Positions 1 through 64,000 of a stretch of 64,000 nt of DNA are shown in pieces. Under the pieces are notes generated by a model that searched no databases, had not been told where the DNA came from, and was given only the letters and a program-made list of their open reading frames with translations. The DNA comes from Aliidiomarina iranensis (GTDB lineage Bacteria; Pseudomonadota; Gammaproteobacteria; Enterobacterales; Alteromonadaceae), in NCBI RefSeq assembly GCF_003987135.1, contig NZ_PIPJ01000001.1:62001-126000 (forward strand), written 5' to 3'. Each line of letters starts with the position of its first letter. Position 1 is the stretch's first letter. A program made the position numbers and the translations under genes.

Positions 1-3000
1 GCTAATAATGAGGAGCAGCCGAGCATTCAAATAGAAGCGCCAACTCAGGGTGTAATCAAAGTAAAAACACGTGATTTCCCCTCAGATTGGTGGCCCGCTT
101 GGCAGCAATTAAATGAATTTTTCGATAATCCTTTTCAAACGGTTTTGCGTCTTACCGATGATCAACCGGCGCAAGCAAGTATTCGCTATTCCGATCCGAT
201 TCAATTACAAGTGCAGGCGCTTACTTCGGCAAATGAGCTAGCTAAATTTCTGAGTAATTCTTTTAACCTTACACCGTTTGAATGGCAATTGGATGAGCAG
301 AGCAATGGCAACCTCCATCAGTTACCGCTCGATGAGCTGCTTGGACCATCTGGTGTGTTATATGTGGAAGGGCCAAGCGCTTTGCCGAAGAAGCCTGGCT
401 TTATACAGCGCGATAGTTTTTTATTGGACGTTTTATATGCCTCGGAATGGACCATTTTCACCTGGGATTTAGCTGGCGCAGCTCTTCCGAACGTAGCTAT
501 TTACCAAGTATGTGCCGGCGAGAGCGAGCCTGCGTTATTGGGTGTTACCGGCGCCGATGGTGTTTTAGTAAGTGCGCCGCAATGGCCGTTGGAGGAAGAT
601 TTAGAGTGCTGGTTGTGGGCAACAGCAGCATCGCCGGAACACAGTAGCGAGAAGCATGCGAGCATAGCGCTTACTTTACGCGGTGCAAGATTCGAGTTCG
701 CCCAGGTGACCGGGAGCTTGATACCGGCACAGAAGCATGTGCGTTATCACGATACGCTACATTTTTTAATCGAGTTGCGAAATCGCTATGGTGAGAAGCT
801 CGATAGCGAAGAACTCGAAGTTTCGATGCGCTCAGACAATCAGGTTTATCCGGTTACGGTGAGCGCTATTAGCACTCAGGGGTTAGCCTCCGGTGCTGTT
901 CAATTTACTGAGGATATGGCGGCAGGCTCATATTGGTTCCGTGTGAGCTATCAAGGCAAGCTGATTGACTCGGAATCAATTGAACTAACCAAATTTATAG
1001 CGCCGGAACTCGATCTTTCAATGCAAGCCGAGTTGCAACTGGAAAATACTGATTGGTGGTTTTTACGTGGTGAATTACAGCGGATATCCACTGCGGCAAT
1101 GTCCAATCAAGCGGTGGATATCACCTTTGAATTTGATTCATCGAAGTACATTCCACAACAATCCGGCTGGCCAGAATCGTTGGATTATGGATTTTCGTTA
1201 GAAGAAGCCAATACCGAGTATGATTTCGAGCATCGGGTGTTACTGCAAACGGCGAATAACGGTGAATTTACCCTAACTGCTCGAGAGAATGCTGAAGCGG
1301 CTGAAACACAAGGGTTTGCTGCGATCGTTCCGCAGTTATCGCCAAACACACAAGGTTATTTGCGCTGGGAGGTTAGTATCGGAACGGTTAGCGGCGAGCC
1401 GGTTGTAAAAAGTGATAGCCAGGTAATTTATGGTTTACCCGCGTATCCAGGGCTTATTCGGCGTGCTGATAGTGATGTTGAAGTTCGCCTGATTAATGCT
1501 GAAGGGCAGTGGGCCAGTAACGATTTTGTGGCAGAGTTTTATGAGTTAGATAATGAAAATAATTTATTAAACGCCTGTGAGGGCGAGAACGGCAGTGCTA
1601 GATGCGAGCTTCCAGAGGGTAAAGATTTTTTATTGAAGGTTCGAGTAGCTGAGGCGGTTTTTGAACGAATCCTACGGCGTATCGAGATTGAGCAGTTGCA
1701 GCGGCCAACCCTTGATCTTCCCGATGCTTTTTTTGTTGCTCCGGGCAGTGTTTTGCCGGCGAACGAAGATGCACAGAACTTAGAAACAGAGAACGTAGAA
1801 ACAGAGAACTTAGGCATTGAGAACATAAGTGCAGGCAACAATACGGTTAGCGTAAATTCACCCACGGCACGTTCGGCGTTACTTCTGGTTTACAGCGATA
1901 AACTTGAGCATAAAGAATGGATCGCGTTGGCACCCGGTGAAAACTCGATTCCAATACCTGTTATAGAAAGCTGGGGGGCGGCGGTAGAGGTGGCGCTCGC
2001 TTATATGGAAGCAGGCGCTATAAAATTTACGAGTGATGCAGTGAACATCAGGAAAACACAACAACGGTTGCAGCTCGATATGCGCAGCCATAGTGATGTT
2101 TTAACCGTAGGCGAGCCGCTTCATGTGCGTTTTTACAGCGAACAAGATGCCGAAGTGCAACTTTGGTTTGTAGATGAAGGTTTAGTTGTTGGGAATTTAG
2201 CGGAAATCCCAACAAAGAAGCAGATTCAGAGTGATGATGCCAGGGAATGGCAATCGGCGTTTAGTTATTTCTCAAATCACCGGAGTGTTTCGATCCCGCC
2301 TGAGCCACAAGGTTTTTACAGTGGTTTATTTCTTGATGAAGAAAGCGTTGCCCAGATTCGTCGCCGTTCTGCCTCACCCATGCAGCCTGGTATGGGCCTC
2401 TATCTTGGCGAGCATAAAGTAGAGGCTGAGCAGCTTGTTCTGTGGCAAAAGCCGATTCAGCTAACGGCGGGCGAGGAGGAAAACGTTGAATTCAATCTAC
2501 CACCAAGGCCAACAGGCTGGCGCCTTGTTGCGGTAGCGGCCACAGCAGATGAGCGCTACGTGCTAAATGAATCAGTATCCGTTCAGGCACCTTTTGAATT
2601 TAGTGTGGAGGCGGCAGAAGATAGCTTCGAGGGCGATGAATTGCAGTTAGCCCTTAGTGCCACAAACCGCTCTAGTGATCAGCGCGTTATTGAATCGGTG
2701 GTTGTGAAGCTTAATCATGAATTACTTGAGGTGGTTTCGTTTCAGCTTGAGCCTAACGAATCACAGAGGCAAACAATTAAGCTACCGGGCCTAACCGTTG
2801 GCCGCCATCAGGTAATCGTTTCGCACCAAGGCAGTGAACAAGCGCGAACAGTTGCGTTATCGGTTAGGCCGGAGCACATCTTTGCGCAACAACGTATTTT
2901 TCCAGAAGGGGCGAATACCTTTAGTTGGCAACAACCGGATGGCATTGATGAGGTAGAATTTTATCAATTAGAAGGTGAGCTTGCATTGGATTGGCACTTA

Positions 3001-4389
3001 CTTCGCGAGCAGATGCTGCAGAACAGGGTTCGATCTTGGCAGCAGCGATTAAATGCCGCTTTATTGTTAGCGATGATGCCGGAAGCGCACGTAGAGGATG
3101 GCGATGAAGCACTTGTAGGGAAATTGCTTGCCGAACCCTTTGGGTACTTTGGCCGGCGTTTTCAAACCTTTCCAAACTATGATATTACCTTTGATGATTG
3201 GCTAACAGCCTACAGTATTTTGCTGTTACAGAGGTTTCAGGATCAGCGTTATCAGGAATATGCCGATCGAATCCTACAGCAATTTAATATCACCAATGAG
3301 TTAACTCAAATTTTAGAAACCTCAAGTAATTTGAATGCCCGAGCTTTGGCGTTGTGGGCCTTAACAGATACCGCTGATATTAACTACGCCGATTATCAGG
3401 CGCTTGCAGAACACCTAAGGGTAGGTGCTGATTCGCAAGCACGCTTACTCTATCTCGCAAGCTTGAGCGATTATGCCGAGGCCGAACCGATTATTGATAG
3501 TTTAGTGGCGGAGATTGCAAGTAATAACTATCAAAGCCAAGCCGGAACTATGTTCACGAGCAATCTGGAGCGTTGTTTAAGTTTACATGGGCTTTCTTAC
3601 CAGCGTTCGGCAGGTCATTCTTTGGGAATAAGCTCAGCAAACCTGAGTTATCAGCAGGAAAGCTTAAATTTACTCGCAATGCAGCGCGAGCGGGGTGATT
3701 TCGGCGATGCATACAGTAATGGTTTTTGTTTGTTAGCGTTGCATGCAGGGGCGGGATCTCAGGAGACTGAATCGGCAAAGCCTGAAATCACTGTGAATGC
3801 TGATACTCATGCTGATATCTATTCCAGCAGTAACGGCGAGCAGCCAGTAGCTGCGAAAAGTTTGGGGTTGGGCCGTTGGCAAATTGAAAACTCATCCGGG
3901 GCAGCGCCAATGTTTGCGCGTTATAAAGCGGATTATCAGAGCTTACCTGAGCTGGCGCAAAGTTTAAGTTTGCAGCGTAATTACGAAATTTTGCAGCGCG
4001 CGGAAAATGGCGAGAACGCTTGGCAGCCATTAACGGCCGATACGCCCGTAGCTCTCGGCGATGTCATTCGCGTAACCTTGCGGTTAACAGCCCCCATGGC
4101 ACTCTCAGATGTGGTTGTTCGTGATTTTATTCCCGGCGGTTGGTACGCCAATCAGAGCGGATTTTGGGCTAAGGATTCTCCGTGCTATCGGTGCTATCAA
4201 GAAGTTGAGGGGCAGCAAATCGCCTTATCACAACATTACATCCCTGCCGGCGTTACTACCATTCAATATCAAGTTCAGGTACGCAATTCCGGCACCTACC
4301 TGGCCCCTGGTGCAACCGCAGAGGCACTCTTTCGAGGCGATGTGCAAGCACGAACAGAAAGCACAGTTTGGGAAATACAGAGCAAGTAA
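1..4389 (+). CDS. Alpha-2-macroglobulin family protein (5'-truncated by the window edge)
   Basis: The frame is open from base 1, so the true start lies upstream; 1462 codons are visible. The protein is a string of beta-sandwich MG-like segments, then a helical toroid-like region (visible residues about 990-1240), and ends in an MG10-like segment containing DVVVRDFIPGGW. Bacterial alpha-2-macroglobulins are periplasmic or lipoprotein protease traps. The usual thioester CxEQ is not seen: the best aligned place reads LLREQ (nt 2998-3012), so this resembles the thioester-less YfaS/MagD type rather than YfhM. A 15-bp repeat at 1777-1824 encodes N-[LV]-E-T-E units, probably a linker. It runs convergently toward mnmE 24 bp away, with no clear terminator between. 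Family call fairly sure; function by analogy only. Confidence 0.8.
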   Translation, partial: ANNEEQPSIQIEAPTQGVIKVKTRDFPSDWWPAWQQLNEFFDNPFQTVLRLTDDQPAQASIRYSDPIQLQVQALTSANELAKFLSNSFNLTPFEWQLDEQSNGNLHQLPLDELLGPSGVLYVEGPSALPKKPGFIQRDSFLLDVLYASEWTIFTWDLAGAALPNVAIYQVCAGESEPALLGVTGADGVLVSAPQWPLEEDLECWLWATAASPEHSSEKHASIALTLRGARFEFAQVTGSLIPAQKHVRYHDTLHFLIELRNRYGEKLDSEELEVSMRSDNQVYPVTVSAISTQGLASGAVQFTEDMAAGSYWFRVSYQGKLIDSESIELTKFIAPELDLSMQAELQLENTDWWFLRGELQRISTAAMSNQAVDITFEFDSSKYIPQQSGWPESLDYGFSLEEANTEYDFEHRVLLQTANNGEFTLTARENAEAAETQGFAAIVPQLSPNTQGYLRWEVSIGTVSGEPVVKSDSQVIYGLPAYPGLIRRADSDVEVRLINAEGQWASNDFVAEFYELDNENNLLNACEGENGSARCELPEGKDFLLKVRVAEAVFERILRRIEIEQLQRPTLDLPDAFFVAPGSVLPANEDAQNLETENVETENLGIENISAGNNTVSVNSPTARSALLLVYSDKLEHKEWIALAPGENSIPIPVIESWGAAVEVALAYMEAGAIKFTSDAVNIRKTQQRLQLDMRSHSDVLTVGEPLHVRFYSEQDAEVQLWFVDEGLVVGNLAEIPTKKQIQSDDAREWQSAFSYFSNHRSVSIPPEPQGFYSGLFLDEESVAQIRRRSASPMQPGMGLYLGEHKVEAEQLVLWQKPIQLTAGEEENVEFNLPPRPTGWRLVAVAATADERYVLNESVSVQAPFEFSVEAAEDSFEGDELQLALSATNRSSDQRVIESVVVKLNHELLEVVSFQLEPNESQRQTIKLPGLTVGRHQVIVSHQGSEQARTVALSVRPEHIFAQQRIFPEGANTFSWQQPDGIDEVEFYQLEGELALDWHLLREQMLQNRVRSWQQRLNAALLLAMMPEAHVEDGDEALVGKLLAEPFGYFGRRFQTFPNYDITFDDWLTAYSILLLQRFQDQRYQEYADRILQQFNITNELTQILETSSNLNARALALWALTDTADINYADYQALAEHLRVGADSQARLLYLASLSDYAEAEPIIDSLVAEIASNNYQSQAGTMFTSNLERCLSLHGLSYQRSAGHSLGISSANLSYQQESLNLLAMQRERGDFGDAYSNGFCLLALHAGAGSQETESAKPEITVNADTHADIYSSSNGEQPVAAKSLGLGRWQIENSSGAAPMFARYKADYQSLPELAQSLSLQRNYEILQRAENGENAWQPLTADTPVALGDVIRVTLRLTAPMALSDVVVRDFIPGGWYANQSGFWAKDSPCYRCYQEVEGQQIALSQHYIPAGVTTIQYQVQVRNSGTYLAPGATAEALFRGDVQARTESTVWEIQSK

Positions 4390-4413
4390 AGGTAAATTAA
4401 ACAGAGCAGGAAT

Positions 4414-5835
4414 TCATTTACCAATACAGAAGCTGCTAAATATCTTCCCGAGTAAATCATCGGAGGTAAAAGCGCCGGTGATTTCGTTGAGGTGGTGCTG
4501 CACTAGCCGCAGTTCCTCAGCGAGTAGCTCACCAGCTTGATAAACCTCAAGTTGCTCTTGGCCGGAGAGCAGGTGTGTTTTTGCCCGGGCGATTGCTTCA
4601 AGGTGGCGGCGGCGCGCCATAAAGCCGCCTTCCATTTTGTCGTTGAAGCCCATGCAGGATTTTAAGTGGTCCCGCAAATACTCAATGCCTTCACCCGTAG
4701 AGGCACATAAAGACACCACGGGAATACCATTTATTTCGGAAAAACCGGTGGTTTCCGCGGTTAAATCTACTTTGTTGCGAATTACGCTGAAGGGCAAATG
4801 CTCGGGCAATCGAGCAAAGAATTCGGGCCAGATATCATCTGGGTGCACGGCGTTGGTTTCGGTGCTATCCACCATGAATAAAACTCGATCAGCTTGCTCA
4901 ATTTCCGCCCAAGCGCGCTCAATACCAATTTGTTCCACTTTATCAGGGCTTTCTCGTAAACCTGCGGTATCAATTATGTGCAAGGGCATGCCATCGATTT
5001 GAATGTGCTCGCGCAGAACATCGCGCGTGGTGCCGGCGATATCGGTAACAATGGCCGATTCACGGCCCGCAAGTACATTCAATAAGCTGGATTTACCCGC
5101 ATTAGGCCGGCCAGCAATTACCACACGCATACCTTCACGTAATAACGAACCTTGTTTTGCCTGCGTTTCAACGTTATCTAATGCCGAGATAATGGCGTTT
5201 AAATCAGCGGCTACTTTGCCATCGCTTAAAAAATCAACTTCTTCATCGGGAAAATCAATGGCGGCTTCTACGTAGATACGAAGATGGATAACGGCATCTA
5301 CCAGTTGGTCGATTTTATGGGAGAATTCGCCCTGTAAGCTTTGTAGCGCCATACGGGCCGCTTGTTCTGATGTAGTATCAATTAAATCGGCAATCGCCTC
5401 TGCCTGGGCTAAATCGAGCTTATCGTTCATAAAGGCCCGTTCACTAAATTCGCCGGGGCGGGCAAGGCGAGCTTGATTGCTGGCAAGAATCGCCTTGATC
5501 AGCATATCAATGACCACTGGGCCGCCGTGGCCTTGTAGTTCTAATACATCTTCACCGGTAAACGAATTCGGGCCTTGGAAAAACAGTGCAATACCTTGAT
5601 CAAGGAGTTCGCCGGCACCGTTTTTAAACGCTGTGTAATCGGCCGAGCGAGGCTTTGGGCAGTAGCCCAGAATGAGCTGGGCAATAGCTTTGCTCGCAGG
5701 GCCGCTCACACGCACTATACCAACCCCACCTTTACCCGGTGGTGTGGCTTGCGCAACGATAGTATCGCTATCGTGATTTAATGTGGGTTCGGCAAGGTTT
5801 TGGCTGGCGCTTTTATCAAAAGCCGAGTGGGTCAT
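4414..5835 (-). CDS. mnmE: tRNA uridine-5-carboxymethylaminomethyl(34) synthesis GTPase MnmE
   Basis: 473 aa. With MnmG this GTPase makes the (carboxymethyl)aminomethyl modification at U34 of several tRNAs. Visible in order: folate-binding N-domain ([21 protein letters not shown]), helical domain, inserted G domain with G1 GRPNAGKS near residue 243, G2 region GTTRD, G3 DTAGLRE and G4 NKVD, and the invariant C-terminal FCIGK. It is about 20 residues longer than E. coli MnmE; the extra N-terminus is hydrophilic and no internal ATG offers a shorter start. GAGG lies 7 nt before the ATG. A terminator separates it from yidC, so it probably has its own promoter in 5836-5950. Its usual partners mnmG, rsmG and parAB are not in the window. 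Confidence 0.97.
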
Positions 5836-5953
5836 ATGAGCCTCGAACAGGTAGAAACGAAATATATAGGCATATCATAGAGCAAAAAGCCGACAAAATC
5901 AGAGTATTCATTAGGGCTTAGTTGAGCGCTCAGGTTCGCCAAAACGAAGGTGA

Positions 5954-5993
5954 TAAAAAACCACCAAGGCCGAGAACAGCCGCTTGGTGGTTT
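5954..5993 (-). terminator. Intrinsic terminator after yidC
   Basis: Inverted repeat AAACCACCAAG / CTTGGTGGTTT (arms 5958-5968 and 5983-5993) with a 14-nt loop, followed on the minus strand by a T run. It ends the rpmH-rnpA-yidD-yidC transcript before mnmE. Confidence 0.85.
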
Positions 5994-6082
5994 AGAAACG
6001 CCCGTTGCCGAGCGTTTAGTTCTTTTTTGTTGCCACTTATTTTGTTGCAGCAGTGGCTGAGCAATAGCGGCGCAAGTGAAGA

Positions 6083-7750
6083 TTATCGCGCTTTTGCTTT
6101 ACTCTTCTTCTCGTCTTGTTTTTCGATTTGGCGATAAATCCATGTCATTTGTGTAATCGAAATCAAGTTACTCACTAACCAGTAAAGTACCAAGCCTGCA
6201 GGGAAGAACAGGAAGAATACCGTGAAGATAATTGGCATAAACTGCAGAATCTTCTGCTGCATAGGGTCAGTTACCGGCGTTGGTTGCAAGCGCTGCATTA
6301 ACCACATACTGCCGCCCATCAATAGTGGCAGGATAAAGTATGGGTCGCGGCTCGATAAATCGTTTATCCAAAGCATGAAATCGGCATGGCGAATTTCAGG
6401 GCTTTCGAGTAATACCCAATAAAGTGCTAAGAAGATAGGTAATTGCAGCAACATTGGCAAACAACCACCAAGTGGGTTCACTTTTTCTTCTTTGTACATC
6501 TTCATCATGGCGGCCGACATTTTCTGCCGGTCGTCGCCAAAGCGCTCGCGCATCTCTTTCATTTTTGGCGCGATTTTACGCATTTTCGCCATAGATACGT
6601 ATTGTGCTTTGGTAAGCGGGTAAAGAATTGATTTGATAATCACAGTTACCAAAATAATTGCTAAGCCCCAGTTAATCACAACGCTTTGCAGCAACGAAAG
6701 CAGCCAGTAAATCGGCTGTGCAAGCCACCACAAGAAGCCGTAATCAACGGTTAAGTTCAAGTGTTCAGCCAACTCTTTTAAGCGTGCTTGGTTCTTCGGG
6801 CCCATGTAAAGGGCGCCACCTAACTCTAACGTTTCACCGGGTGCTACCGTATGTGCAGGCCCAATAAAACCAATCATGCCTTCGCCAAGCGCATTATTGT
6901 TGGTGTAAAGGCGGTTGGTAGCTTCTTGATCTGGAACCCAGGCGGTTACAAAGTAATGCTCTAGCATGGCTACCCAGCCAGCTGGGGTATTGTTGCTTAA
7001 TGCACTATCTTGAATATCGGCGAAGCTATATTTTTTGTAGCGGTTACTTTCGGCCGAATATGCGGCACCGCGGTATGTTGGCATGAACATGCTATCACGG
7101 CCGCCATCGAGCATGGTTTGCTTGAGTTGGCCATACATGCTCATCGTTTTTGCACGATCGCTGTTGTTTACGATCTGATAATCAACGTTGATGGCGTAAT
7201 CACCGCGCCGAAATGAATAGGTTTTGGTTACTTGAGTGCCATCTTCTTGCTGGTAAACGAGCGGAACTACAAGGGTATCACCGCGCATTTCATAAGTGCG
7301 CTGTTGAGCGCTGAATACTGGGCGTGTTTCCGCGTTATCAACGCCATCAGGGCCAATTAAACCACTTTGAGCGATGTGCAGGTTGCCCGGCCGCTGGTAT
7401 AAAATAGTGTAACGTGCTTCTTCGCCCAAAGTTTCGGCATGTTGAAGCAGTTCTGATTTAATTAAATCACCGCCACGCAAGCTAATTTCTACACGTAAAA
7501 CATCGGTTGAAACTACGATAGAATCACCTTCTATAGCCGTTGTTTCAGTAGTAGGTGTATCGTTGTTGGTGGCTACGGGAATATCGCCTGTTGCTTGCGG
7601 TACATCGTTATTAGCAGCAGGCTGAGCTACTTCAGGTGTGCTTGTAGCATCGATACCTGGGGTGTTAACGCCCTTGAGTTGCCATTGTTGGAACATAAAA
7701 AATGATAGAACCAAAAGGGCAATAACCAGAATTGTACGTTGCGAATCCAT
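6083..7750 (-). CDS. yidC: Membrane protein insertase YidC
   Basis: 555 aa, the usual length. Inserts and folds inner-membrane proteins alone or with SecYEG. A first membrane segment (ILVIALLVLSFFMF, residues 7-20) is followed by a low-complexity Thr/Asn/Ala linker, the periplasmic beta domain (about 55-345), and the conserved 60KD_IMP core from about residue 350 with the cytoplasmic KMRKIAPKMKEMRERFG hairpin and NPLGGCLPMLLQLPIF. The C-terminus is Lys-rich. It starts 2 bp after yidD and is the last gene of the rpmH operon. Confidence 0.98.
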   Translation of the reverse strand: MDSQRTILVIALLVLSFFMFQQWQLKGVNTPGIDATSTPEVAQPAANNDVPQATGDIPVATNNDTPTTETTAIEGDSIVVSTDVLRVEISLRGGDLIKSELLQHAETLGEEARYTILYQRPGNLHIAQSGLIGPDGVDNAETRPVFSAQQRTYEMRGDTLVVPLVYQQEDGTQVTKTYSFRRGDYAINVDYQIVNNSDRAKTMSMYGQLKQTMLDGGRDSMFMPTYRGAAYSAESNRYKKYSFADIQDSALSNNTPAGWVAMLEHYFVTAWVPDQEATNRLYTNNNALGEGMIGFIGPAHTVAPGETLELGGALYMGPKNQARLKELAEHLNLTVDYGFLWWLAQPIYWLLSLLQSVVINWGLAIILVTVIIKSILYPLTKAQYVSMAKMRKIAPKMKEMRERFGDDRQKMSAAMMKMYKEEKVNPLGGCLPMLLQLPIFLALYWVLLESPEIRHADFMLWINDLSSRDPYFILPLLMGGSMWLMQRLQPTPVTDPMQQKILQFMPIIFTVFFLFFPAGLVLYWLVSNLISITQMTWIYRQIEKQDEKKSKAKAR

Positions 7751-7752
7751 AG

Positions 7753-7998
7753 TTACTTCTTCTCTCGTTGTGTTTCTTGGTGTTCGGTATCGCTTTGCGA
7801 ACCGGGAACCGGATCAAAACCACCGGGATTCCCCGGATGACACTTACTAATTCGTTTTATAGCGAGCCAGCTGCCTTTGCCTACACCGTGAAGCTTCAAA
7901 GCATCTTTAGTATATTCTGAGCAAGTTGGATAAAACCGACAACGCGGGCCTAGCAGTGGGCTTATTACCAACTGGTAAACTCGAATTAAAGCCACCAT
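7753..7998 (-). CDS. yidD: Membrane protein insertion efficiency factor YidD
   Basis: 81 aa from ATG at 7998. Small membrane-associated protein that helps YidC-dependent insertion. Conserved [17 protein letters not shown] and the [12 protein letters not shown] tail are present. The frame is open further upstream to an ATG at 8043 (96 aa), but the 7998 start overlaps the rnpA stop as TAATG, gives the usual family length and starts [14 protein letters not shown] as expected; I prefer it and infer translational coupling. Confidence 0.93.
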
Positions 7999-8369
7999 TA
8001 CTTTAACAAGTATTGATTGCAGCGTTTGCCTAATTTTCGCCATAAATAATCCAATAACTCTCTGAGGGCATGGTTATCTAATTTCATCACCCCAGGTTTA
8101 GCGATAACGATAATATCAAAGCCAACGAGTTTATGCTGCTTTAAACGGTAGGATTCACGGATTATTCTTTTAATGCGGTTACGATCAACGGCGCGTTTAG
8201 CGTTTTTCTTGCTAACTGTAACACCCATACGCGGATGTTCCCGTTGATTAGGCTTGGCAAGAAACGTGAATTCGTTACTTACAGCTTTTACAGGAGGATT
8301 ATTGAAGACGTTTTGAAAGTCTGCGGGAGTTAACAAACGTAACTCCCGAGGGTATGTATACCGACTCAC
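7998..8369 (-). CDS. rnpA: Ribonuclease P protein component
   Basis: 123 aa; E. coli RnpA is 119. Binds the RNase P RNA and helps 5' processing of precursor tRNA. Signature region [20 protein letters not shown] (the basic RNR motif) is at about residues 53-72, preceded by the central cleft sequence RMGVTVS. Lies between rpmH (36 bp upstream) and yidD (1-bp overlap). Confidence 0.98.
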
Positions 8370-8405
8370 TCAGCAACCTGAGCTTTGCTTAACGAAGCGA
8401 TTCGA

Positions 8406-8567
<162 letters not shown>

Positions 8568-8582
8568 TCAAAATGAGCGCGG

Positions 8583-8611
8583 ATTCTACCCAGAAAAAGG
8601 ATCGCTGTCAA
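8583..8611 (-). promoter_or_regulatory. Sigma70 promoter of the rpmH operon
   Basis: On the minus strand TTGACA (8606-8611) is 17 bp from TAGAAT (8583-8588): a consensus -35, ideal spacing and a near-consensus -10, as expected for a ribosomal protein operon. Confidence 0.85.
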
Positions 8612-8632
8612 ATATAAATGCTAAAAAACGCC

Positions 8633-8641
8633 TGTGGATAA
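8633..8641. promoter_or_regulatory. DnaA box
   Basis: TGTGGATAA, the exact complement of the strong R1/R4 box TTATCCACA, just upstream of the rpmH -35 and about 260 bp before dnaA. Probably used for DnaA autoregulation. Confidence 0.75.
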
Positions 8642-8898
8642 CTTTACATAATAGGGGCCAAAATACTGGCGTATAGCAGGTATTTTACGTAGAATGAAAA
8701 GCTAAGTTTTGAGTTATTACTAAGGGTGATCTGTTGCCGGATCTGTAACATGATCGGTGTGTTTCTTGAATAACCTCAACACAAAAAAATAGTGTATCGA
8801 AACAACATAAAAAAAAGCATCGCAAGGGTGCTTATAAAAAGTGCGTTAGCGCAAAAACAACAATATATATTAAGAGATAGGAGTACATGGGGTGAGCT

Positions 8899-10362
8899 GT
8901 GAGTAATTCACTGTGGAGCGATTGCGCGGCGCGTTTGCAAAATGAGCTGCCTGCACAACAGTTCAATACCTGGATTCGCCCATTGCAGGCGGATTTAGAA
9001 CAGAACACCCTATTTTTGTATGCACCAAATACTTATGTTGTTGAGTGGGTAAAAGATAAATACTTAAAACAAATCATTACGTTTTTGCGTAGCGCCTCGG
9101 GTGAGCAAGCCCCGAATGTTGAATTACGTGTTGGCGGCTCTCGTAAGCCAACCGGATTAGATGCCACAAATGGGGCGGCGGTAACCAATGGTAAAGAAAG
9201 GGAGCAGGAAAATTCGGCTTCCGCAGAGGCAACCGGTAATTCTGCTGCAGCCAATGGCAATGCCAACGGAGCCAACACTGGCCGGCAACAATATACACCA
9301 CAGGTATTAACGAATCCGGTTGATCGGCCAATTTCGTTGCAGCATAGCAATTTACAACCTACCTATACGTTCGATAATTTCGTGGAAGGTCGCTCTAATC
9401 AGCTGGCCCGCGCCGCAGCATCGCAAGTAGCCGAAAACCCTGGTAAAGCCTATAACCCGCTGTTTATATATGGCGGCACAGGCTTGGGTAAAACCCATTT
9501 GCTACATTCTATTGGCAACGGCATTTTAGCCAATAAACCCGATGCGAAAGTGTTCTATTTGCGCGCCGAGCGTTTTGTGCAAGATATGGTGTATGCCATG
9601 AAGCACAACAAAATCGATAGCTTTAAAGAGAGCTACCGTAGCGTTGATGCGCTGCTTATCGACGACGTGCAATTTTTTGCTAAGAAAGATCATTTCCAGG
9701 ACGAATTCTTCCATACATTTAATTGGCTTCTTGAAGGTAATCAACAAGTTATATTAACTAGTGATGTTTATCCGAAAGAAATTGAGGGCGTGGATGAACG
9801 CCTGAAATCGCGTTTTGGTTGGGGTTTAACCGTAGCCATTGAACCGCCAGAGCTACCTACCCGGGTAGCCATCTTAGAGCGCAAAGCGGAAGAACGGAAA
9901 ACCAAATTACCACACGAAGTGGCGTTTTTTATAGCGAAGCGCTTGCGCTCGAATGTTCGTGAGCTTGAAGGTGCATTAAACCGAGTAATCGCCAACGTTA
10001 CGTTAACGGGCCGTGATATCACCATTGATTTTGTAAAAGAAGCACTGCGAGATTTGATTGCTGCTCAAGAGCGGTTGGTAACTATTGATAACATTCAGCG
10101 CACGGTGGCTGAGTATTATAATATTAAAGTTTCAGATTTAACTTCGAAACGGCGCACGCGCTCGGTAGCGCGGCCTCGTCAGGTTGCAATGGCGTTGGCA
10201 AAAGAGTTAACTAGCCATAGTTTACCCGAGATTGGTGATGCCTTCGGCGGGCGCGATCATACCACCGTGTTGCATGCGTGCCGGAAAGTGAAAGAGCTAA
10301 TTGAATCGGATCATGAAATCCAAGAAGATTACCGCAACTTGAACCGAACGTTATCGGTTTAA
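8899..10362 (+). CDS. dnaA: Chromosomal replication initiator DnaA
   Basis: 487 aa from a GTG (GTG-AGT-AAT), preceded by GGGGTGAG. Binds DnaA boxes and opens oriC. Domain [23 protein letters not shown], an Asn/Ala-rich low-complexity domain II (about 85-140), the AAA+ domain III with Walker [10 protein letters not shown] (about 191) and Walker [10 protein letters not shown] (about 252), and domain IV with the DNA-binding signature [15 protein letters not shown]. Heads the dnaA-dnaN-recF-gyrB cluster; a 40-bp gap precedes dnaN. Confidence 0.99.
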
Positions 10363-10402
10363 TGCTGCAGTTAACGAAATAATAATAAGGGGAGTTAGCC
10401 GC

Positions 10403-11503
10403 ATGAAATTCACTATTAGTCGTGATGCCTTGCTCAAGCCGTTACAGGTCGTTAGCGGAGCAGTAGAGCGCCGGAATACCTTGCCAATTTTGAGCAATGT
10501 GTTGATTCAAGTTACGGAAGATAGCCTGCGCATGACAGGCACCGATTTAGAGGTTGAATTGGTTTCTGAGGTTCCGTTAGAAGGGGCTACACCGGGCGAG
10601 GTTACGGTACCCGCGAAGAAGTTTTTAGATATTGTGCGTTCGCTTTCTGAAGGCGCAGATGTGAAGTTCGATGCTTCTGACGATAAAGTAGTGGTGCGGG
10701 CTTCGCGCAGCCGTTTTACCCTGAGTAGTTTGCCGGCGAGTGATTTTCCCAATATTGATGAATGGGAAAGTGAAATTCAGATTCAAATGGCACAAGGTGA
10801 TTTGAAAGATTTAATGGAAAAAACGCATTTTTCCATGGCCAACCAAGATGTTCGTTATTATTTGAATGGTATGTTGTTTGAAGTGAACGACGATGTGTTG
10901 CGCACGGTGGCTACTGATGGGCACCGTTTAGCGCTTTCGGCGGTTTCCTTAGAGCAAAGCGCATTGCCACATAAACAAGTGATTGTGCCGCGCAAAGGTG
11001 TTTCTGAGCTTCTGCGTTTGTTAGGCGATGATGATGCGCCGGTATCACTTTCGCTTGGCCAAAACCATATTCGGGTTACTACTGGTAACATGACGTTCAC
11101 CAGTAAATTACTTGATGGCCGCTTCCCTGATTATCGGCGAGTATTGCCGCAGGGTGGCGATCGCATTGTTGTGGCCGACCGCGATTTGCTGCGCCAATCT
11201 TGTGTGCGCGCATCGATTTTATCGAACGAAAAATTCCGTGGCGTGCGTATGGCGCTTTCGCCAAACGAAGTAGTACTCACTGCAAATAACCCAGAGCAGG
11301 AACAAGCAGAAGAACGCTTGGAAGTTGATTATTCGGGGGAATCGTTTGAAATAGGCTTCAATGTTACTTACTTACAAGATGTTTTGAATGCTATTCAAGG
11401 CGAGCAAGTTAAGTTAACTTTGAGCGATCCAAATAGCAGTGCCATTGTTGAAGACAACGCCGATGACGGTGCGCTGTACGTGGTTATGCCAATGCGCCTA
11501 TAG
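10403..11503 (+). CDS. dnaN: DNA polymerase III beta subunit (sliding clamp)
   Basis: 366 aa, identical in length to E. coli DnaN. Forms the dimeric ring that tethers polymerase III to DNA. Begins MKFTISRDALLKPLQVVSGA, contains RRNTLPILSNVL, and ends with the family-typical VVMPMRL. A good AGGGGAG ribosome binding site is 9 nt before the ATG. Seventeen bases separate it from recF, so one operon is likely. Confidence 0.99.
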   Translation: MKFTISRDALLKPLQVVSGAVERRNTLPILSNVLIQVTEDSLRMTGTDLEVELVSEVPLEGATPGEVTVPAKKFLDIVRSLSEGADVKFDASDDKVVVRASRSRFTLSSLPASDFPNIDEWESEIQIQMAQGDLKDLMEKTHFSMANQDVRYYLNGMLFEVNDDVLRTVATDGHRLALSAVSLEQSALPHKQVIVPRKGVSELLRLLGDDDAPVSLSLGQNHIRVTTGNMTFTSKLLDGRFPDYRRVLPQGGDRIVVADRDLLRQSCVRASILSNEKFRGVRMALSPNEVVLTANNPEQEQAEERLEVDYSGESFEIGFNVTYLQDVLNAIQGEQVKLTLSDPNSSAIVEDNADDGALYVVMPMRL

Positions 11504-11520
11504 AGCGCGTTGCCGAGTTT

Positions 11521-12615
11521 ATGCAGTTAACCCAGCTCGCGATTTCGCATTTTCGTAATCTTGAAACAGTAAAGCTGGAGCCGGCCGCCGGGATCAATAT
11601 TATCGGTGGTGAGAACGGCAGTGGTAAAACGAGTATTTTAGAAGCCATTTATAGTTTGGGGTTTGGCCGTTCGTTTCGAACGCATCAATCTCGGCAGGTG
11701 GTGCAAGATGATAAAGATGCATTTACTCTTTTTGCGCGGGTGCAATCATCCTCTGCGGTGGATGAGGAAGCATTGAAGGTAGGCTTTCGCCGGCAGCGAA
11801 ATGGCGATACCGAAATACGCATTAATGGTGAAAATGAGCGAAAATTTAGTGCACTGGCGAAATTGATGCCGGTGCAGCTGATAACACCCGAGGGCGTTTC
11901 GCTTGTTACCGAAGGGCCGAAGCTTCGTCGGCAATTCATGGATTGGGGTTTGTTCCACGTGGAACAATCGTACTATTCGAATTGGCTTACATTCTCACGC
12001 TTACTGAAGCAGCGTAATGCGTTATTAAAGCAGCGTGTTTATGATTCACAGGGTGGCTCGCTTTGGGATCAGCAGTTAGCCGCTGCAGGCGAGGCGGTTA
12101 CAAATGCTCGGCGAAGTTATCTCGATGGTTTGAACAGCCAGCTTAATCGTTATTGCCAAACTTTTTTACCGCAATATGAGTTTGAATTTAAGCTACAGCA
12201 AGGTTGGTTTGAGAGCGTTGAGTTACTTGAAGCATTAAGAGATAAGCTAGAACTCGATAAACGCCAAGGATTTACCAGCGTTGGTCCTAATAAAGCCGAG
12301 TGGCAAATAAGGGCCGATGGTATTGATGCCCGTGAGCGGTTATCTCGGGGGCAATTGAAGTTATTAGTAGCGGCTTTGCGCTTAGTGCAAAGTGCTGATT
12401 ACTACTCGCATCGAGGCGAGCCTTGTGTCATCTTAGTGGATGACCTTCCGGCAGAATTGGATAGCGAGAACCAACAGAAATTCTGTGAAGCATTAGTACA
12501 GAGTGGAAGTCAGGTGTTTGTTACGGCAATACATCAAGAAGAACTAAAAAGCCGGTTCCAAAACACCGAAGCCCGATTGTTCCACGTGGAACAGGGAACG
12601 ATCAAAAATGATTAA
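11521..12615 (+). CDS. recF: DNA replication and repair protein RecF
   Basis: 364 aa; E. coli 357. SMC-like ATPase that with RecO and RecR loads RecA at gaps. Walker A GGENGSGKTS lies near residue 30, ABC signature SRGQLKLL near 279, and Walker B region CVILVDDLPAELD near 302. Two perfect 16-bp parS sites lie inside the gene, both read in the same frame as F-H-V-E-Q (residues about 145 and 354). The second, at the extreme C-terminus, sits where protein sequence is little constrained. No good ribosome binding site is seen, which suggests coupling to dnaN. Confidence 0.97.
   Translation: MQLTQLAISHFRNLETVKLEPAAGINIIGGENGSGKTSILEAIYSLGFGRSFRTHQSRQVVQDDKDAFTLFARVQSSSAVDEEALKVGFRRQRNGDTEIRINGENERKFSALAKLMPVQLITPEGVSLVTEGPKLRRQFMDWGLFHVEQSYYSNWLTFSRLLKQRNALLKQRVYDSQGGSLWDQQLAAAGEAVTNARRSYLDGLNSQLNRYCQTFLPQYEFEFKLQQGWFESVELLEALRDKLELDKRQGFTSVGPNKAEWQIRADGIDARERLSRGQLKLLVAALRLVQSADYYSHRGEPCVILVDDLPAELDSENQQKFCEALVQSGSQVFVTAIHQEELKSRFQNTEARLFHVEQGTIKND
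11951..11966. promoter_or_regulatory. parS centromere site 1 (perfect)
   Basis: TGTTCCACGTGGAACA, a perfect 16-bp palindrome identical to the Pseudomonas parS sequence bound by ParB. It lies inside recF, about 3 kb after the dnaA start. Confidence 0.92.
12578..12593. promoter_or_regulatory. parS centromere site 2 (perfect)
   Basis: Second exact TGTTCCACGTGGAACA, in the last codons of recF and 627 bp from the first; same reading frame as site 1 (F-H-V-E-Q). Confidence 0.92.
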
Positions 12616-12625
12616 ACAGGAATAA

Positions 12626-15046
<2,421 letters not shown>

Positions 15047-15121
15047 GGCATAAACCTGAGCATAGCCCTAAGCGTTAACGAGCAATAATACTCCAAACGC
15101 TAGGCATTTAAGTTTAGTAGA

Positions 15122-15158
15122 AAGCCTGAATCAGCAACTGCCGATTCAGGCTTTTTTG
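15122..15158 (+). terminator. Intrinsic terminator after gyrB
   Basis: AGCCTGAATC (15123-15132) pairs with GATTCAGGCT (15143-15152), followed by a T run. Ends the dnaA-gyrB cluster. Confidence 0.9.
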
Positions 15159-15284
15159 TGTTGCAACCCCATGGCGGCCATAACACTGGCTAGCGGATTA
15201 CTGCAGGGCTTAACTCGCGGGCTATGAGGCGAGGCCGTTACGAGAAGTGGCACTGCGCTAATCAACTTCTTTACCGCGTAAAGG

Positions 15285-15575
15285 CTAGTTATGTTTCTGC
15301 TGGTTGCGAGCCATGTGAAAAACCACAAGAGCAATAATAGAACCGGGCGTTGCAAGAAATGCAAACAAAACTGTGGCTAGCGAATTCGGATTTACACTAT
15401 CTTCGGCAACCATATTTGGAAACATGAGTTGGAAGATAAAGTGAAACACAAACACCAAAACAAATGGCATTAGCCCCGCAACAAATAACCCAGTAGCATA
15501 ATGTTTGATTTTACCGGCATTAACACCAATCCAAACGCATATCGAAAACGCAAAAATGTAAACGAGAAATGCCAT
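15285..15575 (-). CDS. Small hydrophobic membrane protein of unknown function
   Basis: 96 aa from ATG at 15575, chosen because AGGAAGGG lies 8-9 nt upstream; an ATG at 15605 in the same frame has no such site. Three likely membrane segments: MAFLVYIFAFSICVWIGVNA, GLFVAGLMPFVLVFVFHFIF and ATVLFAFLATPGSIIALVVF, then a short basic tail. I do not recognise the family. It stands alone between gyrB (convergent) and glyS. Confidence 0.6.
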   Translation of the reverse strand: MAFLVYIFAFSICVWIGVNAGKIKHYATGLFVAGLMPFVLVFVFHFIFQLMFPNMVAEDSVNPNSLATVLFAFLATPGSIIALVVFHMARNQQKHN

Positions 15576-15760
15576 AGCGGTTGCCCTTCCTGATTCAGTT
15601 GGCATGCAGCGAGTAAAATTAGAGCTCGGGTTGGCGCTGCCACATTAGTTCTAACGAGATAATCCTGCCAAGATAATACTATCAAGATATTAACATCAAG
15701 ATGATCTGTAACTCATTGCCAAGCGTGCTTTTGATATGAAGAAAGTGCATAGAAGGATAT

Positions 15761-15795
15761 AAAAAAACTGCCGCTAGCGAAACACTAACGGCAAT
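15761..15795 (-). terminator. Intrinsic terminator after glyS
   Basis: Minus-strand hairpin TTGCCGTTAG / CTAGCGGCAG with a 7-nt loop (arms about 15768-15777 and 15785-15794) followed by seven T. T-rich DNA on the other side suggests it may work in both directions. Confidence 0.8.
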
Positions 15796-15836
15796 TTTTG
15801 TTTTTGGTACTCAGTAAAAGCTGGCTACTAATAGCG

Positions 15837-17906
15837 TTATTGAAGTAACGAAATATCAGCCACTTTCAAGAACTCACCGCGAAGCGCGTTGAGTAGTGCT
15901 AAACGATTGTTCCGTACCTTGCTATCTTCCGCATTTACCATAACGGAATCAAAGAAGGTATCCACAGGTTCCCGAAGCGTTGCTAGAGCACTCAACGCAG
16001 CGCTGTAATCACCGTTAGTAGCGGCAGCGCTAACAGTTTCTCGGATGCCGTTTAAAGCATCGTAGAGCGCGATTTCGGCAGCTTCGGTTAGTAGTGCCTT
16101 ATCAACTACGCCGATCTCACTTTCGGCTTTTGCCAGAATATTGCTTACCCGCTTATTGGCAGCGGCTAAGGCTTCCGCCTGAGGGTTGGATCTGAATTCC
16201 GCAACCGCCTTAACCCTATTGTCAAAATCCAGTGCTACCGTGGGCCGACGAGCTAATACGGCTTGAATGACATCAACGCTGATCCCTTGTTCTTGGTACC
16301 ATGCGCGGAAGCGGCCGAGTAGGAAATCAACTACTTGCTGATTCACCTCAGCTGGATTCGAAATGATTGCGGCATAGCTTTTTACTGCAATGCCCACCAA
16401 GTCGTTTAAATCCAACGGTAGTTTTTTCTCAACTAAAATGCGAATCATGCCTATAGCGGCTCTTCGTAAACCAAATGGGTCGCGGTCGCCCTTAGGCGTT
16501 TGGCCAATGCCAAAAATACCCACCAATGTATCGAGTTTATCCGCTAGCGCTACAGCACATCCTTCTAGGGACGATGGTAATGCATCGCCGGCAAATCGCG
16601 GCCGATAATGGGCTTCAATGGCTTGAGCGGTTACTTCTGATTCACCATCATGGCGGGCATAATGCATGCCCATTACGCCCTGAACTTCTGGAAACTCCAT
16701 AACCATTCCAGAAACCAAATCGGCTTTTGCTAATAAGCCTGCGCGCGCTGCCGCAGCAGCATCGGCATTTAAGGCTTTGGCAATTGCACCTGCATTCGCC
16801 TCAATGCGGCGTGCTTTATCGCCTACACTGCCGAGCTGCTTTTGGAATAAAACTGAATCTAATTTACTCACACGATCAGCAAGCTTTGTTTTCTTATCGG
16901 TATCGAAAAAGAACTGCGCATCTGCAAGGCGAGGGCGCACAACTTTTTCATTACCGGAAACAACTTGAGCTGGATCTTTACTCTCAATGTTGGTAATAAA
17001 AATAAAGCGCGGCAACAAGTTACCTGTTTGGTCAACCAGCGGGAAATAACGTTGGTCGTCTTTCATAGTATAAATAAGTGCTTCTTTCGGAACGGCTAAG
17101 AATGCTTCACTGAAACCAGCTACTAGGGCAACCGGATACTCCACTAAGGATGCAACTTCGTCGATTAGATCTTCATCCCAAACTGGCAGGGCATTTTCTC
17201 TTTTCGCTAGTTCGGTTACTGCTTGTTGGATTTTTTCCCGGCGCTCAGCGAAATCCGCAATCACCCACCCTTTACGCAGAGTTTCTTGATATTCATTGGC
17301 GTTTTGTACTGTTAAATCATCCGGATGATGAAAACGATGTCCGGTCACCTTATTGCTACTTACAATACCAAATAATTTCGCCGGTAGAACTTCATCGCCT
17401 AAAAGCACGGTAAGGCGATGCAAAGGGCGAATAAAGTGATGTTCACCGGAGCCCCAACGCATTGTTTTTGGAATGGGCAACTGTTTTACCGCAATTTCTA
17501 AAAAGCTCTGCACTAACTCTTTCAGTGCTTTACCCGGCACGGTGGCTTTGTACATCAGCCACTCACCTTTATCGGTTTTTAACCGATCGGCTTGCTCTAC
17601 ACTAATTCCCATGCCACGCGCCCAACCTTGGGCGGCTTTTGTTGGGTTACCATCGGCATCAAACGCGGCGGCAATAGCTGGCCCACGCTTTTCTACCACC
17701 TCATCTGCTTGAGCGGTTTCAACGCCACTTACTAATACGGCAAGGCGCCGCGGTGAAGCGAATGAACGAATGTTGGTATAACCTAAGCGCGCTTCTTCAA
17801 GCTGATTAGCGATACTTTGCGTGAAGCTCTCACTTAAACTTTTTAAGGCTTTTGGTGGCAGCTCTTCGGTGCCAAGCTCGATCAGTAAATCGTTATTCTG
17901 ATGCAT
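15837..17906 (-). CDS. glyS: Glycine-tRNA ligase beta subunit
   Basis: 689 aa, the same length as the E. coli protein. Beta chain of the alpha2beta2 glycyl-tRNA synthetase, needed for tRNA recognition. N-terminus [18 protein letters not shown] is diagnostic; also RRLAVLV, an HD-like core with [20 protein letters not shown], and the C-terminal anticodon-binding DALR-like region with FFDSVMVN. Starts 1 bp after the glyQ stop, so the two are co-transcribed and probably coupled. Confidence 0.98.
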
Positions 17907-17907
17907 G

Positions 17908-18858
17908 CTATGCTCCTTTTTTGCTGCTTTGATACTGAGAAATGGCTTCCTTAGCGAGCTCAGGCTCGGCTAATGGGAAACCGAGTTCAGCACGGGAGGC
18001 GTAATATACTTCGGCACAGGCTTTAGCCATGGTGCGCACGCGTAGAATATAGCGCTGGCGTTCCGTTACTGATATAGCCTGGCGTGCATCGAGTAAGTTG
18101 AATGCATGGGAAGCGCGCATAACTTGCTCGTATGCAGGCAAGGCCAAACCATTTTCTATCAACAATTCACATTCTTTCTCACAAGAATCGAATCGGCTAA
18201 ACAAAACCTGAACATCGGCATATTCAAAATTGTAAGTTGATTGCTCAACTTCGTTTTGATGAAATACATCGCGATAGTAAATGGTTCCGCGCGGGCCGGT
18301 TGTCCAAACTAGATCGTAGATACTATCAACGCCTTGAATGTACATGGCGAGGCGCTCAAGGCCGTAAGTGATTTCACCGGAAATCGGTTTGCATTCAATG
18401 CCGCCTACTTGTTGGAAATAGGTGAACTGAGTAACTTCCATGCCGTTAAGCCACACTTCCCAACCTAAACCCCAAGCACCAAGGGTTGGTGATTCCCAGT
18501 TATCTTCAACAAAGCGAATATCATGAACCAGCGGATCAAAGCCTAATAATTTTAATGAGCCTAAGTACAGCTCTTGGATATCAGAAGGAGAAGGCTTCAT
18601 GATCACTTGGAACTGATAATAATGCTGCAAGCGATTTGGATTTTCGCCATAACGGCCATCAGTAGGGCGGCGGCATGGCTGCACGTATGCGAAGCTCGCA
18701 GGTTCAGGGCCAAGCGAGCGTAAGAATGTCATTGGGTGAAAGGTTCCAGCACCAACTTCCATATCAAGCGGCTGCACGATAGCGCAGCCCTGTTGGGCCC
18801 AGTAATCTTGCAAGGCAAGAATTAGGCCTTGAAACGTTTTTACATCAAATTTTTCCAT
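17908..18858 (-). CDS. glyQ: Glycine-tRNA ligase alpha subunit
   Basis: 316 aa from ATG at 18858, which gives the standard [20 protein letters not shown] start; the frame is open 120 bases further to another ATG but the extra sequence has no family match. Catalytic subunit of alpha2beta2 GlyRS. Conserved [20 protein letters not shown] and [20 protein letters not shown] are visible. Divergent from tag, with about 106 bp between the starts. Confidence 0.97.
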
Positions 18859-18964
18859 GGGATTTCCACTTAATTCGGCCGAATGTACGCTAACTCTATT
18901 TCTAGCGACGTGGGTTTGTGTGATTATACCCTGAGCAAACCACCAATTTACAGGGAGAAACGCT

Positions 18965-19555
18965 ATGGATCGAAGCAAATCGCAAATTAATCGCTGCCCA
19001 TGGTGTGGAGATGCCGAAGATTATCAAGAATACCACGATAAAGTGTGGGGTAGGCCCGTTTATGAAAGCCACGATTTGTTTGCCAAACTATGCCTTGATG
19101 GCCAACAAGCGGGGTTAAGTTGGATTACGATACTGCGCAAACAGGCAGGTTACGAAGCGGCATTTCATGACCTCAATCCAGAAGTTTTAAGTTGCATAAA
19201 AGGCGATGAGCGAAACCGCTTTATCGAAGCGCAAATGAGCAACAAGGACATTGTACGTAATCGGTTAAAAATAGAATCGATCTTCCGAAACGCCGATGGT
19301 TTCATGAAGATAGAAGAGGGCGGCGAAAACTTTTCGGATTTTCTTTGGGCTTTTGTTGGCGGTTCGCCGAAGGTTAACTACCCAAAAACCATGGCAGATA
19401 TCCCTACTAGTTCGGCAGAATCAGAGGCAATGTCGAAAGCATTGAAAAAGGCTGGATTTAATTTTGTTGGGCCCACCATTGTGTATGCTTTCATGCAAGC
19501 CGTTGGTATGGTGAACGATCATCTGGTTGATTGTGAGTTTCGAGAGGTTAATTAA
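18965..19555 (+). CDS. tag: DNA-3-methyladenine glycosylase I
   Basis: 196 aa; E. coli Tag is 187. Removes 3-methyladenine from alkylated DNA. The structural zinc ligands are present: Cys in the N-terminal CPWCG, His in QEYHDKVWG, and the C-terminal MVNDHLVDC pair. [19 protein letters not shown] matches the helix-hairpin-helix substrate pocket. Preceded by GGGAG 10 nt before the ATG. Next to glyQS as in Shewanella and Vibrio. Confidence 0.97.
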
Positions 19556-19573
19556 CCGAGCTCCTCGCGCTCA

Positions 19574-19589
19574 TGTTCCACGTGGAACA
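19574..19589. promoter_or_regulatory. parS centromere site 3 (perfect, intergenic)
   Basis: TGTTCCACGTGGAACA between tag and the following lipoprotein gene, 18 bp after the tag stop codon. Confidence 0.92.
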
Positions 19590-19699
19590 TTAAAGTTGCA
19601 TAGGGAACTGGCGGTAAATTATTAAAAATTCACCTCGTTTATTACTACCAAACTCTGAACTTGAAAAATTTACCGAACATAAATAGGGAAGCACCCGAA

Positions 19700-21013
19700 A
19701 TGGAACAAAAGCTTGGATGGCAAGCGCGCTTTCTGTTTGCCGTTATTGCCGCAATATCGGTATCTGGCTGTACCGCAATGATCGAAAAGCAGATTTTGAA
19801 TACGGCTCCGGTAATCACTGGGGTGGGCGACCTGAAAGCAGAATATGCCAAAAATAGATTTTCGTACTGTACGCAAAAAGTGGCTGATACCCAACAGCTA
19901 AGGCTGCAAAGTAGCGACCGTGAGCCGGCAGACCCAAGGCCTGAAAGCGCTGGGCTTAAAAACACCAGAAGCGAACACACTGGAAACGAACACACTAGAA
20001 ACGAGAACCCCCAGCATTGCGTTACCTATTATGATTTTGCCGAATTTCTCTTAGAACTGGATGGCGAAATTAAGAGTATACCGAAAGGCTCTTTCGAATT
20101 TACGGATGCAAACTATCGAGAAGAAAACTATCGAGAAGAAAACACGGAGGCGCTCAACTTTAAAGAAAGGATGGAGTTTCGTTTTCCTGATCTATCAGGA
20201 AATGCACCCTTAGTGATCGTAGCGCCTGGCTATGGCTTGAGTGCAACACATATGATTTTACCTTGGGCCTCTTGGTTTCGCTCTATGGGTATGCACCCAA
20301 TCGTCTTGCTGGGGCCAACAGAAGCTAAGCCGATGCAATTTGGCTTAAATCACACACAAGCTGTTGCAACAATGCTCACAGAGCAATATCCGAATCGAGA
20401 CATTGTGCTATTCGGTTTCTCCATGGGCGCTCTTGGTGCATTGGCTATCGAAGCAGAGCTTCTTGAAAAGGGGATGCGGCCACAAGCATTAATGCTCGTG
20501 GCCCCGATGAACAATTTTCGCGAACAAGCATTATCTGCTTACCACACCATGCGTGCGAACGATTGGAAGGTGCGTTGGTTCGTGCCAGAAAGCCGATTTT
20601 CAAAAGCCGTGGATCGAATCATTCTCGCGAGTAATATCCATGAGGAAGAATTGCTTTTAAAGCCTAAGCTCATAAACGCCCGAACACCTATGTTCGTTGC
20701 GGCAGGTGAAGGAGACTCCCTAGTAAAATATGGAGAACTGCGCGATATTTTGAATTTACCAGGTGAACAGGGCGGCGAAGCATATCAGCCGTACCCCGGA
20801 CATCCTGAATTTAATGTAGTGATTGAACCGTTGGCGAATGATGAATCTCAGTTCGTGAGTATTCCTCGATTTAATCATGCCGCCATGTTTTTCCTATTAC
20901 GCCCATTACGAACACCTTTGCAAGAATGGTTAGGCACGCGGGTAGAGCTTACGCTCGCGCCAGAAACCGAGTATCCCGAACACAACGAGGAACAAGCCGA
21001 AACCTTGGAGTAG
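19700..21013 (+). CDS. Alpha/beta-hydrolase lipoprotein of unknown substrate
   Basis: 437 aa from ATG at 19700. This start puts MEQKLGWQARFLFAVIAAISVSGC first, a clean type II signal peptide with lipobox VSGC; an in-frame TTG at 19661 would add 13 residues before it. Hydrolase core: oxyanion-type APGYGLSATHM, nucleophile elbow GFSMG near residue 242, acid candidate in AAGEGDSLV, catalytic-His candidate in FNHAAMFF near the end. Two places with 15-bp tandem repeats (19965-20010 and 20111-20140) encode T-[RG]-N-E-H and N-Y-R-E-E units, so the linker after the signal peptide is length-variable. The 3' end overlaps the convergent HTH gene by 84 bp. Substrate unknown. Confidence 0.75.
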   Translation: MEQKLGWQARFLFAVIAAISVSGCTAMIEKQILNTAPVITGVGDLKAEYAKNRFSYCTQKVADTQQLRLQSSDREPADPRPESAGLKNTRSEHTGNEHTRNENPQHCVTYYDFAEFLLELDGEIKSIPKGSFEFTDANYREENYREENTEALNFKERMEFRFPDLSGNAPLVIVAPGYGLSATHMILPWASWFRSMGMHPIVLLGPTEAKPMQFGLNHTQAVATMLTEQYPNRDIVLFGFSMGALGALAIEAELLEKGMRPQALMLVAPMNNFREQALSAYHTMRANDWKVRWFVPESRFSKAVDRIILASNIHEEELLLKPKLINARTPMFVAAGEGDSLVKYGELRDILNLPGEQGGEAYQPYPGHPEFNVVIEPLANDESQFVSIPRFNHAAMFFLLRPLRTPLQEWLGTRVELTLAPETEYPEHNEEQAETLE

Positions 21014-21679
21014 GCCATTCACAGGACGGTGTACTATAGAGCCTTGGTTAATACCTTGCCGATACCAAGTTCGATAAATCGTGTTATCGTCGTTTTCTAG
21101 CTCTTCAGTATATTGGCTGCCGCGGTTTTCGAAAGTGAGAATAAACTTTTCATCAAGGCGGTCTGTTATTTCTTGCTGTTTAGCTAAAAACTCTTCGCTG
21201 TTGGAGGAGAAAAATGCGCCACCTGGGTGACTTTGATTCCAGTTTCGGTAGATATCAACGGATTCGTTCTCATAGATATGGCCATATGACATGTACTCAT
21301 ATTGCTTTTCTGGAAAGATACTCGCAGTGTAACCAAGATAAAAAAGTGGAATCGCAAATGCAATCGCTAAACTGGATAAGGTAATTAATCGAGCGCGCTG
21401 CTGCAAATATTTAGTTTGTTGATTGTTCAGTAGCGTATCGATATCTGCGATCTGGGTAAGTTTATTGCGAATGTAACTTTGCCCCAATGGTGCCAAAACT
21501 TCGGTTAAGCTCAAGTTGAGCGCTTCATGCCAACGGCGGAAGGTTTCATTACTTGGTAATGAACGGTCGTTTTCTAGTTTTGATAGAAATGATTGCTCAA
21601 TACCCATCTTCTCGGCGAGCGCTGGCTGGCTTAATTCCAGTTCGTTACGGCGTTGTTTTAGTCGTTCTCCAAGCGTCAT
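20930..21679 (-). CDS. Membrane-anchored XRE-family helix-turn-helix protein
   Basis: 249 aa. N-terminal XRE domain (LKQRRNELELSQPALAEKMGIEQSFLSKLENDRSLPS, residues 6-43), a coiled-like stretch, a membrane segment LITLSSLAIAFAIPLFYLGYTA (about 98-119), a roughly 100-residue outside-facing domain rich in Tyr/Asn/Glu, a second membrane segment GLLQGFGLFLVVFGILGFW and a short basic tail. The layout suggests one-component signalling across the membrane, by inference. GAGGATATC precedes the ATG by 8 nt. It is transcribed against the hydrolase gene and overlaps its last 84 bp. Confidence 0.75.
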   Translation of the reverse strand: MTLGERLKQRRNELELSQPALAEKMGIEQSFLSKLENDRSLPSNETFRRWHEALNLSLTEVLAPLGQSYIRNKLTQIADIDTLLNNQQTKYLQQRARLITLSSLAIAFAIPLFYLGYTASIFPEKQYEYMSYGHIYENESVDIYRNWNQSHPGGAFFSSNSEEFLAKQQEITDRLDEKFILTFENRGSQYTEELENDDNTIYRTWYRQGINQGSIVHRPVNGLLQGFGLFLVVFGILGFWRERKLYPRA

Positions 21680-21802
21680 TTTGATATCCTCGTATTATTG
21701 CTGTTTTCCGCAAACGCGCCAGTGCGTTTTTGTATCGCGGTGAGGTTATTCTTTGCTATGTATTGTGGCATAAGAAGATGAATAAAGGGGAATCTTAAAG
21801 AA

Positions 21803-22285
21803 ATGTTACGAATAGAAGCAGTAGATTACAAAAATGCAGTACATGCAGCCGCATTGCTTGAGCTTTTAGATCATTATGCCCAAGATCCTATGGGCGGTGG
21901 CGAAGCTTTGCCGGCAAAAACACGGGAAAACTTAATTGCCGAAATGGCAGCACGTTCTACAGTGTATAGCTTTATTGCTTGGCATGAAAAAGATGGTGCA
22001 GTGGGGTTAATCAATTGCGTTGAAGGCTTCTCAACCTTTGCCGCGAAGCCAGTATGTAACTTGCATGATATTGCGGTTCGGGAAGGTTACCGGGGCCAAA
22101 ATATTGGCCAAAAGCTCATTGCAGCGGCAGCCGAAAAAGCGAAGCAGCGTGGATGCGTGAAGCTAACCTTAGAGGTACTTAGCGGCAACGAACCAGCGCG
22201 TTTGGCCTATCGGAAATTCGGTTTTAAACCTTACCAACTCGACCCGGAAATGGGGCAGGCAGAATTTTGGGAGTTTAAGCTTTAG
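21803..22285 (+). CDS. GNAT-family N-acetyltransferase
   Basis: 160 aa. Acetyl-CoA pyrophosphate-binding motif A is clear: LHDIAVREGYRGQNIGQKLI (RGQNIG fits Q/R-x-x-G-x-G/A), near residues 90-110, followed by LTLEVLSGNEPARLAYRKFGF, the usual motif B with N and Y. Substrate cannot be told from sequence. A purine-rich GGGGAA is 10 nt upstream. Monocistronic-looking. Confidence 0.85.
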   Translation: MLRIEAVDYKNAVHAAALLELLDHYAQDPMGGGEALPAKTRENLIAEMAARSTVYSFIAWHEKDGAVGLINCVEGFSTFAAKPVCNLHDIAVREGYRGQNIGQKLIAAAAEKAKQRGCVKLTLEVLSGNEPARLAYRKFGFKPYQLDPEMGQAEFWEFKL

Positions 22286-22396
22286 TTTTAGCGTTGTGTT
22301 TTGATGTTGAATCAAGCAAGTAGCGCAACTGAACTAGCGTTTATTGCAGCAGGGCTATGTAGCTCCCGGACCTGTGTCTTTGGCTCCTGCGCCTGA

Positions 22397-22412
22397 TGTT
22401 CCATGTGGAACA
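22397..22412. promoter_or_regulatory. parS-like site 4 (one mismatch)
   Basis: TGTTCCATGTGGAACA, one substitution (C to T at position 8) from the perfect site; lies between the GNAT gene and tusA. Single mismatches in this core can weaken ParB binding, so function is uncertain. Confidence 0.65.
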
Positions 22413-22431
22413 TGCGGGCTAGAGCTTATGA

Positions 22432-22674
22432 TCACAAACCTTTCTGAATCAGATAACGATAGGACATTTCGTCGGTTTGCTCAGCGAGCAGTTGATGGTC
22501 CATGAAGCGGCAAAACGCAGGGATGTCTCTAGTGGTAGCTGGGTCATCAGCCAGCACTAGAAGCGTTTCTCCATTTTTCATTTGCCGAATCTTCCCCCGA
22601 ATTAGCATTACTGGCTCAGGGCAGCGCAAACCTTGCGTATCGAGCTGGAAATCTGCGTTGCTGAATGGCGCCAT
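22432..22674 (-). CDS. tusA: Sulfurtransferase TusA-family protein
   Basis: 80 aa; E. coli TusA is 81. Small sulfur carrier, first relay from IscS toward tRNA 2-thiouridine. The defining CPEP motif is at about residues 18-21 ([20 protein letters not shown]), followed by [20 protein letters not shown]. Ribosome binding site GAGGTG lies 6 nt before the ATG. Stands alone, facing the GNAT gene. Confidence 0.93.
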
Positions 22675-22841
22675 GCTTCACCTCGTTAATTAAATGAACC
22701 TGGGGTAGCAAACCCAGCAAAAAGCCTTAACAAAAAAACTTTAACTTAGTTACATAAAATGAATATTTGTGGCCACACATGGCACGCTTTAATGAGTGCC
22801 GAAGCCGAATATGCCTTGCCTAAGTATATTCTGAAGCTAAT

Positions 22842-22877
22842 AAAAAATCCCATAGTGCGAACACACTATGGGATTTT
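22842..22877 (-). terminator. Intrinsic terminator of the fadBA operon
   Basis: CCCATAGTG / CACTATGGG stem (22849-22857 and 22864-22872), 6-nt loop, extended by A-T pairs and followed on the minus strand by a T run. The symmetrical A/T flanks could also let it work on the plus strand. Confidence 0.8.
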
Positions 22878-22934
22878 ATCGTATACCGACAAACATTAAA
22901 GCAAAATTAGGAACTTGGTGGCGCGTTAAAGTGT

Positions 22935-23005
22935 TTAGTAAACGTACTTAGTAAACGTACTTAGTAAAAGCATCTAGCTAAAATATCTAGCTAAAGTAGC
23001 TAAAA
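22935..23005. repeat. Two adjoining 13-bp-period tandem repeats
   Basis: TTAGTAAACGTAC occurs at 22935-22947 and 22948-22960 with a partial third copy, then ATCTAGCTAAAAT at 22972-22984 and ATCTAGCTAAAGT at 22985-22997 with a partial third copy. Lies downstream of fadA. Confidence 0.85.
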
Positions 23006-23081
23006 AAACCAATGCTGCTTCCTTTACGCCTTCAAGAACATGCTCTAAAAGCATATTTTCCCTCTAATATGTTGGCTATTT

Positions 23082-24263
<1,182 letters not shown>

Positions 24264-26405
24264 TTAGCTTTTAAAATAAGTGCCGCCGGTTTTCGCTTTC
24301 TCGCGTAAACCATCAGTTACTTGATAAATTTCACCGAGATCTGCGTACTTATCGGCTAACTCAACAAATTTCTCTAAACCTAATGTTTCTAAATAACGGA
24401 ATGCGCCACCACGGAATGGAGGGAAACCTAAACCGTAAATCAAGGCGATATCGGCTTCTTCGGCGGAATCAACAATGCCTTCTTCTACACAGCGTATCAT
24501 TTCGTTAACCATTGGAATCATGCAGCGCGCAATAATTTCATCTTTATCGGCGGTTGCAGATTTTTTGCCAATGATTTCATACACATCGGGGTTTACCACT
24601 TTCTGAGGGCGCCCGCGCTTATCAACACTGTATTCGTAGAAACCTTTGCCATTTTTCTGGCCATAACGCTCAGCTGCAGCCAACTTTGCAATAGCGCCGT
24701 TATCATCACGGGCCATACGCGTTGGGAAGCCTTCAGCCATTACGTTGGTAGCGTGATCGGCTGTGTCCATACCGACAACATCACATAGGTAAGCAGGACC
24801 CATAGGCCAACCAAATTCTTTTTCCATCACTTTATCGATACCGGTAAAATCGATATCGTCGTCAAGCAGTTTGCTGAAGCCGGCAAAGTAGGGGAATAAC
24901 ACTCGGTTTACTAGAAAGCCTGGGCAATCATTTACTACGATTGCTGTTTTACCCATTTGCAGTGCGTAAGCAGTTACGGCAGCGATAGTTTCATCAGAAG
25001 TATGCTTACCACGAATGATTTCTACCAACGGCATCTTGTGCACTGGGTTAAAGAAGTGCATGCCACAGAAGCGGCTTGGATCTTCTAAGCTTTCAGCGAG
25101 CTTATCGATAGAAATAGTAGAGGTGTTTGAGGTAATAATGGCATCTTTCGCTACTACTTTTTCTACTTCCGCTAAAACAGACGCCTTGATTTTCGGGTTC
25201 TCAACAACGGCCTCAACAATGATATCCACATCGGCAAGTTCGCTATTATTCAATGTAGGCGTGATTGAAGTAAGCGTTTTAGCCACAACTTTTTGGCTAA
25301 TCTTGCCACGCTCTAACGCCTTACCCAAAATTTTCGAGGCTTCGTTTAAGCCTAAATCAAGCGCATCCCGGCGGATATCTTTCATTACTACCGGCACGCC
25401 TCGAGAAGCTGATTGGTAAGCAATGCCACCACCCATAATGCCCGCACCTAACACACCGGCTCGGCTAATTTTCTTAGTGGCTGATTTAGCAACTTTCTTG
25501 CTTTTGCCTTTAACGAGCTGGTCAGCCAAGAAAATGCCCACTTGTGCACGAGCTGCATCGGTTTGCGTGAGCTTCACGAAAAGCTCATTTTCGATGTTCA
25601 ATGCTTCTTCACGCGCTTCGCCCGCACCACGCTCAACTACTTCTAAAGCTGCGTGAGGTGAAGGGTAGTGCTTACCTGCTTTCGCCCAAATCATACCTTT
25701 AGCGGTACTAAACGACATCAGCTTTTCCGTGTCATTGGCTTTTAAGGCTTCTAACTTAGGTTGGCGTTTGGCTTGCCAGTCGAGTTCACCGGCGATGGCA
25801 TCACGAAGGATGCTAAGAGCACCTTCTTTGAGGTGATCACTGCTGGTAACTGCATCGATCAAGCCAACAGCGAGAGCTTTTTCCGGCTTGTGGTTCATGC
25901 CGGTAGTAATTGCTTCTAATGCATTATCAGGGCCAATTACTCGTGGTAAGCGCACGGTGCCACCGAAGCCGGGAATTAAGCCTAACTTCACTTCGGGTAA
26001 CCCAATCACAGCAGTTTCATCAGCAATACGATAATCACAGGCTAAAATGGCTTCACAGCCTCCGCCAAGGGCAAAGCCATTTACAGCGGCAACACTTGGA
26101 ACTGGCAGATCTTCAAGTTTGTCGAAAACTCGCGATGCTTTATGCACCCAAGTTTTGGTTTTTTCGAGGTCAGCGAAAAGAGTAAGGAATTCTGTGATAT
26201 CGGCACCAACGATAAATGTTGGCTTGGCACTACGAACTAATACGCCTCGTAAATCGCTATTACCGGAGAGTGAATCAAGCGCTTCACTAAATTCAGTTAG
26301 TGTTTTCTCATCAAACTTGTTGACTGAGCCCGGAGCATCGAAAGTAATTTCCGCAATGCCTGGCTCGATAAAATCAACGTGAAGGTTATCACCTTTGTAG
26401 ATCAT
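24264..26405 (-). CDS. fadB: Multifunctional fatty acid oxidation complex subunit alpha FadB
   Basis: 713 aa from ATG at 26405 (GGGAG 9 nt upstream; start [12 protein letters not shown] as in homologues); the frame extends 48 bases further without support. Enoyl-CoA hydratase/isomerase domain first, with [18 protein letters not shown] and [15 protein letters not shown]; then the NAD-binding fold of 3-hydroxyacyl-CoA dehydrogenase ([13 protein letters not shown] near 320), SNTSTISI and [19 protein letters not shown]. Forms the alpha2beta2 complex with FadA. Inverted repeats upstream (26483-26503 and 26621-26637) are possible operator sites. Confidence 0.98.
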
Positions 26406-26482
26406 CTTAGGTCTCCCGACTAGTGAGCAGAGTAAATCCCTACTAACATACAATTCTTGCGTGTTGTGTTTGGCAAAATTAT

Positions 26483-26503
26483 TCTATTTTCGTTCCAAAT
26501 AGA
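26483..26503. promoter_or_regulatory. Inverted repeat upstream of fadB
   Basis: TCTATTT (26483-26489) and AAATAGA (26497-26503), perfect 7-bp arms with a 7-bp spacer, 78 bp upstream of the fadB start. Position fits an operator; the regulator is unknown. Confidence 0.35.
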
Positions 26504-26620
26504 CATTTTTTCACGCATACACGTATTCTACGTAAATGTTGTTCATCAGTGATTACAACGAACATAAACAAGAGTATGGTAAAAAATTCGCCAGTAATCA
26601 TCCCACAACCGCGAATAAAA

Positions 26621-26637
26621 TTAAACACCCGTTTGAA
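26621..26637. promoter_or_regulatory. Possible PsrA/FadR-type operator
   Basis: TTAAACACCCGTTTGAA: core AAAC-N4-GTTT with flanking A/T, similar in form to operators of TetR-family fatty-acid regulators such as PsrA. It lies between divergent fadB and slt, 28 bp from the slt start. Assignment is by resemblance only. Confidence 0.3.
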
Positions 26638-26664
26638 AGTAACCTGTGAGTAAATTAAGAAGTA

Positions 26665-28821
26665 ATGCGAAAGTTTAAATTCAAAGCAGAAAAAGAAAAG
26701 GGCCAGAAGGGTGTTGTTGCTCTAATCGCGGCACTTGTAGTTACCCTTTTTTGTTCCCTAAGTTTGGCAATCGCGAGCGATATCAGTGCAAATAATGCTT
26801 CCCACCAACAATCTGCGCCTTTAATGTGGCCCCAGCTGGCACCCACATCAACAGGGGTTTCGGCTCTTGCCCGTGGAGCCTCTGAGCCAGAAACTGGCTT
26901 ACAATTATTAATGAAGCCGTGGGGCATTTTAGTGGATGAAAAGCTCGAATCACAGCGCCAAGCCTTTGTTGATATCGAAGAAATGATTAATCGGCGCCAG
27001 TTTACTCAAGCACAAGAAGCAATGCTGGCAATTCCTGATTACCCACTGTTTCCTTATTTGGAAGCGGCACTGTTAGAAGCAAACTTGCGCATGGAAAACG
27101 AAGCTGTAATTGGTGAGTTTTTAGCGGAACATGGTGATGAAGCGTTTGCGCGTTCGTTGCGAACCAGCTGGTTGCACATGTTGCGGCGAAATGATGAAGC
27201 CGCACTTTATTTACGCGATTACACACCGCAATCATCGGCTTTGCTAGCGTGCCAAGCATTACGGTACCAGTATCGCAATTTAGTCGATTATAGTAGCGAG
27301 GAAACCCATGCATTTTGGCTATCAGTTACCGAATACTGGACCCAAGGTGAGAGTTTACCCTCGGCTTGCGATAGCTTGTTTCGTTTGTGGGCAGAGGCAG
27401 GGTATCGCACTGAAGATGTAGTTTGGGAGCGCATTCAGTTGGCTTTAAATGCGCGGCAAAATTCGCTGGTGCGGTATTTGAGCCGGTTTATTTCAGAAGA
27501 TAAAAAGGCGCTTTTGAGTTTGCAACGGCGAGTATTGGCAAACCCAAGGGTGGTGCAGCGCTATCATGAATTTACCAGTGATGAACCGTTCATTTCCGAG
27601 TTAGTATTGAATGCCCTCAGCCGGCTGCGGTGGAATGATCATTGGAGTACCATAGCGGCGTGGGAGCATTATCAAAATAGGCTCAGCTTTAGTACCGAAC
27701 AAACTCAGAGCATGAATGCAGATATCGCCGTAACCTTAGCATTGCGTGGGGAACCTGAGGCGATTGAATGGTTTCAACGGCTGCCAATTACGGCGATGTC
27801 GAGCTCAGTGCAACAGTGGTATTTGGCGAGTTTGCTTGAACAAGAGAAATATAAAGATATTAACGAATTTGTGCTCGCATTGCCCGCTAGCGAGCAAGCT
27901 CAACCACAATGGTTGTACTGGCGTGCCAGAGCCCTTGCGGAAATGGGTTATTTAGAAGATTCCACAGAACTCTTTGTGCAAGCCGCTCAGAGCCGAAACT
28001 ATTATGGTTTCATGGCAAGCGCGCGAATGTCGTTACCGGCGAACTTGCAACATGCGAGCACACCCTTAGTGGTAGATGATTTAACCGCGATTAGCCGCCG
28101 GCCAGAAGCCCTCCGCGCACGAGAACTTCGGCATCATAACCGCCTTTTAGAGGCGCGCCGAGAATGGAATAATTTGCGTGCGCGAGCACCCGCCGAAGAG
28201 CAAATCTTAATCGCGGTGTTGGCTTCCGAGTGGGAGTGGCACGACCAAGCAATATTTGGGCTTGCAGGAACCAACGCGGTGAACGATGTAACTCGGCGTT
28301 TTCCGCTTGCTTATGCGAGCTTAATTCGAACTCAATCTGAATCCGCGAATATCCCGCCAGAATGGGCTTTCGCAATAGCGCGAAGAGAAAGCTCGTTCCA
28401 AGCGGATGCGGTTTCACCAGTGGGCGCCCGCGGGTTAATGCAAGTAATGCCTACTACCGCGGAATATATTAATCGCCGAAGCCCAGGCCCTACCAATACA
28501 AGAAGTGCAAGGTTCCGCATTGATGTGCCGGAAGATAATGTGCGCATGGGCACCCAGTATTTAGCTGAATTGTATCGCCGTTTTGATGGTAATTGGCTCT
28601 TTGCTACTGCCGCATACAACGCCGGGAGTAACAGGGTTCGTGAGTGGATTCCGGGTACCCCGGTGGCGGCTGATTTATGGATAGAGTTGATTCCCTATCA
28701 AGAAACACGCGATTATGTAAAAGCGGTAATGGCATATCAGCAAATTTATGCGATGTTGCTGGGAAATAATGCTAATGTATTAAGGCCCTTAGTGCGCATG
28801 CAGGTTAGTTCAGGCGGCTAG
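26665..28821 (+). CDS. slt: Soluble lytic murein transglycosylase
   Basis: 718 aa; periplasmic. Cleaves the MurNAc-GlcNAc bond to give 1,6-anhydro ends. Basic N-terminus with hydrophobic VVALIAALVVTLFCSLSLAIAS (about 17-38) is a signal peptide. A long superhelical alpha domain (about 75-530) precedes the SLT domain: WAFAIARRESSFQADAVSPV with catalytic Glu near 574, GLMQVMPTTA and ATAAYNAGSNRV. Longer N-terminal spacer than in E. coli Slt70 (645 aa). Divergent from fadB. Confidence 0.94.
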   Translation: MRKFKFKAEKEKGQKGVVALIAALVVTLFCSLSLAIASDISANNASHQQSAPLMWPQLAPTSTGVSALARGASEPETGLQLLMKPWGILVDEKLESQRQAFVDIEEMINRRQFTQAQEAMLAIPDYPLFPYLEAALLEANLRMENEAVIGEFLAEHGDEAFARSLRTSWLHMLRRNDEAALYLRDYTPQSSALLACQALRYQYRNLVDYSSEETHAFWLSVTEYWTQGESLPSACDSLFRLWAEAGYRTEDVVWERIQLALNARQNSLVRYLSRFISEDKKALLSLQRRVLANPRVVQRYHEFTSDEPFISELVLNALSRLRWNDHWSTIAAWEHYQNRLSFSTEQTQSMNADIAVTLALRGEPEAIEWFQRLPITAMSSSVQQWYLASLLEQEKYKDINEFVLALPASEQAQPQWLYWRARALAEMGYLEDSTELFVQAAQSRNYYGFMASARMSLPANLQHASTPLVVDDLTAISRRPEALRARELRHHNRLLEARREWNNLRARAPAEEQILIAVLASEWEWHDQAIFGLAGTNAVNDVTRRFPLAYASLIRTQSESANIPPEWAFAIARRESSFQADAVSPVGARGLMQVMPTTAEYINRRSPGPTNTRSARFRIDVPEDNVRMGTQYLAELYRRFDGNWLFATAAYNAGSNRVREWIPGTPVAADLWIELIPYQETRDYVKAVMAYQQIYAMLLGNNANVLRPLVRMQVSSGG

Positions 28822-28866
28822 GGAACACCTAAACTAGAATAATATTTGCCGAAAAAAGGGCTTTTC

Positions 28867-30366
28867 ATGCAAGTACGCACAATATTGCGGATTCTTGGGC
28901 TTCTTATCGCTGTTTTTAGCGTTACCTTGCTGCCCCCAGCAGCACTTGCCTATTTTTATGAGGATGGTGGCGGTTGGGCATTCTTATCGGCATTCGTTCT
29001 CAGCCTCGCTATTGGTTTGTTGATTTGGTACCCAAACCGAGATAAACGCCAAGAACTCAAAACTCGCGAAGGCTTTATTATTGTGGTTATGTTTTGGGTG
29101 GTGCTGGGCTCAGTGGGTGCTATTCCCTTCTGGATGCCGGATGCCTATTCTTTAAGCTTCACCGATTCTATGTTTGAATCTTTTTCGGCCTTAACCACAA
29201 CTGGGGCCACGATTCTTACCGGCATCGATGAGCTCCCCCATGCGTATCGTTTCTATCGCCAGCAGTTGCAATGGCTCGGTGGTATGGGGATTATCGTATT
29301 GGCGGTAGCCATATTACCGATTCTAGGCATAGGTGGCATTCAGTTGTATCGGGCCGAAATGCCAGGGCCCATGAAAGATTCGAAAATGACCCCGCGTATT
29401 GCCGATACGGCGAAGCAACTTTGGTATATCTATCTGGGCATTACGATCGCCTGCGCCTTAGCCTACTGGGCTGCCGGCATGACACCCTTCAACGCGGTTG
29501 GCCATGCATTCTCTACTGTGGCTATTGGCGGCTTTTCTACCCATGATGCCAGCATGGGGTATTACGATAACCCCGTGATTCACATGATTTGCGTGTTGTT
29601 TTTGCTGATTGCTGCAGTGAATTTCGCACTGCATTTTGCTGCTTTTCCGCGTATGTATAGCCGCCGTGTTAACGGTAAGAATGAACGTGATTGGAGTAAA
29701 GGCTCACTACTCACTTATAGCCGAGATCCGGAATTTCGGGCTCTAATGGGTATTCAGTTCGCGTTAATGCTTGTGGTTGTTCTCACATTAGTGAGCCAAC
29801 GCTTTCACCCAGATTGGAGCGATTCACTGTTCCACGGCATATTTCAGGCGGTATCGATTGCAACCACGGCGGGCTTTACTACCGAAAGTTACGTAACTTG
29901 GCCGCTGTTTTTACCGGTTCTGTTAATTTTCGCCAGTTTTATCGGCGGCAGTGCGGGCTCAACGGGTGGTGGTTTAAAAGTGATTCGTGTGCTCCTGTTA
30001 TATCGGCAAGGTAAGCGCGAAATCGATCGGTTAGTGCACCCAAAGGGCGTGTTTACGGTAAAGTGGGGCGATAAAGCATTGCCCGATAGGGTGGTGCAGG
30101 CGGTGTGGGGTTTCTTCGCAACCTACGCGTTGCTCTTTGTGATTATCATGTTGTTGTTTATTGCCACAGGCTTAGATGATTACTCGGCCTTTGGCGCCAC
30201 TGCCGCAACGCTGAATAACTTGGGCCCCGGCCTTGGTGAGGTAGCATCGAATTTCACCACAGTTTCCGACCCTGGCAAATGGATAGCAATTCTTTCGATG
30301 CTCTTCGGGCGTTTAGAAATTTTCACGTTGTTAGTACTGTTCACGCCGGCATTCTGGAAACACTGA
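28867..30366 (+). CDS. trkH: Trk potassium uptake protein TrkH
   Basis: 499 aa from ATG at 28867 (AAGGG 7 nt upstream; an in-frame TTG at 28846 adds only KKGL-type residues). Channel subunit of low-affinity K+ uptake, gated by TrkA. Four P-loop segments seen, for example SALTTTGATI, STVAIGGFST, TATTAGFTTE and LNNLGPGLGE, plus GGSAGSTGGGLKV. Ten or more membrane helices. Its gating partner trkA lies convergent just downstream. Confidence 0.97.
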   Translation: MQVRTILRILGLLIAVFSVTLLPPAALAYFYEDGGGWAFLSAFVLSLAIGLLIWYPNRDKRQELKTREGFIIVVMFWVVLGSVGAIPFWMPDAYSLSFTDSMFESFSALTTTGATILTGIDELPHAYRFYRQQLQWLGGMGIIVLAVAILPILGIGGIQLYRAEMPGPMKDSKMTPRIADTAKQLWYIYLGITIACALAYWAAGMTPFNAVGHAFSTVAIGGFSTHDASMGYYDNPVIHMICVLFLLIAAVNFALHFAAFPRMYSRRVNGKNERDWSKGSLLTYSRDPEFRALMGIQFALMLVVVLTLVSQRFHPDWSDSLFHGIFQAVSIATTAGFTTESYVTWPLFLPVLLIFASFIGGSAGSTGGGLKVIRVLLLYRQGKREIDRLVHPKGVFTVKWGDKALPDRVVQAVWGFFATYALLFVIIMLLFIATGLDDYSAFGATAATLNNLGPGLGEVASNFTTVSDPGKWIAILSMLFGRLEIFTLLVLFTPAFWKH

Positions 30367-30394
30367 TGCTTGCAAGCACTGAGTAGCCAAAATT

Positions 30395-30446
30395 TAGCGT
30401 GCGGTTAAAATCTAGCGTGCGGTTAAAATCTAGCGTGCGGTTAAAA
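30395..30446. repeat. 18-bp tandem repeat, 2.9 copies
   Basis: TAGCGTGCGGTTAAAATC at 30395-30412 and 30413-30430, with a third copy (30431-30446) that runs into the last codons of trkA. It fills the gap between convergent trkH and trkA, so the copies look like duplications of the trkA 3' end. Confidence 0.9.
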
Positions 30447-31823
30447 GTATAGAGCGCCAGGTGCGAATAGGCGCTCGATTTCGTTTACATATTTCTTATC
30501 AACTAAGAAAAGTATTACGTGGTCGTCGGATTGAATTAAGGTATCGTCGTGCGCGATCAATACTTCTGAGCCTCTCACTACGGCGCCAATGGTAGTACCG
30601 GGTGGTAATTTTAATTCACCCACTTCGCGGCCTACAACCTGAGAGGTTTTTTCATCACCTCGGGCCACTGCTTCAATGGCCTCGGCCGCCCCGCGGCGCA
30701 ACGAATAGGCGCTAGCGAAATCAGATCGATGAATGTGTTTTAAGAGCGCAGAAATCGTGGCTTGCTGCGGGGAAATTGCCACATCGATTTCGCCGCCTTG
30801 TACTAAATCTACATAAGCACTGCGCTGAATCAACACCATGGTTTTCTTCGCACCCATGCGCTTGGCTAAAAGCGCCGCCATGATATTTGCTTCATCATCA
30901 TTCGTTACCGCGATAAACGCATCGATTTCCTCAATCCGTTCCTCGCTAAGCATTACCTGATCGGTGGCGTCACCATGTAATACCAGCGTTTTCGAGCTTA
31001 ACTCGGCGCTTAGTTGTTCTGCGCGCGCTAAACCAAGTTCAATAATCTTGATTTTGTGGGTTTCTTCTAACTGTCGAGCCAAGCCGGCACCAATATGGCC
31101 GCCGCCCATGATCATAATATTCTTGTAACGGGCTTCAAGTGGCTGCAATTCTTCCATAACAGCGCGAATATCTTTTGAATCCGCCACAAAGAACACCTCA
31201 TCATCGGCTTCGATAATGGTGCTACCTAGCGGGCGAATTGCGCGGTTTTGCCGGAAAATAGCAGCTACCCGGGTATCGATATTTGGGATGTGTTTACGTA
31301 GGGCAGCAATGGCGTGGCCAACTAGCTTACCCCCGTATGAAGCTTTTACCGCTACCAAACTCACTTTCCCTTCGGCAAACTCAATCACCTGCAAGGCGCC
31401 GGGATAATCGATTAAGCGCTTAATGTAAGTGGTTACTAACTGTTCAGGCGAAATAATGTGATCAACGGGAAGCTGTTCTTTACGAAATAACTGATCATGA
31501 TATTTGGTGTATTGTTCTGAGCGAACGCGAGCAATTTTCATGGGCGTATTAAAAATACTATGAGCAACTTGGCACGAGAGCATATTTACTTCATCCAAGC
31601 TACTAACCGCAATTAACATATCGGCATCATCCGCACCAGCTTGGCGTAACACATCTGGGTGTGCGCCGTTGCCTTGAATCACTCGCAAATCATGCTTATC
31701 TTGGAGCTGAGATAACAAAGCTCGGTTTTGGTCAACTACCGTTACTTCGTTGCGTTCGCTTACCAAGCTTTCAGCAAGTGTGGCCCCAACTCGGCCGGCT
31801 CCCACAATAATCACTTTTTTCAT
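30441..31823 (-). CDS. trkA: Trk system potassium transport protein TrkA
   Basis: 460 aa; E. coli 458. Cytoplasmic gating ring of the Trk K+ channel. Two tandem RCK modules, each a Rossmann NAD(H) site plus a TrkA_C lobe: [17 protein letters not shown] (residues 4-20) and [20 protein letters not shown] (about 233-252). Last gene of the minus-strand def-fmt-rsmB-trkA operon; 13 bp after rsmB. This order is standard in gammaproteobacteria. Confidence 0.98.
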
Positions 31824-31836
31824 GTTCTTGGCCTAA

Positions 31837-33177
31837 TTATTTGCGCTTTTGTAGTAAGAAATAGAAAAAGCCATCGCCACTATCGGTATCCGGCAATAAT
31901 TGCCAACCGTTAATGGCCGAATTCTCTACCACCACATTAGCACCGGAACCATCTTTTTCAATGCTAATTTCAACTGCTTCGGCATCATCTACTGTAGCTA
32001 GAAAGGCTTGAATTTGCAGTATGTTTTCTTCAGGCAGCACAGAGCATGTGGCATACAGCAGGCATCCGCCTGGTTTTAAAAGGCGCCACTGGGCCTGTAA
32101 TATTTGTTTTTGTAGAGCAACTAGGTTGGCAATGTCATCGGCGCGGCGCAGCCATTTAATATCCGGGTGGCGGCGAATAACGCCAGTAGCCGAGCAAGGC
32201 GCATCGAGCAAAATTCGATCAAATAACTCACCATCCCACCAGCTTTCAGGGTTTGCTGCATCCGCACACAGTACTTCAGCATTAACAGCCGCACGTTGAA
32301 GATTTTCATGCACTCGTTTCAATCGATCGGCATCGAAATCTATGGCCGTTACCTTTAAACTCTCGCTGTGCTCCAACAAATGCACTGTTTTACCGCCGGG
32401 AGCGGCACAAGCATCAAGAACGCGCATACCAGGCTCTGCCGCTAAAATGTGGGCGGCCAACTGCGCGGAACGATCTTGCACGGAAACATGGCCTTCGGTA
32501 AAACCCGGTAGTTGGGTTACATCCATGCCCTGTGCTAATCGAATTGCTGAAAAATCACCGCTGGATGCTTCAATACCGGCCGCTTCAAGTTTAGCAAGAT
32601 AGGCAGCAGGCGTGTGATGTTGCGTATTTACCCGCAACCATAAGGGTGGAGCGATGTTATTAGCGCTGCATATTACCTGCCATTGCTGCGGGTAAGCTGC
32701 CTGCAAACGTTTCAATAACCAACCCGGATGACCATAAGCTAGGGCAGGCGTTTTTTCGCTAACGGCGGCGAGTTCTGCTTCTAACTCGGCTTGTTGCCGT
32801 TGATATGAGCGCAGCACGGCGTTCACCATACCTTTCAAGTTTTTTTGCCGAACTAGGCTACAGGCCTCAACAGTTTCGGCAATGGCAGCATGGGCAGGAA
32901 CACGCATATCACGCTGTTGGCATAGGCCCACAAGAAGTAGGTAATGAACAACGCGAACTTTTGTTTTTAAGGGTTTTTCAATGAGCTTTGCGATTAGCCA
33001 CTCGTAGCTTGGTAGCTGCCGAAGCACCTGATAACAAATAGCTTGAGCAAAAGCACGGGTATTGGGCTCTAGGTGTGCGGTTTCTGCCGGAATCGCTTGG
33101 CTTAATGAACGGCCATGTTGCAAAACCTGTTGCAGAATTTTCGCGGCCGCCGCACGTGAACCAGCGGCACTACTCAT
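31837..33177 (-). CDS. rsmB: 16S rRNA (cytosine(967)-C(5))-methyltransferase RsmB
   Basis: 446 aa; E. coli 429. N-terminal NusB-like RNA-binding domain (about 1-140), then a SAM-dependent Rossmann domain with LDACAAPGGKTVHLLEHS, DAPCSATGVIRRHPDIKW and YATCSVLPEEN, the last two carrying the two conserved cysteines (catalytic and release). Methylates C967 in the 30S subunit. Lies 23 bp after fmt in the operon. Confidence 0.98.
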   Translation of the reverse strand: MSSAAGSRAAAAKILQQVLQHGRSLSQAIPAETAHLEPNTRAFAQAICYQVLRQLPSYEWLIAKLIEKPLKTKVRVVHYLLLVGLCQQRDMRVPAHAAIAETVEACSLVRQKNLKGMVNAVLRSYQRQQAELEAELAAVSEKTPALAYGHPGWLLKRLQAAYPQQWQVICSANNIAPPLWLRVNTQHHTPAAYLAKLEAAGIEASSGDFSAIRLAQGMDVTQLPGFTEGHVSVQDRSAQLAAHILAAEPGMRVLDACAAPGGKTVHLLEHSESLKVTAIDFDADRLKRVHENLQRAAVNAEVLCADAANPESWWDGELFDRILLDAPCSATGVIRRHPDIKWLRRADDIANLVALQKQILQAQWRLLKPGGCLLYATCSVLPEENILQIQAFLATVDDAEAVEISIEKDGSGANVVVENSAINGWQLLPDTDSGDGFFYFLLQKRK

Positions 33178-33200
33178 ATCGGCCTCCCTTTTCAGTGAGG

Positions 33201-34163
33201 CTATTCACTTGCGGTATTCATCAGTTGTGTGCTCGGTGTAAACCATTCCCGCCGCGCATTGAGCAAATCGGCCACTAACATTGGCTTTTTCCCTGGAATC
33301 TGCACTTCTAATAAGCGCAGGCTATCTTCACCGCAGGCAATATCAATACCTTGTTTATTCGCCTCTAAAAGGGTGCCGGGCGCTTTGCCGGCATTACCCT
33401 TAATGACCTGTGCACGCCATACTTTAATCGCTTGCTTTGGAAATTCCGGATGCAAAAACGAACTGCCGGGCCAAGGGTTGAATGCGCGCACGCAGCGTTC
33501 AATAAAAGCTGCACTTTGTTGCCAATCAATGATGCCTTCATCTTTGCTAAGTTTGGCAGCATAAGTAGCTTTAGTTGATTCTTGTGGCACTGCCTTGGCA
33601 TCACCGGTGTTCATGCTCCGCAGAGTTTCCACTAGCGCCAACGGCCCTAATTTAGCCAGTTTCTCGTACAACGATGCCGAAGTATCATTCGCTTCGATGG
33701 GTAACCAAGATTTAGCCAGCATTGGCCCCGTATCAAGGCCCTCGTCCATTTGCATAATGGTTACGCCGGTTTCTGAATCACCCGCCCATATCGCGCGCTG
33801 AATGGGCGCTGCTCCGCGCCAGCGGGGCAACAGTGAGCCATGCACATTTACGCAGCCTAAACGTGGAATAGTGAGAACTGCGGGCGGGAGAATCAAACCA
33901 TAGGCTACTACTACCATGGCATCGGCCTGCCAGCTCTGCAGCTCGGCCTGTGCTTCGGGAGTTTTCAAACTAGCAGGCTGACACACCGGAATATCGTGGG
34001 TGAGTGCTAACTGTTTCACAGCACTGGCTTGCAGTTTTTTACCACGGCCGGCTGGGCGATCAGGTTGCGTGTATACGGCAACCACATCTAAATCATGAGC
34101 TTCTAACAGCGCTTGTAAATGGCGTGCTGCAAAATCCGGTGTACCGGCAAAAATTATTCGCAC
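33201..34163 (-). CDS. fmt: Methionyl-tRNA formyltransferase
   Basis: 320 aa; E. coli 315. Transfers formyl from 10-formyl-THF to Met-tRNAfMet. Catalytic core with [15 protein letters not shown], the loop [20 protein letters not shown], active-site [20 protein letters not shown] and [12 protein letters not shown]-terminal OB-like domain from about residue 210. Follows def by 25 bp, the classic def-fmt pair. Confidence 0.98.
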
Positions 34164-34188
34164 TTATCGATTCCTTTAAGGCTAATGC

Positions 34189-34701
34189 TTAAGCTAACTT
34201 CGCTTCCAAGCGAGCTTCTTTTTCGAGTTTTTTCCGAATACGATCGCGCTTCAATGGTGATAAGTAATCCACAAACAGCTTACCGTTCAAGTGGTCTAGT
34301 TCGTGCTGAATGCAAATGGCGAGCAAACCATCGGCCTCACGTTCGAAGATTTCGCCCTCACGATCCAAAGCTCTTACTTTGATTGTTCCGGCACGCTCAA
34401 CCTTGGCGTAAACATTCGGAAAGCTCAAACAGCCTTCTTCATTTTCAAAAAGGCCATTGCGTTCAATAATCTCTGGGTTAATGAAAACCAACGGTTCTTT
34501 GCCATTTTCACTGCAATCCGCCACAAATAAACGTTTGTGTACATCAACTTGGGTAGCGGCTAAACCCACACCCTGCGAGCTATACATGGTTTCGAACATG
34601 TTATCGATAGTTTCGCGCAGCGCATCATCTACGCTCTCAACCGGCTTTGCTACGGTGCGTAAACGCTCATCGGGATACTTTAAAATTGTCATCTTTGCCA
34701 T
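34189..34701 (-). CDS. def: Peptide deformylase
   Basis: 170 aa from ATG at 34701 (E. coli 169); the frame continues 30 bases upstream to another [21 protein letters not shown] three residues later is the common N-terminus, so an ATG at 34692 is also possible. All three metal-site motifs are present: [20 protein letters not shown] (Cys ligand) and QHELDHLNG (HExxH). Removes the N-formyl group from new proteins. First gene of the operon; a 16-bp palindrome sits just upstream. Confidence 0.98.
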
Positions 34702-34715
34702 AACTGAAACTCTTT

Positions 34716-34731
34716 TTGTATTTGAATACAA
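34716..34731. promoter_or_regulatory. 16-bp palindrome between def and dprA
   Basis: TTGTATTTGAATACAA: perfect 7-bp arms around a 2-bp centre, 15 bp upstream of the def start in the divergent def/dprA gap. Looks like a dimeric regulator site; the regulator is not recognisable. Confidence 0.4.
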
Positions 34732-34850
34732 TAATACCCCTAATTTTAACGGGAAGATCGCTGAATTGATAGGATTTGTATTGCTACCATCTATTCAGTG
34801 CCTATATTGCCAATATGGGGATTAAATGACTACAGCGCAAGGATGTGTGC

Positions 34851-36032
34851 ATGGAAACTAACGATTGGAATCATCGGGAATTAAGCGTGTGGTTACAGGT
34901 GCAGCGAGCACCAGAAAAACTGAAGCGGCAAGTGCGTGAGTTTTTAAGCAATAGCGCCAATACGCTGGCAAGTTTGCCTGCGGAACTAGAGCAACAATTG
35001 CCGCAGCTACCGCAAGGTTTAGTTGAACGAACTTGGCAATGGCTCGAAAGCTCAGAGCAGCACTTTATATTGCCTTACGGCAGTAGCGAATACCCCGAGC
35101 CCTTGAAAGAAATCTATCGGCCCCCCATATTGTTATTTGGAATAGGTGACCGGCAATGGCTGCGTTGCTCGCTTCTTGCGGTAATTGGAAGCCGAAAGGC
35201 CTCGCCTTTAGCGTTAAGCCTCACTGCGGAAATGGTGCAGGATCTCTGCCAGAACGGGTGGGGTATTGTTAGTGGAATGGCGTTAGGTATTGATGGTCTG
35301 GCGCATCGAACGGCATTAGCCAACGGCAGCCCAACTATTGCCGTGCTAGGGTGTGGCGTTGATTTGGTTTATCCGCCACGTAATCGGCAATTACGGAACG
35401 AAATCGCCGCTGCCGGTGTAGTTTTAAGTGAATATGCACCGGGAACACCGGCACGAACTGAACATTTTCCGGCGCGAAACCGTATCATTAGTGGTATTAG
35501 CTCTGGCGTGCTGGTGGCTGAAGCAACCTTAAAGAGCGGTTCTTTAATCACGGCTCGTTATGCGGTGGAGCAAGGCCGCGAGGTATTCGCGATTCCTGGG
35601 CCAGTGCCGCACCCTGGTAGCCAAGGCTGCCATTTGCTAATACAGCAGGGGGCAAAGCTCGTTACTTGCAGTGCCGACATCCTAGCAGAGTTGCCTGCCC
35701 AGGCGGATCTATTTGCCGCTGATGGAAAAAGAGCGAAAGGGAATTGTGCACCGGCAGAGATTGCTGCAGATTCAGAAGCTGCAGAGCCGGAGGAATTAGG
35801 GGCCTTCGCAGAGAGTGCGAAAGGCCATGAAAAGAATTCTGCGAAAATTCCATTAAACGTATTGGCAAACGAGCGTTTATTGGCTAACGTGGGGTTTGAA
35901 ACAACGTCGTTCGATTGGTTATTAAGCCAAAGCGACGATTCTGTTTCGGTAGTTGTGAACCAGCTCATCAGTCTCGAGTTGGATGGATGGATTAAGACAG
36001 TACCTGGCGGTTACGTTAGGGTGAGGAGGTAA
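34851..36032 (+). CDS. dprA: DNA-processing protein DprA (Smf)
   Basis: 393 aa from ATG at 34851, chosen because AAGGA lies 7-8 nt upstream; a GTG at 34845 is too close to it. Loads RecA on incoming single-stranded DNA during natural transformation. Rossmann-like core with [32 protein letters not shown] and [23 protein letters not shown], then an Ala/Glu-rich linker and a C-terminal winged helix ([20 protein letters not shown]). Followed by smg at 5 bp. Confidence 0.96.
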
Positions 36033-36037
36033 GAGCC

Positions 36038-36514
36038 ATGTTTGATATCCTCATGTACTTGTTTGAGAACTACGTCCATTCGGAAATGGAAGTGGTAGTG
36101 GACCACGACGAACTGACTGACGAGCTTACCCGAGCCGGTTTCCATGAACAGGAAATAGGTAAGGCTCTCGCTTGGTTAGAACGTTTGGCCGACTTGCAGG
36201 ATAGTAAAGATCATCCGTATTTAGTGCAATCTGCACCTGCGGCATCTTTCCGTGCCTATACACCAGAAGAACAAGCTCGTTTAGATATGCAATCGCGCGG
36301 CTTTCTGTTGTATTTGGAACAAATCGGTGTGCTTGATTTTACTACGCGAGAAATGGTGATTGATCGGGTAATGGAACTAGATACGCCCCAGTTCCTTTTG
36401 GAAGATTTAAAGTGGGTTATTTTAATGGTGCTGTTTAATGTTCCCGGCCATGAAGATGCTTACAGCCAAATGGAAGAGCTGTTATTTGAGGAGCCACAGG
36501 GGCTCATGCATTAA
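36038..36514 (+). CDS. smg: Smg family protein (DUF494)
   Basis: 158 aa; E. coli Smg is 157. Typical start [16 protein letters not shown], acidic, with [13 protein letters not shown] in the C-terminal half. Function not established; almost always next to dprA in gammaproteobacteria, as here (5 bp after dprA). Confidence 0.96.
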
Positions 36515-36543
36515 AACAATGCAGAGCAACCATTGAGGCGTGA

Positions 36544-37104
36544 ATGACATCTGAACTTTTTAACTCGCCAGAGCGAAACGATCAGCGAGCAGAGCCTTGC
36601 CCGCGCTGTAATAGCGCGGTTAAGCTCAAACATATCGGCAGCCATTCATTTTGGGGCTGCAGTAACTACCCGCAATGTGATTACACCCAATCTCTTCATG
36701 AATCAGGTGATTTTGAGCCGCAGCCCTTGCCGGGCGAAAAATGCCCAGAGTGTGGCAGCGATTTACTCTTAAAAAAGGGCCGTTACGGGCTTTTTATTGG
36801 GTGCAGTGGCTTCCCGAAATGCCATTTTATGTTAGATCCTACCGCTGATAAGGCTAACCAACGCGAAACGATTACTTGCCCAGATTGCAAAAAAGGGCAA
36901 CTGCAAACTCGAACAAATAAATATGGCAAACAGTTTTATGCCTGCAACCGTTACCCGAAATGTAAATACGCAGTGAACGACGAGCCCGTAGATCAGTCCT
37001 GCCCATATTGTGGCTGGGGCATTTTGGTTAAACGCGATTCCGCTGCCGGCACACGCCTGCGTTGTGCGCGAAAACAGTGCGGATATAAATCAGAGCCGAT
37101 ATAA
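36544..37104 (+). CDS. yrdD: Topoisomerase I-type zinc-ribbon protein (YrdD-like)
   Basis: 186 aa made of four consecutive four-Cys zinc ribbons: CPRC...CSNYPQC, CPEC...CSGFPKC, CPDC...CNRYPKC and CPYC...CARKQC. These match the C-terminal zinc fingers of DNA topoisomerase I without the catalytic part. Likely single-stranded nucleic-acid binding, by inference. Conserved between smg and tsaC in E. coli and relatives. 29 bp after smg. Confidence 0.93.
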   Translation: MTSELFNSPERNDQRAEPCPRCNSAVKLKHIGSHSFWGCSNYPQCDYTQSLHESGDFEPQPLPGEKCPECGSDLLLKKGRYGLFIGCSGFPKCHFMLDPTADKANQRETITCPDCKKGQLQTRTNKYGKQFYACNRYPKCKYAVNDEPVDQSCPYCGWGILVKRDSAAGTRLRCARKQCGYKSEPI

Positions 37105-37136
37105 TAGAGGCTGTTAACAGAAATGGAAATCCGGCC

Positions 37137-37709
37137 TTGAGTAACGAAACCACCAAAACAGATGCCTTTGAGGGCGCGCGAGCTGCATTGGCGAATCATG
37201 GGCTAATTGCTTACCCCACCGAAGCGGTAATGGGTTTAGGCTGTGCCCCATACGATGAAATAGCAGTGCGAAAACTTTTAACGATAAAAAATCGCCCTGA
37301 GCACAAAGGCTTAATTTTGATAGCCGCAGATTACAGCCAACTGCTCGATTATGTGGATGATAAGAGAATTCCCCAAGATATGCGCTTCAATGTATTTCAG
37401 CATTGGCCTGGCCCGATCACTCTAGTATTGCCGGCTCGGCAAGATGTGCCGCGGTATTTGAGAGGTGATTTTGATACTATCGCCGTGCGCGTTACTGCTT
37501 TTGAACCGGTACGGCAGTTGTGTAAAGCTTTGGCAACGCCTTTGGTATCAACCAGTGCTAATCGCTCTGGGCAGTCTCCTTTGTTAACTCCGGAGAGCGT
37601 TTTCGAAGAGTTTGGCCCGGAAGTTGATTGGATCATGGCTGGCGAAACCGGTGGCCGCTCTAGCCCCAGTAAAATTCTAAATCCATTAACGCAAGAGGTA
37701 TTGCGGTGA
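37137..37709 (+). CDS. tsaC: L-threonylcarbamoyladenylate synthase TsaC
   Basis: 190 aa, the E. coli length, from a TTG at 37137; the nearest ATG (37123) is out of frame and stops at once, so a TTG start is the best choice. Makes threonylcarbamoyl-AMP for t6A37 in tRNA. YrdC fold with [26 protein letters not shown] and the C-terminal [11 protein letters not shown]. Its stop overlaps the hemF GTG by 4 bases (GTGA). Confidence 0.96.
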
Positions 37710-38629
37710 AGGAACATCATTACTTAGAGCAGGTGAAAGCCTACTTACAGCAACTGCAAGATAATATCTGCCACAGCCTTGAAGGTGTTGATGGTAAGGG
37801 TAAATTTTTTGAAGATAGCTGGGTGCGTGAGCTTGGTGGCGGTGGCCGCTCGCGAGTAATGAAAAATGGCGCCGTGATTGAGCAAGGTGGCGTGAATTAT
37901 TCACATGTGTTTGGTGAGGCCATGCCGGCCTCGGCTACTGCACATAGGCCCGAGTTAGCCGGCAGAAGCTTTAATGCTTGTGGTGTTTCGCTAGTGATAC
38001 ATCCACATAATCCATATATCCCAACATCGCATGCAAATGTTCGGTTTTTCATTGCTGAGAAACCCGGAGAGGAACCCGTTTGGTGGTTTGGTGGTGGTTT
38101 TGATTTAACACCGTTTTACCCATTCGTAGATGATGTGGAGCATTGGCACCGCACGGCAAAATCGGCGTGTGAGTCGTTTGGTGAACATTACTATCAAGAA
38201 TATAAAGAATGGTGTGATAAATACTTTTTTTTGCCGCACCGAAATGAAACACGGGGTGTTGGCGGGTTGTTTTTCGATGATTTAAATAGAAATCCGCAGG
38301 GTGAACTTGATTTTGAGCATGCATTTGGGCTTATGCAATCGATTGGTAACCACTATACAAATGCCTATTTGCCCATTATCGAAAAGCGTAAAGATACACC
38401 CTTTAATGAGCAACACCGGCAATTTCAGCTATATCGCCGCGGCCGTTATGTGGAATTTAACCTTGTTTATGATCGTGGCACTTTGTTCGGCTTACAAACC
38501 GGCGGGCGCACGGAATCCATTTTAATGTCGATGCCGCCGCTGGCACGCTGGGAATATATGTATACAGCCCCCGAGGGTAGTGAAGAAGCTAAATTACAAG
38601 AATTCCTGCAACCACGCGATTGGCTTTAA
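37706..38629 (+). CDS. hemF: Oxygen-dependent coproporphyrinogen III oxidase
   Basis: 307 aa from GTG at 37706, with GAGG 8 nt upstream and a 4-bp overlap with tsaC. Aerobic heme step from coproporphyrinogen III to protoporphyrinogen IX. Conserved [44 protein letters not shown] and [20 protein letters not shown]. The placement tsaC-hemF-aroE is common in Alteromonadales and Pseudomonas. The oxygen-independent hemN is not in this window. Confidence 0.98.
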
Positions 38630-38806
38630 CTTCGTGTTTGGGTAATGCCGTTGATTTTGCTGCCGCTGATAACATTACGCTGAATAATGAACATTAGCGC
38701 TGAAAAACTTCTAGAGTAAGAACAAATCCCCTGCGGCACTTGTCAGCGCCGAGTTTTGATATTATGCTGAAATTCGAATAAAAATTAATCGAAGCTAGGG
38801 GCTTTC

Positions 38807-39571
38807 ATGGCACAGAATCTTTTTCTTCTTATTATCGTGGTTATTGTGATCGTGTTTCTTGCACGGCGTTTACTAAAAATGAATGCTTCCGGGCACGCTC
38901 AAGCGGATACAACCGCGGCAAAAGAGCAAACTGAAGCTAGCGAGAAAGAAGCCGAAATAAAGAGAGAATCGGCGCGGTTAGCCAATGAAGCGAAATCAGC
39001 CACAGAAGATGCGGTTGAAGCAGGCAAAGATGCCGTTGAAAGCGGCACTGAGGCCGTGAAGAGCAAAGCTTCAGAAGCTAAATCGGCAGTGAAAGAAACC
39101 GCAAAAGAGGCGCCGGCAAAAGACGTTGATCCAGTAATCGATAGTGGCAACAAATCGCAGCCATCGCCGATAGGAGCTGAATTACCCGATGAGCTCTCAG
39201 AGCCTGTTGCTGAGCTAGAGCGTACCCAAGAGCCGTTGGCTCGCCACCGGTTGTACCAGCAAATCACAGAAAACAGCTATAAAAACCGCAATGACGCGGG
39301 CTGGCGGCAAATAAGCAAAACTTATTCGCAGCAGCACATTGCTGAATTTTCCGAAATCGTAAAACCCTTGAAGAAAGCCAATGGTGGCTCGTTGCCGCAA
39401 GTGCTTACCTTCCAGAATTATGCAACTTTGCTAGCCGAAGATGGCCACTACAGTGAGGCCATTGCAGTGTGTGAAAAAGCGCTTGAATTTGGTTTAGATG
39501 ATAAAACCAAAACAGGCTTCTCGGGCCGTATTGAGCGTATTCGCAAGCAAGAAAAGAAAGCAACCCAATAG
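38807..39571 (+). CDS. Membrane-anchored protein with Ala/Glu/Lys repeats and a TPR-like C-terminus
   Basis: 254 aa, no named family recognised. N-terminal membrane anchor LFLLIIVVIVIVFLARRLL (5-23), then about 90 residues of Ala/Glu/Lys/Ser with an 11-residue-like rhythm (EDAVEAGKDAVESGTEAVKS), resembling LEA or apolipophorin-type amphipathic helix repeats, a Pro-rich hinge, and a helical C-terminal region with LPQVLTFQNYATLLAEDGHY-like TPR pattern. Probably cytoplasm-facing. AGGGG precedes the ATG by 9 nt. A near 18-bp duplication follows its stop (39555-39590). Confidence 0.6.
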   Translation: MAQNLFLLIIVVIVIVFLARRLLKMNASGHAQADTTAAKEQTEASEKEAEIKRESARLANEAKSATEDAVEAGKDAVESGTEAVKSKASEAKSAVKETAKEAPAKDVDPVIDSGNKSQPSPIGAELPDELSEPVAELERTQEPLARHRLYQQITENSYKNRNDAGWRQISKTYSQQHIAEFSEIVKPLKKANGGSLPQVLTFQNYATLLAEDGHYSEAIAVCEKALEFGLDDKTKTGFSGRIERIRKQEKKATQ

Positions 39572-39636
39572 AAGAAAGCAGCGCAATAAATAAAAGCTGT
39601 ATTAGCCAATGATTTGAGCGGTGTGTTAGTAAAAAC

Positions 39637-39671
39637 AGGCCCCAGTTTCCGAGAGGTGCTGGGGCCTTTTC
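39637..39671. terminator. Bidirectional intrinsic terminator
   Basis: AGGCCCCAG (39637-39645) pairs with CTGGGGCCT (39659-39667), T run on the plus side and T-rich sequence on the minus side. Serves the preceding gene and the convergent hemoglobin gene. Confidence 0.85.
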
Positions 39672-39778
39672 TATAATACGCTATTTTTACTGAGCCGGAG
39701 TTGATGGCGGCTCGCTATCGTAATTCGTGAATGCCTAGAGTTTGTGCCTCTCGGTAAGGCCGGCTATTAATTTTGGTA

Positions 39779-40207
39779 TTAGTTGTCGGTATTAATCATA
39801 TGGTGTGCCAATCGCGTGAACCGAACGCGTAACTCGTTATGTAAAGAAGGTTCGGTTACTTGCTCGTCAAGCACTTGATACATACAGTGTAGCCATTGAT
39901 CGCGCATGCTGGTATCAATACGGAATGGTAAATGCCGTGCTCTCAGCATTGGGTGGCCATATTTCTCAATATATAACTGAGGCCCGCCAAGCCAACCAGA
40001 AAGAAACTGAAAAAACTTTAAGCGAATCGCATCCATAGGTTGCGGGTGTATGGCAAGTAGCTCGGCTGCGGCTGGATCTTCTTCCATGATATCGTAAAAC
40101 CGCTCTGCTATTGCGCGCACTGCGGATTCGCCACCTAACTGTTGGTATAGGCTAGTGGTATGCTCTACTGAGCCGAAGAGCTGTTTAACCCGAGAAGGAA
40201 TTTTCAT
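39779..40207 (-). CDS. Group 2 truncated hemoglobin
   Basis: 142 aa. Two-over-two globin with TSLYQQLGGESAVRAIAERFYDIM, SGWLGGPQLYIEKYGHPMLRARHLPF (proximal His region) and RDQWLHCMYQVLDE carrying the group-2 Trp (G8). Likely binds O2 or NO, or handles peroxide; the exact role is not shown. The only in-frame start, ATG at 40207, shares bases with the aroE ATG at 40206 (sequence CATG), so the two genes are head to head with overlapping start codons. Confidence 0.93.
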   Translation of the reverse strand: MKIPSRVKQLFGSVEHTTSLYQQLGGESAVRAIAERFYDIMEEDPAAAELLAIHPQPMDAIRLKFFQFLSGWLGGPQLYIEKYGHPMLRARHLPFRIDTSMRDQWLHCMYQVLDEQVTEPSLHNELRVRFTRLAHHMINTDN

Positions 40208-41048
40208 GAAACTCGCTGTTTTTGGAAGCCCAATTGCACATAGCCGCTCGCCAGAAATTCATCAGGCGTTTGCTGAGCAAACAGGGCGAGAAATTCAATA
40301 CGAACGAATTTTAGCATCACCAGAAGAATTTTCAGAGCGCTTTGCACAATTTGCCGCTGCAGAGGGCGTTGGTGCCAATGTAACCGTACCTCTTAAAGAG
40401 TTAGCCCTTGGTTTTAGTAAACGTTTGAGCCCTCGAGCAGAGCAAGCACAAGCGGTAAATACGTTGATTTTCCGTGATGGCGAATGGTTGGGGCACAATA
40501 CCGATGGCGATGGGCTTGTGGCTGATCTTTTTCGTTTCGGCCAAGCGCTGCGTGGCGCTCGGGTTTTATTAATTGGCGCCGGTGGTGCAGCCCGAGGCGT
40601 AATAGGGCCCATGCTGGACGCCGAGGTAGCGCATTTACACATTGCTAACCGCAGTGGAACAAAAGCTGAGAACCTAGTTGCTGAATGGCAACAGCGTTTG
40701 GCAGGGCAACATCATGCGCAAGCAAAAGTTTTTTTCACACTATTAAGTGCTGGCGATTTAGCTTCTGCAAATGGCCAATGGGATATTGTGATTAACGCTA
40801 CTTCATCATCGCTCACCGATGAGCGCCCAGCAGTAACCGAAGCCACTTTAGCGAATACACCATTTTGCTACGATATGGGATACGGCAAGCAACCAACCGC
40901 CTTCATGCAATGGGCAAAAGCAAACCACTGCGCGGTTGCCGATGGCCTTGGTATGCTGGTTGAGCAAGCTGCTTTAAGCTATTTTCAATGGACTGGGGAT
41001 ATACCCGATACCCAAGTAGTGCTAGATTCGTTACGTTCAAGGTTATAA
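40206..41048 (+). CDS. aroE: Shikimate dehydrogenase (NADP+)
   Basis: 280 aa from ATG at 40206 (AAGGA 7 nt upstream; start MKLAVFGSPIAHSRSPEIH as in the family); the frame is open 51 bases further inside the hemoglobin gene. Reduces 3-dehydroshikimate. Shikimate-binding SRSPEIH, catalytic Lys in NVTVPLKE, Asp in NTDGDG, NADP-binding GAGGAARGV, and C-terminal DGLGMLVEQAALSYFQW. Its ribosome binding site and promoter must lie within the hemoglobin gene. Confidence 0.97.
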   Translation: MKLAVFGSPIAHSRSPEIHQAFAEQTGREIQYERILASPEEFSERFAQFAAAEGVGANVTVPLKELALGFSKRLSPRAEQAQAVNTLIFRDGEWLGHNTDGDGLVADLFRFGQALRGARVLLIGAGGAARGVIGPMLDAEVAHLHIANRSGTKAENLVAEWQQRLAGQHHAQAKVFFTLLSAGDLASANGQWDIVINATSSSLTDERPAVTEATLANTPFCYDMGYGKQPTAFMQWAKANHCAVADGLGMLVEQAALSYFQWTGDIPDTQVVLDSLRSRL

Positions 41049-41115
41049 CCAACAATACGCGTACTGGATTTCAAGAATTCCCATAGGGATTAAGCCAAAT
41101 GAAAGAGAGCTTTGC

Positions 41116-43095
41116 ATGACGTTACCTGAAATAGCGATTCTTGGAATCCTGCTTTGTACCTTGATATTTTTTATCTGGGGCCGTTGGCGCCACGATATTG
41201 TTGCCCTGGGCGCGTTGCTTGCTTGCGTTGCTTTTGGCCTTGTACCTGCTGCCGATGCCTTTGCTGGTTTCGGCCACCCTGCGGTAATTACCGTTGCTTG
41301 TGTATTAGTGCTCAGTGCTTCTTTGCAAAGTACCGGGGCTATCGATGTAGTGGCTCATAAACTCACGCCAACATCAGGTGGCGCGGTAACCACAATCGCC
41401 TCGCTTACCGGGCTTGCCACTGTTCTTTCTGCATTCATGAACAATGTTGGCGCTATGGCGTTGTTGATGCCGATTGCGGTTCAGCTTGCCGCAAAACTGA
41501 ATATCCCGCCTGGGCGAGTATTAATGCCCGTTGCATTTGGCTCGATTTTGGGTGGCATGACCACGCTTATCGGTACCCCGCCGAACCTTATCGTTTCCGG
41601 CTATCGGGCAGAATCACTGGGTAGTGGGTATCAAATGTTTGATTTTGCGCCCGTCGGTATTTTAGTGGTGTTAGTTGGGGTGATTTTTATCGCGTTGGGA
41701 GGCTGGCGTTTAGTACCAAAGCGAGAGCGCACCGATGCAGAAGGATTCGATACCGGTAAATATCTTACCGAGGTAAGAGTATCTGAGGATGGCAAAGCGA
41801 ATGGCATGCTGCTCCGAGAGCTTGATTTGAAACTACAAGATGCTGATGCCGAAGTTGTGGGAATGGTGCGGGATAAGGTGAAGGTAGTGCACCCTTATGG
41901 CTATCAACGGCTTAGTAAGGGTGATTTGCTCATCATTAAAGCGGAACCGGAAACCCTAAGCCAAGCCATTAATGTTCTTGGCTTGCGTTTGGTGGATAAC
42001 GTGAAACCACCGGAGGTTGAAAGCAATGATACGGAAAACGATTCGAGTGCAGCAGGCGATGCTGTTTTCAGCCAGGATAACAGGGAAGCTGTAGGTGAGA
42101 GAACCGATGAGAATATACCGAATAAACCCTACACCGCTTGGGTGGATCGGAAAGTAACCGCGTATGGGAATTACACATTGCGAGGTGGTGTAACAAGCCG
42201 TGCTGATAAAGAAGCAGCCCCACGCGCTTCGGATGATAGTGAGGTGGTGTTGGTAGAAATGGTGGTGATGCCAGATTCTGCATTAATTGGCAACACTGCT
42301 GCTGAGTTACGATTGCGTAGCCGCCTTGGCTTGAACTTGTTGGCGATATCCCACGAAGGTAATCAAAAAATCTATCGCTTGCGGCAAACGCCGATCAAAT
42401 CTGGCAGTGTGTTATTGATGCAAGGTGGTGCTGAGGCATTGGCGCAATTTGCTTCCATTTATAAATGCGTACCCTTAGCTGAGCGAACCGTTCGTGTGCC
42501 CAGTAAGCGCCGAGCTATGTATGCTTCAGGCATTATGGTTGGCGCTGTGGCATTGGCGGCTTCCGGGATAGCCTCGGCCGCTGTGGCATTTGCTGCAGGC
42601 ATGTTCGCAGTTATGGCATTGCGAGTTATTCCACTTCGGCAAGTATACGAAAACATTGATTGGTCGGTGGTGGTGTTGTTGGCGGCTTTGATACCGATTG
42701 CCTTAGCGATGGAGCAAACTGGTGCGGCAGATAGTGTTGTTAATGCGCTGCTTTACTATGTTGCCGGAGGCAGCCCCGCTATCGTACTGGGGCTATTGTT
42801 AATTATCACCACATTGCTTTCAAGTGTGATGAATAATGCCGCCACGGCGGCAGTGATGTGCCCCGTAGCGGTGAGCATTGCAAGCCAATTAAATGTGAAC
42901 CCTGATGCATTTTTGATGGCGGTTGCAGTAGGTGCTTCTTGTGCATTTTTAACGCCTATTGCACACCAAAATAACACCTTAATTTTAAGCCCCGGTGGTT
43001 TTAAGTTCGGTGATTATTGGCAGATGGGCTTGCCGCTCACATTAATCGTATTTGCTGTTGCTATTCCAGCATTGTTGTACTTTTGGCCACTATAA
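41116..43095 (+). CDS. SLC13/DASS-type permease with two TrkA_C domains
   Basis: 659 aa inner-membrane transporter. N-terminal membrane half to about residue 200, with FMNNVGAMALLMPIAVQLA and IGTPPNLIVSGY, the typical SNT-type motif of the DASS/SLC13 family; then two cytoplasmic TrkA_C (RCK_C) lobes (about 215-300 and 375-455) separated by an acidic linker; then the second membrane half with a repeat of the motif, SSVMNNAATAAVMCPVA. Family substrates are anions such as sulfate or dicarboxylates; the TrkA_C lobes suggest ligand gating. Substrate not decidable. Alone after aroE. Confidence 0.85.
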   Translation: MTLPEIAILGILLCTLIFFIWGRWRHDIVALGALLACVAFGLVPAADAFAGFGHPAVITVACVLVLSASLQSTGAIDVVAHKLTPTSGGAVTTIASLTGLATVLSAFMNNVGAMALLMPIAVQLAAKLNIPPGRVLMPVAFGSILGGMTTLIGTPPNLIVSGYRAESLGSGYQMFDFAPVGILVVLVGVIFIALGGWRLVPKRERTDAEGFDTGKYLTEVRVSEDGKANGMLLRELDLKLQDADAEVVGMVRDKVKVVHPYGYQRLSKGDLLIIKAEPETLSQAINVLGLRLVDNVKPPEVESNDTENDSSAAGDAVFSQDNREAVGERTDENIPNKPYTAWVDRKVTAYGNYTLRGGVTSRADKEAAPRASDDSEVVLVEMVVMPDSALIGNTAAELRLRSRLGLNLLAISHEGNQKIYRLRQTPIKSGSVLLMQGGAEALAQFASIYKCVPLAERTVRVPSKRRAMYASGIMVGAVALAASGIASAAVAFAAGMFAVMALRVIPLRQVYENIDWSVVVLLAALIPIALAMEQTGAADSVVNALLYYVAGGSPAIVLGLLLIITTLLSSVMNNAATAAVMCPVAVSIASQLNVNPDAFLMAVAVGASCAFLTPIAHQNNTLILSPGGFKFGDYWQMGLPLTLIVFAVAIPALLYFWPL

Positions 43096-43165
43096 TTGCT
43101 ACACTTTGCAATCAGTTTTGAGCTGCTCGGGTTGCGGAATTAAAAATTATAAATGAGGAAAAAAC

Positions 43166-44383
43166 ATGCGTAAGGGATTGATAGCCATCATTGTGATTGT
43201 TTTAGCTGTGGTGGGTTATGTTGCCGGAGTTATCACCACGAAAAAAGCTACTTATCAAGCGATAGAGGCGTTAGTTGAAGAAGTTGAACGCAGTGCCCAA
43301 TTTCAAGTTGATGTCGATGTTGATTGGCAAGAGCAGGGTGCCCGTAAAGCCACTGTAGTTTTCAATGTAAACCTAAAAGATTTAGAAGATGTTGATTTTC
43401 CGGTGAGTTACGAAGAAACCATTGAGTTAACTTACGGTTTTTTGAACACTAAGTGGGAAGGCCGTGGTGATATTCAAATCGAGGATCGTAATTTAAGCGA
43501 TATTTTGTTTTCCGGTAATCGCTTTACCTCATCGGGTGTAGTGAGCCGCGGCGGTTTGCGGGTTACCTACGATTTCCCAACCTCGGAATTGCAAGAAGAT
43601 GATTTCACAGTGAGCGCCCAACCGATGCAAATGCACTTTGTGATGGCGGGTGAAGAGCGCCGTTTCCACTTCCAAGTGCCGGAACTCGAGCTTGCGGATA
43701 TGAACCAACAAAGCTTAGCGTTCACCGAGCTGCTGATCACGGGTGATACGCGCATGCTAGATGGCGAAGTATTTTCCAGTGAATCAAAGATTTCGTTAGC
43801 GAACATGGAATTAAACCTCGAGTCTTTCGGCACTCCAATACAAGCTACTGGATATTACTCAACATTAAATACACTTCGTGCTGATGAAGAGCTTCGCTTA
43901 GATGGCATCTTTGGCTTGGAATCATTCGATGCGGGCCCAACAGTGAAAGGGAATGCTCGTTTTGATTGGGCGCTCAGTGGTTTAGATTACAATGCCATTA
44001 TGGTTTTAAATGAAGCTTTAAATCGTGGTGATTTAGAGAGCGAAGAAATTGATGAGTATTTCTACTCAGCATTGATTGCCAGCGATGATATTCAGCTTCG
44101 CATAAATGAGTTTCTAGTAAGTGCCGAGGGTTGGGGTGATTTCAGTAGTAGCGGTACGGTAGGTTTCAATATATCAGAATTATCTGACGCACAGAAACGT
44201 ACAGTATTTGAAAGCCCGGAAGCGTATGAATATATCGCCGCTGATTTCGTTGTTGAGGAGATGCCCGGTATGCTGCAAATGATGCTGATGGCGTTTACTT
44301 CTGAATCATTACCTTGGCAAATTCGTGTGCGGGATGGTGTGCTTTATATCAATGATGAGTTGGTTGATCTGAGCGCGCTTTAA
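43166..44383 (+). CDS. DUF945 (YdgA)-like envelope protein
   Basis: 405 aa. N-terminal hydrophobic segment LIAIIVIVLAVVGYVAGVITTKKATYQ works as anchor or signal; the rest is beta-rich, acidic and repetitive, with the F-x-S-x-G-V-V-S-R and GNARFDWALSGLDYNAIM patterns seen in YdgA-type proteins. Function unknown; probably periplasmic-facing. Preceded by GAGGAAA 8 nt from the ATG and ended by a strong terminator. Family call moderate. Confidence 0.65.
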   Translation: MRKGLIAIIVIVLAVVGYVAGVITTKKATYQAIEALVEEVERSAQFQVDVDVDWQEQGARKATVVFNVNLKDLEDVDFPVSYEETIELTYGFLNTKWEGRGDIQIEDRNLSDILFSGNRFTSSGVVSRGGLRVTYDFPTSELQEDDFTVSAQPMQMHFVMAGEERRFHFQVPELELADMNQQSLAFTELLITGDTRMLDGEVFSSESKISLANMELNLESFGTPIQATGYYSTLNTLRADEELRLDGIFGLESFDAGPTVKGNARFDWALSGLDYNAIMVLNEALNRGDLESEEIDEYFYSALIASDDIQLRINEFLVSAEGWGDFSSSGTVGFNISELSDAQKRTVFESPEAYEYIAADFVVEEMPGMLQMMLMAFTSESLPWQIRVRDGVLYINDELVDLSAL

Positions 44384-44421
44384 CGTATTGCAAGTACACT
44401 AAAAACTATTATCTTTAGTTT

Positions 44422-44455
44422 AACGAGGCGGGTAGATACTCGCCTCGTTTTTTTC
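44422..44455 (+). terminator. Intrinsic terminator before polA
   Basis: AACGAGGCG (44422-44430) pairs with CGCCTCGTT (44441-44449), followed by TTTTT. Separates the DUF945-like gene from polA. Confidence 0.9.
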
Positions 44456-44460
44456 AAAAT

Positions 44461-44856
44461 GCATTGCGATCTGTTTTTAAAAATAGTTTTTAATTGAAAA
44501 ATAATAGCTTAGAAGAAGAGGAATAAATCCCTAATTCTTCAGATCGAAAAATGTTAAAAAAGATCGAAAAATGATCTGGTATTGTTTATTCAATGTGCTA
44601 ATCTGTCGGTCCGGTTTAAGAGATTGCTTACAAAATCTGCTGCGGTAACCAAGCGCCATCGCTGCTCTTGAAAAACGCACACAAAGCAACTTTCCACAAT
44701 CGAAAAAAAAGCAATAACTATAAATATAAGCTGTCCGAGATCGTGTAATTCTCGCGTTATATCAAGTGTTTACCTCTTTTTTCATGCTGCTATTCAATTT
44801 CTGAATATACGGCAGGATAGATAGTTCCTCACAGAGTTATCCACAGGTTATGCATA
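44461..44856. promoter_or_regulatory. oriC-like element cluster (DnaA box, IHF-like site, GATC AT-rich repeats)
   Basis: GATCTGTTTTTAA (44468-44480) and GATCTGGTATTGT (44574-44586) each match the E. coli 13-mer GATCTNTTNTTTT at 11 of 13 positions; between them AGATCGAAAAATG occurs twice exactly 20 bp apart (44541 and 44561). TATCAAGTGTTTA (44760-44772) fits the IHF consensus WATCAANNNNTTR. ACAGAGTTATCCACAG (44831-44846) contains a perfect DnaA box in the same flanking context as E. coli R4, and TTATGCATAA follows. Could be a DnaA-responsive polA control region or an origin remnant; synteny and strand bias argue against an active oriC here. Confidence 0.45.
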
Positions 44857-44971
44857 AGGTAGCCTCGATATTTGCGCTCAATTTCCTTGCGTAAAATTGG
44901 CTAGATTAGCGCCCCTGTGGCATCCTTAACCTTTAGCAACTTCGTGCTTAATAAAGAATAGGTTTCCCCAT

Positions 44972-47794
44972 ATGCAACGCATTCCAAAGCAGCCTTTTAT
45001 TCTGGTTGATGGTTCTTCATATCTTTTCCGCGCATTCTATGCGCCTCCGCATTTAACCAATTCGGCTGGAGAGCCCACAGGAGCCATTTATGGCGTAGTG
45101 AATATGCTACGAAGTTTGTTAAAGCAATTTGAACCTACGCATATGGCGGTGGTGTTTGATGCCAAAGGTGGCACGTTCCGCAACGAAATGTATGCGGAAT
45201 ACAAAGCGAACCGCCCACCTATGCCCGATGATCTGCGCTCGCAAATTGAACCGCTACACAACATTATTCGCGCCATGGGGCTACCGCTCATTTCCATTGA
45301 AGGTGTGGAGGCAGACGACGTGATTGGCACGCTTGCTCAGCAAGCGGCGAAAGAGGGCCGAACTTGCTTAATTAGCACCGGCGATAAAGATATGGCGCAG
45401 TTGGTGAATGATCATGTGATTTTAATCAACACCATGACAAGCACTGTATTGGATGAAGCTGCTGTGCCGGAGAAATATGGTGTGCGGCCGGATCAGATGA
45501 TTGATTTTCTCGCTCTGATGGGGGATAGCTCAGATAACATTCCCGGTTTACCCGGCGTGGGTGAGAAAACGGCATTAAAAATGTTAGAAGGCATGGGTAG
45601 TATTGCGGCAATGATTGAAAACCCGGATAAGTTGGCAGAGCTGAGTTTTCGGGGTGCGAAGTCAATGCCAGATAAAATCCGTGAGCATAAAGATATCCTT
45701 TTACTCTCCCAAGCTCTTGCAACCATTAAGCTCGATGTGGAAATGGCGCTCAAGCCTGAAGAATTAACCCTAAGTGAACCAGACGACAACGCGCTTGCCG
45801 AGCTTTATAAAGAATGTGAGTTTCGCCGCTGGCTATCGGAATTGCTGGCAAAAGGCCAAGAAGCGCCCGAGCATCAGGGCAAAGCAAGAAATTCAGGAAG
45901 CCAAACTGAGTTGCTTGCGGGGATGGATGCTCCAAGTGATAGCGATGAAAACGAGGAAATGGCGCCCATTGATACGAGTGCTTACGCCACTATCACCGAT
46001 AAAGACACATTCAAAACGTGGTTGGAAAAATTAACGAAAGCCGAATACTTTGCCATTGATACGGAAACAACCAGTTTAGATTACATGGAGGCTGAATTGG
46101 TCGGTATTTCCTTTGCTGTGGCGCCTGGTGAAGCGGCTTATGTGCCTCTTATGCATCAAGATCTCGATGGCCCCCAGCAGTTAGAGCGCGATTGGGTTTT
46201 GACTGAATTGAAGCCGCTTTTAGAGGATACGAAAGCGCAGAAGATAGGCCAGAATATTAAATATGATATGCATGTTTTCCGCCGTTACGATATTCATGTT
46301 CGCGGTATTTTGAACGATACTATGTTGTCGTCTTATGTATTGAACAGCACCAGCTCACGCCACGATATGGATACCCTAGCGCTCACGCACTTGGGCCACA
46401 AAACCATTGCTTATGCCGATGTGGCGGGAAAGGGCGCAAAACAAAAACGTTTTGATGAGGTGCCAATAAGCCAGGCATCACCTTACGCCGCAGAAGATGC
46501 GGATATTACCTTGCGATTGCATGAAGTGTTGTGGCCACGGGTAAAGAAAGAAGGGCGCTTACAGGAAGTGCTACGAGAAATAGAGCTCCCTTTAATTCCG
46601 GTGCTGGCGATGATGGAACGCCGCGGTGTAAAAATTGATCCGGACCAACTCGCCAAGCAAAGTGCTGAAATTACAAAGGAGCTTGCCGAGATAGAAAAGG
46701 AAGCTTTTGAAATCGCAGGTGAACCCTTTAATTTAAATTCAACCAAACAGCTGCAAGCCATTTTATTTGAACAGCTCGGTTTACCGGTTAAGAAGAAAAC
46801 TCCGAAGGGTGCGCCCTCAACTGCCGAAGAGGTTCTGCAAGAGCTGGCGCTTGATTACCCATTGCCGGATCTGATTCTTCGTCACCGAGGTATGGCGAAA
46901 TTGAAATCGACCTACACTGATAAGCTGCCGCGAATGATTAAAGCGAGTACCAGCCGTATCCATACCTCTTATCATCAAGCGGTTACGGCAACTGGGCGGC
47001 TTTCTTCAACCGATCCGAACTTACAAAATATTCCGATTCGAAATGAGGCGGGCCGAAGAGTGAGAAAGGCCTTTGTAGCACCTGAAGGCTATAAAATTGT
47101 AGCTATCGATTATAGCCAGATTGAACTGCGAATTATGGCGCACATCTCACAATCACCGGGTTTAGTGGAGGCCTTTGCTCGCGGCCGCGATATTCATAAA
47201 GCTACCGCTGCAGAAGTTTTTGGTGTGGCCTTAGATGATGTTTCGAGCGAACAACGGCGGCGCGCGAAAGCCGTGAATTTCGGTTTAATTTACGGAATGT
47301 CGGCCTTTGGTTTGGCGCGGCAACTGAATGTTCCGCAGAAAGATGCGCAACATTATATGAATGTTTATTTTGAGCGGTTTCCGGGTGTGCAGGAATACAT
47401 GGAACGCACGCGTGAAAGCGCGAAAAAACACGGCTATGTAGAAACAATTTGTGGCCGGCGGTTGTATTTACCCGAAATCAACGCGGGTAATGGTATGCGA
47501 AGAAAAGCAGCGGAACGGGCAGCGATTAATGCGCCAATGCAAGGTTCGGCTGCCGATATCATAAAAAAGGCGATGCTGGATGTAGCGGCTTGGTTAAAGA
47601 ATCCTGATAACGTGAATGAGGGTGATGTATTCCTAACGATGCAAGTTCACGATGAACTAGTATTTGAAATCCGTGAGGAAAAAGTTGATACCTACGTGAA
47701 ACAACTGGTGGAAGTAATGGAGCAAGCGGTGAAATTAGATGTGCCGTTGATCGCTGATGCAGGTGTTGGTGATAATTGGGATGAAGCACACTGA
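44972..47794 (+). CDS. polA: DNA polymerase I
   Basis: 940 aa; E. coli 928. All three activities look intact: 5'-3' exonuclease (about 1-290; VFDAKGGTFRNEMYAEYKANR, GVEADDVIGTLA), 3'-5' exonuclease with the acidic pair in AIDTETTSLDYME (about 363), and polymerase with IDYSQIELRIMAHIS (motif A), RRRAKAVNFGLIYGMSAFGLA (motif B) and QVHDELVFE (motif C). Processes Okazaki fragments and repairs gaps. Preceded by an unusually rich 588-bp gap and followed by a candidate small RNA. Confidence 0.99.
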   Translation: MQRIPKQPFILVDGSSYLFRAFYAPPHLTNSAGEPTGAIYGVVNMLRSLLKQFEPTHMAVVFDAKGGTFRNEMYAEYKANRPPMPDDLRSQIEPLHNIIRAMGLPLISIEGVEADDVIGTLAQQAAKEGRTCLISTGDKDMAQLVNDHVILINTMTSTVLDEAAVPEKYGVRPDQMIDFLALMGDSSDNIPGLPGVGEKTALKMLEGMGSIAAMIENPDKLAELSFRGAKSMPDKIREHKDILLLSQALATIKLDVEMALKPEELTLSEPDDNALAELYKECEFRRWLSELLAKGQEAPEHQGKARNSGSQTELLAGMDAPSDSDENEEMAPIDTSAYATITDKDTFKTWLEKLTKAEYFAIDTETTSLDYMEAELVGISFAVAPGEAAYVPLMHQDLDGPQQLERDWVLTELKPLLEDTKAQKIGQNIKYDMHVFRRYDIHVRGILNDTMLSSYVLNSTSSRHDMDTLALTHLGHKTIAYADVAGKGAKQKRFDEVPISQASPYAAEDADITLRLHEVLWPRVKKEGRLQEVLREIELPLIPVLAMMERRGVKIDPDQLAKQSAEITKELAEIEKEAFEIAGEPFNLNSTKQLQAILFEQLGLPVKKKTPKGAPSTAEEVLQELALDYPLPDLILRHRGMAKLKSTYTDKLPRMIKASTSRIHTSYHQAVTATGRLSSTDPNLQNIPIRNEAGRRVRKAFVAPEGYKIVAIDYSQIELRIMAHISQSPGLVEAFARGRDIHKATAAEVFGVALDDVSSEQRRRAKAVNFGLIYGMSAFGLARQLNVPQKDAQHYMNVYFERFPGVQEYMERTRESAKKHGYVETICGRRLYLPEINAGNGMRRKAAERAAINAPMQGSAADIIKKAMLDVAAWLKNPDNVNEGDVFLTMQVHDELVFEIREEKVDTYVKQLVEVMEQAVKLDVPLIADAGVGDNWDEAH

Positions 47795-47918
47795 TTTTAT
47801 TGAATATTTAATGGGAAACTTTTTGTGCAATCGCCACTCATAGTAAGTGAGCGTATTGCTCTCCCAAGATGTTTTCCCTGGACATCGTTTACCCCGGCTA
47901 AATAGCCGGGGTTTTTTA
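47783..47918 (+). ncRNA. Candidate small RNA downstream of polA (Spot 42 position)
   Basis: Three successive hairpins: GCAAT..ATTGC enclosing CTCA..TGAG (47827-47859), GATGT..ACATC (47868-47886), and a GC-rich terminator stem with T run. A possible promoter within the end of polA reads TTGATC (47747-47752), 18 bp, GATAAT (47771-47776). Spot 42 (spf) occupies this polA-engB position in enterobacteria and also has three stem-loops, but I see no clear primary-sequence match to it. The 5' end is a guess. Confidence 0.4.
47892..47917 (+). terminator. Intrinsic terminator downstream of polA
   Basis: CCCCGGCT (47892-47899) and AGCCGGGG (47904-47911) with an AAAT loop and six T. Confidence 0.92.
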
Positions 47919-47955
47919 TGCTTAGGGCTGAATACCAACCCTGCAACGACGCTTC

Positions 47956-48597
47956 TTAATATAGGCCGTTAATGTATTTTGATAGAATTTCGATATCACG
48001 GTCGGTTAAACGCGTTGCGATGTCGCGCATCATACCATTTGGATCGTTGGCGCGGTCGCCAGAGCGGAACATCTCAAGCTGAGCTTGGGTATATTGCGCG
48101 TGTTGGCCGCTGAGCATTGGGAATGCCGCTAAGCCCATACCCGCACCACTAGGGCCATGGCAGGCTGCACAGGCTGTAATGCCACGATCGGTATCACCGC
48201 CCATGAATAAACGTTGAGCTTCGGCTACGATGTCTTCATCTACTGAACCAATCGCATGTTCTTGTGAGCTATAGAATGCAGCTAAGTCATGCATATCCTG
48301 ATCGCTAAGGTTCACCACTTGGCCAGCCATCAATGCGTTGTTACGGCCTCGTTCGCCATTACTTTCAACGCCTTCGCGGTAATCCATTAACTGCTTCACT
48401 AAATATTTATAACCTTGGCCGGCGATATTTGGGAAATCGCCCGTTGGGCTATTGCCTGATTGACCATGGCACGCCGCACAGGTTACCGATTTCTCTTGCC
48501 CGGCTTCTGCGTCACCCTTCAGACCTTCTGAATCTGAAGCCATTGCTGCTCCGCTGGCGAACAGCATCAAACCACATAGAATCGCGAGTTTTTTCAT
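47956..48597 (-). CDS. Cytochrome c4 (diheme)
   Basis: 213 aa. Signal peptide MKKLAILCGLMLFASGAAMA, then two similar cytochrome c domains, each with a CAACH heme site (about residues 40 and 142) and a Met ligand candidate (NNALMAGQV; PNGMMRDIA). Periplasmic electron carrier, usually feeding cbb3-type oxidases. Convergent with polA; in Pseudomonas and Vibrio cytochrome c4 also lies beside engB and polA. Confidence 0.94.
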   Translation of the reverse strand: MKKLAILCGLMLFASGAAMASDSEGLKGDAEAGQEKSVTCAACHGQSGNSPTGDFPNIAGQGYKYLVKQLMDYREGVESNGERGRNNALMAGQVVNLSDQDMHDLAAFYSSQEHAIGSVDEDIVAEAQRLFMGGDTDRGITACAACHGPSGAGMGLAAFPMLSGQHAQYTQAQLEMFRSGDRANDPNGMMRDIATRLTDRDIEILSKYINGLY

Positions 48598-48773
48598 GAG
48601 CTCTCTTCTCTGTCTTCTCTTCGTTTTCGGCTGGGCAAACGCCCGGGAAAAATTCAGGTTCCTATTTTACACGAATCTCGCCACGATGAAACGTTTGAAT
48701 CGTTGTTCTGTGGTTGGCTCAACTGCATTCATGGGTCATAATAGGCATCATTCAAGATTTATCGAGGTTTATA

Positions 48774-49415
48774 GTGAGTACTGATACCCTGCATTTCCAG
48801 AACGCCCACTTTGTTACGAGCGCTCCGGATATCCGCCATTTGCCTGCCGATGAAGGCATGGAAGTAGCATTCGCTGGGCGCTCAAATGCCGGCAAATCAA
48901 GTGCTCTGAACGTGCTTACTCGGCAAAAAAGCCTTGCCCGCACAAGTAAAACACCGGGCCGTACGCAGCAAATTAACGTGTTTGGCTTAGATGATCACCG
49001 CCGCTTAATTGATTTACCCGGCTATGGTTTTGCAAAAGTGCCACTTGCTATGAAATTAAAATGGCAGCAGGCGCTTTCAGAATATTTAGAAAAGCGGAAT
49101 TGCTTGCGTGGTCTCGTGGTGTTGATGGATGTGCGCCACCCCATGAAAGATCTGGACCAAGAGCTAATTCATTGGGCGGTTGCCAGTGATTTGCCGGTAT
49201 TAGTGGTGCTCACTAAGATTGATAAACTGAAAAGTGGTCAACGAAAAGCTGCGCTAATGCAAATTCAAGAGGCCATCCCGGGGTTTGGGGGCGATGTATC
49301 GGTTATTTTATTTTCTTCGCTGAATAAAACGGGTTTGCCGGAACTCGAGCAAAAACTTCATTATTGGTTTGCGAACCCGAAGGATCCGGAAGTTGAGGAA
49401 GCTGCTGATTCATGA
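48774..49415 (+). CDS. engB: Ribosome biogenesis GTP-binding protein EngB (YsxC)
   Basis: 213 aa from GTG at 48774, chosen for GAGG 6-7 nt upstream and the [20 protein letters not shown] start; an in-frame TTG at 48714 is unsupported. GTPase for 50S assembly. G1 [10 protein letters not shown] near residue 35, G2 [13 protein letters not shown]3 DLPGYGFA, G4 LTKIDK, all intact. Overlaps the following EamA gene by 4 bp (ATGA). Confidence 0.97.
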
Positions 49416-50317
49416 AGCCAAACTTGGTTGCCGAGCAGTATCCGCCAAGTACTTGGGCAAAATTATTTCTTCTGGCACTGGTGTGGGGCAGCTCGTTTTG
49501 GCTTATTAAAATGGGCTTGGTTACCTTTACACCAACCGAAGTAGCTGCTGTTCGCTTAGCCGCCGCTGCCGCGTTTCTAGCGCCTTTTGCGATTGTGCGC
49601 ATGCACCGCATTAAGCGCCACCAATGGCCGGTAGTGCTCTCGGTTGGCTTAACCGGTAGTTTACTCCCCGCATTTTTATTTGCTCTAGCACAAACTCAGA
49701 TAGCAAGTGGCGTTACGGGTGCTATTAATGCCCTCACGCCGTTATTTACCTTAATTATTGGCGCGATTATCTTCCGCCAGTGGGTTACGGGCCGCACTGT
49801 TGTTGGGTTGTTGATTGGTTTTGGGGGCACAGCAATGCTAGTGCTGTTAAACGCTAGCGGTGAGTTGGTTTTAAATGGCTATGCTTTATTTATTGTCCTC
49901 TCTACTATTTGCTACGGCGCTAATTTAAACCTAATAAAAGTATATCTCCCCGATCAGAGTCCCCTTACCATTACCGGCGTTTCTTTGTTAATGGTGCTAC
50001 CGGTAGCGGTGATTTACTTAATTGGCCCAGGAGAGGTGAGCAGTAAGCTCGTTTCCTCGGCGGCCTGGGGCTCGCTCGCAGCCATCTTAGTATTAGGTGT
50101 GGTAGGTACAGCTTTGGCGCTTATTTTGTTTAATCACTTAGTGCAAATAGCCACATCGGTATTCGCCAGTTCAGTAACTTATTTAATTCCGATTGTAGCA
50201 ATGACATTAGGCGTACTGAGTGGAGAGAGCATTGGTGTTTATCAATTAGGCGGCATGGCGTTGATATTGTTTGGCGTTTGGCTTGCGAACCGCAAACCTA
50301 TGCCAGCGCGTGGCTAA
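49412..50317 (+). CDS. EamA/DMT-superfamily transporter
   Basis: 301 aa with ten predicted membrane helices in two EamA repeats. N-terminal [19 protein letters not shown] is typical of the family, as is [21 protein letters not shown] closing the first repeat. Such proteins export amino acids or other small metabolites; substrate unknown. Starts inside the engB stop (ATGA), so translation is probably coupled. A perfect 11-bp inverted repeat overlaps its stop codon. Confidence 0.88.
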
Positions 50318-50368
50318 ACTCCGTGCTGGCATAGGTGATTTCTTTTGGTATAGGTGATTTCCGTTGGT
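50297..50368. repeat. Hairpin at the EamA stop plus 19-bp tandem repeat
   Basis: CCTATGCCAGC (50297-50307) and GCTGGCATAGG (50325-50335) form a perfect 11-bp inverted repeat whose left arm is in the coding sequence, followed by T-rich DNA: a probable terminator. The right arm begins a tandem repeat, GGCATAGGTGATTTCTTTT then GGTATAGGTGATTTCCGTT. Confidence 0.65.
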
Positions 50369-50407
50369 GTAAACCTCGTTACTGAACGCTAATTTATTGG
50401 CAATCGC

Positions 50408-52168
50408 TTATTCAGCCGCGATTCTTGCCTGCTCAGCGTTAATGTAATCAGCAATTTGTTGTTCCAATGTAGCGAGCGGAATACTACCGTTGCGCAATAC
50501 TTGATAATGGAACTCCCGCAGATCGAAATCGTCCCCAAGAGTGGCTTCTGCTTCTGCCCGCAACCGTTTGATCGTTAAATCACCTAGTTTGTAAGACAAA
50601 GCTTGGCCTGGCCAACTAATATAACGATCAATTTCCGTGTTCACATTATGCAAGGAAAGGGCGGTGTTGCTGCCAAGAAATTCCACAGCGCGCTCACGGC
50701 TCCAGCCCATGGCATGCATGCCGGTATCAACCACCAACCGAGCGGCCCGCCACATTTCATAGGTTAGGCGGCCGAAATTGCTGTACGGGTCTTGATAAAA
50801 GCCACTTTCTAGGCCGAGGTATTCAGCATATAAGCCCCAGCCTTCACCAAACGCACTAATATAAGTAGAACGGCGATACTGCGGCACACCTTCCATTTCA
50901 GCCGCTAGCGAAATCTGCAAGTGATGCCCAGGAACACCTTCATGCAACGTTAACGCTTCTAACTCATAAAGTGGGCGAGTTTCTACCGCGTAAGTGTTCA
51001 CCCAATATTCACCGGCTTGATCATCACGTCGAGCACCGGAATATCGGCCTTGGGTGTAATTCGGTGCAATTTCCGCAGGTACCGGCACTACCGTATAAGG
51101 GGTGCGCGGTAGATGGCGAAATAACTGTGGCAATACGCCATCTGCTTTTTTGGCAATATAAGCGGCTTCTTTTAAGAGTTCCTCACCCGTTTCTACGTAA
51201 AACTGTGAATCAGTGCGAAGGAAATTGATAAACTCCGCGAAACTGCCTTCAAATTCCACCTCTTCAATAACCGCTTCCATTTCTGCTCGAATTCGAGCTA
51301 CTTCGGCTAACCCAATCTCATGAATTTCTTCTGGGCTGAGATCGAGGGTGGTGTAGTGTTTAACGCGATTGGCATAAAACGCTTCGCCGTTTGGCAAAGA
51401 CGTTGCGGCAATTTCTGTGCGAGCGTTAGGAATGTACTCTTCTACCAGAAATTCATGGAAATCCATAAATGCTGGATTAATTTGCGTGGCAATTGCAGTT
51501 TGTAACTCTAAATCGAGCTCTGCAAATTCTTCTTCAGAAAGTACGCGTTTCGCCACGTGGGCGGGTTGGTAAAACACGCTATCGGTCGGGTCCATGGCGA
51601 TGTAGGCATTTACGCCGGCAGCGAAATTCTCTAACACAACCTTTGGCTGGGCCATGCCAGTGCGGATACCTTCCCGCATATATTCCGTTTGCTGCTGCAT
51701 CCAATCGGGAACATCGTTTAACAAACTTAAGTAGCGATCGAAATCTTCAGCGCGTTGAAAGCGAATACTGTTTGGTAAGCCAGCCATTCGATTATGCGGG
51801 CCGGTTTCGTTGGTGAGAGGCATCAAATACATGTTGAATTCGTAATCCGACAACATGTTTTTTAATGCGTACAACAACATATCGCGATTAATTTGATTTT
51901 CTGCACTTAAACTTTCGGCCGGAATAGCTGAAATTTCTTCATAATAGGCCAATCGTTGTTCATAACGCGCAGCAAGCGCTTCTGGGCTGATGTCTTGTAA
52001 CCGTGTTGGGTCTGTATTGCGGCCAAACTGCCAAGCGGCGTCGGCCAGTTCGGTGAATTGGTTATCGGCATTGATTCTTGGTGATTCGGCTGTTTCTGGT
52101 GCGGCTTGGCATGCTGAGAGCATTACCAGTGCGCAAGCCATAACAACAGAGCGAGGCAACATACGCAT
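50408..52168 (-). CDS. DUF885 family lipoprotein (putative metallo-carboxypeptidase)
   Basis: 586 aa from ATG at 52168: AAGGA lies 7 nt upstream and the start gives a lipoprotein signal (VVMACALVMLSAC) with lipobox LSAC; 48 more bases upstream are open but unsupported. DUF885 proteins are M32-like helical zinc peptidases; the metal motif HEGVPGHHLQ lies near residue 420, with GWGLYAEYLGLE downstream supplying the Glu ligand. Outer-membrane or periplasmic peptidase by inference. Substrate unknown. Divergent from a large non-coding region. Confidence 0.9.
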   Translation of the reverse strand: MRMLPRSVVMACALVMLSACQAAPETAESPRINADNQFTELADAAWQFGRNTDPTRLQDISPEALAARYEQRLAYYEEISAIPAESLSAENQINRDMLLYALKNMLSDYEFNMYLMPLTNETGPHNRMAGLPNSIRFQRAEDFDRYLSLLNDVPDWMQQQTEYMREGIRTGMAQPKVVLENFAAGVNAYIAMDPTDSVFYQPAHVAKRVLSEEEFAELDLELQTAIATQINPAFMDFHEFLVEEYIPNARTEIAATSLPNGEAFYANRVKHYTTLDLSPEEIHEIGLAEVARIRAEMEAVIEEVEFEGSFAEFINFLRTDSQFYVETGEELLKEAAYIAKKADGVLPQLFRHLPRTPYTVVPVPAEIAPNYTQGRYSGARRDDQAGEYWVNTYAVETRPLYELEALTLHEGVPGHHLQISLAAEMEGVPQYRRSTYISAFGEGWGLYAEYLGLESGFYQDPYSNFGRLTYEMWRAARLVVDTGMHAMGWSRERAVEFLGSNTALSLHNVNTEIDRYISWPGQALSYKLGDLTIKRLRAEAEATLGDDFDLREFHYQVLRNGSIPLATLEQQIADYINAEQARIAAE

Positions 52169-52514
52169 GCGAGTATCCTTAAATAAAGCAAATAACAATA
52201 AAAATTCATTTTGCATGGTATTGCCAAGGTTTACCAGCCTTAGAAATCTCGCAAAATCAGCGCAAATCTATAACTTTCGTAATAAAATGTTAGCTTAAAT
52301 GCGATTTTGAAATAAAAAAAACATTTTTAGATCAATTAAATTGTTGCGAAACCAACTCATTCACGTATTCTTAACGCCGTTGAGAGGTAGCGAATTGCCA
52401 GATTAGCAAGGTTCTATAAGGGCTGTGGGGCTGTTGAGATAAGAATAAAAAAAGATCAATCGTTCTAAGCCTTTGTTAAAGAGCTAACTTTATACCAGGT
52501 AATTGTTACAAAGC

Positions 52515-52555
52515 TGTGATAATATTTACCCGTAAATTTTGCGGAAACGCTTTCG
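52515..52555 (+). promoter_or_regulatory. Extended -10 promoter with LacI/GalR-type operator-like palindrome
   Basis: TGTGATAAT (52515-52523) is an extended -10; no good -35 is seen. CGGAAACGCTTTCG (52542-52555) fits the LacI/GalR-family pattern NGNAANCGNTTNCN, placed just after the expected start site where a repressor would block transcription. By pattern only. Confidence 0.4.
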
Positions 52556-53061
52556 CACTACTTACTTTGAATTGAAGCAACTCAAACTAAAAAGTTGTTA
52601 ATAACAATAATAAATGCAACCTAGTTTCGGGGAGTTCGAGGAAGGTAGTGCAACATCAGGGAACAAGAATAACGCCAGGAGGCGACTCTCTCGCAAAACA
52701 GCCAGCTAAAACACAAAATAATAAAAACAAAACAATAAAATCAATAAAAATACAAAAGCTGGGCGAGAAAAACATTTTGGGAAAGAAATACTGCGCCATC
52801 GAAATACCGAGAAGAGTAGTTGATTAGCACTAAGAAAGCATTTTTAAGCGCTAACGCAGTTTAAGTAGAACAACCACCGATAAAAAGTTGCATCTTGAAG
52901 GTGCTGAGAAAAAGAGGTGGATTTTCACGGAAGAAGAAAAACAATAAATAATAATAAAAACAATATTAATAATAAAAAACAAAGGGATTTGAGAAAGCCG
53001 ATCTAGGTTGTACCCTGGGGGAGAGTTTCAATTAAGGCGATGGCTTCCATCGCCTTTTTTA
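52530..53061 (+). ncRNA. Candidate long structured non-coding RNA
   Basis: About 530 nt from a predicted start to a strong terminator, no convincing ORF. Structure by eye: CGCC-AGGA-GGCG hairpin (52673-52684) presenting a GGA loop; a long helix TCTCGC+CCAGCT (52689-52694, 52702-52707) with AGCTGG+GCGAGA (52757-52768) closing a 49-nt G-free A-rich loop; a nested hairpin CCACC/GGTGG (52874-52878, 52916-52920) around GCATC-TTGAA-GGTGC, with two 11-nt A-rich internal loops; a second A-rich tract; a terminator. At least nine GGA triplets raise the idea of CsrA titration, but the A tracts are unlike CsrB. No known RNA family recognised. Confidence 0.5.
53034..53061 (+). terminator. Intrinsic terminator of the candidate ncRNA
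   Basis: AAGGCGATGG / CCATCGCCTT with a three-base loop (53034-53056) and six T. It lies 95 bp before yihI, so it ends an upstream transcript, not yihI. Confidence 0.92.
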
Positions 53062-53155
53062 TTGCCTGCGATTTCGTAAATGCCCTGAATAGGCTATGAT
53101 CAACCTACCTTGCTAATCAACTTTCAACACCCAACGCGAAAGGGCCTATCGATAT

Positions 53156-53659
53156 ATGACACGCATTAAGAAAACTCGAAAATCTGGGCCGCTGGCTTTA
53201 CGTAAAGCTGATCGAAAACCAGAAGATAACGTATCCTCAAACAAGGCTAAAGAAAACAGCAAAGCAAAGGGTAAAGGCAAAGCCGCGGGTAGCCGATATG
53301 GTGTGCAAGCCAAATCTCAGCAAGAAAGGGCCGCGGGTGAATTAAAAGATCCTCGCCATGGTAGTAAGAAAGCCGTTCCCTTAGAAGTTCCGAAAAAGGC
53401 ACTTGCACCGGAACAAGAATTACGTGCATTAGAAAACGATGCTCGATTACAGGGCCTACTAGATCGGGTTGAGGATGGTGATGTTCTCAATAAAGTGGAC
53501 CAAGCTTGGCTTGATATGCAATTAGCACGTTATCAAGAGCTGGCTGAGCTGCTTGGCATCGATTTGGATGCCGAGGAGGACGAAGAAGACGATAATTTTG
53601 AATACGATTTTAATGAAAACGATATTCTCGACGATGAGAAACCGGGTTCAAAGGAGTAA
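53156..53659 (+). CDS. yihI: Der GTPase-activating protein YihI
   Basis: 167 aa; E. coli 169. Stimulates the GTPase Der (EngA) and so modulates 50S assembly. Very basic N-terminal half (KKTRKSGPLALRKADRKPE; SKAKGKGKAAGSRYG), then DPRHGSKKAVPLEV and the acidic C-terminus LLGIDLDAEEDEEDDNF. This split charge is characteristic. Three bases before the DUF2489 gene; the two form an operon. Confidence 0.93.
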   Translation: MTRIKKTRKSGPLALRKADRKPEDNVSSNKAKENSKAKGKGKAAGSRYGVQAKSQQERAAGELKDPRHGSKKAVPLEVPKKALAPEQELRALENDARLQGLLDRVEDGDVLNKVDQAWLDMQLARYQELAELLGIDLDAEEDEEDDNFEYDFNENDILDDEKPGSKE

Positions 53660-53662
53660 ACT

Positions 53663-54127
53663 GTGTTGTTGTGGATTGCATTAATTATTGGTGTATTAGT
53701 GGTTGCTGGCCTGAGTATTTACGCGGGAATATTGCTTTCGCGTTTGCGCCAACAAAATAAAGGCATCGCGAAAAACCAAAAGAAACGCCTGAATTATCTG
53801 CATGAAAGTATTGAAACCATTGCTAAGGCAATGCAACAGGATCAATGCCCCTTATCTGAAGGCTGTATTCGTATTGCTGTGTTGTTAGATAATCTTCCGG
53901 ATGCGGAACGGCATAATTTTGGTAAGCGTTGGCCTTCCATTCATGAGCTCTACGAACGTATTAAACACATGCCAACCCATGACGCTCGGAAAGAATTTCC
54001 GAAAAAAGAGATTCGAAAGATGGATTTTGAAAGAGAGCGTTTTGAAGTTGAACTCGAGCAACCCATTAAAGAGGATTTACAAGCCTTGATGGTATGGGTG
54101 AAAGAAGAACGCGTGAAGCACGGCTAA
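53663..54127 (+). CDS. DUF2489 membrane-anchored protein
   Basis: 154 aa, starting with GTG at 53663 or the equivalent first codon of the frame. N-terminal membrane segment LLWIALIIGVLVVAGLSIYAGILLS, then a soluble charged helical domain with CPLSEGCIRIAVLLDNL. DUF2489 proteins regularly follow yihI and precede hemN in gammaproteobacteria; here a terminator follows and hemN is absent. Function unknown. Confidence 0.85.
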   Translation: MLLWIALIIGVLVVAGLSIYAGILLSRLRQQNKGIAKNQKKRLNYLHESIETIAKAMQQDQCPLSEGCIRIAVLLDNLPDAERHNFGKRWPSIHELYERIKHMPTHDARKEFPKKEIRKMDFERERFEVELEQPIKEDLQALMVWVKEERVKHG

Positions 54128-54153
54128 CAGTTTACGTTTTGCCTGTGAAATGA

Positions 54154-54193
54154 AAACGCCCCAGAGCAATTAAAGCACTGGGGCGTTTTTGTT
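54154..54193 (+). terminator. Intrinsic terminator after yihI-DUF2489
   Basis: AAACGCCCCAG (54154-54164) and CTGGGGCGTTT (54178-54188), followed by more T. Ends the two-gene operon. Confidence 0.9.
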
Positions 54194-54288
54194 TGCGGCC
54201 GTTCTAGGTTTTTTCTCGAAGCCTAGGAACTCAGCGCAACTTTTAAGGCTGCGCTCGCTATTATCGCTGTTATCGCTTTAGGGGGGCT

Positions 54289-55581
54289 CTACGGTTGCAC
54301 ATAGACCACGCCATCTTTGATCACCAAATGAATATCTTTCAACAAGTTAATGTCATCCAAAGGGTTGCCTGTTACGGCTACGATATCAGCATGCTTACCT
54401 ACTTCAATACTGCCGATAATGTCATCTGCGCCAAGTAAGGTTGCAGCGATAAGGGTGGCAGCACGAATCGCTTCTAATGGCGGCATGCCTGCCTCTACCA
54501 TGTATGCAAACTCACGAGCATTTTCGCCATGATCAAACACGCCTGAATCGGTACCAAAGGCAATATTTACGCCGGCGGCATAGGCTCGGCCAAAGGTGCC
54601 TTGAATCAGCGGGCCAATGGCTCGGGCTTTGGCCCGTACTTGTTCGGGAAAGTAGCCTTCAATTTCGGCACGATCCGCCACTGTTCGGCCAGCGGTTATT
54701 GTAGGTACATAATAAGTGCCATATTCTTTCATCAAGGCGAATACTTCATCGTCCATGTAGGTGCCATGTTCAATAGAATGCACACCAGCACGAATGGCAC
54801 GCATCATGCCATCTTTACCATGAGCGTGAACTGCAACTCGCATCCCGTAATCGGCGGCAGTTCCAACAATAGCTTCAAGTTCGTCATCCATAAATTGCGG
54901 GTTATCGCCGCTCGCGGCCATACTCAATACGCCACCCGTAGCGGTTATTTTAATTAAATCGGCGCCTTCTTGATAACGAGCGCGTACGCCTTGCCGTGCT
55001 TCATCAACACCGTTAACCACACCTTCCATCGGGCCAGGTGTTGGCATTAAGCCACTCCGCGAACCGTTACTCGGATCGGCGTGGCCGCCGGTGGTGGCTA
55101 AAGATTTTGCGGCGGTATAAATGCGCGGGCCTTCAACATAACCGGCATTAATCGCCCGTTTCAGCGCAACACTGGCGGCAAAACTATCGCCCAAATCACG
55201 CACTGTGGTGAAGCCCGCGCGCAAGGTTAAATCGGCAAAGTGAGCCGCTCGAAACGCTACATCAGCCTCGTTATGAGTATAGCGATGCATGTAAGAGCCG
55301 GGCTCTGATTGTGATGTGAGATGTGTATGCATATCGATAAAGCCTGGCATTACCGTGCCATTGCGCATATCAATCACGTCATCTTCGTTGCTTGCTCGTG
55401 AAAAACCATTCTCAATCGCAGTAATCTTATTTTCTTCAATGCGAATCGTAACATTTTCCCGAACTTCGTTTTGCGTGCCATCGATTAAGCGGCCGGCATG
55501 GATTAGGGTATCAGCACTAGCGGGCTGAGCGGCTGAAAAAACCAAAGCCGATATGGCTAAGGTAAGAATATTGCGTTTCAT
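54289..55581 (-). CDS. Periplasmic amidohydrolase (imidazolonepropionase/Xaa-Pro dipeptidase type)
   Basis: 430 aa. Signal peptide [23 protein letters not shown]. Metal-dependent amidohydrolase: [10 protein letters not shown] (HxH site near residue 83), carboxylated-Lys candidate in [10 protein letters not shown], metal His in [10 protein letters not shown] and [10 protein letters not shown], and Asp in IAFGTDSG. Related proteins hydrolyse X-Pro or other dipeptides or cyclic amides; substrate not decidable. Divergent from cysE. Confidence 0.9.
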
Positions 55582-55771
55582 GATTTAGCTCCAAAAGTTA
55601 TGGTTATTCGTATAGGTGCTGTTATCTATGTAAAGTGGATATTAACGACTAATTTCAAGCTTGTTTCACGGAAGCACTTGATAAACGTTATACTAGTAAC
55701 CAAATTAGCATAAATGCTCCAATAGAAAAGTGGTTTTATTGGATTTGTAACCGAATAAGCGAGATTCGCCT

Positions 55772-56617
55772 ATGTTATTCCGAGGCATTCGGGAAGATAT
55801 TGCCAGTGTGTACCAGCGCGATCCGGCGGCGCGGCACTTTTTTGAAGTACTAACCAATTATCCGGGCCTCCATGCGATTTGGATTCATCGGATCAGCCAT
55901 CGGTTGTGGCGTTGGCGCCTGCGCTGGCTTGCCCGTTGGATTTCAACTATTTCCCGTTGGTTTACGGGTGTGGAAATCCACCCAGGGGCGAAAATTGGCC
56001 GCCGTTTCTTTATCGACCACGGCATGGGTGTGGTGATTGGTGAAACGGCTGAAATTGGCGATGATTGTACGCTTTATCATGGCGTAACTTTGGGCGGTAC
56101 CAGTTGGAAATCAGGCAAGCGCCATCCTACGCTCGCTAACGGCGTTGTGGTTGGTGCTGGCGCGAAAATTCTTGGGCCGCTACTAATCGGTGAAAATGCT
56201 CGCATAGGTTCAAATTCAGTAGTGGTTCGAGATGTGCCGGAGGGTGTTACGGTTGTTGGCATTCCCGGTCGAATTGTGGCGGGTGCAAAACCTAGTGCGG
56301 AAATCACCGCGCGCACCGAAAAAGATGATGCGCGGGAAGCCATCGCGAAAAAGTACGGTTTTGATGCTTACGCGGTGTCCAAAGATAATCCAGACCCGGT
56401 AGCTATGTCGATTGGCCGCATGCTAGATCATATGCACATGCTCGATAACCGCGTTGTGGAAATGTGTAAAGCCATCAATAGCATGGGCGGTAATGTGTGT
56501 AGTGATGTGCCAAAGATTGAATTAGAACATGAGGATTTCGTGCAGGCAGAACAAGAGGCTGCGAAAAGCCGCAATGATGTAAATCAAGAACAAACCAATA
56601 AGGTGGGTAAGAGGTAA
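55772..56617 (+). CDS. cysE: Serine O-acetyltransferase CysE
   Basis: 281 aa. First step of cysteine synthesis, making O-acetylserine. Left-handed beta-helix hexapeptide repeats ([39 protein letters not shown]) with catalytic DHGMG His and the active-site [17 protein letters not shown]; the short N-terminal helical part and a roughly 80-residue C-terminal extension are of the EpsC/SrpH type rather than E. coli CysE. Overlaps cysK as TAATG. Confidence 0.95.
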
Positions 56618-57600
56618 TGAGTATTCCAACCGTTTTTGACAACAATGCGGCAAGCATTGGTTTTACGCCGCTGGTAAAACTAAATCGAGTGCTTCCAGAG
56701 CACGCGGTAGCGAACGTTTATGCGAAAATTGAAAGCAGAAACCCGGCCGGAAGTGTTAAAGACCGTATTGGCTATGGCTTAATTTCTCAGGCCGAGCAAG
56801 ATGGTTTGATCAGCCCAGGAAAAGTATTAATTGAGGCAACTTCGGGGAATACCGGTATTGCGCTTGCCTCGGTGGCTGCCGCTAAAGGCATTCCTATCAC
56901 TATCGTAATGCCTCGCTCGGCAAGCCTTGAACGCCGGCAGTTAATGAAGGCGCTGGGTGCTGAAATTATCCTTACACCGGCGGATAAAGGTATGAAGGGC
57001 GCGCAGGCTAGAGTCGAGGCGTTGCTTGCTGAAGATCCGGATAAGTATGTGTATCTTCGGCAGTTTGAAAATCCGGCGAACCCAAATATCCACGAGGCGA
57101 CAACAGGCCCCGAGGTATTCGCTAGCTTGCAAGGCGCGGTGGATGTTTTTGTGGCTGGTGTGGGTACTGGTGGCACGGTTACCGGTGTTGGCCGCTACTT
57201 CAAGAAACAGCAAAAAGCATTAGATATATGGGCAGTAGAATCAGCTGATTCGCCATTAATTGGGCAAACGTTAGCCGGTGAAACACTCACGCATACACCT
57301 CACAAAATCCAAGGTATTAGCGCAGGCTTTGTACCGAAAAACTTAGATTTAAGTCTACTAAAGGGTACTCAGCGCATTAGCAACGAAGAGGCCTTTAGTA
57401 TGGCGCACCGAGTTATGCGCGAAGAGGGCATTTTGGCGGGTATCTCATCGGGTGCTGCGGTAGAGGCCGCATGCCGTTTGGCAGTGATGCCAGAATATGC
57501 AGGTAAAAATATCGTCGTCATTTTACCAAGCTCTGCCGAGCGCTATTTGAGCACACCTCTGTTCAAAGATATTTTCACCTCAGAAGAACTAGAGCCTTAA
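56617..57600 (+). CDS. cysK: Cysteine synthase (O-acetylserine sulfhydrylase) CysK
   Basis: 327 aa; PLP enzyme converting O-acetylserine and sulfide to cysteine. PLP Lys in NPAGSVKDRIG (about residue 47), phosphate/substrate loop EATSGNTGIALA, MPRSASLERRQLMKALGAEI, and the PLP phosphate loop GVGTGGTVTGVGRYF. CysK rather than CysM is suggested by overall length and the ISAGFVPKNLDLSLL region, without certainty. ATG shares a base with the cysE stop; both act in one pathway, and CysE and CysK often form a complex. Confidence 0.95.
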   Translation: MSIPTVFDNNAASIGFTPLVKLNRVLPEHAVANVYAKIESRNPAGSVKDRIGYGLISQAEQDGLISPGKVLIEATSGNTGIALASVAAAKGIPITIVMPRSASLERRQLMKALGAEIILTPADKGMKGAQARVEALLAEDPDKYVYLRQFENPANPNIHEATTGPEVFASLQGAVDVFVAGVGTGGTVTGVGRYFKKQQKALDIWAVESADSPLIGQTLAGETLTHTPHKIQGISAGFVPKNLDLSLLKGTQRISNEEAFSMAHRVMREEGILAGISSGAAVEAACRLAVMPEYAGKNIVVILPSSAERYLSTPLFKDIFTSEELEP

Positions 57601-57662
57601 ATTTTGAAAATTATTATGATTTAGCATCTGAGGCTTGCTTCTTCGGTTAAATCAAAAAGAAA

Positions 57663-57698
57663 AAGTGCGATATAAGTTACCTTATATCGCGCTTTTTT
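57663..57698. terminator. Bidirectional terminator between cysK and mrpG
   Basis: GCGATATAAG (57667-57676) pairs with CTTATATCGC (57681-57690) around a TTAC loop; A/T flanks give a T run on either strand. Ends both the cysEK and mrp operons. Confidence 0.88.
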
Positions 57699-57752
57699 GG
57701 TTTCTATACGCTCACGCTTTCTAAAGATTTTTCAACGGCTGCACACTACGCT

Positions 57753-58196
57753 CTATTTCTTTGTCGTTACCCGAATCCGTGGCTTGTCTTTATTGCTCGC
57801 TCGCATACCTTTGAGTTCTTCTTCCGTTTCTAAACCACTGCGTAATCTGTGGGTATCGCTATCATATCGATTAAACAATTCGTCTTTCACGGTATTCACC
57901 CAAATCGGTACGCCTACGAAATAACCTGCTCGGCCGATAGCATGAGCGGCAATCGGGGCTGTCATTAGAATGAACAAGATAACCGCCATGGCCTTCGCCA
58001 TAACTACCAAATCATTGAAATGCAGCATCGCGGCGATCATCATTAAAGCCACGCCTAACGCACCTGCTTTGGTGCTCGCATGCATGCGTGTCATCAGATC
58101 GGGTAAACGTAAGATGCCAATCGCAGCAAGCAACGTGAAGATACCGCTCGCAAGCATGAAGCCTGCGATAATCCAATTAATTAAAGTTTCAATCAT
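57753..58196 (-). CDS. mrpG: Mrp Na+/H+ antiporter subunit G
   Basis: 147 aa from ATG at 58196 (GGGGAGG about 7 nt upstream, inside mrpF); starts MIETLINWIIAGFMLASG. Three membrane helices with DLMTRMHASTKAGALGVALMM, the conserved MnhG segment. A 40-residue charged C-terminal tail is longer than usual. Last gene of the operon; overlaps the mrpF stop by 8 bp. Confidence 0.95.
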   Translation of the reverse strand: MIETLINWIIAGFMLASGIFTLLAAIGILRLPDLMTRMHASTKAGALGVALMMIAAMLHFNDLVVMAKAMAVILFILMTAPIAAHAIGRAGYFVGVPIWVNTVKDELFNRYDSDTHRLRSGLETEEELKGMRASNKDKPRIRVTTKK

Positions 58197-58458
58197 CGCG
58201 CGGGCCTCCCCGTTCCAAAAAGCGTGCAAACCCGATAGCCGCTAAAAAGGCTGTAAGTGCTACTACAATAGCAACATCAATAAAGCTCGAACGATCGGTA
58301 AATATGGCGTAAGTACCGGTAATAGCAACAATTACTGTTGCTAATAACTCTAGCGCCACAACGCGATCGGGTAAGGTTGGCCCCATCAATAAGCGAATAA
58401 AGATCAGTATCATTGATAAGCTCAATAACCCGAATGTAATTAAAATAACTATTTCCAC
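58189..58458 (-). CDS. mrpF: Mrp Na+/H+ antiporter subunit F
   Basis: 89 aa, three membrane helices. LLMGPTLPDRVVALELLATV is the family signature (GPTxxDRVVA). C-terminus GFARFLERGGPRD. Small subunit needed for assembly. Lies 32 bp after mrpE. Confidence 0.96.
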   Translation of the reverse strand: MEIVILITFGLLSLSMILIFIRLLMGPTLPDRVVALELLATVIVAITGTYAIFTDRSSFIDVAIVVALTAFLAAIGFARFLERGGPRDD

Positions 58459-58490
58459 GTAGACACTTCTCCTCTGGATGATTCCAGAAA

Positions 58491-58964
58491 CTATCGTAAG
58501 ATTTCGAGAACTCGGCGTTCTAAATCCTTTAAGCTATCGCGAAGCTCTTGTTCGTTATCTAAAAACATCGCATGAATGAATAGAACCCGGCGGTCGTCGG
58601 ACACGTCGAGGCTTAGAGTGCCCGGCGTTAACGATATTAAATTGGCCACCATGGTGATTTCTAACTCGGTTTTCGCTTCTAACGGGATTGCGATCACACC
58701 TGGCTTCATGTGCCAAACCGGTGTAATGATATCGAAAGCTACCGTTAAGTTAGCAACTACTAACTCTTTCACAAAAAAACCAATAAACTTTATCAGCCGC
58801 GGTAGCCGCCGGGTGTAACCGCGCAAAGATGGTATTTGCCGCTGCATTACGCCCAACACTAAGTAGCCAATAAACAAACCAAACAGCAGATTAATGCCAC
58901 CCACATCACCTGTGAGTACAACCCAGGTAACGGCCAATAGCAGATTCCACATGAAGCCTATCAT
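58491..58964 (-). CDS. mrpE: Mrp Na+/H+ antiporter subunit E
   Basis: 157 aa. Two N-terminal membrane segments, then [16 protein letters not shown], the acidic [29 protein letters not shown] typical of MnhE, and a soluble tail. Overlaps mrpD by 4 bp. Confidence 0.96.
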
Positions 58965-60469
58965 TGTGAACCTCCTAGTACCGCCTCAATGTAGCCTGCA
59001 GGATTCAATAATTGTGCGGCAGAATATTCAGCGAATTCATAAATTGGCTGCCCGTTTAAGCCGATAAAGAGCGTACAAATCGCAAGCAAGACCACAGGGA
59101 TATAGAGCACTACGGTGGATGCCGATGTTCTACCTTCAGTGAGGGCTGTATCGTCGATACCTTTTGGCAATTTCTTCCAGAATACTTCGGCCCATATCTT
59201 AATCATTGAATACAGGGTTAGTAGACCAACCAGTAGTGCGATACCGGTGATTACGTATGCATTGGCTTCGATACCCGCGCGAATAATAATGAATTTCGCG
59301 AAGAACCCGGATAGTGGCGGAATACCCGCGAGTGAAAGCGCCGGTATTAAGAACAGCACGCTCAAGAAGGGTTTAGATTTATAAATTCCCCCAAGCTTTT
59401 TCAGATCATAGGTGCCTAACAATCGATGTGTAATACCACTGATCAGGAATAAATTCGTTTTCACAATGATGTGGTGCATGATGTAGAACACACCGCCAAT
59501 CAACGCAAGGGGCGTGAATAACGCCAGCCCCAAAATCATATAACCAATTTGGCTAACAATATGGAACGAAAGGATGCGCCGGAATTCAAACTGAGCAGCG
59601 GCACCAAGCACACCGGTTAACATAGTGAGGCCGGCCATCCAGAGCAGAATTTCATGAGTGAAATCTACATTTTGGTTAAAAATAAGCGTAAATACACGGA
59701 AAAGCGCATATACGCCAACTTTAGTTAATAGCCCTGCGAATAGCGCTGAAACCGCTACTGGCCCGGTATGATACGAGGCCGGTAACCAGAAAAATAAAGG
59801 GAATGCTGCCGCTTTAATACCAAACGCGATTAGGAACATAACGGCAATTACATCAACTAACCCCGGATTTTCTGCTTGACCGAGTTTCACGGCAATATCG
59901 GCCATGTTCAACGTGCCAACTAAACCGTAAAGCAAGCCTATGGCGCTTAAGAATATTGCCGAAGAGAGCAAGTTGAGGGTTACATACTTAACCGCACCTT
60001 CCATCTGTGCGCGCTCACCGCCTAAAATTAGGAGCGCGAATGAGGCCACTAGCATCACTTCAAACCAAACGTATAGGTTAAAGATATCGCCAGTAAGGAA
60101 AGAGCCAGCAACACCAGCTAAAAGTAACTGCATCAGCGGGTAGTAGCCAAAGCGCTCATGGCTCGGTGATGCCGAGGATAACGAGAAGATAGCTATGGCT
60201 ACCGCCATCATCCCGGTTAACACCACCATTATGGCACTGAGCATATCGGCCACTAAGGTGATACCGAAGGGCGCTTCCCAGTTCCCCATGTGCATCACTA
60301 CATGGCCTTGGTTGTAAACACTCACCATAAGCCAAATGCTAGTGCCTAAAAGCGCAATGCTCCCAGCGAGCGACAAGGCGCGTTGAATCGCATTGTAACG
60401 CCAAAACATAACACACAATGCGCCGGTGAGCAGCGGGATAAGGATAGGTAAAGCAACTTCAAAACTCAC
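58961..60469 (-). CDS. mrpD: Mrp Na+/H+ antiporter subunit D
   Basis: 502 aa NuoN/ND2-like membrane subunit. About 14 helices; [41 protein letters not shown] and [17 protein letters not shown] are the proton-channel signatures with conserved Glu and Lys. Overlaps mrpC by 4 bp. Confidence 0.97.
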
Positions 60470-60813
60470 GTATCGGTATCCTTCATCTGATCCAAGTTGT
60501 CGGTGCGCAGTATGTTATACGCCCGGTGAATAAGAACTACTGCAAACGCCAGCACGCCAAACGCGATCACAATCGCTGTGAGGATAAGCGCTTGCGGAAG
60601 CGGATCGGCAACAATACCATCAGGTACAATAGCGCCTTCTGGTATTAAGGGTGGTGCGCCTCGGGTCATGCCCGCAGAGGTGAATATCAATAAATTGGCA
60701 GCATTCGAGAGCAGCATTAAGCCGATTACGAGCTTAACAATACTACGCCGAAGCATCATGTAAATTGCTGCTGCATACATGAGGCCAACAGCAATGGCCA
60801 TAATAGGTTCCAT
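60466..60813 (-). CDS. mrpC: Mrp Na+/H+ antiporter subunit C
   Basis: 115 aa NuoK-like subunit with three membrane helices. [17 protein letters not shown] and [23 protein letters not shown], including the ALILTAIVI core, are diagnostic. 10 bp after mrpB. Confidence 0.97.
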
Positions 60814-60823
60814 CTATGCCTCC

Positions 60824-61255
60824 TTAGCGCTCTTCAGCTTCCGTAAGTGCGATGACCATGGTCATCGTGGCACCCACAACGGTTAAATAAACGCCGATAT
60901 CGAAAATCAGCGGTGTGGACAATTTGATTTCAGTACCACCGGGCAACATGATCGGCCACCATTGTGCGGTTAAAAAGGGCTGCCCTTGAAGTACCGCTGG
61001 AAATACCGAGAGCATGCCTATGAACAAACCGATACCAATCAGGTTTCGCGGGTCAACGCGCATCAAATCGCGGGTTACGGCGGCTCCAAATGTGAAGAGA
61101 TATAAGGTGAATGCACCTGCCGCAACTAAGCCGGCAATAAATCCACCACCGGGCTCATTGTGGCCGCGCAGTAGCAAGAACACAGAAAATAAAAGCTGCA
61201 AAGGCACTAAAAAGCGCGCAGCAGTGTAGAGAATAATTGTGCCGGGTTTCATCAT
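60824..61255 (-). CDS. mrpB: Mrp Na+/H+ antiporter subunit B
   Basis: 143 aa, four membrane helices, with LLRGHNEPGGGFIAGLVAAGAFTLY as the conserved MnhB motif. In many species this part is fused to MrpA; here it is a separate gene overlapping mrpA by 4 bp. Confidence 0.96.
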   Translation of the reverse strand: MMKPGTIILYTAARFLVPLQLLFSVFLLLRGHNEPGGGFIAGLVAAGAFTLYLFTFGAAVTRDLMRVDPRNLIGIGLFIGMLSVFPAVLQGQPFLTAQWWPIMLPGGTEIKLSTPLIFDIGVYLTVVGATMTMVIALTEAEER

Positions 61256-63822
61256 GATGGCTTACCCTCTTTTTCGTTCTCGTCGTTAGCGCTATTCGCA
61301 CTGTCGTCTTGCGGGCGATCATTATCGTAGGAGCTAGTGTTCGCATCCTCACTTTCGTCATCATCGTCGTCATCGTCTTTAGCATTGCGGTTGTTCATCG
61401 CACCTGCTGCAATGATGTTTTGATCTTCCAGCATTTTTTGGTGAATCTCTTCCAAAGAATGAATGATATCTTTCTCTGCAAGTTTCTTTTCGGCCAAGAT
61501 TAGGGTGCCCGCATAGTGGTTCGAGCCTGGTGCGGTATCTGGGTTAAATTTAATCATGGCGTAAACGCCCATAGCCGCGAGTGCTAATACGAATATCTCA
61601 CCCAAGGTATCGAGTGCGCGGAAATCAACCAAAATTACATTTACAATGTTACGGCCTTGAGCAAGGGTGTAACTATTTTCTATTTGGTATGCCGAAATGG
61701 GCTCAAATAATTGCACATCGATGGTAATCATAATTAAGCACATGATAAGCGTGCCAACCAGCAAGGCTACTACAGCATCGCGGATACGCTCACGAGTAGT
61801 AGAAATATTTGAGAAGCTCGGTAATCGGAAGAGCACTAAAACCAAGAGAATAACCGTTAGAGTTTCCACCAGAATTTGCGTAATGCCTAAATCAGGCGCA
61901 CTAAATAGGATAAAAATAAGTGCAACTGAGAAGCCAACAGCGCCCATCGCTGCAACAGAGCCCAAACGAGAGTGCGTAATACATGCGGCTATGGCGGCAG
62001 CCACAAGAATACTCACGGTAACCAATTCGTGGAAATACAGGTTAATATCCCAGTTCCAATGCAATTGATAGCGCGTGAGTAAGGTGTAGCCTGTGAGGCC
62101 AACAAATACGAGTACAATGGTGCGTAGGTAATTACGCATCGAACCGTTCTGTAGCCAGCGCGTTTGCCACTCTGCTACCCATACAATGGCATCCATAAAC
62201 CAAAAGTAACCCCGTTCAGGCCCTCGGTTAATAATGGGATCGAGCACGGTTAGGCGTTGCCGGAATGCATCCCAGACTTTGTAGAGTATTAAACCTAAGG
62301 CAATGCTAATGCCGGAAAGCAGCAAAGGTAGGTTTAAGCCATGCCAGAGGGCAAGGTAGCCTTCAACCACATTTCCAGCAACTGCATTTGAGGCAGGCAA
62401 GGTTACCCATTGGCCAATGGTTCCGGGAATAATACCGGCTACCAGTGATAACAGCACTAACACCACCGGGCCTACCAGCATAGCTACAGGTGGTTCATGA
62501 ATTTTGCTTTGTTCCTTTGGTGCTTTAAAGGCGCCAAAAAACGGCCGGAGGGCAATAACAGATGCCACGGTAACAACAAAAATCGAGGCCACCATAACGA
62601 ATACATAAATAAAGCTGTGGAAGGCATCGCCGAGCATGGCTTCAAGCAGTAATTCTTTCGCCACGAAGCCGAATAAAGGGGGAATGCCCGCTAGCGAAAG
62701 AGCGGCTACTGCTACTAAAGTTGCGGTGAGCGGAAGATTCTTACGCAAACCACCAAGTGCGGTGACATCGCGGCTGCCGGCTTCGTGGTCCACGATACCC
62801 GCCAACATAAATAAGGCGCCCTTGTAGAGTGAATGCGCTAATAGATAGGCGGCAAACGCGATCATCGCGGTTTCCGTGCCGATACCAAGCAGCAAGGTTA
62901 AGGTGCCTAGCGCCATAATGGTGGAGTAGGCTAAGAGCTTTTTCAAATCAGTGCTGCGCACGGCCATAAATGCGCCGGTTAACATGGTCATGGCGCCAAA
63001 ACTGCTGAGCAGTATTGTCCACAAACCGCTCTCACCAAGTTCCGGCTGTAATCGTGCTAATAAATAGATACCCGCTTTTACCATGGTTGCTGAGTGTAAG
63101 TAGGCACTCACTGGCGTAGGTGCGGCCATTGCATTAGGTAGCCAAAAGTGAAACGGGAATTGCGCTGATTTGGTGAAAGCGCCAAGCAAGAGACAGATTA
63201 ACATGCCAACAAATAACGGATGCTCAGTGAGCGCCTCTGAGGTGCCTAAGATTTCTTGAATCGAATAGGAGCCGGCCATCGCGGCGAGCATAACCAAGCC
63301 AGCCAGCAAGGCTAGGCCACCGGCAACGGTAACAATTAAACCTTGCAGGGCAGCCTTGCGTGCTTCCGCTGATTGGTGGTTAAAACCAATCAACATATAC
63401 GAAGTAATGCTTGTTAATTCCCAGAACACAAAGAGTGTGATGAGGTTATCAGCAAGAACCAAGCCTAACATCGACCCCATGAAGGCAAGTAAAATAACGA
63501 GGAAGCGATTTTGCGCTGGGTTACCCTTTAAGTAAGCGCCTGCATACAATGCAATAAAGGTACCGATACCACAGATGAGCAGCGCAAACATGAGCGATAG
63601 CCCATCGAGCACCATAGTGAAAGAAATATCTAACCCGGGTATCCACTGATATTCGTGGATCAAAATTTCGCCGCCGGCGATGAGCGGAATGTGAGTGGCA
63701 AACCAAATAGTGAGTGCAGCTGGCACCAAAGCCATCATGTAGGCTGTGCGATGTTGGTGTTGCACAAACAGCCAGGGTGTTAAAAGTGCTGCAAGGTATA
63801 TCACCAGTACGGCAAGTTGCAT
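61252..63822 (-). CDS. mrpA: Mrp Na+/H+ antiporter subunit A
   Basis: 856 aa, the largest subunit: NuoL-like proton channel with SITSYMLIGFNHQSAEARKAAL, GAFTKSAQFPFHFWLPNAMAAPTPVSAYLHSATMVKAG and [25 protein letters not shown], then the MbhD/NuoJ-like C-terminal membrane region with LVDFRALDTLGEIFVLALAA. Ends in an unusual Asp/Asn/Ser-rich hydrophilic tail starting near residue 810 (KDDDDDDDESEDAN). GAGAGGAC precedes the ATG by about 7 nt. First gene of mrpABCDEFG. Extrudes Na+ in exchange for H+ and keeps cytoplasmic pH. Confidence 0.97.
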   Translation of the reverse strand: MQLAVLVIYLAALLTPWLFVQHQHRTAYMMALVPAALTIWFATHIPLIAGGEILIHEYQWIPGLDISFTMVLDGLSLMFALLICGIGTFIALYAGAYLKGNPAQNRFLVILLAFMGSMLGLVLADNLITLFVFWELTSITSYMLIGFNHQSAEARKAALQGLIVTVAGGLALLAGLVMLAAMAGSYSIQEILGTSEALTEHPLFVGMLICLLLGAFTKSAQFPFHFWLPNAMAAPTPVSAYLHSATMVKAGIYLLARLQPELGESGLWTILLSSFGAMTMLTGAFMAVRSTDLKKLLAYSTIMALGTLTLLLGIGTETAMIAFAAYLLAHSLYKGALFMLAGIVDHEAGSRDVTALGGLRKNLPLTATLVAVAALSLAGIPPLFGFVAKELLLEAMLGDAFHSFIYVFVMVASIFVVTVASVIALRPFFGAFKAPKEQSKIHEPPVAMLVGPVVLVLLSLVAGIIPGTIGQWVTLPASNAVAGNVVEGYLALWHGLNLPLLLSGISIALGLILYKVWDAFRQRLTVLDPIINRGPERGYFWFMDAIVWVAEWQTRWLQNGSMRNYLRTIVLVFVGLTGYTLLTRYQLHWNWDINLYFHELVTVSILVAAAIAACITHSRLGSVAAMGAVGFSVALIFILFSAPDLGITQILVETLTVILLVLVLFRLPSFSNISTTRERIRDAVVALLVGTLIMCLIMITIDVQLFEPISAYQIENSYTLAQGRNIVNVILVDFRALDTLGEIFVLALAAMGVYAMIKFNPDTAPGSNHYAGTLILAEKKLAEKDIIHSLEEIHQKMLEDQNIIAAGAMNNRNAKDDDDDDDESEDANTSSYDNDRPQDDSANSANDENEKEGKPS

Positions 63823-64000
63823 GGTTTGTCCTCTCCAGCTGAACGATAAATCAAAGGGTTACCGCTTTCATAAGCAATAGAACCATGTAATCTAGCATAA
63901 ATTAATAAAATGAGTGAAGTGAACTCGTCGGCTATTAACCGAATTTCATGTGTTTAGCCGTGTAAAAAACTGGTATCTTCGCTTGCTATTAAACGAACTT

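Follow-up and report, generated by a model that had tools for sequence, protein, structure and literature searches.

The window analysed here, a 64,000-nt stretch of the Aliidiomarina iranensis genome, carries a candidate small-RNA gene in the gap between polA and engB (yihA), on the polA strand. This is the place known for ErsA and for Spot 42 (spf), and the first-pass annotation of this DNA was right to propose a small-RNA gene at the spf position. The features of the locus are collected in Table 1. The convergent reading frame that shares the gap was typed by eye, as its top NCBIfam match reached 54.6 bits, below the cut-off of 330. The conserved unit extends from 47816 to about 47917.

Table 1. 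Features of the polA-engB locus (positions in the window).
Feature	Position	Strand	Evidence or remark
polA, DNA polymerase I, upstream anchor gene	44972..47794	+	NF004397 1222.2 bits, TIGR00593 950.7 bits, both above cut-offs
-35 element AAACTT, sigmaE-type promoter	47816..47821	+	alignment of eight genus copies
-10 element TCATA, 16 nt past the -35	47838..47842	+	alignment of eight genus copies
Predicted small RNA, ~70 nt	47847..47917	+	conserved block in 8/17 genus genomes; start uncertain by a few nt
Hairpin A, GAGCG-UAU-UGCUC	47849..47861	+	pairs kept 8/8; GU, AU and GC at the last pair
Linker UCCCAA, unpaired in the fold	47862..47867	+	complementary to purine-rich ribosome-binding sites
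Hairpin B, GAUGUUU-UCCCU-GGACAUC, probable pairing core	47868..47886	+	AAGATGTTTTCCCTG invariant 8/8
Intrinsic terminator	47891..47917	+	9-pair stem 47891-47912 plus T run; both-side changes at 3 pairs
Cytochrome c-type ORF, convergent, between polA and engB	47956..48597	-	type assigned by eye
engB/yihA, other flank of the locus	48714..49415	+	TIGR03598 240.6 bits, cut-off 124.45

The putative promoter is of the sigmaE type. Its -35 element is AAACTT in four of the eight genus copies, among them the window, where it is one base off the GAACTT of the other four; the -10 element reads TCATA in five copies and TCTGA in three, and the two elements are separated by exactly 16 nt in every copy. PMC1804206 gives the published sigmaE motif as -35 GGAACTTTT and -10 GTCAAA. 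The genome encodes its own RpoE (327.6 bits, above the curated cut-off), followed by an ORF that reads by eye as rseA, and a GAACTT-N16-TCTAG sequence resembling the promoter of the RNA gene stands 106 nt upstream of the rpoE start.

A different promoter, TTGATC-N18-GATAAT, had been suggested initially. The two hexamers are indeed present at 47747-47776 (+), but they are polA codons, unconserved and not above shuffled expectation; among eight relatives they occur together only in the genome itself, TTGATC without GATAAT being found also in G012, and we rejected them as a promoter. A scan of 47400-48500 returned one promoter-like site, not above the shuffles (mean 2.1), and one terminator-like site (shuffle mean 1.2), counts that alone say little.

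Folding of 47783-47918 gave a minimum free energy of -42.5 kcal/mol (z -4.17) that none of 200 shuffles equalled, and the narrower interval 47847-47919 gave a z of -4.97. The predicted fold contains the stems at 47827-47859 and 47868-47886 and the terminator after polA that the first-pass annotation had described. Its picture of a three-hairpin RNA stands in that a conserved RNA gene with hairpins and a terminator is present, but the hairpin at 47827-47859 was misassigned: of its eight outer pairs 8, 7, 6, 5, 3, 2, 2 and 2 are kept in the eight genomes, and this outer stem fades across relatives, its left arm being part of the promoter. All eight genus RNAs are predicted to form a 5' hairpin, hairpin B with the loop UCCCU, and a terminator. 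Hairpin A is extended to GAGCGC/GCGCUC in three genomes, and the linker region carries UCCC in five copies and UCUCCU in three. The seven pairs of hairpin B are kept in 8/8 copies, yet six of them never vary, so that their pairing is little tested by the comparison. Across the eight-copy alignment, which was fitted to the fold model and is hence biased towards it, all 152 of 152 pair cells are standard, with both-side changes at four pairs (reached by 3/500 shuffles); the count of further pair types was not above the shuffles (450/500 reach it).

polA was detected in all 17 genus genomes, and the RNA block follows it in eight of these (G000, G001, G002, G004, G006, G012, G015 and G016). It is absent after polA in the other nine (G003, G005, G007-G011, G013 and G014; regions L045-L053), and a search elsewhere in these nine genomes with R1, a model built from five genus copies, found no good match (best E 0.0084); a weak DNA match in G011 appeared unrelated by eye. 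An opposite-strand, transporter-like gene (by eye) seems to lie directly after polA in these nine members, so the RNA may have left with a rearrangement. The exact core AAGATGTTTTCCCTGRACATC occurred at eight loci in the species-genome collection, of which six belong to Aliidiomarina, one to 'Idiomarina sp.' and one to Blautia, the last being taken as a chance match. Over 295 family genomes R1 gave matches with E<=0.01 in 133, mostly weak. Of 23 R1 loci read outside the genus, 14 lay beside polA by tblastn and the other nine (two at contig edges) were dropped. Next to polA the model recovers the RNA at 12 loci of genus g28 and at two of g3, and GAACTT-N16-TC precedes 14/14 of these polA-adjacent copies.

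The DNA after polA was also read in three wider sets: another 28 genera of the family, 27 genomes from the remaining families of the order, and 88 families of the class (one genome each). The order set is 27 of 31 sampled genomes, leaving aside G062, two genomes without a polA match, and G046, in which no polA stop was found. Of the 136 class genomes that had a polA match, 88 form the class set, and G000 and G017 were counted in the other sets. Distances from polA are approximate for G025, G029, G031, G063, G065 and G072, where the stop was set in the wrong frame, and the stretches of G043 and G072 end at contig ends after about 200 nt. GAACTT-N16/17-TC occurs within 400 nt after polA in 11/28 other family genera (shuffles: mean 0.41, maximum 3) and 16/88 class genomes (mean 0.85, maximum 4), and in 0/27 genomes of other order families (mean 0.34, maximum 3), where a relaxed promoter was found in two genomes at N16 and one at N17. 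The reverse strand gave 2 and 0 at spacers 16 and 17 in the class, and 0 and 0 in the family. When the spacer was varied from 8 to 26, both sets peaked at 16 nt: 10/28 in the family, where the other 18 spacers gave 0-2 each, and 16/88 in the class, with at most four at any other spacer.

Downstream of this promoter a C-rich motif is common in the class regions. CTCCCT lies 5-85 nt past the -10 element in 14/22 promoter-bearing class regions (shuffles: mean 1.97, maximum 6), and in 1/66 promoter-less regions, read at a fixed 30-110 nt. In the other family genera CTCCCT was barely above the shuffles (3/13, shuffle maximum 2), while CTCCC and TCCCT (4/13 each, shuffle maximum 5 each) were not beyond them; the genus RNAs have CTCCCT in 0/8 and TCCCT instead in 8/8. 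Six class examples were predicted to fold into multi-hairpin RNAs with C-rich loops, and 20 promoter-bearing class loci gave no Rfam match at cut-off.

Two other accounts of the locus have to be set against a gene with its own promoter. If the conserved hairpins merely closed the polA mRNA, as its terminator and as stabilising structures, perhaps with processing to a 3'-UTR RNA but with no promoter of their own, their position directly downstream of polA on the shared strand would be explained, and 3'-UTR-derived RNAs are a known kind. We regard this as unlikely, given that the -35 and -10 elements are kept at fixed spacing in all eight copies and that the promoter peak across family and class is specific to one spacer. 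The distance from the promoter to the polA stop also speaks against it. Five copies have 20-21 nt here, whereas G006, G002 and G001 have 81, 98 and 111 nt, respectively; in these three genomes polA lies 60-90 nt farther away, yet the promoter remains locked to the RNA.

The other account, raised by the first-pass annotation, is a diverged Spot 42, CRP-repressed and acting on carbon metabolism. It shares with the RNA of the window the position after polA, the hairpins and the C-rich terminator at the end; we nevertheless hold it to be highly improbable, as both the promoter type and the sequence differ. The sequence had already been described as unlike Spot 42, and no Rfam model matched at cut-off anywhere in the window. 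The Spot_42 model (RF00021), whose use had been proposed as a check, was not listed at E<=10 in 47600-48200, and its best match genome-wide lay on a different contig and reached 25.1 bits, where the cut-off is 80. The block GTAGGGTACAGAGGT, which we take to be the 5' block of Spot 42, is seen in relatives; GGTACAGAGG, from that 5' block, was found neither in the window nor in 800 kb of the 2.65-Mb genome. With the promoter relaxed to A/GAACT(T/A), N16/17, within 560 nt, 12 of the 28 other family genera combine the Spot 42 5' block with a sigmaE-type promoter, four have the promoter only, one the block only and 11 neither. In those 12 genera the block and the promoter occupy separate places, side by side after polA, and the Rfam model backs Spot 42 in five of them, one above cut-off; this tandem arrangement contradicts a diverged Spot 42. 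The first-pass alternative of a replaced Spot 42 comes closer, in that only the neighbouring RNA was found here. Farther afield, the Spot 42 5' block follows polA in 9/27 genomes of other order families (L116, L121, L136, L145, L150, L152, L160, L161 and L162) and in 0/88 class genomes. Among these nine order genomes only L116 has a site resembling the sigmaE type; it is a GAACTA variant and lies 528 nt past polA.

We consider it probable that the locus is an independent gene encoding a regulatory RNA of ~70 nt, transcribed by RpoE and probably pairing with ribosome-binding sites. The sequence shows a conserved RNA gene distinct from Spot 42, with a sigmaE-type promoter of fixed spacing and a predicted fold, in a genome that has genes for RpoE and for Hfq (the latter above cut-off). 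Such an RNA would be expected to act like the sigmaE-dependent MicA, RybB and ErsA. In the mechanism that we propose, envelope stress would free RpoE (sigmaE), which would transcribe the RNA from AAACTT-N16-TCATA (47816-47842), and transcription would end at the terminator. Pyrimidine-rich single strands, in the UCCCAA linker and in the UCCCU loop of hairpin B, would then be exposed; probably with Hfq, they would base-pair to target mRNAs at purine-rich ribosome-binding sites, and this pairing may lower translation of the targets.

One possible target is the leader of an SlmA-like gene (by eye), where CAGGGAAAACA stands just before the ATG at L290 (G000:C1:340631-340647, -) and L293 (G004). 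In the window's own genome this sequence is complementary to the RNA core UGUUUUCCCUG over 12 perfect pairs, with a duplex energy of -25.0 kcal/mol; we treat the slmA pairing as a lead only. The pattern CAGGGARAACA..ATG gave 16 matches in 16 genus genomes, against one for a control pattern; two of the 16 are the reverse strand of the RNA gene itself, and six of the 14 others lie directly before a long ORF. A scan of pairing energies over 699 ORFs, with start sites picked by a simple rule, found no enrichment of exported-like proteins (17.5% of the top 40 versus 19.3%), and slmA was not among the 25 ORFs listed. A TonB-dependent receptor-like gene (by eye) is preceded by CAGGGAGAACAT before its ATG at L291 (G005) and L296 (G011), both genomes being without the RNA after polA.

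A studied RNA at this same place is ErsA. As described in PMC8575079, PMC7565897 and PMC5819304, ersA lies in the polA-engB gap of P. aeruginosa and depends strictly on sigma22, the functional homologue of sigmaE; the RNA is 132 nt long, with three stem-loops (SL1-SL3) and a 34-nt U-rich domain II. The pseudomonad family was located through PrrF (1/369 class genomes above cut-off), and the polA 3' regions of 50 of 57 genomes were read. The strict promoter at N16/17 was present in 34/50, with a peak at a spacer of 17 (29/50), 16 genomes at 19 and seven at 18. The copies carry GAACTT-N17-TCAGA after polA on the polA strand, and eight chosen examples measure 136-137 nt from the -10 element to the end of the T run, which corresponds to an RNA of 131-132 nt if transcription starts five bases after the -10 element. 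From place, promoter class and length we infer that the pseudomonad RNA after polA is ErsA. The RNA of the window resembles it in the polA-engB location, the sigmaE/sigma22-class promoter, the 5' stem-loop and the terminator, but it is about 70 nt long, has a spacer of 16 rather than 17, and consists of three hairpins with only a short linker where ErsA has its long U-rich domain. The window RNA is not assigned as ErsA, since it fails on length and sequence.

Whether the two are nonetheless related by descent is a separate matter. The reading that the window RNA is a sigmaE-dependent RNA of independent origin or remodelling, rather than of ErsA-type descent, draws on its length of about half that of ErsA and on its body: local alignment of the RNA without its terminator to four pseudomonad RNAs scored lower than the means of the shuffles, and of eight class RNAs G453 alone stood out (6/300 shuffles as high). 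R1 scored 9.1-11.0 bits on the six pseudomonad loci listed and gave mostly low scores on class loci, the highest being 32.4 bits in L093, and the strict promoter is absent from the other families of the order. On the other side, place, strand and promoter class are common to the family, the class and the pseudomonads, and UCCCUG follows the 5' hairpin in 8/8 genus RNAs and many class RNAs. We judge independent origin to be possible though doubtful. Descent from an ErsA-type RNA is plausible from place, promoter and C-rich motif, while direct sequence comparison lends it no support. The broader proposal, to which we give even chances, is that an old family of envelope-stress RNAs, spread across the class and without an Rfam model, has its home in the site after polA. 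ErsA would be its studied member, Spot 42 would have been added beside it later within one order, lineages would have kept one, the other or both, and the Aliidiomarina RNA would be a reduced member, with the promoter and a single pairing hairpin retained. In the literature covered, which takes in few subscription papers, we saw ErsA-type RNAs described for Pseudomonas only.

Among other known systems, MicA and RybB (about 70 and 80 nt) are likewise short RNAs from promoters with the sigmaE motif given above, but according to PMC1804206 they are located in the luxS-gshA gap and the ybjK region, and no Rfam model for either reaches its cut-off here. Below threshold, the best Rfam matches include anti-hemB (RF02837; 27.7 bits, cut-off 49.5) and Betaproteobacteria_toxic_sRNA (RF02278; 25.4 bits, cut-off 50), in both cases a likeness through the C-rich linker and terminator.

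These comparisons separate Spot 42, which serves carbon metabolism, from a putative envelope-stress RNA with the same genomic address. If the class-wide reading is true, ErsA belongs, as its studied member, to a widespread group, and marine genera with apparently both RNAs would allow a direct test of how the polA-engB gap evolved, including which RNA came first and where the two coexist. In a separate observation, L067, L074, L075 and L078 (- strand) share a block, GTCGTTAGGTGCTT(T/A)AACTAAGCTCC, and a terminator after the end of an ilvC-like gene (by eye), and this block is possibly a further 3'-end RNA.
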